Assembly (NCBI GenBank): GCA_028344575.1
Contig: JAOMBO010000003.1
Coordinates: forward strand, 62,001-126,000
Direction: 5' to 3'
Source of the DNA: Candidatus Nitrosopelagicus sp.
GTDB lineage: Archaea > Thermoproteota > Nitrososphaeria > Nitrososphaerales > Nitrosopumilaceae
Length of the DNA stretch: 64,000 nt
The position numbers and the translations under genes are program-made. Each line of letters begins with the position of its first letter. Positions within the stretch are counted from its first letter, which is position 1. This document shows, one piece after another, positions 1-64,000 of this stretch. Below the pieces are notes generated by a model that saw only the letters and a list, made by a program, of their open reading frames with translations, ran no database searches and was not told the origin of the DNA.

Positions 1-1721
<1,721 letters not shown>

Positions 1722-1726
1722 TAGAT

Positions 1727-3124
1727 TTATTCAACAAATGCGTATCTTCTTTCCCCTCGTTTATCTGAGGAAATTTGTTCAACATGTTCTAAAATGAATT
1801 CTTTTTTTGCATTAAGTATTGATTGATCTGGTGTACGTTTGTTCTCATGTAGTTCTTCATAATCTGATAAACTCAATCTTTGTCGTTCTCCAATTTCTGT
1901 TTCCAAATTCATCTCTTTCACAATTTCCAGGTGATCTGGTTGTATTACTCCACTGAATACCATTGCACTACTACCACTTCCGTATGATGCAAATCCAAAA
2001 CGTTTTCCGTCCAAACTTACGCCTTTCTGAAATTCATATTCTAAACAGCTTCTGAATCCTAAGTACAGTGATGCAGTGTAGAGGTTTCCAATACTCTTTG
2101 ATGCAATCAATGAACTTGCAACCTTGCTTTCATAAATTTCCTGATATGTATCTGTTTTTGCAAATCTCTTTGTAAATTCACTATCTTTTGCCATGAATTC
2201 TGAATCGGAAATGATTGATTCGATTGTTCCTCGTGGATCGTTCGGTATTGGTTCTTCCATCCCGATTTCTGCAATTACTTCTTTCCATTTTGAGGTATTT
2301 CTTAATTCATGTCGAACCAAGTATGCAAGTGCTTTCTTTCCCATGTTACTATACGGTAAATGCATATTGAAATAATCTATATGGTCGAGCATACTCTGAC
2401 CCTCTTTCATTTCTATTAATCCTGTTTTGAGTGCTTTTCTTTTATAATCATTTAGTGCATTTTTAACTTGAATTAGATATAGTAAGTTAGAATATTGACC
2501 GTGAACAATTGGAGTTTCTTTTCCAAATGGTCTGTAAAAGTCATATTCATTTTTAATTGATGTTGATGTTACTTTAGGATCAAATTCTAAAAGTCTTGGT
2601 GAATCATTCAACAACATTGCAATTGCTCCTCCCCCCTGTGTCATCTCTCCACTAGAACCTAAATCATATTTTGCAATATCGGATACCACAACTAACGCAT
2701 TTTTATCCTCAGATTCTCCTGCACGAATCCAGTTTGTATTATCATATAATGCATAAGAACCACTTACACATGCAAATTTACACTCAATTCCTCCGCAGTG
2801 TTGAAATGAACCTGCGCCGTAAACTTGTTCTAACATTCCAATAACATACGAATTCATTGCTTTAGATTCATCAAAAGATGATTCAGTTGCAACATACAAC
2901 CTTCCAATTTGTTCTGGTGACAATTTATTTTTCTGCATAATTTTTAAACATGCATTTGCAGCTAAACATGCTGGATCTTGATTGGCATCTACAATTGCCA
3001 TCTTTGAAACTCCTAATCCTTTGACTAATTTTTGAGGATCAAGACCTCTTGCTTCTGCAAAGTCTCCTGCATCCATGAATAATCGTGGAATGTAAATTGA
3101 AATATCATCTATTCCTGCTGCCAT
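1727..3124 (-). CDS. Hydroxymethylglutaryl-CoA synthase
   Basis: Condenses acetyl-CoA with acetoacetyl-CoA to HMG-CoA, the committed entry to the mevalonate pathway for archaeal isoprenoid lipids. Thiolase-fold features: VATESSFDESKAM near residue 80 (catalytic Glu81), the active-site Cys119 in KFACVSGSYAL, MHLPYSNMGKKAL with the catalytic His, and a C-terminal GFASYGSGSSAMVFSG. At 465 residues it is longer than the ~350-residue synthase of many euryarchaea and closer to bacterial/eukaryotic enzymes. A TATA-like element at 3146-3154 sits ~26 bp before the ATG, so the mRNA is probably leaderless. Confidence 0.93.
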   Translation of the reverse strand: MAAGIDDISIYIPRLFMDAGDFAEARGLDPQKLVKGLGVSKMAIVDANQDPACLAANACLKIMQKNKLSPEQIGRLYVATESSFDESKAMNSYVIGMLEQVYGAGSFQHCGGIECKFACVSGSYALYDNTNWIRAGESEDKNALVVVSDIAKYDLGSSGEMTQGGGAIAMLLNDSPRLLEFDPKVTSTSIKNEYDFYRPFGKETPIVHGQYSNLLYLIQVKNALNDYKRKALKTGLIEMKEGQSMLDHIDYFNMHLPYSNMGKKALAYLVRHELRNTSKWKEVIAEIGMEEPIPNDPRGTIESIISDSEFMAKDSEFTKRFAKTDTYQEIYESKVASSLIASKSIGNLYTASLYLGFRSCLEYEFQKGVSLDGKRFGFASYGSGSSAMVFSGVIQPDHLEIVKEMNLETEIGERQRLSLSDYEELHENKRTPDQSILNAKKEFILEHVEQISSDKRGERRYAFVE

Positions 3125-3145
3125 TAGCTATGCCCCATGATGTGG

Positions 3146-3154
3146 GTATATAAG
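3146..3154 (-). promoter_or_regulatory. TATA box of HMG-CoA synthase
   Basis: On the minus strand the sequence CTTATATAC is centred about 26 bp before the ATG at 3124. With archaeal spacing this puts the transcription start at or next to the start codon. Prediction from position and sequence only. Confidence 0.55.
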
Positions 3155-3225
3155 ATTTCTAGAGTAAATATGATTTACGTAGTGATGAATTTTGTGGCGA
3201 TCTTATTCATAATATTTGAAATTTT

Positions 3226-4047
3226 CTAATTTTCAAGCATAGAATTGAAAACCCTTTCAAATACTTCGTATGGTTGTGCACCAGATAATGTTTGTACTTG
3301 TTGACTATTCGAGGAAATTACATAAAATGCAGGAGTTCCTGTTATTCCCAATCTCTGTGCATCTGCATTGCTTGCGGAAATTTTTTGGGCATATCGTTCA
3401 TCCATATTACATTCTACAAACGCATCCATGTCTAATTCAATTGCTTCAGCAAACCTCAAAACATTTTCACTACTTGCCCATCCATTATTTTCTCCATTCC
3501 AATTACTAAATAATATGTCATGATATTCCCAGAATTTACCTTGTTCTGAAGCACAATGTGCTGCATGAGCTGCAATTATTGAATCTTGACCAATAATTGT
3601 ATAATCTTTAAAGATAACATTTACTTTTCCAGTCATTACATATTCGTCAAAAATCTTATGTTCTGTATTCTGAAAGTGTACGTTACAAAAATGACACTGA
3701 TAATCCCCAAATTCAATTACTGTGATGTCTGCATTTGGGTTTCCTAGTATTGGGGAACCATTTTCAAAAAATGTATCCATTGTAATTTGTACCGGATCTG
3801 CTCGTTCTTCGGGTAATTGTTTTTCTATCAATGGTGATGATCCTGTTAAATCTCCAACTCCAAAAACTACTATCGCAATACATATTCCAGAAATTATTGC
3901 ACCAATTGTTAAAGACGGTACATGTAATGTTTGTTTTTTAGTATCTTTTGCAGTATTATTTTTACTAATGTCATTTTTTTCTGAAATTGTATAATCTTTA
4001 CCCTCTATAGAAAATGTAAAATCTTTGTTTGAATCTTTTGTTTCCAC
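3226..4047 (-). CDS. Membrane-anchored DsbA-like thiol:disulfide oxidoreductase
   Basis: 273 residues: a ~45-residue polar cytoplasmic N-terminus, one membrane segment (~46-66), then an extracytoplasmic thioredoxin/DsbA domain. The redox pair is Cys118-His-Phe-Cys121 in GDYQCHFC; the cis-proline loop is GITGTPAFYVI. The WEYHDILF segment is typical of the DsbA helical insert. It probably makes or isomerises disulfides in exported proteins such as cell-surface copper and S-layer proteins (inference). The start is GTG at 4047. A shorter paralogue lies at 45606-46256. Confidence 0.88.
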   Translation of the reverse strand: METKDSNKDFTFSIEGKDYTISEKNDISKNNTAKDTKKQTLHVPSLTIGAIISGICIAIVVFGVGDLTGSSPLIEKQLPEERADPVQITMDTFFENGSPILGNPNADITVIEFGDYQCHFCNVHFQNTEHKIFDEYVMTGKVNVIFKDYTIIGQDSIIAAHAAHCASEQGKFWEYHDILFSNWNGENNGWASSENVLRFAEAIELDMDAFVECNMDERYAQKISASNADAQRLGITGTPAFYVISSNSQQVQTLSGAQPYEVFERVFNSMLEN

Positions 4048-4087
4048 AAAAAAATGACTAAATCATGTGATTTAATCCTTCCATTAA

Positions 4088-4095
4088 TTATAAAA
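4088..4095 (+). promoter_or_regulatory. TATA box of GAPDH gene
   Basis: TTATAAAA centred about 28 bp before the ATG at 4120. This supports ATG 4120 rather than the in-frame TTG at 4117, and a leaderless transcript. Confidence 0.5.
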
Positions 4096-4119
4096 GACTG
4101 GATTCTCTAACAGATATTG

Positions 4120-5169
4120 ATGAAGAAAGTCTTTGTCAATGGTTATGGTTCAATTGGCAGTCGTATAATCCAATTTCTAAAGGATGATCCTGAAATTGAG
4201 TTGGTTGGAGTTGGAAAATATTCTCCAGATTCAAAAGTAAATGAAGCTATAGAAAAAGGGTTTAAGGTGTATGTGCCAGAAAAAAACCAAAATGCATTTT
4301 CTGATTTCACTATAACTGGAAACATTGAATTTGCACTCGATGAATCAGATTTGGTAATTGATGCATCTCCTGGAGGAATTGGATTCAAAAATAAAAAATT
4401 ATTTTATGAACCTAGAGATATTTTATCAATTTATCAAGGTGGGGAAACCGTGGTTGGCGAAAATGCTGTTTCAGATTTATTATTTAACTCAAAAGTAAAC
4501 TATGTTGATGCAATTGGAAAAAAACATGTCATGCAAGGAAGCTGTAATGTTACTGGGATGGGCCGTATTTTAGAGCCTTTACGGAAAAATTTTGGAAACT
4601 CAATTAAAAGATTTGATGTTACATTAGTACGAAGATGGGCTGATATTGAACAAACAGATGAAAACGTACCTGATACAATTGAATTAACTCAGAGTCCACA
4701 TCATGGAGACGATGTGAAATCTTATTTTGGAAAAGATGCCCCTCTCTTTGTTCGTGCAATTAAAGTTCCTACTAGACAAATGCATTTACACATGATGGAC
4801 ATACGATTTAAAGAAAACACTCCATCTGTTGATGAAATACACAATATATTCAAAAATGAATATGGTGTTGCAACATTGTGGAATGCAAAAGGAACTAAAG
4901 ACATACGAGATTTTGCAGAAAAATTAAATTTTAGCTTTAAAGATACTAACATGATTCACATACACGCTAACATGACACAAAAAATTGACGATACGATTCA
5001 ATTGATGTATTCTGATGATCAAACAGGGATTGTAATACCTGAAAACCACATGCTATTACAAGCAATGTTGTTTCAAAAATCACATGAGGATGCTATTAAA
5101 CACACTGAAAAATTATTTAACATGTCTGAGAAAAAAAAATTACTAGAATCTAATTTCAGTAAAGAATGA
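4120..5169 (+). CDS. gap: Glyceraldehyde-3-phosphate dehydrogenase, archaeal type II
   Basis: NAD(P)-dependent interconversion of glyceraldehyde 3-phosphate and 1,3-bisphosphoglycerate; in an autotroph mainly gluconeogenic. N-terminal Rossmann motif VNGYGSIGSR (residues ~5-14), catalytic Cys142 in MQGSCNVTGMGR, and the archaeal-type DLVIDASPGGIG segment. The length of 349 residues is typical for the archaeal enzyme. Start taken as ATG 4120, supported by the TATA box. It lies alone between a divergent DsbA-like gene and a convergent CorC-like gene whose stop codon abuts it. Confidence 0.94.
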   Translation: MKKVFVNGYGSIGSRIIQFLKDDPEIELVGVGKYSPDSKVNEAIEKGFKVYVPEKNQNAFSDFTITGNIEFALDESDLVIDASPGGIGFKNKKLFYEPRDILSIYQGGETVVGENAVSDLLFNSKVNYVDAIGKKHVMQGSCNVTGMGRILEPLRKNFGNSIKRFDVTLVRRWADIEQTDENVPDTIELTQSPHHGDDVKSYFGKDAPLFVRAIKVPTRQMHLHMMDIRFKENTPSVDEIHNIFKNEYGVATLWNAKGTKDIRDFAEKLNFSFKDTNMIHIHANMTQKIDDTIQLMYSDDQTGIVIPENHMLLQAMLFQKSHEDAIKHTEKLFNMSEKKKLLESNFSKE

Positions 5170-6414
5170 TCATTTAATTTTCTCTATTCTAATTTTATCT
5201 GGTTTATTTTTTGAAACTTTTTCTATCATTATTCTTAAGGAATCTATCTCAATTTTATCGCCTTCTTTTGGTATATCTCGTAATTTCTCATGTAAGAGTC
5301 CATTTAATCGGGAATAATCATCGCCTTCGGGTATGTTGGTTTTGAAAATTTCATTAATTTTATCTATTTCAATATCTCCGTTAGTTAAAATTGCATCATT
5401 TCCTTCACTTTGGAATACTTGTTGTACAGTATCTTTTTCATCATGAATTTCACCTACAATTTCTTCAAGTAAATCTTCTAATGTGACACATCCTTCTACT
5501 CCTCCAAATTCATCTACGACTATCGCCATGTGCGTTTGTCTTCCTTGCATTTCTTTTAGCAAATCACTAACACGTTTTTCTTGTGATACGAAAATTGGTT
5601 CTCTCATTATACTTTCAAGTGATACAACTTTTTCATTTTGTTCTAATGATTTCAAAACATCTCTAACATGGACAATTCCTATGATATTGTCACTATTTTC
5701 TGAATATACTGGAATTCTTGAAAAACCACTATTGTTTATTTCAGGTAATGCTTCGAATAATATTTTTTTAGAATTAAGTATGAACATCTTTGTTCGTGGT
5801 GTCATGACTGAACGAATTACTATATCATCAAAATTTAGCGCTCCGTGAACTAGTTCACTTTCTTGTTTTTCTATAGCTTTATCTTTTAATCCTTGATCAA
5901 TTACCCCTTTAATTTCGTCTTCTGTTAATCCTGGTGGATTGTCACTACTTCCTGTTAAACTAATAATTCCTTTAGTTATTGCTTCTAAAATTCTAACTAC
6001 TGGATAAAATGCATAACTGAATGCCAATAATACTCTGCTATACCTTGCCGCAATTTTTGCGGCATTTGCATTACAATATGTTTTTGGAGTTATTTCCCCA
6101 AAAACTAGTATGAGGAATGTCATTATTCCAATCACTATTGCCAAACCATCATTTCCAAATATTTTGAGTGCGATGTCTGTTGCAATTGCAGTGGATGCAA
6201 CATTTACTAAATTATTCCCTAGATTTACGCTGGCCATCATACGACTAGGATTTGTTTTTAATTTTAGAAGCGTTGATGATCCTTTGACTTTATCTTTTAC
6301 CATTTGTTCAATTTTTGAAATTCTAACTCCGACTAGTGCTACTTCTAGTCCACTAAAGAAACCAGAAAGTCCAATCAAAACTACCAGTAATGGTATCTCA
6401 AACTCTAATTGCAT
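5170..6414 (-). CDS. CNNM/CorC-type membrane protein (DUF21, CBS pair, CorC_HlyC)
   Basis: 414-residue membrane protein of the HlyC/CorC (CNNM) family, linked to Mg2+ or Co2+ homeostasis. Residues ~1-185 form the DUF21 membrane domain (GLSGFFSGLEVALVGVR; NLVNVASTAIATDI; FGEITPKT). Two CBS domains follow (~200-325; VMTPRTKMF, MAIVVDEFGGVEGCVTLEDLLEEIVGEI seen in part), then a CorC_HlyC FAD-like C-terminal domain (~335-410). Transport direction and ion cannot be read from the sequence. Start is ATG; it is a single-gene unit. Confidence 0.9.
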   Translation of the reverse strand: MQLEFEIPLLVVLIGLSGFFSGLEVALVGVRISKIEQMVKDKVKGSSTLLKLKTNPSRMMASVNLGNNLVNVASTAIATDIALKIFGNDGLAIVIGIMTFLILVFGEITPKTYCNANAAKIAARYSRVLLAFSYAFYPVVRILEAITKGIISLTGSSDNPPGLTEDEIKGVIDQGLKDKAIEKQESELVHGALNFDDIVIRSVMTPRTKMFILNSKKILFEALPEINNSGFSRIPVYSENSDNIIGIVHVRDVLKSLEQNEKVVSLESIMREPIFVSQEKRVSDLLKEMQGRQTHMAIVVDEFGGVEGCVTLEDLLEEIVGEIHDEKDTVQQVFQSEGNDAILTNGDIEIDKINEIFKTNIPEGDDYSRLNGLLHEKLRDIPKEGDKIEIDSLRIMIEKVSKNKPDKIRIEKIK

Positions 6415-6561
6415 TTGACAACCTCTAATGATTTTATTTTATTAAAATGAACCCTATTCGTCATATATTGTAGTTACACCACATTTCAGATTAATCTAAT
6501 TTACAAGTGGTTTGTATTAAAGCCTTGAGATTAGTTAAAATTGATTTTCTATAATCTGAGC

Positions 6562-7905
6562 CTAAATTTTCGGCGGTCTGGCAAATCTATTTTCGGGATT
6601 ATTATGATAGTCAATTGGAAGGAGTGGTTCCTTTTGACGTCCTGTTAAAATCCCTACAACTTTATCATCTTTTTTAATAATTTCTTTATCTCTTAATTTT
6701 TTTATCCCTGCAACAGATGCGCCAGATGCCATTTCACAATCAAATCCATTTAATCCTACTACGGACATTCCATCAAGCATTTCTTTATCGGTAACTTCTT
6801 CTACAATTCCATCTGTGAAATCTAATGCACGTAATCCTTTTGCAATGTTTGAAGGCTTTCCAATCTGTATGGCTGTTGCTTTGGTTTTTGGTTTTAGATC
6901 TTCATTAACATTCATTTCCTTATAGAATTTCTCAATTAATTCAAAGTTAGGTGCCCCGTTATTCCATCCTAATTTTTCTTCATCAAAAATTCCATTAAAT
7001 AATTGGTATAGTGTATTTGCTCCGTGTGCATTAATTACCGCGATACGTGGAATTTTTTTAATCCATCCCCATTCATACAATTCCATTAAACTTTTTCCAC
7101 AACTAGATGTATTTCCTAACGCCCCGCCTGGATAAACAAGCCAGTCTGGAACTTCCCAATCTAGTGCTTCTAGTGCTCTATACGGGATTGTTTTTTGACC
7201 TTCTATTCTAAATGGATTTACAGAATTCACAGTATAACTCCCAGGTTCTTCTGCGGCTTTCAATGATTTTGTAAATGCATCGTCAAAATTACCATTAACT
7301 TTTACCATCTGTGTTCCAAACTGATATGCTTGACTTAATTTTCCAGGTGCTATTTGTCCATCTGGAATATAAACATCACAATCCATATTTTCATTTGCAG
7401 CAAACATGCCTGCAGATGCAGATGTATTACCAGTTGATGCACAAATAATTTTTTTTGCACCCATCATTTTTCCATGTGTAACCGCTGCAGACATTCCATT
7501 GTCCTTAAACGAACCACTTGGGTTGTATCCTTCTGGCTGAAATACCACATTTTCATTTTCAATTCCAACAAAATCTGCAACCTTGCTCATATGATATGGT
7601 TTTGATTGTCTTCCTTCTGCACCGTCTAGCGAGACTAAATGTTTCGAACATTGTTCTATATCTTCAGTTTCAATTTCACAAAAATTTAGTAATTCTCTAA
7701 ATCTCCAAACTCCACTTTCATTATAGATACTTCCTTGTGGATTTCTTCTTTCATAAAATACCTCTTTTAAATTTGAATTTGGTTTATTCTCATATTTAAC
7801 ATCAAGAAGAAAGTCACATGAATCACATTTTATGGCAAGTGATCTTATTGGATATATTTTTCCACATTTTGGATTTATACATACAAGTTTTGCTTGCTGT
7901 TGCAT
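6562..7905 (-). CDS. thrC: Threonine synthase
   Basis: PLP enzyme converting O-phosphohomoserine to threonine. An N-terminal zinc ribbon (Cys9, Cys14, Cys27, Cys30) is followed by the fold type II core, with PLP Lys134 in NPSGSFKDNGMS and the phosphate loop ASTGNTSAS. 447 residues is usual for archaeal threonine synthases with the zinc ribbon. It supplies threonine to the dehydratase at 15813. The single gene has its own TATA-like box at 7929-7936, divergent from the small gene at 8019. Confidence 0.94.
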   Translation of the reverse strand: MQQQAKLVCINPKCGKIYPIRSLAIKCDSCDFLLDVKYENKPNSNLKEVFYERRNPQGSIYNESGVWRFRELLNFCEIETEDIEQCSKHLVSLDGAEGRQSKPYHMSKVADFVGIENENVVFQPEGYNPSGSFKDNGMSAAVTHGKMMGAKKIICASTGNTSASAGMFAANENMDCDVYIPDGQIAPGKLSQAYQFGTQMVKVNGNFDDAFTKSLKAAEEPGSYTVNSVNPFRIEGQKTIPYRALEALDWEVPDWLVYPGGALGNTSSCGKSLMELYEWGWIKKIPRIAVINAHGANTLYQLFNGIFDEEKLGWNNGAPNFELIEKFYKEMNVNEDLKPKTKATAIQIGKPSNIAKGLRALDFTDGIVEEVTDKEMLDGMSVVGLNGFDCEMASGASVAGIKKLRDKEIIKKDDKVVGILTGRQKEPLLPIDYHNNPENRFARPPKI

Positions 7906-7928
7906 GTTTCTAACACTATTTTGCTACT

Positions 7929-7936
7929 AATTTAAA
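7929..7936 (-). promoter_or_regulatory. TATA box of thrC
   Basis: TTTAAATT on the minus strand, centred ~27 bp before the thrC ATG at 7905; prediction from spacing. Confidence 0.45.
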
Positions 7937-7948
7937 GGCTGGATTGAT

Positions 7949-7991
7949 AATCTTTACCTCATATTTTCATAATATTCACTAAGTAAAGATT
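7949..7991. repeat. Inverted repeat between divergent genes
   Basis: AATCTTTAC at 7949-7957 is repeated as its exact reverse complement GTAAAGATT at 7983-7991, separated by 25 bp. It lies between thrC and the unknown gene at 8019, just upstream of both promoters. It could be an operator for a dimeric regulator or a chance repeat in AT-rich DNA. Confidence 0.4.
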
Positions 7992-8018
7992 TACAACTAA
8001 TTTTTTATTGAATATTGT

Positions 8019-8396
8019 ATGGTTGTAGTTGATGAATATTTTCATGATCTAATGAAGAAAATTTTAAACAGTTATGACATAATTAAAAATCTAGGCGATT
8101 CAAAAGAAGATTTTTTTGTATTGGATATTGAATTAACTAAAATCAATGGATTATTACGAGTTTTAGTTAGAAAATCAGAAGAATTTTCTGATAAAAATAT
8201 TGAATTTTCAAAGTTACAAAAAAAAATACGGAATTATTTTGATAATCATTATTTTGATGGCGAACTTGAAAAAATTAAAGAAGTTTACTCCGAAGATCCA
8301 TTACGGGTCAAACATATCAGAAATTCTATTATAAATTCACTTCAAGATGACAAAATGATTTTTAAAATTTATGACATTGCAAAAGATTTGAAATGA
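8019..8396 (+). CDS. Unknown small helical protein
   Basis: 125 residues, highly charged (Lys, Asp, Glu) and predicted largely helical, with no signal peptide, membrane segment or cysteines. I do not recognise a family. It has an ATG start, codon use like its neighbours and no overlap with another gene; its stop codon directly abuts that of the convergent gene at 8397. It is divergent from thrC. Confidence 0.7.
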   Translation: MVVVDEYFHDLMKKILNSYDIIKNLGDSKEDFFVLDIELTKINGLLRVLVRKSEEFSDKNIEFSKLQKKIRNYFDNHYFDGELEKIKEVYSEDPLRVKHIRNSIINSLQDDKMIFKIYDIAKDLK

Positions 8397-8708
8397 CTAT
8401 TTCTTCTTTTTTGAAATTTTAGAATCTTTATCTTTTAGTTGTTTGTCAACTTCTGATTTCTTATCCTCGACAGCTTTGAAAACCTCTTGTATGAGTCCAT
8501 CCAAATGTCCATCTGAAACTTCAGGAGATACAGATTCTGCAATATTGTTTATTGCAGCTGAAATTTCTGAACTTACTTGTTCAAAGCTTTCAGGATCTTC
8601 GGCAGCTGTTGCATATAATGCTTTTAGATTGTCAACCTGATTTAATACTTGATCAGTTAAAGTCAATTTGTAATCTGCACCATCTACAGAAATATCCTTT
8701 GTTATCAT
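8397..8708 (-). CDS. Unknown small acidic protein with lysine-rich tail
   Basis: 103-residue soluble protein. The N-terminus (ISVDGADYKLTLTDQVLNQVD) could form beta strands and the rest is helical, ending in a Lys/Asp/Ser tail (KDSKISKKKK). No cysteines or membrane segment. Family not recognised. It is followed tail-to-tail by the gene at 8019 and preceded by a second unknown gene 40 bp upstream on the same strand, so the two may share a transcript. Confidence 0.7.
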   Translation of the reverse strand: MITKDISVDGADYKLTLTDQVLNQVDNLKALYATAAEDPESFEQVSSEISAAINNIAESVSPEVSDGHLDGLIQEVFKAVEDKKSEVDKQLKDKDSKISKKKK

Positions 8709-8748
8709 AAAATTTGTTCGAAAAGTAGGTTCTTAAAGTTTCTGACTA

Positions 8749-9108
8749 TTAGAACACTATCATATCAAGTGCATGTGCATCACTAATCAGGGTTGTATGT
8801 CTTGAATTTACCACATATCCATTCTTAATTTCTTTTGTAGGAACCCATCTGTTTGTTGAGGTGTAGTGTCTATCTTTGATCAATCTATTCTCTACTTCTT
8901 CTATATCCAATTCACCTTCTTCAATTTTTTGTGTTTTAAGATGTTTGATCATTATTATTACTTTTGTAACCTTGACCCTGTCTCCAAATTTCCATTGCAT
9001 AGGAGTTGTCTCATCAGACACTTCAATAACTTTAATTTTCATCTCTTTATCTCCTAAAACATTCTTACTGACCAACATACGTTCATCAATGAAATCTGAG
9101 AAGCTCAT
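8749..9108 (-). CDS. Unknown 119-residue protein
   Basis: Soluble protein with a central beta-rich stretch (MKIKVIEVSDE..., WKFGDRVKVTKVIIMIKH) and a C-terminal half with RHYTSTNRWVPTKEI. No cysteines and no membrane segment. I cannot assign a function; the strand pattern would suit a small nucleic-acid-binding beta fold, but that is a guess. ATG start. It stands 57 bp downstream of the Hjc-like gene on the same strand and may be co-transcribed with it. Confidence 0.7.
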   Translation of the reverse strand: MSFSDFIDERMLVSKNVLGDKEMKIKVIEVSDETTPMQWKFGDRVKVTKVIIMIKHLKTQKIEEGELDIEEVENRLIKDRHYTSTNRWVPTKEIKNGYVVNSRHTTLISDAHALDMIVF

Positions 9109-9164
9109 ACAATTTTCAATAATTTGTCATTAATAAATAAAGACAAATTTTTTTCAATATAGTG

Positions 9165-9722
9165 CTAATTGGCTTTTGAGACTGTTTTCTGATGTTTGGA
9201 TTTAAATGGCATTTTGTGATCTTTTAAAATCATTTTTCCCTTTTCACCTTCAATTAAGGAATATGTTGTACCATCGTATTTACACACAATATCGATAGGA
9301 ACGTTTTTCTCATTCCACACTTTGTAAAATTCCCGTAATTCTCTTTTTTCATATTGTCCTACCCCGATTCTCTTTTTTGATAGAAATTTGAATGCAAGGA
9401 TGACTTTTCGGGTTTTATACACCGTAAAATTATTTGTCCAATTTAGGCACCGAGTTATCTGATCAAATGGTACGGTCAAGGTAGTGCCTGTTCCCGACTT
9501 TGCTTCAATTGTAAATATTATGGCATCCTCATTATTAACACACAAAATATCAGGCAATGCTACGCTAGGAGAACCCAATCTAAACGCTTTCCAATTTTTC
9601 ATTTTATTGAATCTTTTAACTAATGTATCCTCCCAATTGTACCCTCTTTGTCTTCTCGTCTGTGCAATTTTTTTAAAATTAAGTGATTTTGTTTTATTTC
9701 TAATTTTTAAATTACTGTTCAT
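9165..9722 (-). CDS. hjc: Hjc-like Holliday junction resolvase
   Basis: Archaeal endonuclease-fold protein expected to cleave four-way DNA junctions in recombination and fork repair. The PD-(D/E)xK core is visible: Glu31 in RGYNWEDTLV, Asp58 in ALPDIL, and Glu73-x-Lys75 in IEAKSGTGT, then a basic/hydrophobic FDQITRCLNW helix. At 185 residues it is longer than classic Hjc (~120-145), with a basic N-terminal ~22 residues and a ~50-residue C-terminal extension containing a conserved-looking YDGTTYSLIEG. The sharing of Hjc motifs is clear; resolvase activity is inferred. Confidence 0.82.
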   Translation of the reverse strand: MNSNLKIRNKTKSLNFKKIAQTRRQRGYNWEDTLVKRFNKMKNWKAFRLGSPSVALPDILCVNNEDAIIFTIEAKSGTGTTLTVPFDQITRCLNWTNNFTVYKTRKVILAFKFLSKKRIGVGQYEKRELREFYKVWNEKNVPIDIVCKYDGTTYSLIEGEKGKMILKDHKMPFKSKHQKTVSKAN

Positions 9723-9779
9723 AGTTTATGTTAATTTTATTAAATATAGTAATACAGGTTATTCTGTAATGACCTATTG

Positions 9780-10103
9780 CTAATTGTTTTCAACAATAAA
9801 TGAATATTTAGGTTTAGAATTAAATGATACATTCATTCTGACTGATTGACCTATTTCTGGTATTGAGGTAGAGGATATCTCACCTAAAACTCTTATACCG
9901 TTATCAATTTCAACTAATCCAAAATATGTAGAATCTTTTTTTGAAAATTCTAATATTTTTCCATACTTCATAGATTTTTTCCAAATTGTTTTGTTATGAC
10001 ATATGTAACAAATTTCTTTAGGTGGCCATATTGTATTGTCACAATTTTTACAATAACATATCTGGAAAATACCTTCTTTCAATTGATCTTCAAAAAATGT
10101 CAA
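9780..10103 (-). CDS. DUF35 OB-fold, zinc-ribbon acyl-CoA-binding protein
   Basis: 107-residue partner protein of a thiolase. The rubredoxin-like zinc ribbon has Cys18, Cys21, Cys32 and Cys35 (CKNC...CYIC), followed by an OB fold. In archaea, DUF35 proteins hold thiolase and HMG-CoA synthase together and pass acetoacetyl-CoA between them. The TTG start overlaps the thiolase stop (TTGA), so the pair is translationally coupled. The HMG-CoA synthase itself is ~7 kb away on the same strand. Confidence 0.88.
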   Translation of the reverse strand: MTFFEDQLKEGIFQICYCKNCDNTIWPPKEICYICHNKTIWKKSMKYGKILEFSKKDSTYFGLVEIDNGIRVLGEISSTSIPEIGQSVRMNVSFNSKPKYSFIVENN

Positions 10104-11206
10104 TTTTGTAATACCATGACCGAACTTGACGTTCCTGCCGCTGACATGTTGTGAATTAATCCTGTTTTCGCATTAGAGATCTGACGTTTATCTGATTTAT
10201 CTTGAAGTTGTTTTGTAATTTCGATTGTTTGTGAAATTCCTGTTGCTCCTAAAGGATGTCCAGCTCCAATTAATCCTCCTCGAGGGTTTATCATTCTGTT
10301 TTCTGTATTAAACAAATTTCTAACAAATTCTCCGCTCTTGTCATTTGATGTTATTCCTAATTCTGATATTGCCATTAACTCACAAACCGAAAATGCATCA
10401 TGTACTTCTGCTACATCTATATTTTTTGATTCAATTTTTGCCATTTTGTATGCAAAATTTGCAGCTATTTTTGTACTTTCTATCTCTTCAAGATTATTTT
10501 TTGAAAAACTTGCAGATGTGTTTTTTTGTCCAATTCCAGTAATCCAGATTGGTTGATCAGAAATTGTTTTGGCTTTTTCTTCAGATGCTAGTAAAATTGT
10601 TGAACCCCCTGAACATGAACGTGAACAATCTAAAATCCTAAGATCATCTGTAATTTGTTTGGAATTCATTACTTCCGATATGGTTCTGGGTTGATTACTA
10701 TATGCAACTGGATTATCCATCGCTTGTTTGTGATTTTTAGCCGATACGATAGCCAGTTCTTCTTCAGTTGTTTTGAATTTTCTTTTATGAGATTTAGTAA
10801 GCATCGTTCCCCAATAGATTGGATGTTCGAGATTTCCACGAGATTTATCCCATTCTAAAACTTGACCAGGATTATTTGCAGATTCTGCACCGGAAACTAG
10901 TACCATGTCTAACATTCCTGAAGAAATATAGGCATATGCAGAGATGATAGCATTTGTTCCTGAACTACAGAGATGTTCAATCGAATGTGAGATTTTAGGC
11001 TGTATTCCAATTGTTTCTGATAAAATCGCTCCTAGGTATTTTGAATTATTATTTGTAGAAACAAGAACTCCATCAATAGTGTTTGAATCATAATTATTTA
11101 CGGATTTAATACAGTCATTAGCTGATTCAAAAAGTAATTTTTCAACATCCGCATCATTTTTTGAAAATTTTGTTTGCCCTGTACCTACTATTGCAACTTT
11201 ATTCAT
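10100..11206 (-). CDS. Thiolase-family protein (SCP2/archaeal type)
   Basis: 368 residues with the thiolase fold; probably acetyl-CoA C-acetyltransferase or a related acyl-CoA thiolase. Nucleophile Cys80 in EHLCSSGTNAI; His motif GAGHPLGATG near residue 317. The C-terminal motif reads HNMSAAGTSSSV without the second catalytic Cys of classical thiolases, as in archaeal and SCP2-type enzymes. It sits in a four-gene operon: upstream LLM oxidoreductase (8-bp overlap) and downstream DUF35 protein (4-bp overlap). It could feed acetoacetyl-CoA to the mevalonate pathway, or act in the last step of the 3HP/4HB cycle; sequence alone does not decide. Confidence 0.88.
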   Translation of the reverse strand: MNKVAIVGTGQTKFSKNDADVEKLLFESANDCIKSVNNYDSNTIDGVLVSTNNNSKYLGAILSETIGIQPKISHSIEHLCSSGTNAIISAYAYISSGMLDMVLVSGAESANNPGQVLEWDKSRGNLEHPIYWGTMLTKSHKRKFKTTEEELAIVSAKNHKQAMDNPVAYSNQPRTISEVMNSKQITDDLRILDCSRSCSGGSTILLASEEKAKTISDQPIWITGIGQKNTSASFSKNNLEEIESTKIAANFAYKMAKIESKNIDVAEVHDAFSVCELMAISELGITSNDKSGEFVRNLFNTENRMINPRGGLIGAGHPLGATGISQTIEITKQLQDKSDKRQISNAKTGLIHNMSAAGTSSSVMVLQN

Positions 11207-12176
11207 TTATTTCTCCTGAAAATGTTTTTGTTAATAATTCAAATGATTCTTTTACATTCCCAATTGGATTAAATTGAATAATAGGTAAGTCGATTCCCGC
11301 ATCTCTAAATTCATCTAATTTTTTTACTGCACCATCCGGTGTACCTGCTATGCATAAATCATCCAGCATTTTATCTGGTACGAATTTCTCCAAGCCCGCC
11401 AATCCTCTTTTTCTGTATTCATCATAAATACGTTGTATCTCTTCAGAATATCCTGTTGATTCTAAAAATTCTCGATAAATTTTACCTACTGCAATGTAAA
11501 AACTAAGTGTTTTCTTTGCTCGATTTCTAGCTTTATCTTGATCTTCATGAATGCATGTGATAATCTGTAATGTGGTGTCAATCTTTTTCTTTCTCTGCAT
11601 TTTTGTAATCATTTTTCTCATTTCCGTTTTTGGTCGTAAATAAAATATTGCTCCATCTGCAATATCCCATGTCATTTCAACCATTTTTTCATTAATCGCG
11701 GCAAGATAAATCGGAATTTCTTTTCTTATTGGTTTTGTTAACAACGAAAAATCTTTCAATGAAAAAATCTTTCCAGAATAATTAATTTTTTCACCCTGTA
11801 ATCCCATGCGTATGATCTCTACATATTCTTTCATTCTTTGTAGTGGGGATTCAAAAGAATTTCCATGGAAATCTTCTACAATCGGTACACTACTTGTACC
11901 CAATCCAAGTATTAATCTGCCATTGGAAATGGTATCAATTGTAGATGCGCCCATTGCAATTAAACTTGGACTCCTAGAATAGATGTTGATAATTGACGAT
12001 CCAATTTTTGAAAATGTATTTTCTTTAGATGCAAGTCCCAACATAGAAAAATTCTCCATGCCCCAAGTTTCTGGAATCCACATGACTTCGGGTTTAATTT
12101 CATTTAGTTTTTGAGAACATTCTAGAACTTCCTTAATTGAAAGTAACGAACCTAGACTGTAAGATAATCGTCTCAT
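11199..12176 (-). CDS. LLM-class (F420-dependent-type) oxidoreductase
   Basis: 325-residue TIM-barrel protein of the bacterial luciferase-like family, in the branch that includes methylenetetrahydromethanopterin reductase and F420-dependent dehydrogenases. Seen: WIPETWGMENFSMLG near residue 33, ISNGRLILGLGTSS near residue 83, KPIRKEIPIYLAA near residue 148, and DDLCIAGTPDGAVKKL near residue 275, all hallmarks of the family. The substrate is unknown. Start overlaps the nucleotidyltransferase stop by 4 bp and its end overlaps the thiolase by 8 bp. Confidence 0.87.
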   Translation of the reverse strand: MRRLSYSLGSLLSIKEVLECSQKLNEIKPEVMWIPETWGMENFSMLGLASKENTFSKIGSSIINIYSRSPSLIAMGASTIDTISNGRLILGLGTSSVPIVEDFHGNSFESPLQRMKEYVEIIRMGLQGEKINYSGKIFSLKDFSLLTKPIRKEIPIYLAAINEKMVEMTWDIADGAIFYLRPKTEMRKMITKMQRKKKIDTTLQIITCIHEDQDKARNRAKKTLSFYIAVGKIYREFLESTGYSEEIQRIYDEYRKRGLAGLEKFVPDKMLDDLCIAGTPDGAVKKLDEFRDAGIDLPIIQFNPIGNVKESFELLTKTFSGEINE

Positions 12177-12859
12177 TTGAAATACTTAGAATATTTTTTT
12201 GATTTTATTTCTTTTGAACATTCTTCAATATCTTTGTGAGAATCTATTGAAAACCATAACACATTTCTGAATTTCACCGTTTCTAAAGTCTTATTTTTAA
12301 CCATTTTTGGAAAAACTTGTCCTTCCAAACTTCCTTTTTTTGGGATCAATTTTTCAATATTTATTGAAAGATGGTATATTCCCGGATTCATCCATACATC
12401 TGTTACATCTTTCTTCTCATTGAATTTTAAAATTTTATTATTTTTTATATCCATTGTGCCAAATTTTGTTTTTAATTCATTTGCCGCAATAGTATTTGGT
12501 TTTTTCAGAATTTTTTTCAAATCAATGTTTGTAACAATGTCTCCATTTAATACTAAAAATGATTCTTCATCCACGTGTTGAAGTGCTTTTTTTATTGCAC
12601 CTCCAGTGCCTAATGATGTTTTTTCAGTTGAAAATATTATTTCGCATCCAAAATTTTTTTTCTTTTTAACAAATTTTTCTATTAGATCTGATTTGTATCC
12701 ACTTGAAATTATAATCTCCGTTATACCATATTTTTTTAAATATTTTATTGTCCGTTCTATTAATGGCTTATCGTTTATGGGAATTAATGGTTTTGGAATT
12801 TTATCGGTGATTGGTCGTAAACGTTTTCCTCTACCGCCTGCCAAGATAATTGCTTTCAT
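12173..12859 (-). CDS. Sugar-phosphate nucleotidyltransferase
   Basis: 228-residue NTP_transferase (mannose-1-phosphate guanylyltransferase/RmlA-like) protein that activates a sugar phosphate to an NDP-sugar. Signature LAGGRGKRLRP with PKPLIPI at residues ~6-30, LNGDIVTNIDL near residue 98 with the metal Asp, and a family W-M-N-PGIY segment. Short, without a left-handed beta-helix domain. First gene of an operon with LLM oxidoreductase, thiolase and DUF35 protein, an unusual setting for a sugar enzyme. Sugar and nucleotide cannot be told from sequence. Confidence 0.86.
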   Translation of the reverse strand: MKAIILAGGRGKRLRPITDKIPKPLIPINDKPLIERTIKYLKKYGITEIIISSGYKSDLIEKFVKKKKNFGCEIIFSTEKTSLGTGGAIKKALQHVDEESFLVLNGDIVTNIDLKKILKKPNTIAANELKTKFGTMDIKNNKILKFNEKKDVTDVWMNPGIYHLSINIEKLIPKKGSLEGQVFPKMVKNKTLETVKFRNVLWFSIDSHKDIEECSKEIKSKKYSKYFK

Positions 12860-12899
12860 GTTAATTGCTAATTTTTTCTATTTTTTAACATATGTTAAT

Positions 12900-13430
12900 C
12901 TATATGATCATCTCAAATGCAGTCAGTCCAAAGAAATAACCTATTAGTACCATAGTAACTCCCCATGAACATGAACCTACTATTGTATATAGTAAAAATT
13001 TCTTGATATTCATTTTCAATAATCCTGCTGGAACTGAAATCATTTCTCTAAATACCGGTATCATTCTTCCAAATAGAACTGCTTTATCCCCATATTTTTC
13101 AAACCATTTTTCTACTCTGTCTAATTTTTTTTCAGAAATTCTAACTTTGTTTAAATATTTCAATAATGCAGTTCTACCTAATTTTAGAGCAATTAGATAG
13201 ATTACTGTGGAGCCAATTGATGCACCTAATCCCCCTACAATGCCTAATAGTACAGCTTCTGCAACGCTTAAACCATTTTGTGATGCAATAAATCCTGCAG
13301 TTGGGAATACCGCCATAGTGGGAATTGGTGGAATTATTGTTTCAATTAATGCTGCAACGAAAACCCCTGTGTACAAATATTCAGAAAGTAAATCTGCAAT
13401 CCATTGAACTAATACTTGTAATTCACTCAT
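12900..13430 (-). CDS. DedA/SNARE-associated-like membrane protein
   Basis: 176-residue polytopic membrane protein of the DedA family, whose members translocate phospholipid or polyprenyl carriers and support membrane-potential homeostasis. Visible: an amphipathic start, the ETIIPPIPTMAVFPTAG re-entrant loop (residues ~30-46) with acidic Glu30, FGRMIPVFREMISVPAG near residue 120 with the essential Arg residues, and C-terminal membrane helices. The ATG overlaps the stop of the 44-residue zinc protein upstream, so the two are coupled. Confidence 0.9.
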   Translation of the reverse strand: MSELQVLVQWIADLLSEYLYTGVFVAALIETIIPPIPTMAVFPTAGFIASQNGLSVAEAVLLGIVGGLGASIGSTVIYLIALKLGRTALLKYLNKVRISEKKLDRVEKWFEKYGDKAVLFGRMIPVFREMISVPAGLLKMNIKKFLLYTIVGSCSWGVTMVLIGYFFGLTAFEMII

Positions 13431-13557
13431 TATCTTTTTTCTCAGTTATGTAATAGTGTAATTCGGTGTAACATTCTTTGCAATACTCTTCAAATTTAGT
13501 ATGCTCACAATCATAACCTTTACTAGTGTTTTCTCCACATTTCTCACATTTTGGCAT
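13423..13557 (-). CDS. 44-residue zinc-binding microprotein
   Basis: Small ORF translating to a protein with CxxC pairs Cys4/Cys7 and Cys26/Cys29, plus Cys17 and His19, which fits a treble-clef or zinc-ribbon knuckle. Its stop (TGA at 13423-13425) overlaps the DedA ATG in an ATGAGTGA arrangement, typical of translational coupling and a good sign that it is real. Function unknown; a role with DedA is suggested only by position. Confidence 0.65.
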   Translation of the reverse strand: MPKCEKCGENTSKGYDCEHTKFEEYCKECYTELHYYITEKKDNE

Positions 13558-13564
13558 GTAAAAT

Positions 13565-13954
13565 CTAATTTGACGACTTTTTTATTTTTATTGCACCTAA
13601 CGCAATTTGGAAAATTCCTGGTGCAAATAACATTGCAATTGATGACATTGGGTCTCTATCTACTCCTTCAGGTGCTGGACTTCCGACCATTGCTAATCCT
13701 CCGATTAAAATCAAAACACCTGCGATTATTATCATTCCTCCTAATCCTTTTGATGATTCTTTAATTGATATGAAGAATGCGATTATTGGTAAAATTAATG
13801 CCGGTCCGCCCAATCCCATACCTCTTTGCATGTCATTTAATGGCAAGAATCCTTCATGATCTGGGTTGCTCATTGCAACCGCAACATCCGCACCATAAAG
13901 CACTAACAATCCAATAGCGATACCAGTAATCACTACGGATACTTTTAGTAACAT
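13565..13954 (-). CDS. Four-helix membrane protein of unknown function
   Basis: About 129 residues from ATG 13954 (a TTG 18 bp upstream is the alternative). Four hydrophobic segments: the first at the N-terminus, then GPALILPIIAFFIS, MIIIAGVLILIGGLAM and IAMLFAPGIFQIALGAI. Short loops contain Asp, His and Arg residues. I do not recognise the family. It ends 7 bp before the 44-residue zinc protein on the same strand, so it may lead an operon with that protein and DedA. Confidence 0.75.
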   Translation of the reverse strand: MLLKVSVVITGIAIGLLVLYGADVAVAMSNPDHEGFLPLNDMQRGMGLGGPALILPIIAFFISIKESSKGLGGMIIIAGVLILIGGLAMVGSPAPEGVDRDPMSSIAMLFAPGIFQIALGAIKIKKSSN

Positions 13955-14009
13955 AATGATTTTTGAAATCAAGTATTAATAAACCATTTTGGTAATCTTA
14001 GAACTAGTA

Positions 14010-15155
14010 CTAGGTTTGTTTTGGCTCAATGACTAAATTTTTCTTTAGATCCTCTACTTGATTAAATAATTCCTCAATTCCTCGATTTTCTATATCCACT
14101 ATATTCACATGACCAATTTTTCGTTGAGGTTTTGATTCTAATTTCCCATACATTTTGAGATAAATATTGTCTTGTTTTTTTATCAGTACATTATATTCAC
14201 CTTGAAATGTTTTAGGTCCCAAAATATTGTACATTATTGTTGGAGATTTTATGGATGAATCTCCTAAATCCATTCCTAAAATGGCTCTAAGGTGTTGTTC
14301 AAACTGCGATGTGGTACATGATTGTAATGTATGGTGACCAGAATTGTGAACTCGTGGAGCAATTTCATTTATTAAAATTTCATCATCTTTTGTAACAAAC
14401 ATCTCTATGCCAAAAACACCTGCTCCGTGTAATACCTCCATTGTTTTTTCAGCAATTTCTTCTGCTTGTTTTTTTACATTTTCTGAAACTCTTCCTGGAG
14501 CGATAGTAGTTCTTAAAATATTATTTTCATGAATATTTTCAACTACAGGATATGTTGCAATTTTACCTTTTGTGTTTCTTGCAGCTATTACTGAAACTTC
14601 TTTTTCAAATTTTACAAATTTTTCCACCATCAAAGATTTACCTGTAAACAAATCTAATGCATCGTCTACATCTGATTTTGAATTAATTTTATAATTCCCT
14701 CGTCCATCATATGCGTCTCTTCGGGTTTTCAACAATAATGGCAATCCCATTTTATCTATAAGTTCATTTATTTCATCTTTATTTTCAACCTTTTTAAAAT
14801 CTGCAACTTCTATACCATTTTCTTTTAAAAATTGTTTTTGAAGTAGTTTATCTTGAATAATTTTTAATGTGTCTGGCGATGGATTAATTTCGGTATGTTC
14901 TTCTAATTTTTTTAAAACATCGCTATTACCTGATTCAATTTCATATGTTATGATATCTGACAATTCGGATAATTTTCTTATTGCATCCTCATCTTTAAAA
15001 TCAGCAATAATTTGTTGAGCTCCAACTTTTGCAGCAGGACAATTTTCGGTAGGATCTAAAACTATTATTTTTGATATATCATCCAAATTTTGTGCGGCTT
15101 CTGTAAGCATCATTCCTAATTGACCTCCTCCAATTATGCCCAAAACTTTACTCAT
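14010..15155 (-). CDS. purK: 5-(carboxyamino)imidazole ribonucleotide synthase
   Basis: ATP-grasp enzyme that carboxylates AIR with bicarbonate to N5-CAIR in purine synthesis. From ATG 15155 (MSKVLGIIGGGQLGMM) it has 381 residues, matching PurK. The reading frame stays open 150 bp further upstream, but the dinucleotide-like GIIGGGQLG motif should lie at the N-terminus, so the longer form is rejected. ATP-grasp features: LLLKTRRDAYDGRGN, MVEKFVKFEKEVSVI, EMFVTKDDEILINEIAPRVHNSG. Divergent from purE, which does the next step. Confidence 0.94.
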   Translation of the reverse strand: MSKVLGIIGGGQLGMMLTEAAQNLDDISKIIVLDPTENCPAAKVGAQQIIADFKDEDAIRKLSELSDIITYEIESGNSDVLKKLEEHTEINPSPDTLKIIQDKLLQKQFLKENGIEVADFKKVENKDEINELIDKMGLPLLLKTRRDAYDGRGNYKINSKSDVDDALDLFTGKSLMVEKFVKFEKEVSVIAARNTKGKIATYPVVENIHENNILRTTIAPGRVSENVKKQAEEIAEKTMEVLHGAGVFGIEMFVTKDDEILINEIAPRVHNSGHHTLQSCTTSQFEQHLRAILGMDLGDSSIKSPTIMYNILGPKTFQGEYNVLIKKQDNIYLKMYGKLESKPQRKIGHVNIVDIENRGIEELFNQVEDLKKNLVIEPKQT

Positions 15156-15210
15156 ACTGTGAAACAAATTTTGTATTACTAATAGTTTAGGCGAGAATTT
15201 TTGATTAAAA

Positions 15211-15816
15211 TTGTTTAAAAATAGCAAAAAGTATGAAAAATTATTGGTAACAAAAAAACCACTTGTTGGAATAATCATGGGGTCAAGCTCTGATAGTCGT
15301 ATCATGCACGGTGCAGCAGAGATATTGGATTCATTTTCAATACCTCATGAAGATCAGATTATTTCAGCACACAGAACTCCTGAAAGATTAAACGAATATG
15401 CAAAACATGCTGAAAAAAGTAAATTCAAAGTTATTATTGCTGGCGCAGGTGGTGCGGCACATCTTCCGGGAATGATTGCATCCCATACAACTATTCCTGT
15501 AATAGGTGTCCCAATAATGGTCTATAATGATAAACAAATGAAAAAAACTGACAAAAATAAATACTCTGCGTTTGGAGGTCTAGATTCTCTTTTATCGATT
15601 TCAGAAATGCCTACTGGTTCGCCAGTTGTAGCTGTGGGGGTGAATAAGGCATCCAATGCAGGAATTTATGCATTAAAAATTCTTGGAAATTCATATCCTG
15701 AGATTAAAACAAAATTAAAGAAGCATAAATTTGACCAATACACTTCAGTCCTCAAAGAATCTGAAGAGCTGAAAAAATTGGGCCTATCAAAATTTGTAAA
15801 AAAGAAATTTCGTTAA
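15211..15816 (+). CDS. purE: N5-carboxyaminoimidazole ribonucleotide mutase
   Basis: Class I PurE that isomerises N5-CAIR to CAIR; partner of divergent purK. Motifs GIIMGSSSDSRIM, ISAHRTPERL and GAGGAAHLPGMIASHT are intact. The start is uncertain: TTG 15211 gives 201 residues, TTG 15244 gives 190 and places the first strand nearer the usual N-terminus; no in-frame ATG precedes the first motif. A ~30-residue lysine-rich C-terminal tail follows the core. The stop overlaps the ilvA stop region by 4 bp (convergent). Confidence 0.93.
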   Translation: MFKNSKKYEKLLVTKKPLVGIIMGSSSDSRIMHGAAEILDSFSIPHEDQIISAHRTPERLNEYAKHAEKSKFKVIIAGAGGAAHLPGMIASHTTIPVIGVPIMVYNDKQMKKTDKNKYSAFGGLDSLLSISEMPTGSPVVAVGVNKASNAGIYALKILGNSYPEIKTKLKKHKFDQYTSVLKESEELKKLGLSKFVKKKFR

Positions 15817-17045
15817 GAGATCACTTCAAATTTAATATTTTTTTCTTGTAAATGATTTATTAGTTCATTTGATTGTTTTTGATCTTCGGTTTCAAGACTA
15901 ATTGCAACTCCTGCAGATCCTGCACTAACATCCGTACTTAATCTGTCATGAATTACTTCTACAATGTTTACATTTATGGATGATATTTCATCTACCAATT
16001 CCTTTAATGCTCCTGGTTTGTCTTTTAGAAGAACTGAAATTTTTAACATTCGTCCCATCCCTGATAATCCTTTAGATACAATTTGTCCTAGCAAATACAT
16101 GTCTATATTACCTCCACATAATATTGGAACAACTGTTTTTCCAGATTCAGGTTTATGCTTCAAAATATATGCTAATGCCACCGCGCCAGCAGGTTCAACA
16201 ACGGCTTTGGAACGTTCCATCAAAAGAAACATCGCATTAATTATATCTTCATCATCTACAGTTACAATTTTATCAATTTGGTGTCTTACGATCCCAAATG
16301 TAATTCTGCCAGGAGTTTTTACAGATATGCCATCCGCTATAGTGGAATTACCTGTTACCGTTTGAAGTGATTTTTTCTCGAATGATTCTTTCATGGATGG
16401 ATATGAACTTGATTCCACTCCAATTATTTTCACATTTGGATTTTTTTCTTTTACTGCCATTATGATTCCTGCAACTAAACCTCCACCACCAATTGGAACG
16501 TAAATTTCATCAACATTTGGTAATTGTTCCATAATCTCTAAACCGATCACTCCTTGCCCTGCTATTACGTGTGGATCATCAAATGCATGGATTATTGTTG
16601 CTCCTGTATCTGAAGATAATTTCTGAGCATAAGCCCATGATTCATCATATGTGGTGCCTTCTAACACTACTTTTGCACCGTATCCTTTTGTAGCAGATAC
16701 TTTTGCAGGTGAAGCTGTTTTAGGCATTACGATGGTACATGGAATATTTTCAATATGTGATGCAAATGCAACTCCTTGAGAATGGTTTCCTGCAGAAGCT
16801 GCAACAACGCCATTACTTTTTTCTTCATCCGTTAATGATTTAATTTTATAATACGCTCCTCGAATTTTGAATGAACCTGTTTTTTGTTCATATTCATTTT
16901 TTAGATATACGTTTGCTCCGCAAATCTTACTAAACGTTTCAGAAAATTCCAGCGTTGTTTTTCTAATTACTTTACTTTGAGTGTCTCTCGCTTTTGTGAC
17001 ATCATCATATGTTATTGTCATGGAATTGTTACAAATTCCATACAT
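15813..17045 (-). CDS. ilvA: Threonine dehydratase with ACT domain
   Basis: Deaminates threonine to 2-oxobutanoate for isoleucine synthesis, or degrades threonine. Fold type II PLP core: KTGSFKIRGAYYK near residue 59 with the PLP Lys, SAGNHSQGVAFAS, and the glycine loop VPIGGGGLVAGI. The last ~80 residues (from ISVLLKDKPGALKEL) form a single ACT domain, so allosteric control by an amino acid is likely. Start ATG 17045 gives 410 residues; ATG 17021 (MTITYDDV) is equally plausible. Confidence 0.92.
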   Translation of the reverse strand: MYGICNNSMTITYDDVTKARDTQSKVIRKTTLEFSETFSKICGANVYLKNEYEQKTGSFKIRGAYYKIKSLTDEEKSNGVVAASAGNHSQGVAFASHIENIPCTIVMPKTASPAKVSATKGYGAKVVLEGTTYDESWAYAQKLSSDTGATIIHAFDDPHVIAGQGVIGLEIMEQLPNVDEIYVPIGGGGLVAGIIMAVKEKNPNVKIIGVESSSYPSMKESFEKKSLQTVTGNSTIADGISVKTPGRITFGIVRHQIDKIVTVDDEDIINAMFLLMERSKAVVEPAGAVALAYILKHKPESGKTVVPILCGGNIDMYLLGQIVSKGLSGMGRMLKISVLLKDKPGALKELVDEISSINVNIVEVIHDRLSTDVSAGSAGVAISLETEDQKQSNELINHLQEKNIKFEVIS

Positions 17046-17131
17046 AATTAATTGTTTGAAATGAATTAATTTTTAGATTCGTGCCTAGGTTTTTCATAAT
17101 CCCTAAATATGTGCGATCAAAATGTAAATTA

Positions 17132-17183
17132 TTAGTCAAGCGGTACACTCCCCAAGGCATCAAGCCTATGTACCCTTGATTAA
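17132..17183 (-). ncRNA. Structured RNA-like hairpin after a stop codon
   Basis: A long interrupted hairpin: 17132-17140 pairs with 17175-17183 (one G-T), 17142-17147 (GGTACA) pairs with 17169-17174 (TGTACC), and an inner AGGC/GCCT stem (17055-style numbering: 17155-17158 with 17164-17167) closes a 5-nt loop. The one-sided internal loop holds CTCCCC-A. The element spans the TAA of the gene at 17180-18025, so on that mRNA it would be a 3'-end structure; on the other reading it is an independent RNA. It is much richer in G+C than the flanking DNA. It may be a processing or termination signal. No T-tract follows directly. Confidence 0.4.
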
Positions 17184-18025
17184 GAATTATTTTCTAAAAC
17201 TACATCTAAAATTCTCATAATATTTTGTTTGATTAAAATTTTATTTTGTTCATCTATGAGGGTTGCATCTACTAATCCTTGTTTTGCACCGTTATCAACA
17301 AATTCTAAATCTATATTGCATAGACACCCTTCTTCACCATTCACAAGTTTTTGTTCATCAATCATTACAGATGATGTATGAAATGTTTCTATCAGCAAAT
17401 TATCTAATTCTCTGAATAGCTCATTTTTCTGACCTTGAACATCAACTACTTCTGGTTGGGAATCATCTATCATTTTTTTAATTTTTTTTGCTAATTCCTC
17501 ATCATTGTAGAATAATTCAAATAATTCTTGTTTCGGCATGTCTTTGAATCCTAATTCGTTTAATTTTTCAAGTATTAACCTCTCTCCTTCTTCTTCATAT
17601 TTTGATTCAGAATTTCCGTTGTCATTAATTAACTCTGATAATTTTTTTTGTAATTCAATAACTCTTTGTATTGGCTTGTAATATAGTAAAACATGGTATT
17701 GTAATGATACATGCAATGATACAATATAATCTCCAATTCTAATTTCAGCTTTTGTGAATATACGTCTTAAATCTTCATCTGAAGAATATGTTACTCCTTG
17801 AGAATTCCATTCTGATAAATAAGATTCAAATCGACCAAAAAATGTCTCTACATTTTTGATATCAAATGTTTCAACTTTCTTGGTGGTACTATCACCGAGC
17901 ATTACATCGCAGTTAACACTTCGCGTTGTATGAATAATTTTTTTTAGGTATTCGGCTTGAATTTTATTGTTAATTTTATTTAATTCTAAAATAAATTCAT
18001 TATTTGTAGGATTACCTATTCGCAT
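17180..18025 (-). CDS. Unknown 281-residue charged helical protein
   Basis: Soluble, highly charged protein. Helical segments dominate residues ~130-225 (VIELQKKLSELIND; NELFRELDNLLIETFH), suggesting coiled coils. An N-terminal part (~30-125) mentions mixed strands (IRIGDYIVSLHVSLQYHVLLYY). A VNGEEGCLCNIDLEF turn near residue 235 has two Cys. No family recognised. ATG start; divergent from the methyltransferase-like gene at 18065, and its stop codon is embedded in the hairpin at 17132-17183. Confidence 0.75.
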   Translation of the reverse strand: MRIGNPTNNEFILELNKINNKIQAEYLKKIIHTTRSVNCDVMLGDSTTKKVETFDIKNVETFFGRFESYLSEWNSQGVTYSSDEDLRRIFTKAEIRIGDYIVSLHVSLQYHVLLYYKPIQRVIELQKKLSELINDNGNSESKYEEEGERLILEKLNELGFKDMPKQELFELFYNDEELAKKIKKMIDDSQPEVVDVQGQKNELFRELDNLLIETFHTSSVMIDEQKLVNGEEGCLCNIDLEFVDNGAKQGLVDATLIDEQNKILIKQNIMRILDVVLENNS

Positions 18026-18064
18026 ATGATTTCTTTTAATTACTTCCTTAAATTGTAATCATTT

Positions 18065-18883
18065 ATGGAAACATATTCCAAGAGTGTATGTGAGTTAAAA
18101 CATGAATTTGTAAAAGCGTACAAAGGAAATAGTCACACCACTGAAATTTTACCAGATATGCCTGATAAATCCCTGCAAATAGAGAGTCACCAACTTTCCC
18201 TATTACATAAATTTCTTGACGTCAATCCAATTTATTCAAATCATATTTCTAAAAAAATCTCAAATACAGATTATACAATTTTTGAAGGTGATCTGAATAA
18301 TTACTGGATAGATAGCATCAAACACGATACCAGTTACGCTCCATTTTATCCTACATGGATGTTATCTGCATGGGGTTTGGCACTAAATGCTAAAACTTTA
18401 GGATTTGAGCAAATCATCGATATTGGCTCAGGTGATGGTAGAATCGCATATTGTGGAAAAGTCTTAGGTTTAGACTCAATATCAATTGAAATTGATGAAA
18501 ATTTGGTAAACATGCAAGAAAATTTGTCTGAGAAAACAAGAGTTGAGTTTAACCCCATATGCGCCGATGCAACAAATTATGATTTTAAAAAAATCCCATC
18601 AAAAAAATCTATTTTTGTTATAGGCGGTGTTCCCGAAATTGGAGAGGTTTTGGCAGAATCTGTTATTCAAAATACATTGGAATCTACACATATCTCGACT
18701 TCATCATTTGTACTGACAGGTAGTCACTCTCATCGAGAATTTTCCAGAGATAGGACTCATTTTGGTTGGGGAACATCCATCCGGAAATTTGAATTAACCG
18801 TTGTATCTACAATTTCTTTACCAACCTATTGGACTATGGATCAAAAATTTGAGACACCGTATGTTTTCACGAAAAAAGGATAA
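18065..18883 (+). CDS. SAM-dependent methyltransferase-like protein
   Basis: 272 residues. A Rossmann-like SAM-binding motif IIDIGSGDGRIAY lies at ~117-129, followed by an acidic strand end (ISIEIDEN) at ~140 that would bind the ribose. Motif IV-like IFVIGGVPE is near residue 182. Upstream ~110 residues are a lineage-type N-terminal extension with YAPFYPTWMLSAWGL. Substrate unknown; the fold class is clear but catalytic activity is inferred. Followed after 27 bp by the cyclase gene on the same strand, a possible two-gene transcript. Confidence 0.8.
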   Translation: METYSKSVCELKHEFVKAYKGNSHTTEILPDMPDKSLQIESHQLSLLHKFLDVNPIYSNHISKKISNTDYTIFEGDLNNYWIDSIKHDTSYAPFYPTWMLSAWGLALNAKTLGFEQIIDIGSGDGRIAYCGKVLGLDSISIEIDENLVNMQENLSEKTRVEFNPICADATNYDFKKIPSKKSIFVIGGVPEIGEVLAESVIQNTLESTHISTSSFVLTGSHSHREFSRDRTHFGWGTSIRKFELTVVSTISLPTYWTMDQKFETPYVFTKKG

Positions 18884-18910
18884 AACACAGTAATTTTTTA
18901 TAATATTACA

Positions 18911-19723
18911 ATGAAAAATAATGACGATTCTATATTACCTTCTACAAGTTCAGAACAAGAAGACACCAATCAAAAAGGTAGTGTGGTAGATATGATGCTT
19001 GGAAAAAGTGATGAAAAGGTAATAGATTCTGAAACAATGATTCAAGAAACTCAAAAAAGAATTTGGAGTTCATTGAAAAAAGGAATTGAATATGATGCCA
19101 CTGTAGATAGATCTGATGCATATCTTAGACAACATGTACACGAAAAACAATCAATGGTTGTAATGTATGTAGATTTGGTAGGTTCTACAGATATTACATT
19201 AACATTACCTGAAGAAAAAGTTGCAATTATAATTAGTTCATTTGCACAAGAAATGGCATTTGCAGTTAAACATCACGGTGGATTTGTTTTAAAATTTGTC
19301 GGGGATGCCGTAATTGGATATTTTGTTCATGCAAGCTCTTTGATTGCTGCAGATAATGCAATTAGTGCCGGTAAATCAATGATAAAAATTATTCAAGAAG
19401 GGATAAATCCAATTTTGAATCAATATGACTATCCAGATTTATTTGTAAAAATTGGAATTGACTTCGGAACTAATATGATTGTCAGGTATGGGTCAGATGC
19501 TGAAAAATCACATGTAGATCTTTTAGGTCCTGCTATGAATATTGCAGCAAAAATTCAAGGAAAAGCAAAACCTCAAGAAATTTTGATAGGCGAAGATGTC
19601 TACAATAGAATTCATCCTTCATTACGAAAAGAATTTTCTAAAAAGATATGGGATGAAGATGAATGGAAATATCATAGCAGAGAAACAGGGGAATTATACC
19701 CTGTTTACTATCATTCAGATTAG
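18911..19723 (+). CDS. Class III nucleotidyl cyclase-like protein
   Basis: 270-residue soluble protein: ~75 residues of polar N-terminus, then a class III adenylate/guanylate cyclase domain. Metal Asp88 (MYVDLVGSTD) and Asp132 (KFVGDAVIG) are present. Lys128 and Asp203 occupy the base-specifying places in the way expected for adenylate cyclases, and Asn210 is present, but the transition-state Arg is Lys214 (MNIAAKIQG). It may make cAMP slowly or be a sensor pseudo-enzyme. No receiver, PAS or membrane part. The stop overlaps by 4 bp the end of the 49-residue gene on the other strand. Confidence 0.85.
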   Translation: MKNNDDSILPSTSSEQEDTNQKGSVVDMMLGKSDEKVIDSETMIQETQKRIWSSLKKGIEYDATVDRSDAYLRQHVHEKQSMVVMYVDLVGSTDITLTLPEEKVAIIISSFAQEMAFAVKHHGGFVLKFVGDAVIGYFVHASSLIAADNAISAGKSMIKIIQEGINPILNQYDYPDLFVKIGIDFGTNMIVRYGSDAEKSHVDLLGPAMNIAAKIQGKAKPQEILIGEDVYNRIHPSLRKEFSKKIWDEDEWKYHSRETGELYPVYYHSD

Positions 19724-19869
19724 ATGGTAAATTTATCTGGACATTCTACATGTTCGTAGTGGTGTTCAGTGAATTGTTCTTCTACAACATACATCACAAT
19801 TTTATGTAATTCAGTATCCCGGATTATCTTTTCACATTTTAGACAACGTTTCACTTTATTGTGTTGCAT
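19720..19869 (-). CDS. 49-residue zinc-binding microprotein
   Basis: Small ORF with ATG start: a CLKC knuckle at residues 9-12 and a C-terminal HH-x-EHVEC cluster (residues 36-43) that could complete a zinc site. Highly charged, no membrane segment. It is convergent with the cyclase, sharing 4 bp at the 3' ends. Not recognised as a family; similar in style to the other tiny Cys/His proteins of this window (13423, 60463, 62427). Confidence 0.55.
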   Translation of the reverse strand: MQHNKVKRCLKCEKIIRDTELHKIVMYVVEEQFTEHHYEHVECPDKFTI

Positions 19870-19886
19870 GAATCAATCCAAATTCA

Positions 19887-19911
19887 TGATCGCTATAAGG
19901 ATCTGCGATCA
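19887..19911. repeat. Perfect inverted repeat TGATCGC-N11-GCGATCA
   Basis: A 7-bp perfect dyad between two divergent small genes (19720-19869 and 20003-20386). It could be an operator or short hairpin. One half (GCGATCA) recurs at 17113-17119 upstream of ilvA. Confidence 0.4.
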
Positions 19912-20002
19912 GAAGAATATGACTAAAAATCGACGTTTATTCACAATTTGAGCACAAAGGAACTATACGAATGCTAAAATATTGTTCAAAAGCCTTCATA
20001 GT

Positions 20003-20386
20003 ATGGATATGGGATTCTTTAATCATAAAAAAACACCATTTAATTCAGCTGATGTAAATCACGGTCTTGAAGACTCTATACGTTACCCTCCTACTAGTAG
20101 ACCACCTACAGGAGTTACAGGAATTAAGGAAATTCGAGAGAAATTTAATCAAAGAAATGCGTCCATGATGCCAAATCTGGAGGATTTCAATCAAATGTTT
20201 CGACAATATGCAGATGGCTTGCTGAATGGTTCTGAATCAATATTTCCACCTGGTCATCCACTTTACAATAAAGAAAAATCATTTTCACTCCTAAAAGAAG
20301 CAAATGACAAACTACTCAAAGAAAATCTAGAGTTAAAAAAACAGATTGAGAAATCTGAGAAAAAAGAATCACAGTCTAATTTTTAA
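20003..20386 (+). CDS. Unknown protein with C-terminal coiled coil
   Basis: About 127 residues from ATG 20003 (an in-frame TTG at 19982 is less likely). The first ~40 residues are polar with TSRPPTGVTGIKEIREKF; the last ~35 (LLKEANDKLLKENLELKKQIE...) are a clear heptad coiled coil, pointing to oligomerisation. No cysteines or membrane segments. No family recognised. It is convergent with a 59-residue gene (20376-20555), overlapping by 11 bp. Confidence 0.7.
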   Translation: MDMGFFNHKKTPFNSADVNHGLEDSIRYPPTSRPPTGVTGIKEIREKFNQRNASMMPNLEDFNQMFRQYADGLLNGSESIFPPGHPLYNKEKSFSLLKEANDKLLKENLELKKQIEKSEKKESQSNF

Positions 20387-20555
20387 TAAATTTTTTATAT
20401 TTTTGAATAATTTTCCCTAAATTAGTAATATCTAACTCTGAAATTATCTCTTTTTCCAATATATTTTTTAGAATTAACCTTTCTGAAGTTTCAAGATAAT
20501 TAATGATATTAGATTGAAGTATTTGCTTAATTTTTTCTTTAGGATCAATACTCAT
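20376..20555 (-). CDS. Small 59-residue helical protein, unknown
   Basis: ATG-started small ORF coding for a helical, Lys/Ile/Glu-rich protein (IKQILQSNIINYLETSERLILKNILEKE). Composition resembles real small proteins of the window rather than an antisense shadow, since no gene lies opposite except the last 11 bp. AT-rich DNA can give such ORFs by chance, so confidence is modest. Confidence 0.45.
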   Translation of the reverse strand: MSIDPKEKIKQILQSNIINYLETSERLILKNILEKEIISELDITNLGKIIQKYKKFIKN

Positions 20556-20609
20556 TTTTAAAAATTAATATTTAATGTGGTTTATTAATTATGAACCATT
20601 TTAAACAAT

Positions 20610-20996
20610 ATGAATAGTCAATCTTGGACGAAAACTGTCACACAGAATAGAACGATATGTGAAAAAATTTTACTAGTTTCCAAGGATATACGTTATGCAG
20701 GAGTTTTTAATGAATATGGACGTACAATATCTGGAAAGATTAAGCCTGGGATAAAACCTATCTTTTCACCAGATTCGGTCCGTCATGAATTTTTTGCAAT
20801 TGCCTCGATGATGAGATTGAGAGAGAGAACCTCAAAAACCTTGGGTCGAGTAGAGATTATTTCAATAACTCATAAAAAAATTAACATTTTGTTATTTTAT
20901 AAAAATGGTATAACATATTATATCACAATCAACAAAAAAACTAAATCAGACACTATATTGATAAATAAAATTAAAAAAATACTTACTCTGGAGTAA
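20610..20996 (+). CDS. Unknown 128-residue protein, possibly roadblock/profilin-like
   Basis: Soluble protein with alternating strands and helices: ILLVSKDIRYAGVFNEYG, then an Arg-rich FFAIASMMRLRERTSKTLG, then two strands (RVEIISITHKKINILLFYK, YYITIN). The pattern of strand, long helix and two strands resembles small ligand-free regulatory folds common in this archaeal lineage, but I cannot name the family with confidence. ATG start; overlaps the 3' end of the glyoxalase-like gene by 14 bp (convergent). Confidence 0.7.
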   Translation: MNSQSWTKTVTQNRTICEKILLVSKDIRYAGVFNEYGRTISGKIKPGIKPIFSPDSVRHEFFAIASMMRLRERTSKTLGRVEIISITHKKINILLFYKNGITYYITINKKTKSDTILINKIKKILTLE

Positions 20997-21402
20997 ATCC
21001 CACATATCCAGATGTCTGTCTGTCTTTATTTTCTGAAAAATCAGGTTCAAATAAAGAGATCATGTATCCATCAGGATCCAAAATTATTGCATTTTTACCG
21101 GCTTGTCTTTCTTGAACATCTCTGTAAACTTCTATGTTTGCAGCAGATAATTCATCCATTGCAGAATTTAAATCACCTACCGTCAATCCAATTAAAATTC
21201 CATTTTCTTTTGATGAATTTGTATGAGATGTTGTAATCGATGCTGGATGCAAACTTAATGTGCCACCCGATTGCTGCCCTAAATCGACCCAATTACGCCT
21301 TTCATTCTTTATGGGCATTCCCAGAACGTCATGATAGAATTTAATGGATATGTCCAATTCTTTTACTTCTAAAATTATATTTCCAATACGTTTAATGTTC
21401 AT
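20983..21402 (-). CDS. Glyoxalase/VOC-fold protein
   Basis: 139-residue vicinal oxygen chelate protein. Two beta-alpha-beta-beta-beta modules: IILEVKELDISIKFYHDVLGMPI at the start and LIGLTVGDLNSAMDELSAANIEVY in the second half, ending IILDPDGYMISLFEP with the last metal-ligand-like Glu. Could be a dioxygenase, lyase or methylmalonyl-CoA epimerase relative; substrate not visible. Own ATG, single gene. Confidence 0.85.
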   Translation of the reverse strand: MNIKRIGNIILEVKELDISIKFYHDVLGMPIKNERRNWVDLGQQSGGTLSLHPASITTSHTNSSKENGILIGLTVGDLNSAMDELSAANIEVYRDVQERQAGKNAIILDPDGYMISLFEPDFSENKDRQTSGYVGFTPE

Positions 21403-21434
21403 ACCCCATAAACATCATTATTAGTTATAAGATT

Positions 21435-21656
21435 TTATGGATTTACTTCAACCATAGTCTCAGTTCGTTCAACGCCAGGAATCTTTTGTATTTCTGTAGT
21501 AACGTCTTTGATTTCAGATAATTCTTGTACATCAATTACTGCCACAGCATCAAATTGACCACTAACTGGAAATGATTCAGTTATTTTATTTATTTTTCTT
21601 AGTCTTGCAGCTATCAGTTTCTTTGGAGATTTTACAAGTATTACCGCCCTTACCAA
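21435..21656 (-). CDS. Stand-alone Lrp/AsnC ligand-binding (RAM) domain
   Basis: 73-residue alphabeta-fold domain (VRAVILVKSPKKLIAARLRKI...; FDAVAVIDVQELSEI...; GVERTETMVEV) of the AsnC/Lrp effector-binding type, without any helix-turn-helix. It uses TTG at 21656 and overlaps the preceding RAM gene by 7 bp. Such single domains form dimers and higher rings and may sense amino acids or pair with DNA-binding partners. Confidence 0.82.
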   Translation of the reverse strand: MVRAVILVKSPKKLIAARLRKINKITESFPVSGQFDAVAVIDVQELSEIKDVTTEIQKIPGVERTETMVEVNP

Positions 21657-21889
21657 CCTAAATCCACCTCTACTTCAATCAATGTTTCCGTGTTAACAAT
21701 TTCTTTTACATTTTTTAAATCAATCACAACCGTGTTAATTTCATCTATTGATGAATCTAAAATAACGGATATGTCTGCCCTGCCAGTTACAACCATTATG
21801 TCTTTTGATATTTTTCTTTTTTTTCTTAAAATTTGGACAACCTTATCCACCATTCCTGGTTTTACAGTAATCATGCATAATGCTTTCAT
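21650..21889 (-). CDS. Stand-alone Lrp/AsnC ligand-binding (RAM) domain, second copy
   Basis: 79-residue protein with the same beta-alpha-beta-beta-alpha-beta pattern: ALCMITVKPGMVDKVVQILR, VVTGRADISVILDSSIDEI, IVNTETLIEVEV. No DNA-binding part. First gene of a two-gene unit with the neighbouring RAM protein, so the two may form a heteromeric ring. Known family members bind amino acids; no ligand can be read here. Confidence 0.85.
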   Translation of the reverse strand: MKALCMITVKPGMVDKVVQILRKKRKISKDIMVVTGRADISVILDSSIDEINTVVIDLKNVKEIVNTETLIEVEVDLGW

Positions 21890-21923
21890 GTAATAGACAT
21901 ACTATTGTATGTGAAAAGGATTT

Positions 21924-22157
21924 CTAATCAGAACTTGCTTCTTGAGAACGAGCCTCTTCTAAATATGCACGTCTTTCTTCGAGTTCACTCTCTCTATCTA
22001 TGGATAAGTCATCATCCACTATCACTATTCCAGAATCTAAAGGTTCACTGTGTGATTTTTTCTTAGATGCTTTTGTGGTCTTTTTTGTGGTCTTTTTTGT
22101 GGTCTTTTTTGTGGTCTTTTTTGTGGTCTTTTTTGTGGTCTTTTTCTTTTCTGCCAT
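21924..22157 (-). CDS. Lys/Thr-repeat protein with acidic tail
   Basis: 77-residue low-complexity protein. After MAEK the chain is about six copies of KKTT, encoded by exact 12-bp repeats (22071-22145), then TKASKKK and an acidic half (IVIVDDDLSIDRESELEERRAYLEEARSQ). Such polybasic/acidic proteins can bind DNA or RNA, similar in composition to histone-tail-like repeats; the role is unknown. It follows the tRNA-Phe gene on the same strand. Confidence 0.65.
   Translation of the reverse strand: MAEKKKTTKKTTKKTTKKTTKKTTKKTTKASKKKSHSEPLDSGIVIVDDDLSIDRESELEERRAYLEEARSQEASSD
22071..22145. repeat. 12-bp minisatellite inside a coding region
   Basis: Five exact tandem copies of a 12-bp unit (TTTTTTGTGGTC on the plus strand, 22081-22140) with partial copies on each side. 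Coding for KKTT repeats; the unit length keeps the frame, so copy number can vary between strains without breaking the protein. Confidence 0.9.
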
Positions 22158-22216
22158 GTGATTCGATGAAAATCAGAATATCATCTTATTAAATATTTCA
22201 TTATGAAGAATTATAA

Positions 22217-22290
22217 TGCCGAGGGGGTGATTTGAACTCCCGACAGCCACGTCTTCAGCGTGGTGCTCTCCCAGGCTGAGCTACCTCGGC
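22217..22290 (-). tRNA. tRNA-Phe (anticodon GAA)
   Basis: A full cloverleaf on the minus strand: acceptor GCCGAGG/CCTCGGC with discriminator A, D stem GCTC/GAGC, anticodon stem CCACG/CGTGG around loop CTGAAGA (GAA), T loop TTCAAAT. CCA is not encoded. One A-A mismatch lies in the T stem (second pair from the loop). No intron. Confidence 0.95.
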
Positions 22291-22331
22291 ATGAAAAACT
22301 TGCAGATTAATTGAAATTAAAGCGTATCCTT

Positions 22332-22868
22332 TCAGGGTTTCCAAACTACATCCGGTATTTTCTTTCGGTTGTTTATTGAACGTGCTAAAATAAACATTAG
22401 ATCTGAAAGTCTATTCAAGTAGATTGCTGCATCACTGTTTATTTCTTCATTTTTTGATAGTGCAACAACATGAGTTTCTGCTCTCCTGGAGATTGTTCTG
22501 GATAAATGAATGATTGATGCCAACAATGTGCCCCCTGGAAGAATAAAACTAGTCAAAGGTTCCAGTTGAGGTTCCAATAAATCAATTTTTTGTTCTAAGA
22601 ATGTGATCATTTCAGAAGTTGTCCTAATTTTTTTATCAGACATATTTGGATTTGCAAGATCTGAACCAACAATAAATAGATCATTTTGGATTTTAATCAA
22701 AATATCTTTAATTTCAGGATCCAATTCGAGAGATAGTGCAATTCCTAGTGATGAATTTAATTCATCAATTGCACCGTATGACATTATACGTTCATCAGAT
22801 TTCCAGACTCTGGAGTTATCAAATAATGATGTTTTACCTTCATCTCCAGTCTTTGTGTATATTTTCAT
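22332..22868 (-). CDS. Cob(I)alamin adenosyltransferase, PduO type
   Basis: Transfers the adenosyl group of ATP to cob(I)alamin, giving adenosylcobalamin. Family motifs: TKTGDEGKTSLFD at residues ~5-17 (ATP binding), YGAIDELNSSLG near 31, SRTISRRAETHVV near 124, YLNRLSDLMFILAR near 150. 178 residues, trimeric helical bundle by homology. Thaumarchaea use B12 for methylmalonyl-CoA mutase in carbon fixation, so the gene fits the lineage. The lone CbtB at 45339 is another cobalamin-linked gene here. Confidence 0.94.
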   Translation of the reverse strand: MKIYTKTGDEGKTSLFDNSRVWKSDERIMSYGAIDELNSSLGIALSLELDPEIKDILIKIQNDLFIVGSDLANPNMSDKKIRTTSEMITFLEQKIDLLEPQLEPLTSFILPGGTLLASIIHLSRTISRRAETHVVALSKNEEINSDAAIYLNRLSDLMFILARSINNRKKIPDVVWKP

Positions 22869-22914
22869 GAAATTTTGGATAATGCATGAGTATTAAGGGT
22901 ATGTTAAAATTTGC

Positions 22915-23517
22915 ATGGTGCCAACTGTATTCGTCATGATCGAACTAGATGAAGGAAATGAATTGTTTCTTAAAAAAAAATTTCAAGAATCTATTGAGAA
23001 ATATGAAATAGTTTTAGAGCAGGAACCAAATAATTTTATCGCATTAAATAATAAGGGATATTCATTAAGTAAATTAAAAAAATATTCAGAAGCATTATCT
23101 TGTTATGATCAATTTCTACAAAATAATCCCAACGATAAAACTGTACTGATAAATAAAATTTCAATATTCAGAAAAACCAATGAATTTGATAAAGCGATAG
23201 AAATTTGTGATTACTTATTGGAAAAAAATCCTGATGAAACAATTGTACTATATCATAAATTAAGAATTTTAAAAAAACTAGATAAGTTTACTGAATCTAA
23301 TTCAATATGTATAAAATTATTGGATACTTATCCTGAAAATGGAGATGTTCTGTATGATATGGCATCCAATTTTTTAAAATTAAATAATATTGGACAATTT
23401 CTCAAATTTCTTCAAAAGGCCGTAAATGTAATGCCCAATTTAAAAAATAAATCTAAAAACAATAAAGAATTCGAGAAGGTTTTCACAAATGAGAGATTTA
23501 TGGATATCACATCTTAG
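22915..23517 (+). CDS. TPR-repeat protein
   Basis: 200-residue soluble protein built of tetratricopeptide repeats starting near residue 9 (LDEGNELFLKKKFQESIEKYEIVLEQ), then FIALNNKGYSLSKLKKYSEAL and KTVLINKISIF..., about four repeats. Works as a protein-binding scaffold; partner unknown. ATG 22915 chosen; ATG 22936 (MIELDE) is also possible. Divergent from the cobalamin adenosyltransferase and 36 bp before the HD protein gene. Confidence 0.85.
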   Translation: MVPTVFVMIELDEGNELFLKKKFQESIEKYEIVLEQEPNNFIALNNKGYSLSKLKKYSEALSCYDQFLQNNPNDKTVLINKISIFRKTNEFDKAIEICDYLLEKNPDETIVLYHKLRILKKLDKFTESNSICIKLLDTYPENGDVLYDMASNFLKLNNIGQFLKFLQKAVNVMPNLKNKSKNNKEFEKVFTNERFMDITS

Positions 23518-23553
23518 CAAAGAACCTATTAAAAAGAAATTGGATGAGACATT

Positions 23554-24078
23554 ATGATTTCTGAATTCTTTTTTCAGATTGCAGAATTAAAAAAATTACC
23601 ACGGTCGGGATGGAAAATAAAAGTGGGGTTAAAAGATTCAGAATCAGTTGCAGAACATTCCTACATGATGTCTGTAATGTCTATGGTTTTATCAGATATG
23701 AAATCTCTTAATTCTGAAAAAGTGGTTAAAATGGCAATCTTACATGATTGGGCGGAATCAAAAATTGGAGATTTTATGCCTGAACAAATTGGGTATGAGA
23801 AAAAATCCGAATTAGAAAATTATGCGATGAATGAAATTTTAGAATCACTTCCACAAAAGATTCAAGAGAATTATACAAGTATCTGGAATGAATTTTTGGT
23901 TAGAAATACACCAGAATCAAAATTGGTTTATGAATTAGATAAACTAGAAATGGCACTACAGGCAAAAATATATGAAAAAGATACGGATCCTGAAAAAATC
24001 AAACCATTCATTATTTCCGCAGTTGAACAAATAATGGATCCAGATGTAAAGAAGATTTTAATGGACATCTTAAAATAA
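23554..24078 (+). CDS. HD-domain phosphohydrolase (YfbR/HDDC2 type)
   Basis: 174 residues; the HD superfamily metal ligands are His35 (VAEHSYMMS), His64-Asp65 (ILHDWAESKIGD) and a C-terminal Asp in YELDKLEMALQA. This pattern matches the HD_3 / 5'-deoxynucleotidase group, which hydrolyses dNMPs or related nucleotides. Soluble, no other domains. Same strand as the TPR gene and the small coiled-coil gene. Confidence 0.88.
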   Translation: MISEFFFQIAELKKLPRSGWKIKVGLKDSESVAEHSYMMSVMSMVLSDMKSLNSEKVVKMAILHDWAESKIGDFMPEQIGYEKKSELENYAMNEILESLPQKIQENYTSIWNEFLVRNTPESKLVYELDKLEMALQAKIYEKDTDPEKIKPFIISAVEQIMDPDVKKILMDILK

Positions 24079-24107
24079 ATACAAATTTACTTTTTAGTGT
24101 AACAATC

Positions 24108-24341
24108 ATGTCTGAAAACAATGATGAACTAATAAAAGCACAAAATGAATTAATCGGAATTTTATTTGAGATTATAAAACGTCTTCAATCCAATAATGAT
24201 TTGGATGCAGAGTATTTTCAAATTATTAGTAAAAAAATTAGAACTGAAAATGAAAATTCAAGATTGAATGAAATTACTAAAGAACGTGAAGATAATGCAG
24301 AAATTGTTTCACGATTGTTAAAACAGATAGAATCTAATTAA
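24108..24341 (+). CDS. Small coiled-coil protein, unknown
   Basis: 77-residue acidic helical protein (LIKAQNELIGILFEIIKRLQ...; NEITKEREDNAEIVSRLLKQI) with heptad spacing. No cysteines. Its stop overlaps the convergent gene at 24338-24652 by 4 bp. Starts 29 bp after the HD gene, so co-transcription is possible. Function unknown. Confidence 0.65.
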   Translation: MSENNDELIKAQNELIGILFEIIKRLQSNNDLDAEYFQIISKKIRTENENSRLNEITKEREDNAEIVSRLLKQIESN

Positions 24342-24652
24342 TTACCACAACTACACGAGTCGCCGTCATTACAAGTATCATCTACAATTCTAAACTTATT
24401 CGTTTGTTCAAATTTTGATTGTGCATAATGCGAAATATTCACAATTCGTGATCTAACTTCTTTTAGATTCCAACTACCTTCATTTTCAAACCAAGACTCA
24501 ATTTCGTCAACATCATACCTTTCCCCGTTTTCATTAATTTCTTGAAAAATTTGTTTTATGAGAGATTCATCTTCAGATGTTAAATGCGATTTATCTTCAA
24601 CCAGAGTTGTAATTTCGTTTAAACGCATTATTGTTGTATTTAGCAATGGCAT
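24338..24652 (-). CDS. Unknown protein with Cys-rich C-terminal tail
   Basis: 104-residue acidic helical protein ending DDTCNDGDSCSCGN. The three or four clustered cysteines at the very C-terminus could bind a metal or anchor the protein. Residues ~30-80 carry an IFQEINENGERYDVDEI helix and WNLKEVRSRIVNI. ATG 24652 used; MRLNEI at 24628 is an alternative. Function unknown. Confidence 0.68.
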   Translation of the reverse strand: MPLLNTTIMRLNEITTLVEDKSHLTSEDESLIKQIFQEINENGERYDVDEIESWFENEGSWNLKEVRSRIVNISHYAQSKFEQTNKFRIVDDTCNDGDSCSCGN

Positions 24653-24693
24653 AGAATTGTTAATTTATATCGCTTTTATAATATTTCTATCAT

Positions 24694-25041
24694 ATGCAAT
24701 ATTTCCAAGCGTTGAAGATGGGTCAAAAAAGAGTTGAGGCGTCACGTGCATATTTGAATTCAATATCAAATGATAGGGCAATGCCAGCTTTAGCATTAAG
24801 AGATAACAAAACTAATGTTTGGGAACCTGTTGGGGAAGAAAATCTATATGCAGTAGTTGATGAATCATCAGGGTTTGTGTTAACAGATTCTAGCGGATAT
24901 ATTATTGCGATATGTGACTCAAAAGGCACCTCAAAATCACTAGTTCAGAGTCTCAATCAAGAGCAAAAAGATAACATTGTAGAATTATTGAAAAAAGATA
25001 ACATTGTAGAGTACAAAGGTAAAGTAGCTTTACCCGTATGA
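24694..25041 (+). CDS. Unknown 115-residue protein
   Basis: Soluble protein with an N-terminal helix (QYFQALKMGQKRVEASRAYLNS) and a beta-rich middle (LALRDNKTNVWEPVGEENLYAVVDESSGF in part; SSGYIIAICDSKG). C-terminal DNIVELLKKDNIVEYKGK contains a duplicated KDNIVE. No family recognised. Starts 42 bp after, and divergent from, the gene at 24338; 34 bp before the ornithine-cyclodeaminase-like gene on the same strand. Confidence 0.7.
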   Translation: MQYFQALKMGQKRVEASRAYLNSISNDRAMPALALRDNKTNVWEPVGEENLYAVVDESSGFVLTDSSGYIIAICDSKGTSKSLVQSLNQEQKDNIVELLKKDNIVEYKGKVALPV

Positions 25042-25074
25042 TATTTTATTAATGCCATCTATTATCATACTAAG

Positions 25075-26298
25075 ATGAACAAATATTCAAAAATCATTGA
25101 GGTTAAGGGTCATCTTATCGATTCTTTGGTTTTAACAAAAATCTTTGATAGAGTGATGGATCTTGAAGGAAAATTTGAAGTTATGAAAATTTCAGTTGGA
25201 AAACTGAAAACAGATGAAAGTTATGCAAAATTACGAGTTATTGGAAAAAATAGTTCACATCTGAATGAAATAATGACGGCACTGCATAGAGAAGGTGCAA
25301 CTACAAAAACTCAGAAAAAATGTAAAACAAAAACAGCTACCAAAAATATGGTATTCCCAGACAACTTCTACAGTACAACAAATAATCATACATCAATTTA
25401 TCATAATAACAAATGGATTAACGTAGATAACATGATGATGGATAAATGTATCCTCGTAAAAGGAAACAAAGCAGCATGTGTGCCAATTAGGGAAGTTAGA
25501 AAGGGAGACAAAGTAGTTGTTGGAGAAGATGGAATTAAAGTTACAACCCCAGAACGTCCAAGAGAAGGAATGAATGTTTTTCAATTCATGGGCAGTGGAA
25601 GTTCAAGTGAAAGGCCAACTCAACATATCGCACGTAAGGTTGCAGAAGATATCGTTCGAACAAAAAAGCAAGGTGGAAAAATTGTTCTAGTTGGGGGTCC
25701 AGCAATTGTACACACTGGCGCAGCTGATGCCGTTGCAAAATTGGTTAAATCAGGACACATAAACGCGATATTGGCAGGAAATGCACTGGCAGTACATGAT
25801 GTGGAATATGCAACACTTGGTACTTCATTAGGAATGAAAGTTAAAGATGGAACATTGGCAGTAAGAGGCCATAGAAATCACATGGATGCCATAAACTCCG
25901 TATTCAAAGCAGGTTCATTAAAGAAAATGGTACAGCAGGGAAAATTAACACGTGGAATAATGTATGAATGTATTAAGAAAAAAATACCATTTGTCTTAGC
26001 AGGATCATTGAGAGATGATGGACCATTGCCAGATGTAATTACAGATATTGCAGTAGCTCAAAAAGAATACAAGAAAGTTTTGAAGGATGCAAACATGGTC
26101 ATCATGGTATCTACAATGTTACATTCAATTGCCACAGGCAACATGCTTCCAGCAAATGTCAAGGTAATCGTAATCGATATCAATCAACCAACTGTGACAA
26201 AACTTATGGATAGAGGAACGTGGCAAGCATTAGGAATTGTATCCGATGTAGGTGCATTTCTACCTATGGTCGCAAATCAAATCGGAGGTAAGAAATGA
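25075..26298 (+). CDS. LOR/SDH-family ornithine cyclodeaminase-like protein
   Basis: 407 residues of the archaeal family (TIGR00300-type) related to the C-terminal half of ArgZ/AgrE and to MMP1218, which convert ornithine to proline and ammonia. N-terminal ~100 residues form the LOR/SDH-associated domain (IIEVKGHLIDSLVLTKIFD). The Rossmann-like part shows KIVLVGGPAIVHTGAADAVAKL near 205 and an ILAGNALAVHDVEYATLGTS site. It would give archaea a route to proline. It ends ATGA-overlapped with hisI. Function by homology, moderate certainty. Confidence 0.82.
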   Translation: MNKYSKIIEVKGHLIDSLVLTKIFDRVMDLEGKFEVMKISVGKLKTDESYAKLRVIGKNSSHLNEIMTALHREGATTKTQKKCKTKTATKNMVFPDNFYSTTNNHTSIYHNNKWINVDNMMMDKCILVKGNKAACVPIREVRKGDKVVVGEDGIKVTTPERPREGMNVFQFMGSGSSSERPTQHIARKVAEDIVRTKKQGGKIVLVGGPAIVHTGAADAVAKLVKSGHINAILAGNALAVHDVEYATLGTSLGMKVKDGTLAVRGHRNHMDAINSVFKAGSLKKMVQQGKLTRGIMYECIKKKIPFVLAGSLRDDGPLPDVITDIAVAQKEYKKVLKDANMVIMVSTMLHSIATGNMLPANVKVIVIDINQPTVTKLMDRGTWQALGIVSDVGAFLPMVANQIGGKK

Positions 26299-26627
26299 CA
26301 GTAAAAGAAATTGAAAATATTGATTTTGAAAAAGGAGACGGACTTGTTCCGGTAATAGTTCAAGATTCAGATTCAAAAGATGTACTTACCTTAGCATACA
26401 CAAACAAAGAATCACTAGAACTAACTAAAAAAACTGGAAATTCATGGTTTTGGAGCCGTTCTAGAAATAAGCTGTGGATGAAAGGAGAGGAGTCAGGCAA
26501 CACACAGAAAGTCAAAAAGATACTAGTCGATTGTGATTCAGATGCAATAATTTACTTGGTGGAACCATCAGGTCCTGCATGTCATCTTGGAGAACAAACC
26601 TGTTTTCATAATGATATGAAATCTTAG
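26295..26627 (+). CDS. hisI: Phosphoribosyl-AMP cyclohydrolase
   Basis: Opens the purine ring of phosphoribosyl-AMP in histidine synthesis. 110 residues. Motifs SWFWSRSRNKLWMKGEESGN and DCDSDAIIYLVEP with metal Asp residues, and the zinc ligands in ACHLGEQTCFH. HisE is not fused. The start codon overlaps the preceding stop (ATGA), coupling it to the ornithine-cyclodeaminase-like gene although the pathways differ. Other his genes are not in this window. Confidence 0.95.
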   Translation: MTVKEIENIDFEKGDGLVPVIVQDSDSKDVLTLAYTNKESLELTKKTGNSWFWSRSRNKLWMKGEESGNTQKVKKILVDCDSDAIIYLVEPSGPACHLGEQTCFHNDMKS

Positions 26628-26630
26628 AAT

Positions 26631-28037
26631 TTATTGATTTAGTTTTGATTTGATCAATTCAAGTGTTTTAACAGGATCAGCTTTACCTTTTGTTTTCTGC
26701 ATTACTTTCCCAACTAGGAAATTCACTGTTTCAGGACGTTCTTTTGCATCAATTACTGCCTGTTTTTCATCTTCAAAAATTTTAGATATTATAGTATCAA
26801 TTTCAGATGAATCCGAAACTTGACCCAAATCCATTTCTTGTAATACATTTTTTGTATCTTTACCAGATTTCACAATTTCTTGAAGTGCAACTTTTGCAGA
26901 ATTTCTAGTTATTGCTTTAGAATTTATCGCATCAATCAAGTCAGATAGATGTTTAGAGGTAATTTTCGAGTTTTGTTGTTTTTCTTTGGTATCAATAAAT
27001 CCTATAACGTCAGTTGTTATCAGGTTTGCAATATCTTTTGCATTGTGATCAGAGTATGCATTTTCAAATAATTTTGAATAGTATCTATCTGATGCAATAA
27101 TGTCTGCAACTTGTGGTGTGATATCAAATTTTTCAATATATCTTTCTTTTTTAGAACTAATACTCTCAGGCATATTTTCTTTTAATCTATCTCTTGTACT
27201 TTGATCAATTTTTACCCACGGAATATCATTTTCTAAGAAATATCTATAGTCTTGATCTTCTTCTTTACTTCTAGAACTAACTGTTATCTTTCTTCTATCA
27301 TCCCAGTGTCTAGTTTCTTGAGCAATTTCGATATCCCTCTCAAACAAACTTTGTTGTCGTGTAATTTCAAAATGTAATGCTTTTTCGAGATCATGAAATG
27401 AACCTATGTTTTTAATTTCAACTTTATTTCCACCTTCAATTGAAACATTTCCGTCAGCACGCATTGCACCTTCTAACCCAGGCTCTGCTACCCCAAGGTT
27501 TTCCAATAAATCTGACAAAATATTCAAAAATAATCTAACTTGACGTGGACTTTCAAAATCAGGGTCAGTCACAATTTCAACTAATGGAGTTCCTGCACGA
27601 TTATAATCTACAAGCGTAATTTTGGTTCTTTCAGATGCACCTTCGTAAATAATTCGTCCAGGATCCTCTTCTAGTTGAATACGTCGAATTTTGATTTTTT
27701 TATCTTCAACACTAACGTAACCCTCTCCCCCAACACTCATGTCTCCATAAACATTGAGTTGTGTAATCTGAAAGTTTTTTGGTAAATCTGGATAAAAATA
27801 ATTTTTTCTGAAAAATGCAATTTTTTCAGGCGTATCGCACGTTAGTGCAAGTGCAATACTTGTTGCAGATTCAACTGCTTTCTGATTTAATCTCGGTAAT
27901 GAACCTGGCAACCCCATACATACAGGACAAATGTTGTGGTTTGGTTCAAACTCCCTGTAATTTGCCTTACATGAACAAAATAATTTACTCTCTAACTTTG
28001 TTAGTTGGCAGTGAATCTCCAATCCTATTTTTGTCAT
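26631..28037 (-). CDS. gatB: Asp-tRNA(Asn)/Glu-tRNA(Gln) amidotransferase subunit B
   Basis: Activates the carboxyl of Asp- or Glu-tRNA and uses GatA-derived ammonia. 468 residues. N-terminal GLEIHCQLTKLESKLFCSC with zinc cysteines and CPVCMGLPGSLP, then the kinase-like core (FYPDLPKNFQITQ), and a C-terminal YqeY-like tRNA-binding tail (NFLVGKVMQKTKGKADP). Starts overlapping the gatA stop by 4 bp. With AspRS of archaeal type here, it probably makes Asn-tRNA. Confidence 0.96.
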   Translation of the reverse strand: MTKIGLEIHCQLTKLESKLFCSCKANYREFEPNHNICPVCMGLPGSLPRLNQKAVESATSIALALTCDTPEKIAFFRKNYFYPDLPKNFQITQLNVYGDMSVGGEGYVSVEDKKIKIRRIQLEEDPGRIIYEGASERTKITLVDYNRAGTPLVEIVTDPDFESPRQVRLFLNILSDLLENLGVAEPGLEGAMRADGNVSIEGGNKVEIKNIGSFHDLEKALHFEITRQQSLFERDIEIAQETRHWDDRRKITVSSRSKEEDQDYRYFLENDIPWVKIDQSTRDRLKENMPESISSKKERYIEKFDITPQVADIIASDRYYSKLFENAYSDHNAKDIANLITTDVIGFIDTKEKQQNSKITSKHLSDLIDAINSKAITRNSAKVALQEIVKSGKDTKNVLQEMDLGQVSDSSEIDTIISKIFEDEKQAVIDAKERPETVNFLVGKVMQKTKGKADPVKTLELIKSKLNQ

Positions 28038-29482
28038 AATGGAACCTCTGGTAATTGAGTCTTTGATTCTAATGCATATGCAGATTGAAATAATGATTTT
28101 TCTTTCAAACTATTTGCCATAATTTGCATTCCTATAGGAAGTCCATTAATCACTCGGTATGGAACTGAAATTGCAGGTTTGCCAGTAAGATTCGCAGTAA
28201 CCGTATTGTAATCTAGTAACATTAACGTTACAGGATCATCAATTTTTTCTCCAAATTTAAACGGCTGTACAGGTGCGGTAGGTGCAATAAGATAATCAAA
28301 TTTTTCAAATGCCTTATTTATTTCCAAAATTAATTTTGATTTTACTTTTAGTGCCTTTAAGAAATATTTACCAGCATGCCCTGCAGAGGGTACAAATCCT
28401 CCTAGAATAATTCTACGTGTTACTTCCGGTCCAAATTTTGCCCGTGATTTGGATATGTAAGAATTGTATTCATAGCCTTCCGATTCTAAATCATAACCAT
28501 AGCGTATGTTATCATAACGTGCTAAATTACTACCCGCTTCAGTTGAAGTTATCGTATAATATGCAGCAACAGTATAAGGGATGGTAGGAAGTGATATTTC
28601 TTCACATGAAGCACCTAAACTCTCAAAATCACCTATAGCATCTTTTGTAGCTGTAGAAACTTCTGAGCTTAAACCTTCAGACGTGGTCATTTCTTTTATA
28701 ATTCCAATTTTCTTACCTTCAATTCCATCTTCAATGTTTTCCAGATAATTTACATTGTTGTTATCGATTGTGGTGTCATCATTAGCATCTTGACCTGCAA
28801 TTACGTTTAACAAAAATGCAGAATCTTTTACAGTTTTTGTCATCGGACCAATCTGTTCAATACTATTCGCATAAGAAATCAAACCATATCTGCTGATTAA
28901 TCCATATGTCGGTTTTAGACCTACAACTGAACAAAAACTAGCAGGGTTTCTAACAGATCCTCCTGTATCAGAACCTAGTGATGCAAGACACTCATTTGCA
29001 GCAACAGATGCAGCACTTCCTCCTGAAGATCCTCCTGGAACATAGTCAAGATTCCAGGGATTTTTTGTAGGACCAAATGCACTAAATTCGGTAGTTAAAC
29101 CCATAGCAAATTCATCCAAATTCGTTTTACCTGTAATCACTGCATCTTCATTTTGTAAACGATTTACCACGGTGGAGGTGTAAGGGGCAATGAAATTTTC
29201 TAATATTTTTGAAGCACATGTGGTTTTAGTACCTGTAATGCAAATGTTGTCTTTGATTGAAATTGGAAATCCATAACACTGACCAATTTTCTCTCCCGAT
29301 GATATTTTTTTATCAATAAGTTTTGCATCGTTTAATGCAGAATCATTTAATGATAGATACGCATGTACGTCCCCATCCACATCTTTAATTCTCTGTAAAG
29401 TTACAGCAGTAAATTCTTCAGCAGTAAAAGTTCCAGATTTTACATCTTCAATGTATTTTAGGATAGAAGTATTCAGATTCAT
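28034..29482 (-). CDS. gatA: Asp-tRNA(Asn)/Glu-tRNA(Gln) amidotransferase subunit A
   Basis: Amidase-signature subunit releasing ammonia from glutamine or asparagine. 482 residues. Catalytic triad positions: Lys77 in PISIKDNIC, cis-Ser in GGSSGGSAAS (~152-153) and nucleophile Ser176 in DTGGSVRNP. Abuts gatC with no gap and overlaps gatB by 4 bp, giving a compact gatCAB operon. Confidence 0.97.
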   Translation of the reverse strand: MNLNTSILKYIEDVKSGTFTAEEFTAVTLQRIKDVDGDVHAYLSLNDSALNDAKLIDKKISSGEKIGQCYGFPISIKDNICITGTKTTCASKILENFIAPYTSTVVNRLQNEDAVITGKTNLDEFAMGLTTEFSAFGPTKNPWNLDYVPGGSSGGSAASVAANECLASLGSDTGGSVRNPASFCSVVGLKPTYGLISRYGLISYANSIEQIGPMTKTVKDSAFLLNVIAGQDANDDTTIDNNNVNYLENIEDGIEGKKIGIIKEMTTSEGLSSEVSTATKDAIGDFESLGASCEEISLPTIPYTVAAYYTITSTEAGSNLARYDNIRYGYDLESEGYEYNSYISKSRAKFGPEVTRRIILGGFVPSAGHAGKYFLKALKVKSKLILEINKAFEKFDYLIAPTAPVQPFKFGEKIDDPVTLMLLDYNTVTANLTGKPAISVPYRVINGLPIGMQIMANSLKEKSLFQSAYALESKTQLPEVPL

Positions 29483-29749
29483 CTAGTTCATCTTTGGGGC
29501 ACGAACATAATGTTCACGGAAGTTCTTTAATGATTCAATTAGTTTTTTATCATTTGGAATAAATTCATCTTTTCGTAATTCGTTTAATGATTTTTGTTGA
29601 GATGTGATTTCTTGAGATGATAGATCAATTTGGTCTAAAATATCAAAATATTCAAGCATTTTCTTTACACGGCTTACATGCTCACCATGCTCTTCTAGAT
29701 CAATTTTCATTAATTCTGCTACTCTGATTATTTCTTCTTCATCAACCAA
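29483..29749 (-). CDS. gatC: Asp-tRNA(Asn)/Glu-tRNA(Gln) amidotransferase subunit C
   Basis: 88-residue helper that wraps around GatA and GatB and stabilises the complex. Family traits: EEEIIRVAELMKIDLEEHG at the start, VKKMLEYFDILDQID, and a C-terminal LRKDEF...RAPKM. TTG start at 29749 is the only reasonable one. First gene of the gatCAB operon; divergent from the surface-sugar cluster, with a 75-bp shared upstream region. Confidence 0.92.
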   Translation of the reverse strand: MVDEEEIIRVAELMKIDLEEHGEHVSRVKKMLEYFDILDQIDLSSQEITSQQKSLNELRKDEFIPNDKKLIESLKNFREHYVRAPKMN

Positions 29750-29824
29750 TTTTTTTCCTATATGTTTATTCTATAAATCTCCATTGGCAAGTAATTAATA
29801 TTACAAACTATTGAAACTATTGAA

Positions 29825-30529
29825 ATGAAATGTGTCATTTTGGCAGGTGGATATGGCACTAGAATTACTGAAGAATCTTATTTGAAACCAAAACCTATGA
29901 TAGAGATTGGTCAAAAACCAATATTATGGCATATAATGAAAAGTTATTCTACATATGGCATTAATGATTTTATAATTTGCTGTGGTTATAGAGGAGATGT
30001 CATAAAAGAATATTTTGAAAAGTATGATTCGGATTCATGGAATGTAGACCTTATGGATACAGGGGAAAATACAATGACAGGAGGAAGATTGAAAAGAATT
30101 GAAGAAAAAATAGATAATACATTCTGCGTAACATACGGAGATGGATTAAGTAACATCAATATTAAAAAATTAATTGAGTTTCATAATGACCAAAAAACTA
30201 TTGCAACATTAACTGCAGTTCATCCTCCGGAGAGATTTGGTATATTGGATTTATCCGGAGACTATGTGAAGGAATTTCATGAAAAGTTTAGTGGAGAATC
30301 ATCATGGATAAATGGAGGATTTTTTGTCTTTGAGCCAGAAATTTTTAGATATTTGAATGAAGGAGATTCAACTGTATTGGAAAAAAAACCTATGGAAAAT
30401 TTAGCGAAGGAGAATGAATTAACAGCATTTAGACATAAAGAATTTTGGCATCCTATGGATACATTAAGAGATAAGAATCATTTAGAAAAATTATGGAGTT
30501 CTCAAAATCCACCATGGAAAAACTGGTAA
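29825..30529 (+). CDS. rfbF: Glucose-1-phosphate cytidylyltransferase
   Basis: Forms CDP-glucose from CTP and glucose 1-phosphate. 234 residues (usual ~257; slightly short in the loop regions). Motifs LAGGYGTRITEESYLKPKPM (residues ~6-25), GQKPILWHIMKSYSTYG, FIICCGYRGDVIKEYF and VTYGDGLSNINI with the metal Asp. First gene of the sugar cluster; 1 bp before rfbG. In known pathways the product goes to CDP-glucose 4,6-dehydratase, as here. Confidence 0.94.
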   Translation: MKCVILAGGYGTRITEESYLKPKPMIEIGQKPILWHIMKSYSTYGINDFIICCGYRGDVIKEYFEKYDSDSWNVDLMDTGENTMTGGRLKRIEEKIDNTFCVTYGDGLSNINIKKLIEFHNDQKTIATLTAVHPPERFGILDLSGDYVKEFHEKFSGESSWINGGFFVFEPEIFRYLNEGDSTVLEKKPMENLAKENELTAFRHKEFWHPMDTLRDKNHLEKLWSSQNPPWKNW

Positions 30530-30530
30530 A

Positions 30531-31640
30531 ATGCACATAGAAGATACATTTCATAAAATCTTTAGAAATAAAAATATCTTCATAACTGGTCATACGGGGT
30601 TTATAGGAACTTGGTTGTCATTATGGCTAACATTATTGGGTGCAAATGTTACAGGATATTCATTAGGATATCCCACAAGACCTTCGTTTTTTGAAATAAT
30701 ATCCTTAGAAAATGAAATTAATCATATCGAAGGAGATTTACAAAATTTTAAAAAAATTTCACAATGTATCAATGAATGTAGTCCGGATATTGTATTTCAT
30801 CTTGGAGCGCAATCACTTGTAAGAAAATCATATGCGGAGCCACTAAATACATTAAACACAAACATACTTGGAACTGCTAATTTGTTAGAATCAGTTCGAA
30901 ATTGTAAAAATATCAAAGTCACTATTAATATGACTAGTGATAAATGCTACGATAACACATGTAGTGAAAAGCCACATTCGGAAAATGATCCGATGGGAGG
31001 ATTTGACCCATATAGTGCCAGTAAAGGAGCATCAGAATTAATTACATCATCCTACAGAAATTCGTTTTTTAATTCTAAAAATTCCTGTAAAATAGCAACC
31101 GTGAGATGTGGGAATGTTATTGGAGGAGGAGATTGGTCAGATGATAGAATAATTCCTGATTCAATTAAAGCATTAACAAAAAAACAAAATATCAAAATTA
31201 GAAATCCTGCTGCAACAAGACCCTGGCAATATGTTTTAGAATCAATTTCAGGAATATTGTGGCTAACTACCACTATGTTGGAAGAAAAAGGATTTGATGA
31301 GGCATGGAATTTTGGCCCAAATGCAAATAATACAAATTCTGTATCCGTGGAAAAATTAGTGAAGAAAATGATCACTATTTGGAATTCAAAAAATATAATT
31401 GAGATGCAAAATACAAATAATGAGTTTCATGAATCAAAATTATTGGTTCTTGATTCATCAAAGGCCAATACAAAATTAAAATGGAAAAATGTTTGTTCCA
31501 TAGATGAAGCAATAACTGAAACTGTGGAATGGTATAAAAAATATGAAAAAGATAATGAAAAAATGAATGAATTTTCAATTAATCAAATTAAGAAGTATGT
31601 TAATTTGGCAGGACAAAGAGATTTAATCTGGACTAAATGA
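30531..31640 (+). CDS. rfbG: CDP-glucose 4,6-dehydratase
   Basis: NAD-dependent extended SDR converting CDP-glucose to CDP-4-keto-6-deoxyglucose. 369 residues. Motif FITGHTGFIGTWLSLWL (~16-32), SDKCYDN with catalytic Thr/Asp-Lys region, and DPYSASKGASELI holding Tyr-x-x-x-Lys (~155). RCGNVIGGGDWSDDRIIPD is characteristic of RfbG. The gene is followed after 9 bp by the DegT-type gene. Establishes that the cluster makes a CDP-activated 6-deoxyhexose. Confidence 0.95.
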   Translation: MHIEDTFHKIFRNKNIFITGHTGFIGTWLSLWLTLLGANVTGYSLGYPTRPSFFEIISLENEINHIEGDLQNFKKISQCINECSPDIVFHLGAQSLVRKSYAEPLNTLNTNILGTANLLESVRNCKNIKVTINMTSDKCYDNTCSEKPHSENDPMGGFDPYSASKGASELITSSYRNSFFNSKNSCKIATVRCGNVIGGGDWSDDRIIPDSIKALTKKQNIKIRNPAATRPWQYVLESISGILWLTTTMLEEKGFDEAWNFGPNANNTNSVSVEKLVKKMITIWNSKNIIEMQNTNNEFHESKLLVLDSSKANTKLKWKNVCSIDEAITETVEWYKKYEKDNEKMNEFSINQIKKYVNLAGQRDLIWTK

Positions 31641-31649
31641 GAAAATCTC

Positions 31650-32855
31650 ATGAGTACAAATTTAGATGAATTACGTGTACCATATGGATTAGCAGTTCAT
31701 GATGAAGAAGAAGAAAATGCAGTTCTTGAAATAATAAAAAACAAAAAAACAATCATGGGTGAGAAAGTAAAACAATTTGAAAAAAATATTGCAGAAATAT
31801 TTGCAAAAAGGTTTGGTACAATGGTTAATTCAGGGTCATCTGCAAATCTATTAGCATTTGAAGCACTAAATTTTCCACATAATTCCGAAATCATTACACC
31901 CATTCTTACATTTGCAACTACATTATCCCCAATTATTAAAAAAGAACTCACTCCAGTTTTCGTTGATGTCGAACCTGAAACATTTATTGTAAATGTTGAT
32001 CAAGTTGAAGAATCCATCACGAGCAATACGAAAGCTTTGATGATTCCATCACTTTTAGGAAATATACCGAATATGAAAAGATTAAGAAAAATTGCAGACG
32101 ATAATAATTTGACGTTTATTGAAGATTCTGCAGATACACTTGGTGCAACATACGATAATATGTCAACTGGAAAATATTCTGATATATCTACTACAAGTTT
32201 CTACGGATCACATATAATTACGGCTGCAGGTGAAGGAGGAATGATTTGTTGTAATGATCAAGAATTAGATGAAAAATTTCGAATTCTACGTGGATGGGGA
32301 AGATCATCGGCATTAAATGAATCTGAAAAAATTGAAGAACGATTTAATGTCGAATTAGATGACATTCCATATGATTCAAAGTTTATTTTTGAAGAAATTG
32401 GATATAATTTTCTACCTACGGAAATTAGTGCAGCATTTGGATTAATACAATTAAAAAAATTAAAAGGATTTGCAGAAATAAGAGAACAGAATTTTACAAA
32501 ACTTTTCGAATTTTTCCAAAATCAAAAATTCTTTAAATTACCAAAACAGCTACCGGAAGTAAAGACATCTTGGCTTGCATTTCCATTGACAATTGATTCA
32601 AATGCACCATTTTCCAGAATAGAAATTGTCAAATATTTAGAAGCACACGGAATTCAAACAAGACCAGTATTCACAGGTAATGTTTTACGTCAACCGGCAT
32701 TCAAAGAAATAAATTTTAAGAATTTAGGTCGCGACTTTGATGTGACAAATAATATAATGAAAAATTCATTTTTGATTGGTTGTAATCATGGATTAAATGA
32801 CGAACATATTAAAAAGATGAAAGATGTGTTTAAAACATTTCTTGATAAATTTTAA
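31650..32855 (+). CDS. DegT-fold CDP-4-keto-6-deoxyhexose 3-dehydratase (RfbH/ColD-like)
   Basis: 401-residue PLP-fold protein. The Schiff-base lysine of DegT aminotransferases is replaced by His188 in SFYGSHIITAAGEGG, the hallmark of the 3-dehydratases RfbH/E1 and ColD, which use PMP to remove the C3 hydroxyl. RfbH/E1 also carry four cysteines for a [2Fe-2S] cluster after the GxWGR motif; here RGWGRSSALNESEK has none, so it should work like ColD, without Fe-S. Product would be CDP-4-keto-3,6-dideoxyglucose. C-terminal FLIGCNHGLNDEHI is family-like. No reductase E3 gene is present. Confidence 0.88.
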   Translation: MSTNLDELRVPYGLAVHDEEEENAVLEIIKNKKTIMGEKVKQFEKNIAEIFAKRFGTMVNSGSSANLLAFEALNFPHNSEIITPILTFATTLSPIIKKELTPVFVDVEPETFIVNVDQVEESITSNTKALMIPSLLGNIPNMKRLRKIADDNNLTFIEDSADTLGATYDNMSTGKYSDISTTSFYGSHIITAAGEGGMICCNDQELDEKFRILRGWGRSSALNESEKIEERFNVELDDIPYDSKFIFEEIGYNFLPTEISAAFGLIQLKKLKGFAEIREQNFTKLFEFFQNQKFFKLPKQLPEVKTSWLAFPLTIDSNAPFSRIEIVKYLEAHGIQTRPVFTGNVLRQPAFKEINFKNLGRDFDVTNNIMKNSFLIGCNHGLNDEHIKKMKDVFKTFLDKF

Positions 32856-32877
32856 TCTAAGAACATACTGAAGAGAT

Positions 32878-33546
32878 ATGCAAACAAAAACAGCATTAAT
32901 TACAGGCGCCTCTAGAGGAATCGGTAATTCGATAAAAGAGAATCTTGAAAATGAGGGAATAAGAATTATCAGTCCTTCACGTAATGAACTTGATTTATCA
33001 CATTCAGAATCAATAGACAAATTTCTATCTCAAATATCCTCAGATATAGATATCATAGTAAATAATGCAGGTATGCTGAAAGTGGGAAAATCAACCGAAC
33101 TATCAACAAAAGATTTCCAAGAAATATTACAAGTAAATGTGATAGCACCATTCCAAATAATTTCTGGAATCGTCGAAAAAATGAAACAGCGAAAATATGG
33201 ACGGATAGTGAATATTAGTTCCATTTGGGGACAGAAATCAAAAAATGGCCGAAGTCTTTACTCTACTAGTAAATCTGCATTAGATGCGTTAACAAGATCA
33301 CTTGCCATAGAATTTGCAACATATGGTATTTTGATCAATTCAGTTGCTCCAGGATATATTGAAACAGATATGATGAAACAATATAACTCTGAAAAAGAAC
33401 TTGCGATGATTAAAGAAAATATACCGATGAAACGATTTGGTAAAAAAGTTGAGATCTCAGAATTAGTGAAATTTTTGTGCTCAGAAAAAAATTCATACAT
33501 AACGGGACAAATTATCACGATCGATGGAGGATATGTCTGTAAATAA
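32878..33546 (+). CDS. Short-chain dehydrogenase/reductase
   Basis: 222-residue classical SDR. TGASRGIGNSI (~9-19) cofactor motif, NNAGML, and catalytic Ser-Tyr-x-x-x-Lys in NISSIWGQ...LYSTSKSALDAL (~138-160). The closing IITIDGGYVCK is typical. Within the sugar cluster it may reduce a keto group after chain branching (compare YerF in yersiniose synthesis) or a C4 ketone. Stands 22 bp after the DegT-type gene. Confidence 0.9.
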   Translation: MQTKTALITGASRGIGNSIKENLENEGIRIISPSRNELDLSHSESIDKFLSQISSDIDIIVNNAGMLKVGKSTELSTKDFQEILQVNVIAPFQIISGIVEKMKQRKYGRIVNISSIWGQKSKNGRSLYSTSKSALDALTRSLAIEFATYGILINSVAPGYIETDMMKQYNSEKELAMIKENIPMKRFGKKVEISELVKFLCSEKNSYITGQIITIDGGYVCK

Positions 33547-33594
33547 TAAGATCATTACCGCAATAATTTTTAGATATCATTACAGAAAACTAAT

Positions 33595-34770
33595 ATGAAA
33601 AAATTATCTGAATTATCTAACAGAATAGATGGTCAACCAATGTTCAAATTACTTGAAAAGGTGAAAGAATTAGAATCGAAAGGACAGCATATTATTCATT
33701 TTGAAATTGGAGACCCAGATTTTCAAACTCCACAAAATATTTCTAATGCAGGAATAAAAGCAATCAAAGAAGGGGTTACACATTATGTTAGTTCATTTGG
33801 ATTTACAGAATTTCGAGAAAAGATACGTGTCGCTACAGAAAAATCAAGAGGTTTTAAACCCGATTTAGATCAAGTGCTCATAACACCGGGTGCAAATATA
33901 GCAATATTTTATGCAATAAGTTGCATTGTTAATCCGGGCGAAGAGATTATTTTACCAGATCCAGGATTCCCGACATATTATTCAACAATCAAAATGTGTA
34001 ACGCAATACCTGTAAGAATACCACTTCTCGAATCAAATCAATTTAGAATGAATCCAAAAGATATAGAAAAATCAATTACAGACAAAACAAGAATGATTAT
34101 AATTAATTCTCCACAAAATCCAACTGGGTCTGTAATGACGAAAGAGGAAATTGAAAATACATATGAAATTGCAAAAAAACATGATGTTTATCTTTACAGT
34201 GACGAAATTTATGCCCGAATGATCTATAAAGATGCGGTTTTTAGCTCACCATCAATTTATGATAAATGTAAACAAAATACAATTATTTCAAATGGATTTA
34301 GTAAGGCATTCGCCATGACGGGATGGCGATTAGGAGCAGTTATTGGTCCAACACAAATTATTGAAAAAATGAGACTGTTACTAGAAACTACATCATCATG
34401 CGTACCACCATTTATTCAAAAAGCAGGAATAGAGGCTATCGAAGGAGAACAATCATCACAAAAAAAGATGTATGATGAATATGAGAGTAGAAGAGATAAG
34501 ATTGTTAAACGTATTAATTCAATTTCAGGATTAAGCTGTGTTACACCAGGAGGGGCATTTTATATTTTTGTCAATATTAAAAAAACCGGAATGACCAGCA
34601 ATCAATTTTGCGAATACATGCTAAATGATGCAGGAGTTGCAATGTTGCCGGGCACTAGTTTCGGAAAATTTGGAGAAGGGTTTGTTAGAATTTGCTATGC
34701 AGTAGGACAAAACGATATCAATGATGCAATGGAACGGATCACAATATCAATAAGCAAGTTGGATTTTTAA
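33595..34770 (+). CDS. Class I/II aminotransferase (aspartate aminotransferase-like)
   Basis: 391-residue fold type I PLP enzyme. PLP Lys in SNGFSKAFAMTGWRLGAV (~235), Asn/Asp pair NSPQNPTGS...YSDEIYA, Tyr region HYVSSFGF. Substrate not evident; similar proteins transaminate Asp, Ala or aromatic acids. It lies 5 bp before the ThDP enzyme, so the two are coupled, and may make the 2-oxo acid the ThDP enzyme uses. Could also be a general aspartate aminotransferase placed here. Confidence 0.9.
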   Translation: MKKLSELSNRIDGQPMFKLLEKVKELESKGQHIIHFEIGDPDFQTPQNISNAGIKAIKEGVTHYVSSFGFTEFREKIRVATEKSRGFKPDLDQVLITPGANIAIFYAISCIVNPGEEIILPDPGFPTYYSTIKMCNAIPVRIPLLESNQFRMNPKDIEKSITDKTRMIIINSPQNPTGSVMTKEEIENTYEIAKKHDVYLYSDEIYARMIYKDAVFSSPSIYDKCKQNTIISNGFSKAFAMTGWRLGAVIGPTQIIEKMRLLLETTSSCVPPFIQKAGIEAIEGEQSSQKKMYDEYESRRDKIVKRINSISGLSCVTPGGAFYIFVNIKKTGMTSNQFCEYMLNDAGVAMLPGTSFGKFGEGFVRICYAVGQNDINDAMERITISISKLDF

Positions 34771-34775
34771 AAAAC

Positions 34776-36572
34776 ATGAGAGTAGCAGATTTTGTAGCAA
34801 AATTTATTTTTGAAGATCTAAAGGTCAAACATGTTTTTACATTGACAGGTGCAGGAATAATGCACTTAACAGATGGACTTGCATGTAATAATGAATTAAA
34901 AACAATCTGTCCACATCACGAACAAACGTCCTCAATGGCATTAGAAGCATATTCTAGAGCAACTGAAAATTTTGGAGTAGGATTATTTACCACAGGTCCA
35001 GGAAGTACTAATGCAATTACAGGTTTGGCAGGGGCATGGCAAGACTCAGTTCCATGTATGTTTATTTCCGGTCAAGTGAAAAAAGCAGAAGCATCATCAC
35101 TATCAAATATTAAGAATTTACGTCAATTCGGAGTTCAAGAATTAGATATTATTCCAATTGTCAAACCAATAACAAAATATGCGGTGACAGTAACAAAACC
35201 TGAAGATATACAGTATGAATTAGAAAAAGCATCACATATAGCAAAATCTGGAAGACCAGGACCAGTATGGATTGAAATTCCAATGGATATACAAAGTGCA
35301 CAAATTCCCAAAGATTTAAAAAAATATCAGGAACAGTTAGATGAACAAATTACAGTATCTGATAAAAGAATAGATGATGTTTTTAATTATTTAAAAAATG
35401 CAAAACGTCCAGTCATCATATCCGGACAAGGGATTAGAATTTCTAAAAGTATTTCATATTTATTAGAATTTGTGCAACTACTAGGTATTCCAGTAGTAAC
35501 TCCATACTTAGGAATAGATACCATCAACCATAATGAAAAATTCTTTATTGGAAAAACAGGTGTTAAAGGGGAGCGTGCCGCAAATCTTGCAATGCAAAAT
35601 TCAGATTTAATAATTTCTATTGGATCTAGTTTACACGTTTCAGTTATAGGTTATGATTATAAACAATTTGCACGAGCTGCAAAAAAAATTATAATAGATA
35701 TTGATGAAATATCACATAAAAAAAGAACCATAGACATAGACCTGTTCATTAAAGGGGATGCAAAAAACTTTTTAGAAAAATTATTAATAAAATGTAAAGA
35801 AAATGTTCCAAATGATTATCAAAGTTGGTTAAAGAAATGTAATGAATGGAAAGAAAAATATCCCACATGCCTTCCAGAATATAAAAATAGTAAAGATAAA
35901 ATAAATTCGTATTATTTTATTAATCAGGTTTGTAAGAATTCAAGTTCAAACGACGTATTTGTTGCAGATGCAGGGGGTACATTTTATGCAGTATCACAAG
36001 TAATTGAATTGACAAAACCAAATCAACGATACATACCATCAAGTGCAATGGCTACGATGGGATACAGTTTACCCGCAGCAATTGGAATTTCAATCGCAAC
36101 AAACGATAGAGTAATTGCATTTACAGGGGATGGTTCATTGCAACAAAATATTCAAGAATTTCAAACTCTTTTGGAATATAATCTACCTGTAAAATTATTT
36201 GTTTTAAATAATGATGGATATCATTCAATTAGAACATCACAAACAAATTATTTTGAAAAAAGATACATAGGTGAAAGTTCAGTATCAGGAATATCTTTTC
36301 CAGATACAATAAAGGTTGCAGAAGCGTATGGTCTCAAAACATTCAGAATTAGTAAATCAGAAGATATAGACAACACCATAAAACAGGTTTTAAATTTTAA
36401 CGGACCCGTGATATGTGAAGTAATGACCATTAGAGAACAAGAGATAATTCCTACAGTGGCATCAAGAGTAAATGAAGATGGCAGCATGTCATCAAGACCA
36501 TTAGAAGATATGTATCCATTTTTGGATAGAAAAGAATATGACGATAATATGTTTATTGAAAAAATTGAATAA
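34776..36572 (+). CDS. ThDP-dependent acetolactate-synthase-fold enzyme, sugar-branching type
   Basis: 598 residues with three ThDP-enzyme domains: N-terminal PYR domain with catalytic Glu49 (CPHHEQTSSMALEAY), a central domain (GKTGVKGERAANLAMQNSDLIISIGSS), and the PP domain with GDGSLQQNIQEFQTLLEYN and LNNDGYHSI. The C-terminus (SSRPLEDMYPFLDRKEYDDNM) resembles ThDP enzymes found in sugar clusters rather than true IlvB. No small regulatory subunit gene is near. Analogous to YerE, which adds a two-carbon unit from pyruvate to CDP-4-keto-3,6-dideoxyglucose; this role is inferred. Confidence 0.85.
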   Translation: MRVADFVAKFIFEDLKVKHVFTLTGAGIMHLTDGLACNNELKTICPHHEQTSSMALEAYSRATENFGVGLFTTGPGSTNAITGLAGAWQDSVPCMFISGQVKKAEASSLSNIKNLRQFGVQELDIIPIVKPITKYAVTVTKPEDIQYELEKASHIAKSGRPGPVWIEIPMDIQSAQIPKDLKKYQEQLDEQITVSDKRIDDVFNYLKNAKRPVIISGQGIRISKSISYLLEFVQLLGIPVVTPYLGIDTINHNEKFFIGKTGVKGERAANLAMQNSDLIISIGSSLHVSVIGYDYKQFARAAKKIIIDIDEISHKKRTIDIDLFIKGDAKNFLEKLLIKCKENVPNDYQSWLKKCNEWKEKYPTCLPEYKNSKDKINSYYFINQVCKNSSSNDVFVADAGGTFYAVSQVIELTKPNQRYIPSSAMATMGYSLPAAIGISIATNDRVIAFTGDGSLQQNIQEFQTLLEYNLPVKLFVLNNDGYHSIRTSQTNYFEKRYIGESSVSGISFPDTIKVAEAYGLKTFRISKSEDIDNTIKQVLNFNGPVICEVMTIREQEIIPTVASRVNEDGSMSSRPLEDMYPFLDRKEYDDNMFIEKIE

Positions 36573-36577
36573 AGAGA

Positions 36578-37618
36578 TTAATTTTCTAAAAAACTCAAAA
36601 TTGTTCTTGAAAATCCATGTTTAATAGAGAATTTTGGATTCCAACCTAGTCTTTTGATTTTACATATATCAGGATACTGCGTAGTGATTAAATTTTTTGT
36701 TTGTTTATTCTTTTGACTTTTTCTCTTTATAATTTTCAATTTTTTTTCAGGAAAAATATCTACGATAGTTTTTGCCAATTTATTTACACTTACAGTTTGA
36801 GAAGGATTTGAGATATTATACGCTTCACCAGTTTTACCTTTAAGTAAAATTGTGAACATTGCAGTAACAGTATCTACAATGTAACAAAACGGTCGTTCTG
36901 TTTTCCCGTTTGAATTAATTGATAAATTTTTATTTTTAATAACATCCGATACAAGTGAGGCAAAAATACGTCCATCATCTAAATTCATTGTTGGTCCATA
37001 TGTATGAAAAATTCGTGCAATTTTTACGGGAGTATTTTTTTCAGTGAACCATGATACACACATATTTTCACCCATTCTCTTGCTTTCTGCATAGCATGAT
37101 CTAGGATCAAGAGGATCCAATGAACCGAAATTATTTTCGCGGATAGTTTTTTGTTTTAAATTACCATATACAGCACCACTTGATAAAAATAAAAATGCAT
37201 TAAAATTTTCATGGTTTGAAATATCAAGTAAATTCTTAGTACCAATTATATTTGGTAATAATGTGTCTATCGGATTATCAGTATATTTTGTTGGGTCTGC
37301 AGGACTAGCCCCATGTATAATATAATTTATTTTAGTATTGATGTTTATCTTATTTACAACATCTTGATGAATTATTTTTAATGAAGAATCAGATAAATAA
37401 TTTTTAAATAATTTTTTTGCTTTTGTCTTATTTTTTACTAGCACAAAAATTTTAGATTTTTTTGGAAGAATTTTATTCAGAGTAAGTAATGTAAAAACCA
37501 TATACGAGGGTATCATTCCCGTAGCACCAGTAATTAGAATAGATTTTCCTTGAAACCTTTTCCATGGAATTGACGAATCCAATATGGAATTTATGTCATC
37601 TTCAATAATTTTGTTCAT
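36578..37618 (-). CDS. NAD-dependent epimerase/dehydratase (extended SDR)
   Basis: 346 residues. Cofactor motif ILITGATGMIPSYM (~27-40), in which the usual third Gly is Pro. Catalytic SSGAVYG and YAESKRMGENM with Tyr-x-x-x-Lys (~180) are intact, then GRIFASLVSDV and RPFCYIVDTVTAM. Variants with Ala or Pro at the last glycine occur in nucleotide-sugar modifying enzymes. It is antisense to the ThDP gene and its stop lies 6 bp from that gene's stop. Probable NDP-sugar epimerase or decarboxylase; substrate not assigned. Confidence 0.86.
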   Translation of the reverse strand: MNKIIEDDINSILDSSIPWKRFQGKSILITGATGMIPSYMVFTLLTLNKILPKKSKIFVLVKNKTKAKKLFKNYLSDSSLKIIHQDVVNKININTKINYIIHGASPADPTKYTDNPIDTLLPNIIGTKNLLDISNHENFNAFLFLSSGAVYGNLKQKTIRENNFGSLDPLDPRSCYAESKRMGENMCVSWFTEKNTPVKIARIFHTYGPTMNLDDGRIFASLVSDVIKNKNLSINSNGKTERPFCYIVDTVTAMFTILLKGKTGEAYNISNPSQTVSVNKLAKTIVDIFPEKKLKIIKRKSQKNKQTKNLITTQYPDICKIKRLGWNPKFSIKHGFSRTILSFLEN

Positions 37619-37652
37619 TCTATAAGTAATCCTTTATTGTAATTAGAAACAG

Positions 37653-38675
37653 CTAATAAAAAAGTATGAATTTAATAATTTGGAGTCCATATCTGAAAGC
37701 CTTATTTTTTTGAGTAACACCACTTTTTGAAATTCCTTTTCGTTCTTTGAAGGTTATAGGAATTTCAATTACTCTCAAATCATTTTCAATTGCACTCTGA
37801 GTAGTGAATATTGTTATTGTCACATCATCAATTCCGGTAACGAATTCATCAGTATCATTTTTAGTAAAATCACAAATTATTTTTTCCAGGGATTCACGTC
37901 GTATGCACCTATAAGAACAACCCACATCAGTTAGCTGAGTTACCCCTAAATGTCGTGAATTGAAATATTTTAGTTGAAATAGAAGTCCTAAGAATTTATT
38001 TCCCCATACAAGAAATGTATCATTTTGATTTGCTTTTTCACATAATACTTGAGCCATTCTTGTTCCTACAACCATATCACAATTTTCCAAGTACGGTATC
38101 ATTTTAGAAATATCATATCCATTGTATGTTCCATCTCCATCAGTGATCACAATAATTTCTGCATCAGTTTTCAATGCTTCTTTAAGTCCCATATGCCAAG
38201 AGTGTGCATACCCTTTATTGGAAGTTTTTGTGATTACATGTGCACCAGCATTTTTTGCTTTTTCAACTGTTTTATCATCACTATGATTATCAATAACAAT
38301 AACTTTTTCTACATATTCTTGTTTGACAAAGTCTTGAACTGTTTTTTCAATTACTTCTTCTTCATTATACGCATGCATAGTGACACAAATTTTTTTTGAA
38401 GAGAGGGGATTGTGGTTCAAGTAATGTGATAAATCAGATTTAAAATTTCTTCTTTGTTTTGCGAATACTAAAAATAATATCCACCATGATACATCAGCCC
38501 ATACAATCCATTTAAAATAAGATGAATAATAAATATCATCAAATAACTTACTAGAGCTTATAACTTCTTGAATTCCACTTGACGACCAATAAAATAAATT
38601 AATGATTATCCATGAAATATTAATAATTAATAGTGCAACAAACGTTGCAACCAATATGACATATAATTTTTTCAT
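37653..38675 (-). CDS. Family 2 glycosyltransferase with N-terminal membrane segments
   Basis: 340 residues. Two hydrophobic segments (~6-29 and ~54-70), then a GT2 catalytic domain: VTMHAYNEEEVIEKTV, VIDNHSDDKTVEKA, and DGDGTYNG (~160) as the metal-binding DxD-type site, plus TDVGCSYRCIRRESLE. Resembles dolichyl-phosphate sugar synthases that charge a polyprenyl phosphate in the membrane. It precedes the epimerase by 34 bp on the minus strand, an operon pointing away from the GT39-like gene. Confidence 0.88.
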   Translation of the reverse strand: MKKLYVILVATFVALLIINISWIIINLFYWSSSGIQEVISSSKLFDDIYYSSYFKWIVWADVSWWILFLVFAKQRRNFKSDLSHYLNHNPLSSKKICVTMHAYNEEEVIEKTVQDFVKQEYVEKVIVIDNHSDDKTVEKAKNAGAHVITKTSNKGYAHSWHMGLKEALKTDAEIIVITDGDGTYNGYDISKMIPYLENCDMVVGTRMAQVLCEKANQNDTFLVWGNKFLGLLFQLKYFNSRHLGVTQLTDVGCSYRCIRRESLEKIICDFTKNDTDEFVTGIDDVTITIFTTQSAIENDLRVIEIPITFKERKGISKSGVTQKNKAFRYGLQIIKFILFY

Positions 38676-39058
38676 GGGAATATTTCCTTAACATACAAAA
38701 AATTTGTAAAAAATGATAAGGGTGACGTTATCAAAATTTTTCCCATAATTAATTCAAAATAATGTAATTGGTATATCAATATACTGATAATAAATAATTA
38801 ATTCACTATCTAAAATTTGAAGGAAAATCATTTAACATGTACTTTACGAATAATTGATAAAATTTGAGTATTGATTAATTATTGATAGAGTCTATTATTT
38901 AATTAAGATTTTACTCTATGAATTTTTTCTTTACAGTTTAAATTATCCTGAATTTAAAAATTTTAAATTTTTTATATTATCATTATTTTTGATGTGAATT
39001 GATAATTAATTTCATTATTCATATTTTTAGAAAATATATACAGAAATATTATTAGAAC
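38676..39058. other. 383-bp AT-rich intergenic region
   Basis: No credible gene, tRNA or repeat family seen. It separates two divergent units (GT2/epimerase and the GT39-like gene), so both promoters must lie here. A short palindromic run AATTTAAAAATTTTAAATT near 38950-38975 and several ATTAAT stretches are compatible with TATA elements; none is at a clear spacing that I would commit to. Confidence 0.6.
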
Positions 39059-39082
39059 GTGATCATTTTATTAGTTACTAGA

Positions 39083-40966
39083 ATGACATTTCCCATAGAA
39101 CTTATTCAAAAGAATAAATCTTTTGACCTATGTAGTATTATTGTAACAGGTATTTTCTTTGTAACTTGCTTATCGATTGCATTAATTATTGACGAACCAA
39201 GTCAAGATTCAGACATATTATTTTACTATTTTGCAGGAAAGCAAATTTTATTGGGAGAGGGATCAAACGTTCAAATATTTAATGCCCCCGTAGGATGGCC
39301 AATACTTCTTGCAGCATTTGATTCCATAGTAGGAGACCCCTTTACCACCGCCAAATTATTTTCTGCAGTATTTTCAGCAGGAATTATTATTTTTTCATAT
39401 TTAATTATAAGAAATGTTTTCAGTCAGAAAATTGCGCTTCTAGGTCAAATCATAATTGCGGTAAATCCAATGTTGCATCTAGAATCAATCATAACTCATT
39501 CAGAGATGTTACCTGTTTTCTTAATTTTTTTCTCACTATATTTTATAACTAAAAAAAATATATCACAAAGACAAATAATATTCTGTGGAATATTATTAGG
39601 ATTATCATTTATGCTTAGGCCACAATCATTGCTGATTGGATTAGGAGTTTTATCATTCATATTATTATCTGTAAAAAAACAAAAGAAAAAATTTATTGTG
39701 TTTTTTATTATGGCATTTTTAATTACTATATCTCCATTAATGTTATACAACATATCAACAACCGGAAATATTATTGATAATGATCCAAATTTTTACCTAG
39801 TACACGATTCCGGTGTTTCAAATAGTGATTATTTTAAAAATAAGATTGTAGAAGATGGATTTTCCAAACAACCAAATCTATTGGGAGTTAACGAACACAC
39901 AGTATATTCAGACGATTATTTTAAAAATTTACTATATCATAATCCCCATCTTGTATTTAATCTAGGAGCAGGACACAATAATTTTTCAACTATACCATTT
40001 ATTGACTTCAGTGGACTTGTTCTTGTATTAGGCGGAATTATAGGATTATTTATAAGAAAATTACCCAAAAAATATTATTTAGTAATATTTGGCTTACCAA
40101 TAATATTAACAGCATTTCTTTTACTAACTGAAAACATTAATACATTTTTTTTCTTACCAATAATAATTTCAATCATCACGATTGTAGGATTCGGGTATAG
40201 AAAAATTGAAGATAACATTAAGCCATTAGTGATTATTCCATTAATTTTTATGATTTCAATATCATTTGTGAAAATTGCATCTGCTCAAGATTTGTTTGCA
40301 ATGTTAATAATACCAAGTATTTTTTCTTCATTTTTTATATTAAATACAATTCCAAATATAATTAAAAAAATTCAAGATACATTAAAAATTAATTTAAAGA
40401 TATTGACAAGTGTTGTAATAATAATAATAATTCTAACGATAGTTTCACTAAATTTAGTTTCTTCAGTTATGGTTGAAAATCATGCATTATTTGGAATTCC
40501 CGTAGATTATCATAATTTATTAAAATCAAATGAAAATCATGAATTAATTGCATTGGATTTTAAAGAAATTGGAGATGTTCTATCAAAACAACCCAACATA
40601 GAAAATAAGATCGTTATGGCAGGGAGTATGAATTATGCATATTATGCAAATAGTAAATTTATGTATACGAACTTCACTGAAGGAGATAAAAATGACACAA
40701 TTAATTCATTTATCTCGAGAATAAATTGGTCAGACTACGAATTAAAATTCTCAAATATGTCCAGCATACCACAGGATAGAAATGGAAATAATAATTCAAG
40801 CCCAGATTATCTAATATACAAAATAAATTCAAAAAATAATGAAAATTTACAAATTTTAGAAGATCCAGATAATTCAGAAATTCCTAAAAATTTTGAATTA
40901 ATCTATATCTCAAATGATAATGAGACAATTGTATACAAAATTCATGATGAAGATATAGATAATTAA
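39083..40966 (+). CDS. Polytopic membrane protein resembling GT39 glycosyltransferases
   Basis: About 627 residues from ATG 39083 (a GTG 24 bp upstream is an alternative). Roughly ten membrane helices, an early extracytoplasmic loop with EPSQDSDILFYYFAG carrying the acidic pair expected of lipid-linked-sugar glycosyltransferases, then GWPILLAAFDSIVG, and a soluble C-terminal ~150 residues. Fits the ArnT/PMT superfamily, which use polyprenyl-phosphate sugars. It likely decorates surface glycans or proteins with the sugars made here. Not certain; sequence identity to named enzymes cannot be judged by eye. Confidence 0.75.
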   Translation: MTFPIELIQKNKSFDLCSIIVTGIFFVTCLSIALIIDEPSQDSDILFYYFAGKQILLGEGSNVQIFNAPVGWPILLAAFDSIVGDPFTTAKLFSAVFSAGIIIFSYLIIRNVFSQKIALLGQIIIAVNPMLHLESIITHSEMLPVFLIFFSLYFITKKNISQRQIIFCGILLGLSFMLRPQSLLIGLGVLSFILLSVKKQKKKFIVFFIMAFLITISPLMLYNISTTGNIIDNDPNFYLVHDSGVSNSDYFKNKIVEDGFSKQPNLLGVNEHTVYSDDYFKNLLYHNPHLVFNLGAGHNNFSTIPFIDFSGLVLVLGGIIGLFIRKLPKKYYLVIFGLPIILTAFLLLTENINTFFFLPIIISIITIVGFGYRKIEDNIKPLVIIPLIFMISISFVKIASAQDLFAMLIIPSIFSSFFILNTIPNIIKKIQDTLKINLKILTSVVIIIIILTIVSLNLVSSVMVENHALFGIPVDYHNLLKSNENHELIALDFKEIGDVLSKQPNIENKIVMAGSMNYAYYANSKFMYTNFTEGDKNDTINSFISRINWSDYELKFSNMSSIPQDRNGNNNSSPDYLIYKINSKNNENLQILEDPDNSEIPKNFELIYISNDNETIVYKIHDEDIDN

Positions 40967-40990
40967 AATTAAATTTTAGAAAATTTGGTA

Positions 40991-42301
40991 TCAAGGAGTT
41001 AGTCTATCAACATCTCTTGGATAAAATGTCGTATCTCGAATATTTTCAGTTCCGGTTAGCGCCATCATTAATCTTTCAAGACCAATGCCACAACCAGCAT
41101 GCGGCGGTACACCAAAATCAAATATGTTAAGATGGTAATCAAACGCTTCAGTTTTCATACCTTTATTCTTCATTCTATCTTCTAATTCTGATTTCTTTTC
41201 AATTCTTGTACTTCCAGAAGATAATTCCAAATCCCCCCACATCAAATCAAAGGATTCAGATATTTTTGGGTCATCTTTCTTTACTTTTACATAGAATGGT
41301 TTTGGACCCATAGGCCAATCAACAATAAAGTAAAAACCACTCAGACCTATTTTTTGTAGATTTTTTGGATACAAATCATCACCCCATTGAGCCTTTACAC
41401 CTGCAGCCTGCATCTTTTCAATTAGTTCTGCATATTTGTAACGAGGTATTTTATCAGGTACATCCGGAACATTAAATTCAACATCAGGATTATCTTTTAC
41501 AAAGTTCTGAACCGTAATAATACAACTTTTGATAAGTTCTTCAATTCTATCCATGACATCGTTGTAATCAACATACGCTTCTTCAAAATCTATTGAAATT
41601 GCTTCAGACAAATGACGATTTGTTCTAGACGGTTCGGCTCTAAATATTGGGGCAATTTCAAAAACTTTTTCAAAACTCATTGTTAATTGTTCTTTGTAAA
41701 GTTGTGGACTCTGAGCTAAAAATGCTTCTTTGTTGTAGTAAAATATTGGAAATAATGCGGCACCACCTTCTGTGGCTGTGGCAATCATTTTTGGAGTATT
41801 AACTTCAACAAAATCTTCGTTTCCTAAATAATCTCGAAGTGCTTTTAATGTAACATTTCTTGCAAGAAAGATTTTTTGTAAAACATTTCGTCGTAAATCA
41901 ATTGCTCTTACCTCTAATCTAGTATCAATATTTTTTACAGTTTTTGCATATGGCTCAAATGGCGGAATTTTTTCAACTTCTGAGAAAACTCGCATCTCAC
42001 TTGGTACCACTTCTATTCCGGTTGGAGATTTTTCATTTTTTCTAGTTTTTCCAACTACTGCAATTGAAGAATGTTCTTTTAGATGTGATAATTTTTCACG
42101 TATATCATCGTCACATTCACCACTTTTTGTAATAATCTGAATATTTCCTAATTTATCACGAATTGTTGCAAATACAATATTTCCATGGCCTCGGACGGTA
42201 ACAACCCATCCCATAACAACAACATCTGTACCTTCATCCAAAGAATTTAGTTCAGTGGAATAGTGAGTTCGTCTAAGATCTCCTAGTTCCGTACCAATCA
42301 T
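40991..42301 (-). CDS. aspS: Aspartyl-tRNA synthetase, archaeal type
   Basis: 436-residue class IIb synthetase: N-terminal OB-fold anticodon domain (VVMGWVVTVRGHGNIVF) and catalytic domain with motif 2 (EIAPIFRAEPSRTNRHLSE) and motif 3 (GCGIGLERLMMALTG). Archaeal/eukaryotic type and short. Archaeal AspRS of this kind is often nondiscriminating and charges both tRNA-Asp and tRNA-Asn; with gatCAB in the window, that is likely but not proven here. Own ATG, single gene. Confidence 0.96.
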   Translation of the reverse strand: MIGTELGDLRRTHYSTELNSLDEGTDVVVMGWVVTVRGHGNIVFATIRDKLGNIQIITKSGECDDDIREKLSHLKEHSSIAVVGKTRKNEKSPTGIEVVPSEMRVFSEVEKIPPFEPYAKTVKNIDTRLEVRAIDLRRNVLQKIFLARNVTLKALRDYLGNEDFVEVNTPKMIATATEGGAALFPIFYYNKEAFLAQSPQLYKEQLTMSFEKVFEIAPIFRAEPSRTNRHLSEAISIDFEEAYVDYNDVMDRIEELIKSCIITVQNFVKDNPDVEFNVPDVPDKIPRYKYAELIEKMQAAGVKAQWGDDLYPKNLQKIGLSGFYFIVDWPMGPKPFYVKVKKDDPKISESFDLMWGDLELSSGSTRIEKKSELEDRMKNKGMKTEAFDYHLNIFDFGVPPHAGCGIGLERLMMALTGTENIRDTTFYPRDVDRLTP

Positions 42302-42375
42302 TTAGTTTAAAGTAATTTTTTGGGTTTATTTTACTTTGGTTTACAATTTTTATTTCAGAGTTGAATCAACAGTGT

Positions 42376-42582
42376 ATGAATACGCGTGAACAAGCTATTG
42401 CCTACATATCAGGTGCAATTGCCACATATTCTCTTAGAAAAGAGAGAGGTGAATTAGAGGATCAGGCATCAATGTATGATTTTCTAGCAAAAACCATTCC
42501 TAAAGATCTTGAATCTGAAGCAAAAATCGAGTTAATTGATGAGATCTTTCAATATGTATCAAGAAAATTATCCAGGGAATAG
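42376..42582 (+). CDS. Unknown small helical protein
   Basis: 68 residues from ATG 42376 (a TTG 15 bp upstream is possible). Helical: EQAIAYISGAIATYSLRKERGELEDQ and EAKIELIDEIFQYVSRKLSRE. No cysteines. Ends 34 bp before purP on the same strand. Family not recognised; the clean coding frame and spacing suggest it is a real gene. Confidence 0.6.
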   Translation: MNTREQAIAYISGAIATYSLRKERGELEDQASMYDFLAKTIPKDLESEAKIELIDEIFQYVSRKLSRE

Positions 42583-42616
42583 ATTCAAAAAGCCAATTAA
42601 GTAAGAAAAATTACTC

Positions 42617-43642
42617 TTGACAAGCATTGCCACTTTAGGGTCTCATTGTTCATTACAAGTTTTGAAAGGTGCAAAAGATGAAGGATTCAAGACAATACTT
42701 GTTTGTGAGAAAAAACGTGAGAGATTATACAGACGATTCAAGTTTATTGATGAATTAATCATTGTTGAAAAATTCTCTGAGATATTAAATAAAGAAGTGC
42801 AAGATAAACTCAAACAACAAGATGCAATATTAATTCCTCATGGAACGTTAATTGCTCAAATGAGTTCTGAAGAGATTGAATCAATCAGTGTGCCAATTTT
42901 TGGCAATAAATGGATTCTAAGATGGGAATCAGATAGAACCATGAAAGAAAAACTTATGAGAGAGGCAACGCTTCCAATGCCAAAACCGGTAACAGAGCCA
43001 AAAGATATTGAAAAATTAGTAATTGTAAAAAGACAAGGAGCGGCAGGAGGTAAAGGTTACTTCATGGCAGCTAATGAAGAAGATTATAACACAAAAAGAA
43101 ATCAGTTAATTTCGGAAGGAGTAATCTCAAAAGATGAAACACTATACATTCAAGAATATGCGGCAGGTGTTTTAGCCTATTTACAATTCTTTTATTCACC
43201 CTTAACTAATGAATTAGAATTTTTTGGAGTTGATCAAAGACATGAATCAGATATTGAAGGCCTAGGCAGAATTCCATCAGAACAACAATTAAAATCAAAA
43301 AAAGTTCCATCTTTTAACGTAATTGGAAATAGTCCACTAGTGTTGAGGGAGTCATTATTAGATGAAGTGTATAAAATGGGCGAGAATTTTGTCGAAGCTG
43401 CAAAAAGAGTTGTTTCACCAGGCATGAATGGTCCATTTTGTATTGAAGGCGTATATGATGAAAATGCTAAATTCACATCATTTGAATTTTCAGCAAGAAT
43501 TGTTGCAGGAACCAATATCTACATGGACGGGTCACCCTACTATTCATTACTATTCAATGAGAACATGAGTATGGGAAAAAGAATTGCAAGAGAAATTAAA
43601 ATTGCTGAAGAAAAAAATCAAATAGAAAAAATTGTTACCTAA
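42617..43642 (+). CDS. purP: PurP, FAICAR synthetase (ATP-grasp)
   Basis: Archaeal ATP- and formate-dependent enzyme converting AICAR to FAICAR, replacing the folate-dependent PurH step. 341 residues. N-terminal IATLGSHCSLQVLKGAKDEG, then the ATP-grasp middle (VIVKRQGAAGGKGYFMA in part) and EFSARIVAGTNIYMDGSPY with the metal-binding region. Start is TTG at 42617, the only in-frame start giving the full N-terminus. Complements purK/purE elsewhere in the window. Confidence 0.92.
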   Translation: MTSIATLGSHCSLQVLKGAKDEGFKTILVCEKKRERLYRRFKFIDELIIVEKFSEILNKEVQDKLKQQDAILIPHGTLIAQMSSEEIESISVPIFGNKWILRWESDRTMKEKLMREATLPMPKPVTEPKDIEKLVIVKRQGAAGGKGYFMAANEEDYNTKRNQLISEGVISKDETLYIQEYAAGVLAYLQFFYSPLTNELEFFGVDQRHESDIEGLGRIPSEQQLKSKKVPSFNVIGNSPLVLRESLLDEVYKMGENFVEAAKRVVSPGMNGPFCIEGVYDENAKFTSFEFSARIVAGTNIYMDGSPYYSLLFNENMSMGKRIAREIKIAEEKNQIEKIVT

Positions 43643-43644
43643 GA

Positions 43645-44061
43645 TTATTGTAACACTCTAGGAATCTTTTTGATTAGATGTGAGATGGATATTCTACCAG
43701 GACCGCTAACAATTATGACTAGACTTGCAGCAAGAAGAATTAAATCAAATTCATAACCCTTGTCACCCGTGAGACTAGTTGCTCCTTTAACTAGAAATAT
43801 TGCCCCAAGCATTACTATTGATAATAATGCGCCAGATAATCTAGTTAGAACTCCAATTAAAAGTAAAATTCCAGGTATGAATTCAGCTAATGCTATAGGA
43901 ATTTGCATTTCTGCAGGAATACCCATACTAGATATCCATCCACCAAATCCTGGATTTCCGAATTTTCCAAATCCATGAACTATGAAGATAACACCAATAG
44001 TTGCACGCATTCCCATGTGTGCAATGTCATGAAGTTTGCTTGTAGAAAGTTCTGCGTTCAT
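43645..44061 (-). CDS. DoxX-family membrane protein
   Basis: About 138 residues (ATG 44061; a GTG 9 bp upstream is possible). Four membrane helices: GVIFIVHGFGKFGNPGF in the first loop, then LAEFIPGILLLIGVL, LLSIVMLGAIFLV and LILLAASLVIIVSGPG. DoxX members link to thiosulfate:quinone oxidoreductase or serve as general membrane proteins; no catalytic partner is visible here. The stop is 2 bp from the convergent purP stop. Confidence 0.85.
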   Translation of the reverse strand: MNAELSTSKLHDIAHMGMRATIGVIFIVHGFGKFGNPGFGGWISSMGIPAEMQIPIALAEFIPGILLLIGVLTRLSGALLSIVMLGAIFLVKGATSLTGDKGYEFDLILLAASLVIIVSGPGRISISHLIKKIPRVLQ

Positions 44062-44114
44062 ATTTTTCACATTTTTTTATGAGATAATAATCAATCGGGT
44101 GTTTTCTAAATAGA

Positions 44115-44549
44115 CTAGAACGTTAACGACATTCGAATGTGATCAATTCCAACTCTTTGGAATATCTTTCCTTCTTCAATAAAACCACATTTTTTGTAGA
44201 ATCCTCTTACAGAGTAAATTGAGTCCAATATTATCTGAGAAAAGTTTTTTGTAGAATAATATTGCTTTATTTGTAAAATACATCTTTTTCCATAATTTTT
44301 TGTTCTATACTCTTTAAGGATAGCCATCCGCTCGAGCTTTATGGTGGCATCCATAGAGCGAATTCTCACAGAACCAACAATTTTTTCCCCATTAAATATC
44401 AAAAAATGATCACATGTTTCATCATATTTATCAAATAATTCAGATTCTGAAATTCCTAATTCAGTGTTAAAAACAGATTTACGAATATTTCGTATATATA
44501 AAAAATCTTCATCATTAAAATTTAATTTTAATATATTAATTTCAATCAT
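44115..44549 (-). CDS. GNAT-family N-acetyltransferase
   Basis: 144-residue acyl-CoA transferase fold. Motif A region LERMAILKEYRTKNYGKRCILQ (split here) around residue 78 binds acetyl-CoA, and FYKKCGFIEEGKIF near residue 119 is the family's C-terminal strand-helix. Substrate unknown. It lies 9 bp after the winged-helix pair on the same strand and may share their transcript. Confidence 0.87.
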   Translation of the reverse strand: MIEINILKLNFNDEDFLYIRNIRKSVFNTELGISESELFDKYDETCDHFLIFNGEKIVGSVRIRSMDATIKLERMAILKEYRTKNYGKRCILQIKQYYSTKNFSQIILDSIYSVRGFYKKCGFIEEGKIFQRVGIDHIRMSLTF

Positions 44550-44558
44550 GAATGAACA

Positions 44559-44939
44559 TTATTCATTTTTAGAGTTGTTTGGATAAAGATGCAAAGTTGC
44601 ATCGTTATTGTCAAATGTGATTTCAGCTCTTCCAATTCGACTCTTGTAAAGTTTAACTTTTTTACCTTCTACAAAATTAAATTTTTCAATTTCCACTAAT
44701 GTTAATTCTTCAAGTTTTACCAAAGTTTTGTAAACTGCAGATAATGATATGTTTAGCTCTTCAGCAATTTTTGGGGCATCTTTTGAATCCTTAGTTATTG
44801 AAAACAGTACAGAGCGATGACATGCATTAGTTAATGAATCCATGATTTTTTGTGTTATGTCATATTCACTTAATTGTAAAATATTTGGTTTAGGAAGCGC
44901 TTCACGAACAATACTTTTCTTTATGTTATTTGACGTCAT
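44559..44939 (-). CDS. Winged-helix regulator, second of a paralogous pair
   Basis: 126 residues; ArsR/MarR-type winged helix in residues ~30-95 (LFSITKDSKDAPKIAEELNISLSAVYK is split here) with recognition helix ISLSAVYKTLVKLEEL. C-terminal strands continue RIGRAEITFDN...LHLYPN. Strongly similar to the adjacent gene at 44926 (YDxTQK start, SSVYK/SAVYK, LEELTL, SRI.AEI), so they arose by duplication. No effector domain or cysteine sensor. The start overlaps the upstream gene by 14 bp. Confidence 0.85.
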   Translation of the reverse strand: MTSNNIKKSIVREALPKPNILQLSEYDITQKIMDSLTNACHRSVLFSITKDSKDAPKIAEELNISLSAVYKTLVKLEELTLVEIEKFNFVEGKKVKLYKSRIGRAEITFDNNDATLHLYPNNSKNE

Positions 44940-45279
44940 TTGGAGTCAAGGTTAGTGATGCTTCAGGTTTTTTTATACTTATCTCGGCATCCTTTATTCT
45001 ACTTCTGTAAACCTTGAATCTACGACCTTTTTCAGAAATTTGCCAGCTGTCTACATGAATTAATGTGAGCTCTTCTAAATCAGAGATTTTTTTATAAACG
45101 GAACTCAGAGGAATTTTATGTTTTTCAGATAATTCTGCAGCAGTTTTTCCTTTTCGAATAATTGAGAAAATAATTGCACGAGATTCTGCATCGGCTAACA
45201 TTTCAATAACTTTCTGAGTTACATCATATTTTTTTAATTGAGGTAAAGTTATTCGTTTTGCCATGAAAATTGCAATCAT
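44926..45279 (-). CDS. Winged-helix regulator, first of a paralogous pair
   Basis: 117 residues (ATG 45279; MAKRITLP at 45264 also possible). Winged helix with KIPLSSVYKKISDLEELTLIHV and a C-terminal beta extension (YRSRIKDAEISIKK...LTLTPN). Paralogue of the downstream gene. Transcribed as one unit with it and the GNAT gene; 60 bp separate it from cbtB on the same strand, suggesting it may act on that gene. DNA target unknown. Confidence 0.85.
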   Translation of the reverse strand: MIAIFMAKRITLPQLKKYDVTQKVIEMLADAESRAIIFSIIRKGKTAAELSEKHKIPLSSVYKKISDLEELTLIHVDSWQISEKGRRFKVYRSRIKDAEISIKKPEASLTLTPNDVK

Positions 45280-45338
45280 ATAGGATATTTAAGCAACATT
45301 ATATATTCTTAGAATTTAGAATGAGGGTCTAGAATGAA

Positions 45339-45551
45339 TTAATGGCAAGGAAAACCAGCGGCATGTCTCATATCATGTGTTAATTCATGTATGAACATTT
45401 CATCAAATGCCTGTTCACCCATAACTACACTGAAAATATGTCCTTGATCAAAACCTACTACAAATAAGCCAAATCCAAATACAAGTGCCAATACAGCAAT
45501 TGCAATTTTAGAAACACCAGAAGTAGTAATTGTAGTTTGTTTCTGTGACAT
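45339..45551 (-). CDS. cbtB: CbtB, predicted cobalt transporter subunit
   Basis: 70-residue protein with one membrane helix (~16-34) and the C-terminal His-rich signature HELTHDMRHAAGFPCH (55-70), which defines CbtB. CbtB works with the multi-helix CbtA as a proposed B12-linked cobalt importer. CbtA is not next to it in this window; the adjacent genes are two regulators and a DsbA-like protein on the other strand. In bacteria the pair is often under a cobalamin riboswitch; none is seen here. Confidence 0.9.
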   Translation of the reverse strand: MSQKQTTITTSGVSKIAIAVLALVFGFGLFVVGFDQGHIFSVVMGEQAFDEMFIHELTHDMRHAAGFPCH

Positions 45552-45605
45552 AGATTTTTTGACGAAACTTATCTATTTAAAAGTAATTAAAAACCGGCTC
45601 ATTGT

Positions 45606-46256
45606 ATGAAGATCCATTTTTTAGCAATACCGATAATTATTGGAATGCTCATAGGAGTTGGACTTGTTAGTAACTTAGAGCAAGGCTCTAGTAATTCCTC
45701 AGTTTTAACCAAAGAGAATTTAATCAAGGATTCGATCATAATGGGCAATCCAAATGCCAAGATTACAATAGTTGAATTTGGAGATTACCAGTGTACTTTT
45801 TGTTATAAATTTCATGATGAAACAATGAAGAAAATTACCGACGACTATATCAAAACAAATAATGTGAATTTTATCTACAAAGACTTTCCATTGAATGGTG
45901 AACAATCGATTTTTGCATCTGAAGCAGTATATTGTGCAGAAAAACAAAACAAATTTTGGGAATATCACAATACATTGTATGATAATTGGGGAGGGGAAAA
46001 TACAGGATGGATAACTGAAAATGTATTATTAGGATTTGCCAGAGATATAGGATTGAATTTAGATGATTTTAGTAAATGTTTAGAAAAATCAGAGTTTAGA
46101 CAGAAGGTTCTGGATAATGAACAATTTGGTCGAGAAATTGGCATCAATGCAACACCTTCATTTTTAATATTCAATGATAATGAGATATACCGAATAATTG
46201 GAGCACAACCATTTGAAAAATTTGAACATGCAATCCAAAAACTTGGAAACTCATAA
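45606..46256 (+). CDS. Exported/membrane DsbA-like thiol oxidoreductase
   Basis: 216 residues. N-terminal hydrophobic segment (~4-22) acts as a signal or anchor; then a DsbA-type thioredoxin fold with Cys63-Thr-Phe-Cys66 in GDYQCTFC and a cis-Pro loop GINATPSFLIF. WEYHNTLYDNWGGENTGW matches the WEYHDILFSNWNGENNGW of the longer paralogue at 3226-4047, so both are copies of one ancestor. Divergent from cbtB. Role: disulfide chemistry outside the membrane (inferred). Confidence 0.9.
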   Translation: MKIHFLAIPIIIGMLIGVGLVSNLEQGSSNSSVLTKENLIKDSIIMGNPNAKITIVEFGDYQCTFCYKFHDETMKKITDDYIKTNNVNFIYKDFPLNGEQSIFASEAVYCAEKQNKFWEYHNTLYDNWGGENTGWITENVLLGFARDIGLNLDDFSKCLEKSEFRQKVLDNEQFGREIGINATPSFLIFNDNEIYRIIGAQPFEKFEHAIQKLGNS

Positions 46257-46299
46257 AATTAATATTTCAACTCAAGAAAGATTACCTACTTAATAGAAT

Positions 46300-46482
46300 C
46301 TAGTCATCATAACCAATAGTTTTCATACCATAGCAAGGCTTGTTTCCCTTACTCCAACATTTACAAGAACAAGAAACAGCTTTTCCAGTTTCTAGATCTT
46401 TCACAACTTTGTGAAATACTCCTTCTCTAATTTTTGATTCAATAGATATTGTTTCATATCGGTCTTCTTCTGAATTAGCCAT
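46300..46482 (-). CDS. 60-residue Cys-rich protein
   Basis: C-terminal cluster SCSCKCWSKGNKPCYG has four cysteines in 13 residues, a likely metal or Fe-S site. N-terminal half is polar (REGVFHKVVKDLETGKAV). I do not recognise the family. ATG start; convergent with the DsbA-like gene, whose stop is 43 bp away. Confidence 0.65.
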   Translation of the reverse strand: MANSEEDRYETISIESKIREGVFHKVVKDLETGKAVSCSCKCWSKGNKPCYGMKTIGYDD

Positions 46483-46597
46483 AATGTTTGATATAATATC
46501 CCCTAAAAAAAGTTAAAAAATAAGATTATCACGTCAATGGATACTCATGGAGCATATTTAGGACATGGAATATTAACGACATATACTCAAATCAGAT

Positions 46598-46801
46598 ATG
46601 GAAAGTGAAACAAAATATGTGGCATTGGAAAAATTCTTAATGGAAAAAACTGAAAAGGTTACTCTAACATTTATAGAAATTAATGAGATAATAGGACAAA
46701 AACTCCCAGTTCCAAGCGATTCAGCAGTATTCAAAGCAGGTTACAGAGTTGAGAAGATTGATTTTAAAACAAAATCAGTGATATTTTCAAAAATTGATTA
46801 A
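46598..46801 (+). CDS. Small protein similar to DUF7662-type domain, internally shortened
   Basis: 67 residues. VALEKFLMEKTEKVTLTFIEINEIIGQKLP at the start resembles a small domain found in bacteria and archaea, which then normally has a W-W-N...H region and ends in AGyrV..vd....v.F. Here SDSAVFKAGYRVEKIDFKTKSVIFSKI joins directly, skipping that core. Tentative match by eye; function unknown. 69 bp before the aRF1 gene on the same strand. Confidence 0.55.
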   Translation: MESETKYVALEKFLMEKTEKVTLTFIEINEIIGQKLPVPSDSAVFKAGYRVEKIDFKTKSVIFSKID

Positions 46802-46840
46802 TCAACTAAAAATCCGTTAAGGTGAGAACAATCGCTAATG

Positions 46841-46848
46841 TTAATATT
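46841..46848 (+). promoter_or_regulatory. TATA-like element of prf1
   Basis: TTAATATT centred ~26 bp before the ATG at 46871; consistent with a leaderless transcript. Weak consensus. Confidence 0.35.
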
Positions 46849-46870
46849 CTGAGTCAAGGACTATTAGAAA

Positions 46871-48148
46871 ATGGGAAAATTCGAGGTTCAGAATGTAGAT
46901 TCTGTAAAAATGTATAAAATTAGAAAAACATTGGAAGAGTTAACACAGCATTCAGGTCGTGGAACCGAGCTCATTACAGTATACATTCCAAAAGGTCAAC
47001 AACTTCATGAAGTAATGACACAATTAAGAGAAGAACAAGGTACTGCAGATAATATAAAATCGGATTTGACTAGAACCCATGTAGTAGATTCATTATCCAA
47101 AGTACAACAGAGATTGAAACTATACAAAAAAACACCGGAGAAAGGATTAGTAGTATTCTGTGGTGCACTTCCAAGAGAAGGAGGAGGTCCACCAGGAAGC
47201 GAGGTTGTAAAAATATACGAAATAGACCCACCTAAAGATTTGACCACATCATTATACCGATGTGATGATCATTTTCATACTGACATTTTGAAAGATATGT
47301 TACAAGATGACAACATTATTGGACTATTAGCAATTGATGCAAAAGATGCAGGATGGGGATTATTACACGGAGACAAACTAGAAGTTTTAAAACAAACAGG
47401 TTCAGGAGTTGCAGGAAAACATAGACAAGGAGGACAATCAGCAAAACGATTTCAGAAATTAAGAGAAATGGAATTACAGTACTACTTTAACAGAGTTGCA
47501 GAAATAACTAGAGAATATTTTATTGACATCTACCAAGTAAAAGGATTGATAGTATCAGGTCCAGGTCCAACAAAAGAGGAATTTGTGAATAAAGAGTATT
47601 TAGAATACAGATTACAAAATAATATCATTGCCACAATTGATGCATCATATTCAGGTGCAGAGGGAATTAGAGAAGCATTTTCAAAGTGTTCAGATATTTT
47701 ATCAAATTTTAGAATGGTAGAAGAGAAAAAAATAATTGAAAAATTATTTCAGGAGATTAATACAAATTCTGGATTAGGAAGTTATGGTCTAAAAGAAGTA
47801 ATTGAGATGCTAAAAAATAATATTGCAGGAATGGTGGTTATCTCAGATGATATCAATATGAGTCGAATTCAAAAGACATGTAAAAGATGTTCAAATGTAG
47901 AAGATGAACTTATTGAATTTGGAAAAAGAATTGCAAGAAAAACAGAAATGAAGAATATACCATGTTCAGAATGTAAATCAACGGATTTTGAGATAATTGA
48001 TCAAGACCTTGTAGACTATATCGCATTAACTGCAGCTCAAACGGGAACTAAGGTAGAGGTTGTTTCAGGAAAAACAGAACATGGAGTAATGTTAGGTAGT
48101 TTAGGAAATATAGCAGCTATACTTCGCTATAATCCAAATCGCGGTTAG
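46871..48148 (+). CDS. prf1: Peptide chain release factor aRF1
   Basis: Recognises all three stop codons and triggers peptide release. 425 residues. NIKS motif at 61-64, YRCDDHF (YxCxxxF) at 129-135 for stop-codon reading, and the GGQ catalytic loop (KHRQGGQSAKRF, GGQ 187-189). A C-terminal four-cysteine zinc region (CKRCSNVED...IPCSECKSTD) is also present. Archaeal/eukaryotic type. The last 4 bp overlap the convergent HIT gene. Confidence 0.97.
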   Translation: MGKFEVQNVDSVKMYKIRKTLEELTQHSGRGTELITVYIPKGQQLHEVMTQLREEQGTADNIKSDLTRTHVVDSLSKVQQRLKLYKKTPEKGLVVFCGALPREGGGPPGSEVVKIYEIDPPKDLTTSLYRCDDHFHTDILKDMLQDDNIIGLLAIDAKDAGWGLLHGDKLEVLKQTGSGVAGKHRQGGQSAKRFQKLREMELQYYFNRVAEITREYFIDIYQVKGLIVSGPGPTKEEFVNKEYLEYRLQNNIIATIDASYSGAEGIREAFSKCSDILSNFRMVEEKKIIEKLFQEINTNSGLGSYGLKEVIEMLKNNIAGMVVISDDINMSRIQKTCKRCSNVEDELIEFGKRIARKTEMKNIPCSECKSTDFEIIDQDLVDYIALTAAQTGTKVEVVSGKTEHGVMLGSLGNIAAILRYNPNRG

Positions 48149-48546
48149 AAGGAATCTTTAATTTTTTGTTGTAAATTATGTAATTCATCATCAGCAGGAA
48201 TTTCTCTCTTTGTCCACATAGTGGCCTTGTCTGCATATCTAGGAATAATGTGTATGTGAACATGAGGAATTATTTGTTTTGCTTCTTTGCCATTATTTTG
48301 TGCAATACTAAATGCAACAGCTCCCGTAGCTTTAAGAATAGCATTTGCAATTTCAGGAACCAGAGAAAATAATTCAGCCACTTCATTTTTTGGCATATCT
48401 GTAATTTTCTCATATGGTTTTTTTGGAATTACTAAAGAATGTCCAGTATCAATCGGATATTTATCTAAAATTGCAACATGATGTTCATCTTCAAAAATAA
48501 CATAACCTGGCCTCTTTCCTTCAATGATCTCTGTAAATAAGGTCAT
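48145..48546 (-). CDS. HIT-family nucleotide hydrolase
   Basis: 133 residues from ATG 48546. Histidine triad HVHIHIIP near residue 98 and LDKYPIDTGHSLVIPKKP upstream are typical of HinT-like phosphoramidases. The frame is open 159 bp further upstream, but that extension ([11 protein letters not shown]...) has no counterpart in HIT proteins and would overlap the divergent gene at 48617, so the shorter start is chosen. Acts on AMP-linked compounds; the exact substrate is unknown. Confidence 0.9.
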   Translation of the reverse strand: MTLFTEIIEGKRPGYVIFEDEHHVAILDKYPIDTGHSLVIPKKPYEKITDMPKNEVAELFSLVPEIANAILKATGAVAFSIAQNNGKEAKQIIPHVHIHIIPRYADKATMWTKREIPADDELHNLQQKIKDSF

Positions 48547-48616
48547 TACAGATGAATAGACTCGTAGATAGTATAAACGATATTGATTTATTTGGTCGAT
48601 AAATTTGAAATGAACA

Positions 48617-49216
48617 ATGGGTAAGAATAGACGTGAAAAGAGAGAGGAAGAACGTGAAGGTTTTGCAAGTAAAAGATCTTCGCAATACAGATCAAGAAAT
48701 CTCAAAGCTTTAGGAATTTTATCTATGATTGGAGTAATTGTTGCATTTGCTTGTTACGAATTTGTTACTTCAACAAACAATGTCCCAGGAGCCCCAGAAA
48801 ATGCTGGAAAATTGGGAGACGAGCATATTCATGCATCTCTGTTAGTCAGTATATTTGGCGATAAATTTGACTTTTCAACACCAAATTATCAGGTAAAAAC
48901 ACCGTGGATTCACTTTGAAAATCAAGATGGCGATACAATACACAGACATTCTACAGGAGTGGAACTTGAATTTTTGTTCAATTCGATGAGTGTTGGTGTT
49001 AACGAAAATTGTTTTGTTTTCCCAGATGGAAGACAGTTTTGTAATAATGAGGATTATTCATTAAAGTTTTACATTAATCAACAACTGATTAAAGACATAA
49101 GACAATATGTAATTCAAGAAGATGACAGAATTCTTATCACATACGGAAATGAAGACCAATTAGCTATTGACAAACAGCTAGCAGAGTTAAATGCACAAGC
49201 AATCAATAGATTGTGA
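48617..49216 (+). CDS. Membrane-anchored extracytoplasmic protein, unknown
   Basis: 199 residues. Basic cytoplasmic N-terminus ([13 protein letters not shown]), one membrane helix (~31-48), then an outside domain with [40 protein letters not shown] and [11 protein letters not shown]. The His-rich segments (HIHA, IHRH) and the two cysteines suggest metal binding, and the fold looks beta-rich. It is a typical thaumarchaeal surface protein; function not assigned. Starts upstream of ilvD with a GTGA overlap at the end. Confidence 0.8.
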
Positions 49217-50901
49217 GTAAGATGAAAATTTCAAGTAGAAATGTTGTTGAAGGTACAGCTCGAGCTCCTCATCGTGCAATGTACAAAGCAATGGGACTCA
49301 CAAATGAAGATTTAAGCAAATCATTTGTCGGAGTATGTCATACAGGTAATGAGGCAACTCCTTGTAACATACATCTTCCAAATCTTGCACAACAAGCAAA
49401 ACAAGGAGTAACTGATGGAGGTGCAACACCAAGAGAATTTAGTACAATTGCAGTAAGTGACGGAATTGCAATGGGGCACGAAGGAATGAAATCATCATTA
49501 ATCAGTAGAGAAGTAATTGCAGATTCAATTGAACTAATGGTAAGAGCACATCAATATGATGCACTAGTAGGCATAGCAGGATGTGACAAAAGCCTTCCAG
49601 GGACAATGATGGGAATGATAAGACTCAACATACCATCCGTATTTGTTTATGGAGGAACTATAATGCCAGGAATGTTAGATGGTCGAGAGTTAACAGTAGT
49701 AGATGTTTATGAAGCGGTTGGGTCATACGATGCAGGAAAAATTTCTGCAGAAGAGTTAGAAAATATTGAAAATGTAGCATGCCCTAATGCCGGTTCGTGT
49801 GGAGGCATGTTTACTGCAAATACAATGGCATCGATATCAGAAGTTATCGGATTATCATTGCCTGGAAGTGCAAGTCCTCCAGCAGAAGATGATAGACGAA
49901 ACAAAATAGTATTTGAAACTGGAAAAGCATGTGCAAATTTACTTCAATTAGGCATAAAACCACTAGATATTGTGACATTCGAGGCATTTGAAAATTCAAT
50001 TACAATGTTAAATGCAGTTGGAGGATCAACTAATGGAATTTTGCACTTATTGGCAATGGCAAACGAGGCAGGAATTAATCTCACATATGATGATTTTGAA
50101 AGAATTAGAAAAAAGACACCACATCTTGCAGACATGAAACCTGGAGGAAATTATGTAATGAACAGTTTAGATAAAATAGGAGGAATACCATTAATTATGA
50201 AAAAACTATTAGACAAGAATTTGATACATGGAGATTCAATGACGGTCACAGGTAAAACAATTAAACAAAATTTAGAAGAATTGTCTATAACTGAAGTTCC
50301 AGAACAACAAATTGTCAAATCAGTAGAACAACCAATACACGAAGTGGGTACTGCAGTAATTCTAAAAGGTACATTGGCACCAGAAGGTGGAGTAATTAAA
50401 ACAGCAGGAGTCGAGATGAAAGAATTTACAGGAACTGCAAAGGTTTACGATAGAGAAGAATATGCATTTGAAGCAGTTTCAAAAGGCGAGATAGATGAAG
50501 GAGACGTAGTAGTGATCAGATATGAAGGACCTAAAGGAGGTCCAGGAATGAGAGAAATGTTATCGACAACTGCAGCCCTTGTAGGTCAAGGATTAGGAAA
50601 AAAAGTTGCAATGGTAACAGATGGTAGATTTTCAGGAGGAACTCGTGGATTCATGGTAGGGCATGTTGCACCAGAAGCATTTGTTGGAGGACCAATAGCG
50701 CTTGTGAAAAATGGAGATAAAATATCAATCAAATTAGAAGATAATTCACTCAACCTACACGTATCAGAAGAAGAATTATCTGCTAGGAAAGATCAATGGA
50801 GAAGGCCTGCACCAAATTACACCACAGGTGCACTTGCAAAGTTTGCATCACTTGTAGGATCTGCAGCAAATGGCGCCATTACAAAACCTGCACAATACTA
50901 A
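49213..50901 (+). CDS. ilvD: Dihydroxyacid dehydratase
   Basis: Dehydrates dihydroxy-isovalerate and dihydroxy-methylvalerate for Val/Ile/Leu. 562 residues. Fe-S cysteines: [21 protein letters not shown], and [26 protein letters not shown] and [14 protein letters not shown] in the C-terminal half. Start GTG 49213 overlaps the upstream stop; ATG 49222 is the alternative. Works with ilvA-derived 2-oxobutanoate for isoleucine. Confidence 0.96.
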
Positions 50902-51099
50902 TTACTCAAAATGCTTTTCACATAACATTATATTTTTTGAATCTAAAGTTTTTGCTGTAAGTGAAGTTCCATCCTGAAGTCCTTTTTTACAAACATAACA
51001 ATTCAGCTCATGTGCATCAGTTCTTAAAAATACAGGCTCTGTCTTTAAAATAAAATCTTGAATTAAAGCAGATTTTCCAGAATATACTAGCTGGCTCAT
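50902..51099 (-). CDS. 65-residue zinc-binding protein, unknown
   Basis: Has CYVC near residue 34 and a C-terminal MLCEKHF, which could make a zinc knuckle. Stop abuts the ilvD stop (convergent); its ATG at 51099 is divergent from the trp operon promoter. No family recognised. N-terminal half includes LIQDFILKTEPVFLRTDAHE. Confidence 0.65.
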   Translation of the reverse strand: MSQLVYSGKSALIQDFILKTEPVFLRTDAHELNCYVCKKGLQDGTSLTAKTLDSKNIMLCEKHFE

Positions 51100-51161
51100 A
51101 CCGCTAATAGAACGTTATTCGATATAAAGGTACCGTACTTTACTGTAATATCTATTTAGAG

Positions 51162-51169
51162 TTTAAATA
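51162..51169 (+). promoter_or_regulatory. TATA box of the trp operon
   Basis: TTTAAATA centred ~30 bp before the trpE GTG at 51195. With usual archaeal spacing, transcription begins close to or at the start codon, giving a leaderless trp mRNA; there is no room for an attenuator. Confidence 0.6.
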
Positions 51170-51194
51170 CCGTATTCTAATAGCATGCCTATGG

Positions 51195-52550
51195 GTGAAC
51201 ACCTTTGGAAAACGCAGCATTACTAAGATTCCTCTAGTGTACACTGAAACTCAACCATTTGACGTTTACAATAAAATATCTAGAAACTATACACATTCTT
51301 TTTTGTTCGAATCATTAGAAGGACCAGATGAACTTTCAGAAACCTCCATCATGGGATTTGACCCAGAATTGGTTGTGAAAGGCTACTTTAACAAAATAAC
51401 AATTCAAGACAGAGATGGAAAAATTGAAACAATTCAAACAGATACACCTCTAGATGAAATCAAGAAATTGGTAATGAAAACAGATGACATGTCTTACCGA
51501 TATTTGGGAGGAGCTGTAGGAAATATTGATTATGATGCTATCAGATTGTTTGAAAATATACCTGGAGACAGAGATTTAGAAAAACCAATAATGGAATTTG
51601 GCATATATCATGACGGGATACTATATGACAATAAAAAGAAACAATTTTTCTATTTTTATTATGATGAAGATAGAAAAGATACTATAAAGAAAACAGATGC
51701 AGATATGGACATTTTTGAGATGTCAGATATCAATCCAAATCTAAATGAAGATGAATTTGAGAATATTGTAAAAAAAGCAAAAACATATGTTCACAGCGGA
51801 GATGTATTTCAGGTTGTACTTTCTAGAAGATTTTCATTTGAAGGGAAAGGAGATTATCTTAGAGTGTATGAAAAACTTCGAGAATTAAATCCATCACCAT
51901 ACATGTTTCATCTTAAAATGAAAGATGATATAATTATTGGTTCAAGTCCAGAAATGTTACTAAGAGTAACTGGAAGAGATGTGGAGACATTTCCAATAGC
52001 AGGTACAAGAAAAATTACCAACGATGAAGAGAAAAATGAAAAACTGAAAATCGAATTATTAAATGATGAAAAAGAACTTGCAGAACATACAATGCTTGTA
52101 GATTTAGGTAGAAATGATATTGGAAGAGTTTGTGATTATGGAACCGTGAAAGTAAAAGAATTAATGAAAATCAAGAGATTCAGTCATGTTCAACATATTG
52201 TGACTCATGTAGTGGGTAAATTGAATGAGAAACATGACATGTATGATGCTTTTGAAGCAGTTTTTCCAGCAGGGACGGTATCAGGAGCGCCAAAAGTGAG
52301 AGCGATGGAAATAATTCAAGAGTTAGAACCAACAAAAAGAAAAACATATGCAGGAGCCGTAGGTTATTTTTCATTTAACGGATGCTGTGATTTTGCAATA
52401 GCAATTAGAAGTATTTTTGCAGATAAGGATAAAGGATTCGTACAAGCAGGAGCAGGAATTGTATTTGATTCAATTGCAGAAAATGAATTCAAAGAAACAG
52501 AACATAAAGCAAATGCAATGATTACAGCATTGAAAGAGGCTTCAAAATGA
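51195..52550 (+). CDS. trpE: Anthranilate synthase component I
   Basis: Makes anthranilate from chorismate with TrpG ammonia. 451 residues. N-terminal SFLFESLEG holds the feedback-site region (usual LLES is LFES). Chorismate-binding core: GDVFQVVLSRRFSF, IGSSPEMLLRV, PIAGTRKI, GRNDIGRVCDYGTV, FPAGTVSGAPKVRAM. GTG start 51195 fits the TATA box; no better ATG exists in frame. First gene of trpEGDCBA, with 4-bp overlap to trpG. Confidence 0.96.
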   Translation: MNTFGKRSITKIPLVYTETQPFDVYNKISRNYTHSFLFESLEGPDELSETSIMGFDPELVVKGYFNKITIQDRDGKIETIQTDTPLDEIKKLVMKTDDMSYRYLGGAVGNIDYDAIRLFENIPGDRDLEKPIMEFGIYHDGILYDNKKKQFFYFYYDEDRKDTIKKTDADMDIFEMSDINPNLNEDEFENIVKKAKTYVHSGDVFQVVLSRRFSFEGKGDYLRVYEKLRELNPSPYMFHLKMKDDIIIGSSPEMLLRVTGRDVETFPIAGTRKITNDEEKNEKLKIELLNDEKELAEHTMLVDLGRNDIGRVCDYGTVKVKELMKIKRFSHVQHIVTHVVGKLNEKHDMYDAFEAVFPAGTVSGAPKVRAMEIIQELEPTKRKTYAGAVGYFSFNGCCDFAIAIRSIFADKDKGFVQAGAGIVFDSIAENEFKETEHKANAMITALKEASK

Positions 52551-53146
52551 AATTTCTAATTATCGATAATTATGATTCATTTGTATACAATATTGCTCAA
52601 AGATTAGGTGAATTAGGTGTAACATCGGATGTTATTAGAAATGATAAAGTAACAATAAAGAATATTGAAGACTCAGATTATGATGCAATAATTATATCTC
52701 CAGGACCAGGAACTCCAGATGATGAAAGATATTTTGGAATTTGTAAAAAAGTAATTACCGAACTTGGTCCAAAAAAACCAATCTTAGGAGTGTGTCTTGG
52801 ACATCAAGGAATTATTTCATGTTTTGGAGGAAAGATTGTTAATGCAGAAAATATTCGTCATGGAAAAACAAGTCAAGTAAAACATACGGATGAATCATTA
52901 TTTGTAGGAGTAAAAAATCCATTTAGAGCAACCAGATATCATTCACTTGTAGGAGAAAAAACAATAATACCAGATTCTTTAAAAATTACTGCGGTCGCGG
53001 AAGATGATGGAGAGGTGATGGGCGTAAGTCATAAAGAATATCTCATAGAAGGAGTTCAATTCCATCCTGAATCGATATTGACAGATGAAGGATCAAAAAT
53101 ATTTTCAAATTTTATAAAAAAGGTAAAGAATCATGAAAAAAATTAA
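52547..53146 (+). CDS. trpG: Anthranilate synthase component II (glutamine amidotransferase)
   Basis: Releases ammonia from glutamine for TrpE. 199 residues. Class I amidotransferase triad: nucleophile Cys83 in GVCLGHQG, and His/Glu in GVQFHPESILT. PGPGTPDDE near 52 is family typical. Overlaps trpE by 4 bp and trpD by 14 bp. Confidence 0.96.
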   Translation: MKFLIIDNYDSFVYNIAQRLGELGVTSDVIRNDKVTIKNIEDSDYDAIIISPGPGTPDDERYFGICKKVITELGPKKPILGVCLGHQGIISCFGGKIVNAENIRHGKTSQVKHTDESLFVGVKNPFRATRYHSLVGEKTIIPDSLKITAVAEDDGEVMGVSHKEYLIEGVQFHPESILTDEGSKIFSNFIKKVKNHEKN

Positions 53147-54152
53147 CGGGAATTTAACATTTGAAGAAATGTCATCAGTAATGAGCGAAATACTAAATGG
53201 AAAAAATACGGATGATGAAATTGCAGAATTTCTCAGAGATTTATCAAAAAAAGGCGAAACGAATGAGGAACTACGTGCAATGTTTACAAAAATGAAAGAG
53301 TATTCAGTGAATATCAATCCACTTTGCCATGGAAACTTAATTGATGTATGTGGTACAGGAGGAGATAATTTACAGACGTTCAATATTTCCACAACAGCAT
53401 CATTTGTTATTGCAGGGGCAGGAGGAAGTGTTGCAAAACATGGAAACCGTTCAGTTTCAGGCATATCAGGTAGTGCAGATATTTTCGAATATTTTGGATT
53501 TGATTTGAATTCAGAGCCATGGGTAGTAGAAGAAATGATTGAAAAAATAGGAATAGGTTTCATGTTTGCGCCAAAATTTCATCCTGCTATGAAAAATGTT
53601 GCTCCAGCTAGAAAAATAATTGGTAAAAGAACAGCGTTTAATCTTTTAGGTCCATTATGTAATCCAGCAAAAGTAAGACATCAAATGATAGGAGTTTTTG
53701 CAGATAATTACATTGAAAGAATTGCAAAGATTATGCAAAAGAATTTTTCAGATACAGTGTTAACAGTAAGATCTGATGACGGTATGGATGAACTGTCAAC
53801 AACATCAAAAAATAAAGCATGTTTATTAAAAAATGAAGAGATTACAGAGTTCATTATTGATCCAAGTAAATACGGTATGGAAAAAGGAAACATATCAAAT
53901 ATTCAAATTACAACAAAAAAAGATGCTATAGATTCATTTGTCAAAGTATTGAATAATACATCAAATAAAACAATGAAAGAAATTACAATCTTAAATGCAG
54001 CGGGAGGGCTTCTTGTAGGAGGAATATGTAACAAGTTTGAAGAAGGGATAGAATTAGCTCGACAAACAATAGATAACGGAAAAGCATTTGAAAAATTAAA
54101 ACAGTTTGCAAAAGAAAATAATACATCCGATAAACTAGAGGAGTTTGAATAA
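53133..54152 (+). CDS. trpD: Anthranilate phosphoribosyltransferase
   Basis: Transfers the phosphoribosyl of PRPP to anthranilate. 339 residues. Motifs DVCGTGGDNLQTFNIST, KHGNRSVSGISGSAD, and GKRTAFNLLGPLCNPA match the family. The start overlaps trpG by 14 bp. Not fused to TrpG or TrpC. Confidence 0.96.
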   Translation: MKKINGNLTFEEMSSVMSEILNGKNTDDEIAEFLRDLSKKGETNEELRAMFTKMKEYSVNINPLCHGNLIDVCGTGGDNLQTFNISTTASFVIAGAGGSVAKHGNRSVSGISGSADIFEYFGFDLNSEPWVVEEMIEKIGIGFMFAPKFHPAMKNVAPARKIIGKRTAFNLLGPLCNPAKVRHQMIGVFADNYIERIAKIMQKNFSDTVLTVRSDDGMDELSTTSKNKACLLKNEEITEFIIDPSKYGMEKGNISNIQITTKKDAIDSFVKVLNNTSNKTMKEITILNAAGGLLVGGICNKFEEGIELARQTIDNGKAFEKLKQFAKENNTSDKLEEFE

Positions 54153-54153
54153 T

Positions 54154-54927
54154 ATGGAAAATATTTTAGAGAAACTTGTAAACAACTCAAGAAAAGCAAT
54201 TGATAATGGAGTGTATAATATTTCAGAATCATTATCAAATTCAGGAATTGATTTAGGTGAAACTATAATTAATTCACAGCATGCACCGTTGATTACAGAA
54301 GTAAAATTTTCATCGCCAGCATTAGGCAATATTAGAAAAGTATCAGACCCAGTAGATATTGCAATGCAAATGGTTAACGGAGGAGCATCTGCATTATCAG
54401 TATTAACTCAACCATTTTTGTTTGATGGATCACCAGAACTTTTTATGAAAGTTAGAAAAGTAGTTGAAATTCCAATGGTGATGAAAGACATAACAATTGA
54501 TAAAATACAAATTGACGCTGCTAAGAAAATAGGCGCAGATTACTTTTTACTTATACAATCTCTTTTCGATAAGAAAATGGTTCCAGAAATGGATGAATTA
54601 ATTGAATATGGGCACAAAAAGGGGGTAAAAGTAATTGTTGAAGCACATACTTCAGATGAGTTTGAAAATGCCTGTAAAACTAATGCAGACATTGTCGGAA
54701 TAAATAATCGTAATTTAGATACCTTGAAAATTGATCTGAATACAACTAAAAACATACTAGAAAAATCGAATCCATCTAAAATCATCATCTCAGAGAGCGG
54801 AATTGAGTCAAAAAATGATATTCGATTTCTTCATAAATGCGGTGCAAAAGGGTATCTCATAGGAACAGCAATAATGAAAAATGATAACATTGAACAAACA
54901 GTTAGAGGGCTAGTGAATTCAATATGA
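54154..54927 (+). CDS. trpC: Indole-3-glycerol phosphate synthase
   Basis: Ring closure and decarboxylation of CdRP. 257 residues from ATG 54154, 1 bp after the trpD stop. TIM-barrel motifs: [14 protein letters not shown] with catalytic Lys, [12 protein letters not shown] with Lys, [24 protein letters not shown] and ISESGIESK. No TrpF is fused or adjacent. Stop overlaps the trpB ATG. Confidence 0.95.
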
Positions 54928-56120
54928 AAATAGGAATACCGAAAGATGGGCGGTTTGGCGAATTCGGTGGGAAATACATACCAGAAACACTTGCACCCGC
55001 AATAGAAGAATTAGAAAAAAACTACCTTAAGATTAGAAATGATAAGAATTTCAAAAAAGAACTTGGGAGATTGTTAATCGATTATGCAGGAAGACCAACT
55101 CCAATCTATTTTGCAAAAAATCTTACAAAAACAATAGGCGGAGCAAAAATCTATTTGAAAAGAGAAGATTTGTTACATGGAGGAGCTCATAAAATAAATA
55201 ACACGTTAGGACAAGCATTACTTGCTAAACGTATGGGTAAAAAAAGAATCATTGCCGAAACGGGTGCAGGTCAACATGGAGTTGCAACTGCAATGGCATG
55301 TGCAAGTTTAGGATTAAAAGCTGAAATTTACATGGGATATGTAGACACATTGCGTCAAAAACAAAATGTTTTCAGAATGGAATTATTGGGTGCTAAAGTA
55401 CACGCAGTAAAATCAGGTTCAAAGACATTGAAAGATGCAATAAATGAAGCAATGAGAGATTGGATTACAAATGTTGACTCAACATATTATTTGTTAGGCT
55501 CTGCGGTAGGACCACACCCATACCCTTTGATGGTAAGAGATTTTCAAGCAGTAATTGGTGTAGAAATTAAAAAACAAATGAAGAAAATTCCAAATGCAGT
55601 AATTGCATGTGTCGGAGGAGGCTCTAATGCAATAGGAACATTTTATCCACTAATAGATACAAATGCCAAGATTATAGGAATAGAAGCAGGCGGAAAAGGG
55701 GTCAAAACAAAATTACATTCAGCCCCTCTTACTGCAGGCAAAAAAGGAGTCTTACACGGAATGATGACATATCTAATGCAAGATAAAGATGGTCAAATTA
55801 GTGAAACACATAGTATTTCTGCAGGGTTAGATTATCCAGGGGTTGGACCTGAGCATGCATTTCTTAAAGATGAAAATCGAGTTGAATACAAAGCAGTAAC
55901 TGATAGCGAAGTGATTGATGCATTTTTAATTCTTACAAGAACTGAGGGAATAATTCCTGCATTAGAATCGGCACATGCAATAGCACATGCAATTAAAATT
56001 TCAAAGAAAATGAAAAAAACAGAATCAATCGTAGTTACCCTATCAGGTAGAGGCGATAAAGACATCGATATTGTAAAGGAGTATTTGGCCAAAAATGTCA
56101 AGAATAAAAGAAAAATTTAA
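54924..56120 (+). CDS. trpB: Tryptophan synthase beta subunit
   Basis: PLP enzyme joining indole and serine. 398 residues. PLP Lys90 in [31 protein letters not shown] with the catalytic Glu, [14 protein letters not shown]. TrpB1-type, expected to pair with the TrpA encoded next; the trpA ATG lies 26 bp inside its end. Confidence 0.97.
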
Positions 56121-56895
56121 TCAATTAAAATCAAAAAAAGAGACCGCCTTAATCTCATACATCATGGTAGGATATCCATCAGAAAAAACAACGCTTGCCG
56201 CGGTAAGAGGATTAATTCAAGGAGGTTCAGATATTATTGAGTTAGGTTTTCCATTTTCAGATCCAATTGCAGATGGACCAACAATTCAGATGGCAAGTAC
56301 AGAATCATTAAACAATGGAACAAAAATTGAAAATTTCTTTACAATTGTAAAGAAAATACGTAAAGAATCAAACATTCCGTTAGTTTTAATGACATACACA
56401 AATATCTTGTATAATCAGACGTATCTGAAATTTATTTCACGAGCTAAACAAGCAGGTATTGATGGATTGATTTTACCAGACATGGCGATAGAAGAATCAA
56501 AAGAATATGTCAAAGCTGCTAAAAAAATAGGAATGGATACAATATTTCTTGTATCACCAAATACTGAAAAAGATCGATTAAAACAAATTATCAAATCCAC
56601 ATCAGGATTTCTTTACATGGTCGCAGTTTTTGGTACAACAGGAGTTCAAACTAAAATTCACAAATATACACTAGATGCACTCAAGAATACAAAATATGCT
56701 GCAAAAGGAAAAATTCCTGTAGGGGTAGGATTTGGAGTATCTACTGAAAAGGATGTTCAAAAATACGTTTCATCAGGGGCAGATGCAGTAATAGTAGGTA
56801 GTGCAAACATAAAGATTATTGAAAACACGCCTACAAATAAGATTCAAACACGAATTGCAACATTTACAAAAAGATTAAAGAACAAAACCAGATAA
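56095..56895 (+). CDS. trpA: Tryptophan synthase alpha subunit
   Basis: Cleaves indole-3-glycerol phosphate to indole. 266 residues. Catalytic Glu49 and Asp60 in [16 protein letters not shown] are both present. Also [12 protein letters not shown] and [10 protein letters not shown]. Overlaps trpB by 26 bp. Last gene of the trp set before pyrG, which starts ~40 bp later. Confidence 0.97.
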
Positions 56896-56935
56896 CGAAA
56901 TAAACGAATAAAAACTAGAAGTGTTTAAGAAAAAA

Positions 56936-58537
56936 ATGCAGACAAAGTTTATTTTTGTTACGGGTGGAGTTATGTCTGGATTAGGAAAAGGAGTAGTTTC
57001 ATCATCAATTTGTAAATTATTACAGTTATCAGATCAAAAGGTTTCATGTATCAAAATTGATCCATATCTAAATTATGATGCAGGAACAATGAACCCAATT
57101 GCACACGGAGAGGTCTTTGTGACAGATGACGGAGGGGAATGTGATATGGATATAGGAAATTATGAGAGATTTTTGAATCAAGATATACCAAAATCACACA
57201 ACATTACAACTGCCCAAATCTATTCAAGCGTAATAGAATCTGAGCGAAAAGGAGAATATTTGGGAGCGTGTGTTCAAATTATCCCACATGTCACAGATGC
57301 AATTAAAGATCGAATTAAAAAAATTGCTGCAGATGAAGAATTAGAAATACTAGTGGTAGAGTGCGGAGGAACAGTAGGAGATATTGAAAGTTTGCCATTT
57401 TTAGAGGCATTAAGACAAATCAGAGTAGAAGAAGGTTCTGAGAATGTAATTTTTGTTCACGTTACATTAGCCCCATCATTAGATGTAGTAGGGGAACAAA
57501 AAACCAAACCTACACAACATAGCGTTCAAGAATTAAGAAGAATTGGAATTCAACCAGATTTACTTTGTGTGAGATGTTCCATGCCATTACAAGATAAAAC
57601 AAGAAATAAAATTTCAATGTTTACAAATGTTACAAACAACGACGTATTCTCATGTCACGATGTTGATTCAATTTTCCAAGTTCCTGAAATTTTGTATGGT
57701 CAAGGTTTGGTAGATGTAATTTTTAAAAAATTCAATAAAATGGGATATGTTAATGCATCTCAGAATTGGGATACATGGAATAAAATAGTTAATTCATTAC
57801 AAAATGAAGGAGAACCAATCAATATTGCAATGGTAGGAAAGTACGTGACACTTGCAGACAGCTACGTTAGTGTAAATCATGCATTAAAACACGCAGCTGC
57901 TTCACTTGGGAAAAAAATTACAATAGATTGGATTGATTCAGAAAATATTAACGGAAACGTGGATACATTATCCAAATATAACGGAATATTGGTGCCAGGA
58001 GGATTTGGCACCAGAGGCTCAGAAGGAATAATTAAAACTGCAAATTTTGCAAGAGAACAAAATATACCATATCTTGGAATATGTTTTGGATTCCAATTAG
58101 CAGCAGTATCATTTGCAAGAAATGTTTGTGAACACGTAGATGCAAATTCAACAGAAATTGAGCAAAATACCAACAATCCAATAATAGATTTACTCCCAGA
58201 ACAGGATGGAGTTACAGATATGGGGGGTTCATTGAGATTAGGTGCAAATGATATTAATGTGAAACCAAATACAATAGCAAATAAAATTTATGGACAAGAT
58301 AAAATTTCAAAAAGACATAGACACAGATATGAATTTAATACAAAGTATTTAGATGAATTTGCACAAAAAGGCATGATCTTTTCAGGTGAAAGTGATGAAG
58401 GAAGAAGAATGGAAATTTTAGAAATACCCTCTCATAAATTTTTTGTAGGGGTTCAATTCCATCCAGAATTCAACAGTAGGCCAGGATACCCAGAACATGT
58501 ATTCAAAGCATTCACTACTGCTGCAAATCAGAATTAA
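56936..58537 (+). CDS. pyrG: CTP synthase
   Basis: Aminates UTP to CTP. 533 residues from ATG 56936 (GTG 56921 is upstream in frame but adds only a short tail). N-terminal synthetase TKFIFVTGGVMSGLGKGVVSSS, SCIKIDPYLNYDAGTMNP, then a C-terminal glutamine amidotransferase with LGICFGFQLA nucleophile Cys and GVQFHPEF. Same strand and close after trpA, so it may be read from the trp promoter. Supplies CTP for the CDP-sugars of the accessory cluster. Confidence 0.96.
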   Translation: MQTKFIFVTGGVMSGLGKGVVSSSICKLLQLSDQKVSCIKIDPYLNYDAGTMNPIAHGEVFVTDDGGECDMDIGNYERFLNQDIPKSHNITTAQIYSSVIESERKGEYLGACVQIIPHVTDAIKDRIKKIAADEELEILVVECGGTVGDIESLPFLEALRQIRVEEGSENVIFVHVTLAPSLDVVGEQKTKPTQHSVQELRRIGIQPDLLCVRCSMPLQDKTRNKISMFTNVTNNDVFSCHDVDSIFQVPEILYGQGLVDVIFKKFNKMGYVNASQNWDTWNKIVNSLQNEGEPINIAMVGKYVTLADSYVSVNHALKHAAASLGKKITIDWIDSENINGNVDTLSKYNGILVPGGFGTRGSEGIIKTANFAREQNIPYLGICFGFQLAAVSFARNVCEHVDANSTEIEQNTNNPIIDLLPEQDGVTDMGGSLRLGANDINVKPNTIANKIYGQDKISKRHRHRYEFNTKYLDEFAQKGMIFSGESDEGRRMEILEIPSHKFFVGVQFHPEFNSRPGYPEHVFKAFTTAANQN

Positions 58538-59534
58538 TCAATTTCGATATTTCGTATATTTTCTGACGTGAATCTCTAATGGAAACTTTCTTTTTGACAT
58601 ATCCTTTTTCTAATAAATGGCTCATAGCCAATCTCACAGTTCTATCAGGCAATAACGTTTTTTTTACAAGTTCTTTTTGGCTCATAGAACCCTCATACTC
58701 CAAAATTTTCAGAAGTAATTTTGAGCTTGGTGGCATATTGAACAATTCTTCAGCAAGTTTAACTTTTTTAGCAATAGCAGAAATTGCTGTCGTATCTTTT
58801 TTTAAACGAATAATATTGGCAGAAGGTTCATAATTTGTAGCTTCTACAGAATTTTTAACTTTGTAACGATCCAATCCATCTAAAACAACTTCACAATGTA
58901 ATCTTGACGATATTTCATCAACTTCAATTACACTTGCATTAGATACAATCAATGGTCTTCTAGTAATATCAAGAGAATTTACAGAAATTATTCCAAATAC
59001 ATCAGAATCTTGGAAAATTACAGGACCACCTGCAGACATAGAATATGCAGAAGAACCAATAGGAGTTGAAATAATTACACCATCACTGCTGTCATGCCAT
59101 ACCTCATCACCATTAACTCTCAAAGTATGTTCCATCAACATAGCACTTCGAGATGAAAATACCGCAACATCGTTTAAAACAGGATAAACATTTTTTCCAT
59201 CAATTTTCACACCCAATCTAGTTACCTGTTCAGTCTCAAAATCTAGTTTCTTTATACGAGAGATTAATGATGGAAGCTGTTTCAAATCAAGTTGTGAAAG
59301 AAATCCATCAGATTCAGATTCGTTTATTCCCAAAACAGGAATTGATGAATCAAAGGTTCTATGGAAATAGTTTCGAACTCCTTTATCTCCTCCGAGAACA
59401 AATATGCAATCAGGTTTTTTATTCTTAGATTTTGTTCCAATTTTTGATGATGAGATATTATTTTCATCTAAAATTTTTTTGAGAAATTTTTCAGATGAAT
59501 CAGTTAAGCCAGTTCCAAATATTCCAACATGCAT
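58515..59534 (-). CDS. NAD kinase-like protein fused to a winged helix
   Basis: 339 residues. NAD kinase fold: FVLGGDKGVRN (~46-56) replaces the usual GGDGT with Lys51, the NDVAVF motif near 120, and SDGVIISTPIGSSAYSMSAGGPVI (~150) intact. Residues ~265-335 form a winged helix (ILEYEGSMSQKELVKKTLLPDRTVRLAMSHLLEKGY is split here), unusual for NAD kinases. The Gly-to-Lys change may affect ATP handling. Could act as NADP-making enzyme, or as an NAD(H)-sensing regulator. Overlaps the pyrG 3' end by 23 bp. Confidence 0.8.
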   Translation of the reverse strand: MHVGIFGTGLTDSSEKFLKKILDENNISSSKIGTKSKNKKPDCIFVLGGDKGVRNYFHRTFDSSIPVLGINESESDGFLSQLDLKQLPSLISRIKKLDFETEQVTRLGVKIDGKNVYPVLNDVAVFSSRSAMLMEHTLRVNGDEVWHDSSDGVIISTPIGSSAYSMSAGGPVIFQDSDVFGIISVNSLDITRRPLIVSNASVIEVDEISSRLHCEVVLDGLDRYKVKNSVEATNYEPSANIIRLKKDTTAISAIAKKVKLAEELFNMPPSSKLLLKILEYEGSMSQKELVKKTLLPDRTVRLAMSHLLEKGYVKKKVSIRDSRQKIYEISKLINSDLQQ

Positions 59535-59565
59535 AGATAGATTATTTTGTTATGGACAATATATG

Positions 59566-60438
59566 TTAGATCTGCTTAAACTCCACTATATTATAAAAAT
59601 AAGAACCATTAGTTTCTAGTGCATTTTTTTCTGGAACTTTCTCAAGACCGAATGCCTTCGATTCCAAGGCTGATTGAGCGGCTCCACCTGCAAAGGATAA
59701 TGCCCAAAGAAAGTCTTTTTCTTTTAACATAGTACAAAGAAATGTAGAACAAAAAATATCACCAATTCCAGTTGTATCAGTTAAGTTCATTTTTGGTAAG
59801 AAAATTGTATACAACTTATCTTTAACAAGTAAAGATATTTCTTGTTTATTTGTATAAATTACATATTCAATTCCAAGTTTTTGTAATTGTTTAATTCCAT
59901 CATTACCTGTAAGACCAGTTAATGCATACAATTCATCGGGATTCATCTTGATAGCATTTATGTTGTTAAGATCTAATGAAGTTCTTTTTAGAGAAATTTC
60001 ATTATTTGAGTTTTTTTCTCTTAGAAAACCTTGAGGATCTAAAAAAATAAAATTATCAAGATTTTTGATTTTTGAATAAGTTTCTAAAGGAATTTCATCA
60101 AATACAGGACTAATTATTACACCATCATTGTCATTGCCTACAAAATTAATTTTATCACACATATTTTCCACGAAAAGTTTTCTATCAGAACCATTTAGTT
60201 CAATTTTAAATCGAGTAGTAGGTTGAGAAGATAATGCATCAGGAATATTGATTTTGTTTTCTTTGAAAAATTCCTCTAAAGGATAATTTGGACCAAATTT
60301 GGTGTATAGATTAACATCATGTTTTTGTTTTCGTGCAGTTAATGAACAATAACTAGCAGGACCTCCAGGAGCATCATATTGTTCATTTTCATAAACAATT
60401 GTGTCCATCGTACAATGAGAAAATATTCCAACTTTCAT
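59566..60438 (-). CDS. PfkB-family carbohydrate kinase
   Basis: 290 residues from ATG 60438 (TTG 9 bp upstream rejected). Ribokinase fold with GGPASYCSLTARK near residue 27 and the anion-hole motif DTTGIGDIFCSTFL near 225 with catalytic Asp. Substrate not clear; this branch includes ribokinase, fructokinase and cytidine kinases. 31 bp before the NAD-kinase-like gene on the same strand, so the two are likely co-transcribed. Confidence 0.86.
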   Translation of the reverse strand: MKVGIFSHCTMDTIVYENEQYDAPGGPASYCSLTARKQKHDVNLYTKFGPNYPLEEFFKENKINIPDALSSQPTTRFKIELNGSDRKLFVENMCDKINFVGNDNDGVIISPVFDEIPLETYSKIKNLDNFIFLDPQGFLREKNSNNEISLKRTSLDLNNINAIKMNPDELYALTGLTGNDGIKQLQKLGIEYVIYTNKQEISLLVKDKLYTIFLPKMNLTDTTGIGDIFCSTFLCTMLKEKDFLWALSFAGGAAQSALESKAFGLEKVPEKNALETNGSYFYNIVEFKQI

Positions 60439-60462
60439 AATGAGCAAAAATTGTGTTTTGTA

Positions 60463-60567
60463 CTAGTTATTTGAATCCTTATTTACACAATCAGCACAAA
60501 GTGTTTTTCCTTTAACAAATTTAACTTCAATATTAGAAGCAAGACATTTTTCACATAGCCCAGTCAT
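60463..60567 (-). CDS. 34-residue zinc microprotein
   Basis: Small ATG-started ORF with two CxxC knuckles (CEKC at 5-8, CADC at 24-27), enough for one zinc-ribbon site. 24 bp upstream of the PfkB gene. Function unknown; the paired CxxC argues it is real despite its size. Confidence 0.5.
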   Translation of the reverse strand: MTGLCEKCLASNIEVKFVKGKTLCADCVNKDSNN

Positions 60568-60621
60568 AATTCGTAATTAATCTAGATCTTTAAATTGTTT
60601 TTTTGAGAGATAATATCTCAC

Positions 60622-60630
60622 TTTATATAT
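60622..60630 (+). promoter_or_regulatory. TATA box of rps26e
   Basis: TTTATATAT centred 25 bp before the ATG at 60651, with a purine-rich stretch upstream as a possible BRE. Strongest promoter seen in this window; leaderless mRNA expected. Confidence 0.65.
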
Positions 60631-60650
60631 CGAGGATTTGAATTTCTAAC

Positions 60651-60941
60651 ATGCCATCAAAGCGTGCAAGTAGAGGTAGACGAAAAGGAGGAAAAGGCTC
60701 ATCAGGTACAATTCAATGTGTAAACTGTGCAGGAACTGTTCCAAAGGATAAAGCAAAAAAAGTTACCTCACGTCTAAGCTTAGTAGAACATCAATTAGCA
60801 AAAGAACTACGTGCACAAGGAGCATACATCGCTGCACCGAAAGTTACAAAATGGTATTGTATATCATGTGCAATACATTTCAAAGTTCTAAAAATTCGTT
60901 CAGCAGATCAGAGACGTAAACATACAAAACTTCGTGGATAA
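60651..60941 (+). CDS. rps26e: Small ribosomal subunit protein eS26
   Basis: 96-residue ribosomal protein of the eukaryotic/archaeal S26e family, absent from most euryarchaea. Basic start (SKRASRGRRKGGKG), zinc cysteines in IQCVNCAGTVP and WYCISCAIHF, and basic end. Located at the mRNA exit of the small subunit. Typical of TACK archaea, supporting the lineage call. Confidence 0.97.
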   Translation: MPSKRASRGRRKGGKGSSGTIQCVNCAGTVPKDKAKKVTSRLSLVEHQLAKELRAQGAYIAAPKVTKWYCISCAIHFKVLKIRSADQRRKHTKLRG

Positions 60942-60942
60942 A

Positions 60943-61509
60943 TTATCTATTTTTCATTAAGACAGAAATTCTTTGAACTAAGGTTATTCCTGCAATAATT
61001 ATCACAATTATTACTGCAATCTCCAAAAATCCAATCATTCCTATTATAGCAATGACAAGTAACCTTTCAGCACGTTCACCAATTCCAATTCCTTGCATCT
61101 TTATTCCTGCAGCATCTGCCTTTGCACGGGCATAACTAACCAATAAAGAAAGAGTGATTGCGGTAAATACCAAATATGGTTCAGTGTAATTTCCAATTAA
61201 GATTCCAAAAAAGATTGCAACTTCTGCAATTTTGTCAAATATAGAATCTAAAAATCCCCCAGATTTTGACATTTTATTTGCATAACGTGCAACCTGCCCA
61301 TCAACAATGTCAAAGAAACCAGAAGCTAATAATGCAATTCCGCCTAAAAGTAATGAATATTCAAATCCAATGCCATAAATTATTGATGAAACAAATGCCA
61401 ATGCCAGACCTATGCCAGTAAATACATTTGGAGACAATCCCGTAGCAGCAAAAGATTTTCCAATTTTTTGTAATACAGGTTTTAAAGAATCGCGTAAATT
61501 ATTTAACAA
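60943..61509 (-). CDS. Archaetidylinositol-phosphate synthase (CDP-alcohol phosphatidyltransferase)
   Basis: 188-residue membrane enzyme joining CDP-archaeol to an alcohol phosphate, giving polar lipid heads. Motif DIVDGQVARYANKMSKSGG...DSIFDK (~65-92) matches the D-x2-DG-x2-AR-x8-G-x3-D-x3-D signature. Five or so membrane helices. TTG start at 61509. The inositol-phosphate substrate is inferred from the archaeal branch. Lies 9 bp after the agmatinase gene on the same strand. Confidence 0.85.
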   Translation of the reverse strand: MLNNLRDSLKPVLQKIGKSFAATGLSPNVFTGIGLALAFVSSIIYGIGFEYSLLLGGIALLASGFFDIVDGQVARYANKMSKSGGFLDSIFDKIAEVAIFFGILIGNYTEPYLVFTAITLSLLVSYARAKADAAGIKMQGIGIGERAERLLVIAIIGMIGFLEIAVIIVIIIAGITLVQRISVLMKNR

Positions 61510-61518
61510 TACAATTCC

Positions 61519-62385
61519 TCACTTTTGATTCATTGAAATTATTATTGAAATCATTCTAGCAGCCAAAGATGCTGTAGCGCCATTATCAAACATAGGATTC
61601 AATTCAACAATATCAGTAGCTTTAATTTTTTTATTTTTTAAAGCAACCACCATATCATGTAATTCGCGAGAAGTGATTCCAATCGCTTCAGGATTTCCAA
61701 CACCGGGAGCAAATGCAGGATCTAATACATCAAGATCAATACTGACATAGAGATTTTCAAATTTTTCAGTTAATTTTTCTAATAATTTTGGACCATCACC
61801 ATTTTTAATTTCAGAGTCAGATATGGTTTGAATATTATTTTCAGTAAGAAATTCTAATTCTTCTTTTACAAATGCGCGTGCCCCAACGTGAATTATATTT
61901 TCAGGGCCACGTTCTTCAACAATTCTTCTCAAATATGCAGCATGACTTAGTTTGGTACCGGCATATTCATCTCTCAAATCATAATGTGCGTCAAACACAA
62001 CATATCCAGTATCTTTAGGATAGCTCAAGTAACTACCATAAGTGAGTGAATGTTCTCCTCCAAGAATGATTAATTGGTTTGATGTATCTTTCAATTCATC
62101 CGTAGTTTTTCTAACCATGTCAATCATATTTTGAGCGACAACTGTATGTTCTAGATTTCCCAAATCTTTAATGTTAACTTGTTCTAAATCAACACCAAAC
62201 TCTGGCATAAAAATTTCAATATTGTTAAACGCATCACGAATTACATCCGGGCCAAAACGACATCCAGGTTTGTATGAATGAGTTGAATCAAATGGAATTC
62301 CAAATAATGTTGCTACAGGTTCAGAATCATCTGCAGGAGATATAATCTTTGGAGAACTAGTCAAATACAAATCAGAGTAACTCAT
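61519..62385 (-). CDS. speB: Agmatinase / ureohydrolase
   Basis: 288-residue ureohydrolase with Mn2+ ligands in GGEHSLTYG, FDAHYDLRDEY and SIDLDVLDPAFAPG, near residues 108, 130 and 210. Archaeal members mostly hydrolyse agmatine to putrescine for polyamines; arginase or other guanidino substrates cannot be excluded. Same strand as the phospholipid gene. Confidence 0.88.
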   Translation of the reverse strand: MSYSDLYLTSSPKIISPADDSEPVATLFGIPFDSTHSYKPGCRFGPDVIRDAFNNIEIFMPEFGVDLEQVNIKDLGNLEHTVVAQNMIDMVRKTTDELKDTSNQLIILGGEHSLTYGSYLSYPKDTGYVVFDAHYDLRDEYAGTKLSHAAYLRRIVEERGPENIIHVGARAFVKEELEFLTENNIQTISDSEIKNGDGPKLLEKLTEKFENLYVSIDLDVLDPAFAPGVGNPEAIGITSRELHDMVVALKNKKIKATDIVELNPMFDNGATASLAARMISIIISMNQK

Positions 62386-62426
62386 TATACAGATTTTAAT
62401 TCACTTTAAAATAAAGTAATGCCCAA

Positions 62427-62513
62427 TTAATCAGACTGGCATGAAGAGTCATCACATAAACAGAAATTATGAGATTCACCACAATCAGTACAGATTAGTA
62501 ACTTTCCATGCAT
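62427..62513 (-). CDS. 28-residue Cys-rich microprotein
   Basis: Tiny ORF with ATG at 62513: CTDC (residues 8-11) and CLCDDSSC (18-25), plus His15. Enough cysteines for a metal site in a peptide of 28 residues. It sits between thrS and the agmatinase gene on the same strand. Short length means it could be spurious. Confidence 0.4.
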   Translation of the reverse strand: MHGKLLICTDCGESHNFCLCDDSSCQSD

Positions 62514-62569
62514 AAACTATAGTCACAGAATTTGTATTTAACCTCAAAGAAGGAATGATAAATCATCCA

Positions 62570-64000
62570 TTAAACTTGGATAATTGGTCTTTTTGATAGA
62601 AGTGGAGGCAAGTTTAGAGTTGAATGTGGTTTACCATCATTTTGTTTAGTAATTTCTTCTATAAAATTATCAAATGATATTTCTCTTACTTCACGTTGCG
62701 TTCTGTCACGAACACTTAGATTCTCAGAACCAACCTCTTTTTCTCCAATTACAAGTACATATCTAATCCATTCTTTTTCAGATTCACGAATACGTTTTCC
62801 AATTGATTCATTTCGGTCATCAATATCTACACGAATATTTTGTGCAGTTAGTTTTTCAGAAAGTTTTTGGGAAAATTCTAAGAAATCATCAGTTAAAGGA
62901 ATTATTCGAACTTGAGTTGGAGCAAGCCATAACGGGAACATTGGTTTTCTTCCTTCTTTAGCATCAGTAGCACATTTTTCAAGTAGAGCATATATGACAC
63001 GTTCAATTGCACCACTAGGAGAATTATGCAAAATAATTGGATTAATTGTAGAGTTATTTTCATCAACAAACTCAATTCCATATCTCTTACCATTTTCAAC
63101 ATCAATTTGATCAGTTGATAATGCAGATGCCTTTCCTAAATTATCAATATAGTTGAATTCCCATTTTAAAACAAAGTAAAAGAATCGTTCTTTCCACATC
63201 TCAACAAGTACTGGTTTGTCTAATTTTTTGACCAACTCTGAGATTAATTCTTTATTTTCATTGTAGAAATCTTCTGTAAATCGTATAGCCATTTCATAAT
63301 CATCTTTTTCAATGCCAACATTTTTCAAAACATCTCTAGATAAATCAAAACGAGTTCTAAACTCCTCTACAGCTTGTGGAATATCTTTACAAAATGCATG
63401 ACAATCAGGCATCGTAAATGCTCTCAATCTTCTAAGACCCACTAATTCTCCGGACTGCTCACGTCTAAAGCTGTATCGAGTCATTTCATAGAGCCTGTAT
63501 GGTAAATTTTTGTAAGATATTTGCATGTCATGTGCTATCAAGAATTGTCCAAAGCAGGCTGCAAATCTTAAGAATAATTGTTTTCCATCTGCATTAATGT
63601 TGTATTGTCTTGCAGGAAATCTGTTAAAATAACTCTGCATGCTAGGGTGGTGCGAGTCATACATAATTGGAGTCTCTACCTCATAGCCACCATAGTCTTT
63701 TACTTTATTTGTTACATATTGTTCTAGGAGTGATTTTATGAGACGGCCATTTGGAAAAAATCTCATATTTCCATGATCAGATGCAGACTCGTAGTCAGCA
63801 ATTGCAAGTTTTTTCATTAATGCTACATGTGGAGGAGGTTGGTCAACATTTCGGTTTTTATCAGATTCGTATTTTGCAAGTTTTTCTAATTTTTTATGTT
63901 TCGAAAAGTTGAACTTGTCAAACTCAACCATAGTTCCATCAGGAGATAGAATAAACCAGTATGATTTTATTTTTGATTCAGATTCCAATGCAGTAGAAGT
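62570..64000 (-). CDS. thrS: Threonyl-tRNA synthetase, 5' end outside window
   Basis: Class II synthetase. The frame remains open to the window edge, so the N-terminal archaeal editing domain lies outside. Present: motif 1/2 region YRLYEMTRYSFRREQSGELVGLRRLRAF, zinc-like MPDCHAFC, and the anticodon-binding C-terminal domain (PLWLAPTQVRIIPL, VDIDDRNESIGKRIRESE, YVLVIGEKEVGSENLSVRDR in parts). The TTG at 63988 is not a real start. Confidence 0.95.
   Translation of the reverse strand, partial: TSTALESESKIKSYWFILSPDGTMVEFDKFNFSKHKKLEKLAKYESDKNRNVDQPPPHVALMKKLAIADYESASDHGNMRFFPNGRLIKSLLEQYVTNKVKDYGGYEVETPIMYDSHHPSMQSYFNRFPARQYNINADGKQLFLRFAACFGQFLIAHDMQISYKNLPYRLYEMTRYSFRREQSGELVGLRRLRAFTMPDCHAFCKDIPQAVEEFRTRFDLSRDVLKNVGIEKDDYEMAIRFTEDFYNENKELISELVKKLDKPVLVEMWKERFFYFVLKWEFNYIDNLGKASALSTDQIDVENGKRYGIEFVDENNSTINPIILHNSPSGAIERVIYALLEKCATDAKEGRKPMFPLWLAPTQVRIIPLTDDFLEFSQKLSEKLTAQNIRVDIDDRNESIGKRIRESEKEWIRYVLVIGEKEVGSENLSVRDRTQREVREISFDNFIEEITKQNDGKPHSTLNLPPLLSKRPIIQV

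Follow-up and report, generated by a model that had tools for sequence, protein, structure and literature searches.

A putative branched-sugar gene island in Candidatus Nitrosopelagicus that pairs a YerE-like ThDP enzyme with an aminotransferase

A 64,000 nt stretch of archaeal DNA (termed the window), whose closest named relatives are Candidatus Nitrosopelagicus, contains a horizontally acquired cassette; the archaeal host of an initial annotation is thereby confirmed. Judging from its sequence, this cassette probably serves to make a rare sugar, a C4-branched CDP-3,6-dideoxysugar that is then transferred to a surface glycan. Related branched sugars are known from bacterial coats. The cassette differs in having an aminotransferase at the position that, in most bacteria, is occupied by the enzymes providing the branch.

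The initial annotation had described a run of six genes with a yersiniose-like order. The run itself is real: all six open reading frames lie on the + strand at the coordinates given, separated by intergenic gaps of 1, 9, 22, 48 and 5 bp. The assignments of RfbF and RfbG hold, since both proteins score above curated NCBIfam cut-offs, and Pfam models match the short-chain reductase (FabG-type), the aminotransferase (class I) and the ThDP enzyme. Three aspects had been overlooked, namely that the DegT protein is without the RfbH-type iron-sulfur cysteines, that the functional unit extends beyond position 36572 and that the whole is an insertion. The features are as follows.

29755..40989, whole island of 11.2 kb between gatC and aspS, from empty-site comparison with relatives
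29825..30529, + strand, RfbF/DdhA, glucose-1-phosphate cytidylyltransferase (TIGR02623, 344 bits versus a cut-off of 300)
30531..31640, + strand, RfbG/DdhB, CDP-glucose 4,6-dehydratase (TIGR02622, 448 bits versus a cut-off of 278)
31650..32855, + strand, DegT-fold 3-dehydratase with His for Lys, from an RfbH-like clade that is iron-sulfur-free; proposed to act on a CDP sugar by ColD-type chemistry
32878..33546, + strand, short-chain reductase of 222 aa, from motifs; variable tailoring or branch-keto reductase
33595..34770, + strand, class I aminotransferase, proposed α-keto-acid donor maker (fold, neighbour pattern)
34776..36572, + strand, YerE-like ThDP lyase of the JanthE subfamily, proposed to introduce the branch at C4 (sequence, tree, fold)
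36578..37618, - strand, extended short-chain reductase of W-type, candidate branch-ketone reducer (locus exclusivity, motifs)
37653..38675, - strand, membrane GT2 glycosyltransferase of the AglJ/dolichyl-phosphate type (PF00535)
39059..40966, + strand, GT-C-type membrane glycosyltransferase, PMT_2 (PF13231, 45 bits, over cut-off)

The island is a horizontally mobile, inserted cassette. In four relatives the site is empty, with gatC and aspS spaced by ~40 bp or less and the sequences aligning to window positions 29754/29760 and then 40990/40995; the end of gatC, at ~29754, was placed by homology. Two other relatives carry different cargo between the same two genes, and the cassette is present in 3 of 31 genomes of the genus Nitrosopelagicus. 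The cassette is a case of surface-sugar genes being gained and lost at one chromosomal site in marine ammonia oxidisers, and it can be speculated that such turnover bears on virus resistance or on ammonium capture at the S-layer. A match of 72% identity to the gammaproteobacterial MAG SP3050 was discounted as evidence of transfer between the two groups, because the contig (31% GC in a bin of 52-56% GC) resembles misbinned archaeal DNA. Plasmid searches returned ordinary AHAS and ordinary aminotransferases only, and a scan for sigma-70-type promoters and terminators revealed no excess.

On the evidence of sequence, tree and fold, the ThDP enzyme belongs to the YerE-like lyases and is closest to JanthE of Janthinobacterium sp. 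HH01 (PDB 8rph, 8rpi, 8rpj) rather than to YerE proper. JanthE is its nearest solved relative in both sequence (~38% identity) and fold: a PDB search gave 412 bits for 8rph versus 268 for the next chain, and 8rph is also the top Foldseek match. Pairwise scores are 404 bits to JanthE, 257 to PpYerE (33% identity) and 221 to the genome's own IlvB. In a tree taken without ErwE, YpYerE and MMAR_2332, the window enzyme groups with JanthE (support 100/99), outside the separate branch of PpYerE. PDB entry 5ahk is presumably PpYerE, in view of its PDB title (P. protegens AHAS Pf5) and of a review according to which a structure of PpYerE exists (PMC12247030); a paper search did not find the code 5AHK.

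Alignment of the window enzyme shows that the catalytic Glu (E49), the ThDP-binding residues G451-D452-G453 and N478 are kept, as are V121 and Y297 of JanthE (V120 and Y293 here); JanthE numbering in its paper is one lower than in one of the alignments used. The two enzymes differ in that JanthE has CDG where the window enzyme has the canonical GDG, and K567, H494, Y268 and P293 of JanthE are T560, T487, K264 and S289. The last two positions contact FAD in JanthE.

A reading of the ThDP enzyme as a lyase of central metabolism, such as acetolactate synthase, that came to lie beside sugar genes by chance is very improbable. Its top NCBIfam model is indeed acolac_lg, but the score of 400 bits is under the curated cut-off of 538. 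Furthermore, the same genome has a separate IlvB, 28% identical to the ThDP enzyme, whose gene lies near a 2-isopropylmalate-synthase-like gene on contig C15. With tree and fold pointing to JanthE, an identity as IlvB or passenger AHAS was ruled out; the initial annotation had named clustering with IlvB as the result that would count against it.

Among loci of related ThDP genes, rfbF, rfbG and rfbH are found nearby in 64, 65 and 69 of 77, respectively, and relatives in rfbF/G/H clusters are a trait that the window enzyme has in common with JanthE. This recurrence indicates that the genes did not come together by chance, and makes CDP-4-keto-3,6-dideoxyglucose a well-supported candidate acceptor. 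The branch that includes the window enzyme also holds relatives beside NeuB genes that lack the full rfbFGH set (L076), so the acceptor cannot be read from phylogeny alone. The part of the initial annotation that places a CDP-sugar route, including a ThDP enzyme of the YerE-like kind, in an archaeon is supported.

The DegT protein matches E1 (3bcx) with 236 bits and ColD, the GDP-4-keto-6-deoxymannose 3-dehydratase, with 186 bits. As the initial annotation had noted, a His takes the place of the catalytic Lys; it aligns with His220 of E1. That annotation did not note the loss of all four RfbH-type iron-sulfur cysteines (Cys193/251/253/261), which is evident in the same alignment. The protein scores 340 bits against the RfbH model, under the cut-off of 423, and in the tree forms its own clade (SH-aLRT 96), on the same side as RfbH and outside the ColD clade. 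It resembles ColD in lacking an iron-sulfur cluster and in carrying His instead of Lys, whereas ColD acts on a GDP sugar. No gene for the DdhD/E3 reductase is present among the island open reading frames. However, E3 is nearby in only 22 of 77 related loci, and therefore its absence is weak evidence against a yersiniose pathway.

Beside the ThDP gene, 97 of 111 loci (a partly redundant set) have one, and never two, of the following: MhpE/F, NeuB, an HpcH-type aldolase, PanB or an aminotransferase. JanthE-type loci have MhpE/F, as in a near-JanthE locus (L052, 98.6% identical) with MhpF and MhpE beside the ThDP gene, whereas in the window locus the aminotransferase takes this place. Throughout the close group, whose five members include a bacterium, an aminotransferase adjoins the ThDP gene in place of MhpE/F, and the five aminotransferases form one clade (SH-aLRT 100). 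Loci with the aminotransferase are without MhpE/F, and targeted searches of G000, G144, G107 and the complete LSUCC0401 genome gave no MhpE over cut-off. The nearest solved fold is the P. horikoshii aminotransferase 1gd9/1dju. A housekeeping copy was ruled out, as the next paralog in the genome is only ~34% identical. Also rejected was a role in compensating for the lost iron-sulfur cluster: an aminotransferase and ThDP gene occur with a canonical iron-sulfur RfbH in L022, and an iron-sulfur-free dehydratase occurs with MhpE/F in L085. The L022 pairing indicates that the two novelties are independent.

From this pattern we infer that the α-keto acid used by the ThDP enzyme as donor is a product of the aminotransferase, and consequently the branch is probably something other than the two carbons of pyruvate. 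The pyruvate-derived octose of the initial annotation is therefore not our best guess. JanthE and ErwE accept 4-hydroxy-2-oxo acids (PMC12247030, PMC12188165). ErwE (erwiniose, Pectobacterium) and MMAR_2332 (caryophyllose, Mycobacterium marinum) are YerE-like enzymes of bacteria, rather than of an archaeon, for which keto acids with a longer chain than pyruvate are reported as substrates (PMC12247030).

In the proposed pathway, RfbF forms CDP-glucose and RfbG converts it to CDP-4-keto-6-deoxyglucose. The iron-sulfur-free, His-type DegT protein would then remove the C3 hydroxyl in the manner of ColD, with PMP regenerated from glutamate and without E3, yielding CDP-4-keto-3,6-dideoxyglucose. The aminotransferase would turn an amino acid into an α-keto acid, which the ThDP lyase would decarboxylate, placing the acyl unit onto the C4 ketone to give a tertiary alcohol whose branch carries a keto group. 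The branch ketone may be reduced by the W-type reductase (36578-37618) or by the short one, and loading and transfer of the sugar would fall to the GT2 and GT-C proteins. Direct observations cover which genes are present, the families and catalytic residues of the enzymes, the neighbour statistics and the insertion; from the third step (C3 deoxygenation) through to the seventh (transfer), we infer the substrates, as well as which keto acid is used and that the product lies at the surface.

A much less likely variant of the same CDP-sugar route has plain pyruvate as the donor, as in yersiniose, and an aminotransferase that acts after the ThDP step; it would aminate the branch ketone, or a keto group elsewhere, and so yield an amino-branched sugar. 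Amination of sugar ketones is usually carried out by DegT-fold enzymes, whereas the cluster enzyme is a class I aminotransferase of the amino-acid type. Moreover, its slot is elsewhere occupied by keto-acid makers, and ketone reductases are present, which lessens the need for amination. The locking of the aminotransferase to the ThDP gene is also compatible with work on the ThDP product; pyruvate is freely available, and both YerE and JanthE accept it (PMC12247030). Points against the preferred pathway are this alternative use of the aminotransferase, the relatives beside NeuB genes (L076), the changed FAD-contact residues, the L022 pairing and the rarity of the cassette.

A strict yersiniose pathway, with a two-carbon branch from pyruvate, the short reductase as YerF, CDP-yersiniose A as product and the aminotransferase as an unrelated passenger, appears more doubtful still. 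The CDP-yersiniose A pathway (ddhA-D, yerE, yerF; Yersinia pseudotuberculosis O:VI, Pseudomonas) shares CDP-glucose, 4,6-dehydration, C3 deoxygenation, ThDP branching and reduction with the window locus, in which genes for a YerE-like enzyme, a 3-dehydratase and a reductase accompany rfbF and rfbG. However, a strict yersiniose gene order is not supported: the ThDP enzyme is closer to JanthE, the 3-dehydratase is without the E1 iron-sulfur cysteines, no E3 is adjacent and there is an added aminotransferase, which the yersiniose model leaves unexplained. Its conservation beside the ThDP gene in five members, a bacterium included, argues that it is not a passenger. The 222-aa reductase (motifs GASRGIG, NNAG, YSTSK) is present in G107 but missing from the G144 cluster; several IMG/VR contigs have distant homologs adjacent to ThDP genes. 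It is not the sole reductase candidate: the 36578-37618 reductase suits the role at least as well. The latter keeps SSG..YxxxK and is missing the Asp-Glu dehydratase pair. Reductases of its W-type accompany ThDP genes, adjacent or close by, in 29 loci and those of the D-type in 24, and the two never share a locus.

The preferred reading, of an amino-acid-derived donor, would extend YerE-type sugar C-branching from bacteria to archaea. More tentatively, in a proposal to which we give slightly less than even confidence, branching by YerE-like enzymes is modular, and a partner gene (an aldolase, sialate-synthase-type, ketopantoate or aminotransferase module) sets the α-keto acid; the archaeal island would be the aminotransferase version, adding an amino-acid-derived branch after iron-sulfur-free CDP-sugar 3-deoxygenation. 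Such a rule, whereby the gene beside the lyase predicts the branch, would make most uncharacterised YerE-like clusters predictable. It is directly testable, given that a 2025 review mentions more than 200 predicted YerE-like enzymes with mostly unknown products (PMC12247030).

Of the two glycosyltransferases, the GT2 protein has AglJ as its top NCBIfam model (87 bits, under cut-off) and homologs at two sister loci that are 49% and 74% identical. A gene similar to that of the GT-C protein is present at the G144 locus.

The six genes recognized in the initial annotation lie on the + strand at 29825-36572 with intergenic gaps of 1, 9, 22, 48 and 5 bp, as first described. Both RfbF and RfbG exceed curated cut-offs, and the His-type DegT protein retains the histidine at the position of E1 His220. 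The host genome (65.8% complete) is placed in the genus Candidatus Nitrosopelagicus, together with two further species compared here, G144 and G107.

The final gene of the run (34776-36572, +) encodes a ThDP enzyme whose top solved relative is 8rph (412 bits; second chain, 268 bits), the YerE-like enzyme JanthE (PMC12188165). Pairwise scores are 404 bits with JanthE, 257 with PpYerE and 221 with the host genome's own IlvB. In the tree, the enzyme falls on the JanthE side (support 100/99), with YerE proper and IlvB outside, and the clustering with IlvB named earlier as the alternative assignment is not observed. JanthE chains are also the first matches for the predicted structure, which counts as supporting evidence only because the model's input alignment included JanthE-like sequences. 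Catalytic Glu49, GDG and Asn478 are retained; the JanthE FAD-contact residues Y268 and P293 are not conserved. Sequence, tree and predicted fold all assign the enzyme to the YerE-like group. A third TPP_enzyme_N match in the host genome (contig C3, 5493-5711) is weak, at 20.7 bits and below cut-off.

A scan of 84,980 species with two short peptide patterns yielded 76 loci, or 77 with the window. The ThDP gene is accompanied by rfbF at 64, rfbG at 65 and rfbH at 69 of these, and this linkage therefore strongly supports a CDP-4-keto-3,6-dideoxyhexose as acceptor. The locus closest to JanthE (L052, 98.6% identical) is surrounded by rfbF, rfbG, rfbH, MhpF, MhpE and a reductase of the W type described below. 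In three Pseudomonas loci (L035, L040 and L044, 6200-9815), a YerE-type enzyme with 69-70% identity to 5ahk adjoins a JanthE-like enzyme within a single rfbFGH cluster.

The iron-sulfur cysteines of E1/RfbH (193, 251, 253 and 261) are all present in 63 aligned sequences. All four are replaced in the dehydratases of the window (31650-32855, +), G144 and contig L019, and three of four are absent from those of L085 and L023. These five form one clade adjoining RfbH/E1 and separate from ColD. ColD lacks the cluster, is glutamate dependent and needs no E3, whereas E1 requires E3 (PMC8987622). The window enzyme is accordingly proposed to act on a CDP sugar in the manner of ColD. The iron-sulfur-free RfbH-like dehydratases at L085:1458-2681 (Aquirickettsiella) and L023:8045-9292 (a betaproteobacterium) occur outside the aminotransferase group considered next.

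MhpF (acetaldehyde dehydrogenase) and MhpE (4-hydroxy-2-oxovalerate aldolase) are encoded no more than 8 kb from the ThDP gene at 62 of 77 loci; counting ThDP-close genes only, one or both occur at 61. At L026, both proteins exceed curated cut-offs. Their position is consistent with reports that 4-hydroxy-2-oxo acids serve as substrates of JanthE and ErwE (PMC12247030, PMC12188165). The pair is missing from the five loci with a ThDP-close aminotransferase, namely three Nitrosopelagicus loci, L019 and Methylophilaceae LSUCC0401 (L022); a sixth aminotransferase match, at L050, 23% identical and apart from the ThDP gene, was left out of this count. Nowhere in the genomes of the window, G144 and G107, nor in the complete genome of LSUCC0401, does an MhpE exceed its cut-off. 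A scan of IMG/VR added 34 ThDP loci, where the slot holds a NeuB-type gene (12), MhpE/F (11), an HpcH/HpaI-type aldolase (4), PanB (1) or a 43% identical aminotransferase (1). Across both sets (n=111), one slot gene is near the ThDP gene in 97 loci, two in 0 and none in 14, counts that are not independent because several IMG/VR loci are near-duplicates. Every slot type, the aminotransferase included, produces an alpha-keto acid. Because the alternatives share this product, the slot pattern gives the strongest indication so far that the donor of the ThDP enzyme would come from the aminotransferase (33595-34770, +). The five cluster aminotransferases form a single clade (SH-aLRT 100) separate from general enzymes, and their nearest solved relatives are P. 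horikoshii 1dju and 1gd9, named aromatic or aspartate aminotransferase.

The functional unit is larger than the interval initially annotated. Four aligned relatives match the gatC/aspS region up to window 29754-29760 and again from 40990-40995. Because their gatC and aspS are nearly contiguous (spacing ~40 bp or less), the window carries an insertion of ~11.2 kb, with three genes beyond the six:

36578-37618, - strand, extended SDR
37653-38675, - strand, membrane GT2
39059-40966, + strand, GT-C-type protein

The same site holds other cargo in G019 (~4 kb, with a pentapeptide-repeat-like protein) and G107 (~2 kb, with a stomatin-like protein), and the junction (window 29755-40989; L135; L136) is an insertion hotspot that is empty in several Nitrosopelagicus genomes. 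G144 has an empty site and carries its own cluster elsewhere (contig C12); the GT-C-type gene of that copy (L016:3243-5146) is split into two overlapping ORFs, possibly by a frameshift. Island G+C is slightly lower than that of the remaining window (29.2% vs 32.3%), and no tRNA was found in the island. Within the genus, 3 of 31 genomes carry the ThDP gene, and within the family 3 of 200 do; among 398 genomes drawn from the phylum, only the window genome has it. Contig L019/L140 (PBGU01000041.1), assigned to Gammaproteobacteria MAG SP3050, is probably misbinned archaeal DNA, since its GC content (31% vs 52-56% in two other bin contigs) and its tetranucleotides, far closer to Nitrosopelagicus, depart from its own bin.

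Extended SDRs near ThDP genes fall into two distantly related types, W and D. W-type genes occur at 29 of the 77 loci, including 36578-37618, and D-type genes at 24, including the sister loci; no locus combines the two types, and 24 loci lack both. Random assortment would give this exclusivity with a probability of 6e-7, a value that ignores shared descent. The types are swapped between close relatives (L052 vs L057, L035/L044 vs L040, and window vs G144), and both retain the SSG..Y..K motif and lack the Asp-Glu dehydratase pair. A short SDR (32878-33546, +) is shared with G107 and absent from G144 and L022; NeuB-type IMG/VR clusters have distant homologs of it downstream of their ThDP genes. 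The W-type SDR and the short SDR are both candidates for the branch-ketone reductase.

The membrane GT2 resembles AglJ-type dolichyl-phosphate glycosyltransferases with a score below cut-off. PMT_2 proteins, the family of the GT-C-type protein, are polyprenol-phosphate dependent in known cases. The island sugar would presumably be displayed at the surface. Glycoproteomics detected N-glycans in Nitrososphaera viennensis and none in Nitrosopumilus piranensis (PMC12153357); our literature search found no such study of island-bearing Nitrosopelagicus.

A yersiniose-like route had been proposed for this archaeon. The YerE-like ThDP enzyme bears out one part of that proposal, and the cluster would work like a YerE-type pathway, but it does not belong to the yersiniose pathway as defined. 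No archaeal example of such a pathway was found in the open-licence PMC literature. A claim of novelty for archaea is of moderate strength, because the search was confined to that literature and the genome scan to two short peptide patterns.

The IMG/VR contigs (L147-L180), classed as viral and up to 327 kb long, carry JanthE-like ThDP genes, many of them accompanied by RfbH plus an enzyme that produces a keto acid (NeuB, HpcH, MhpE/F or PanB). Phages may make C-branched sugars, perhaps for decoration of virions or DNA. On one contig (L172), phage-like genes adjoin the JanthE-like ThDP gene.
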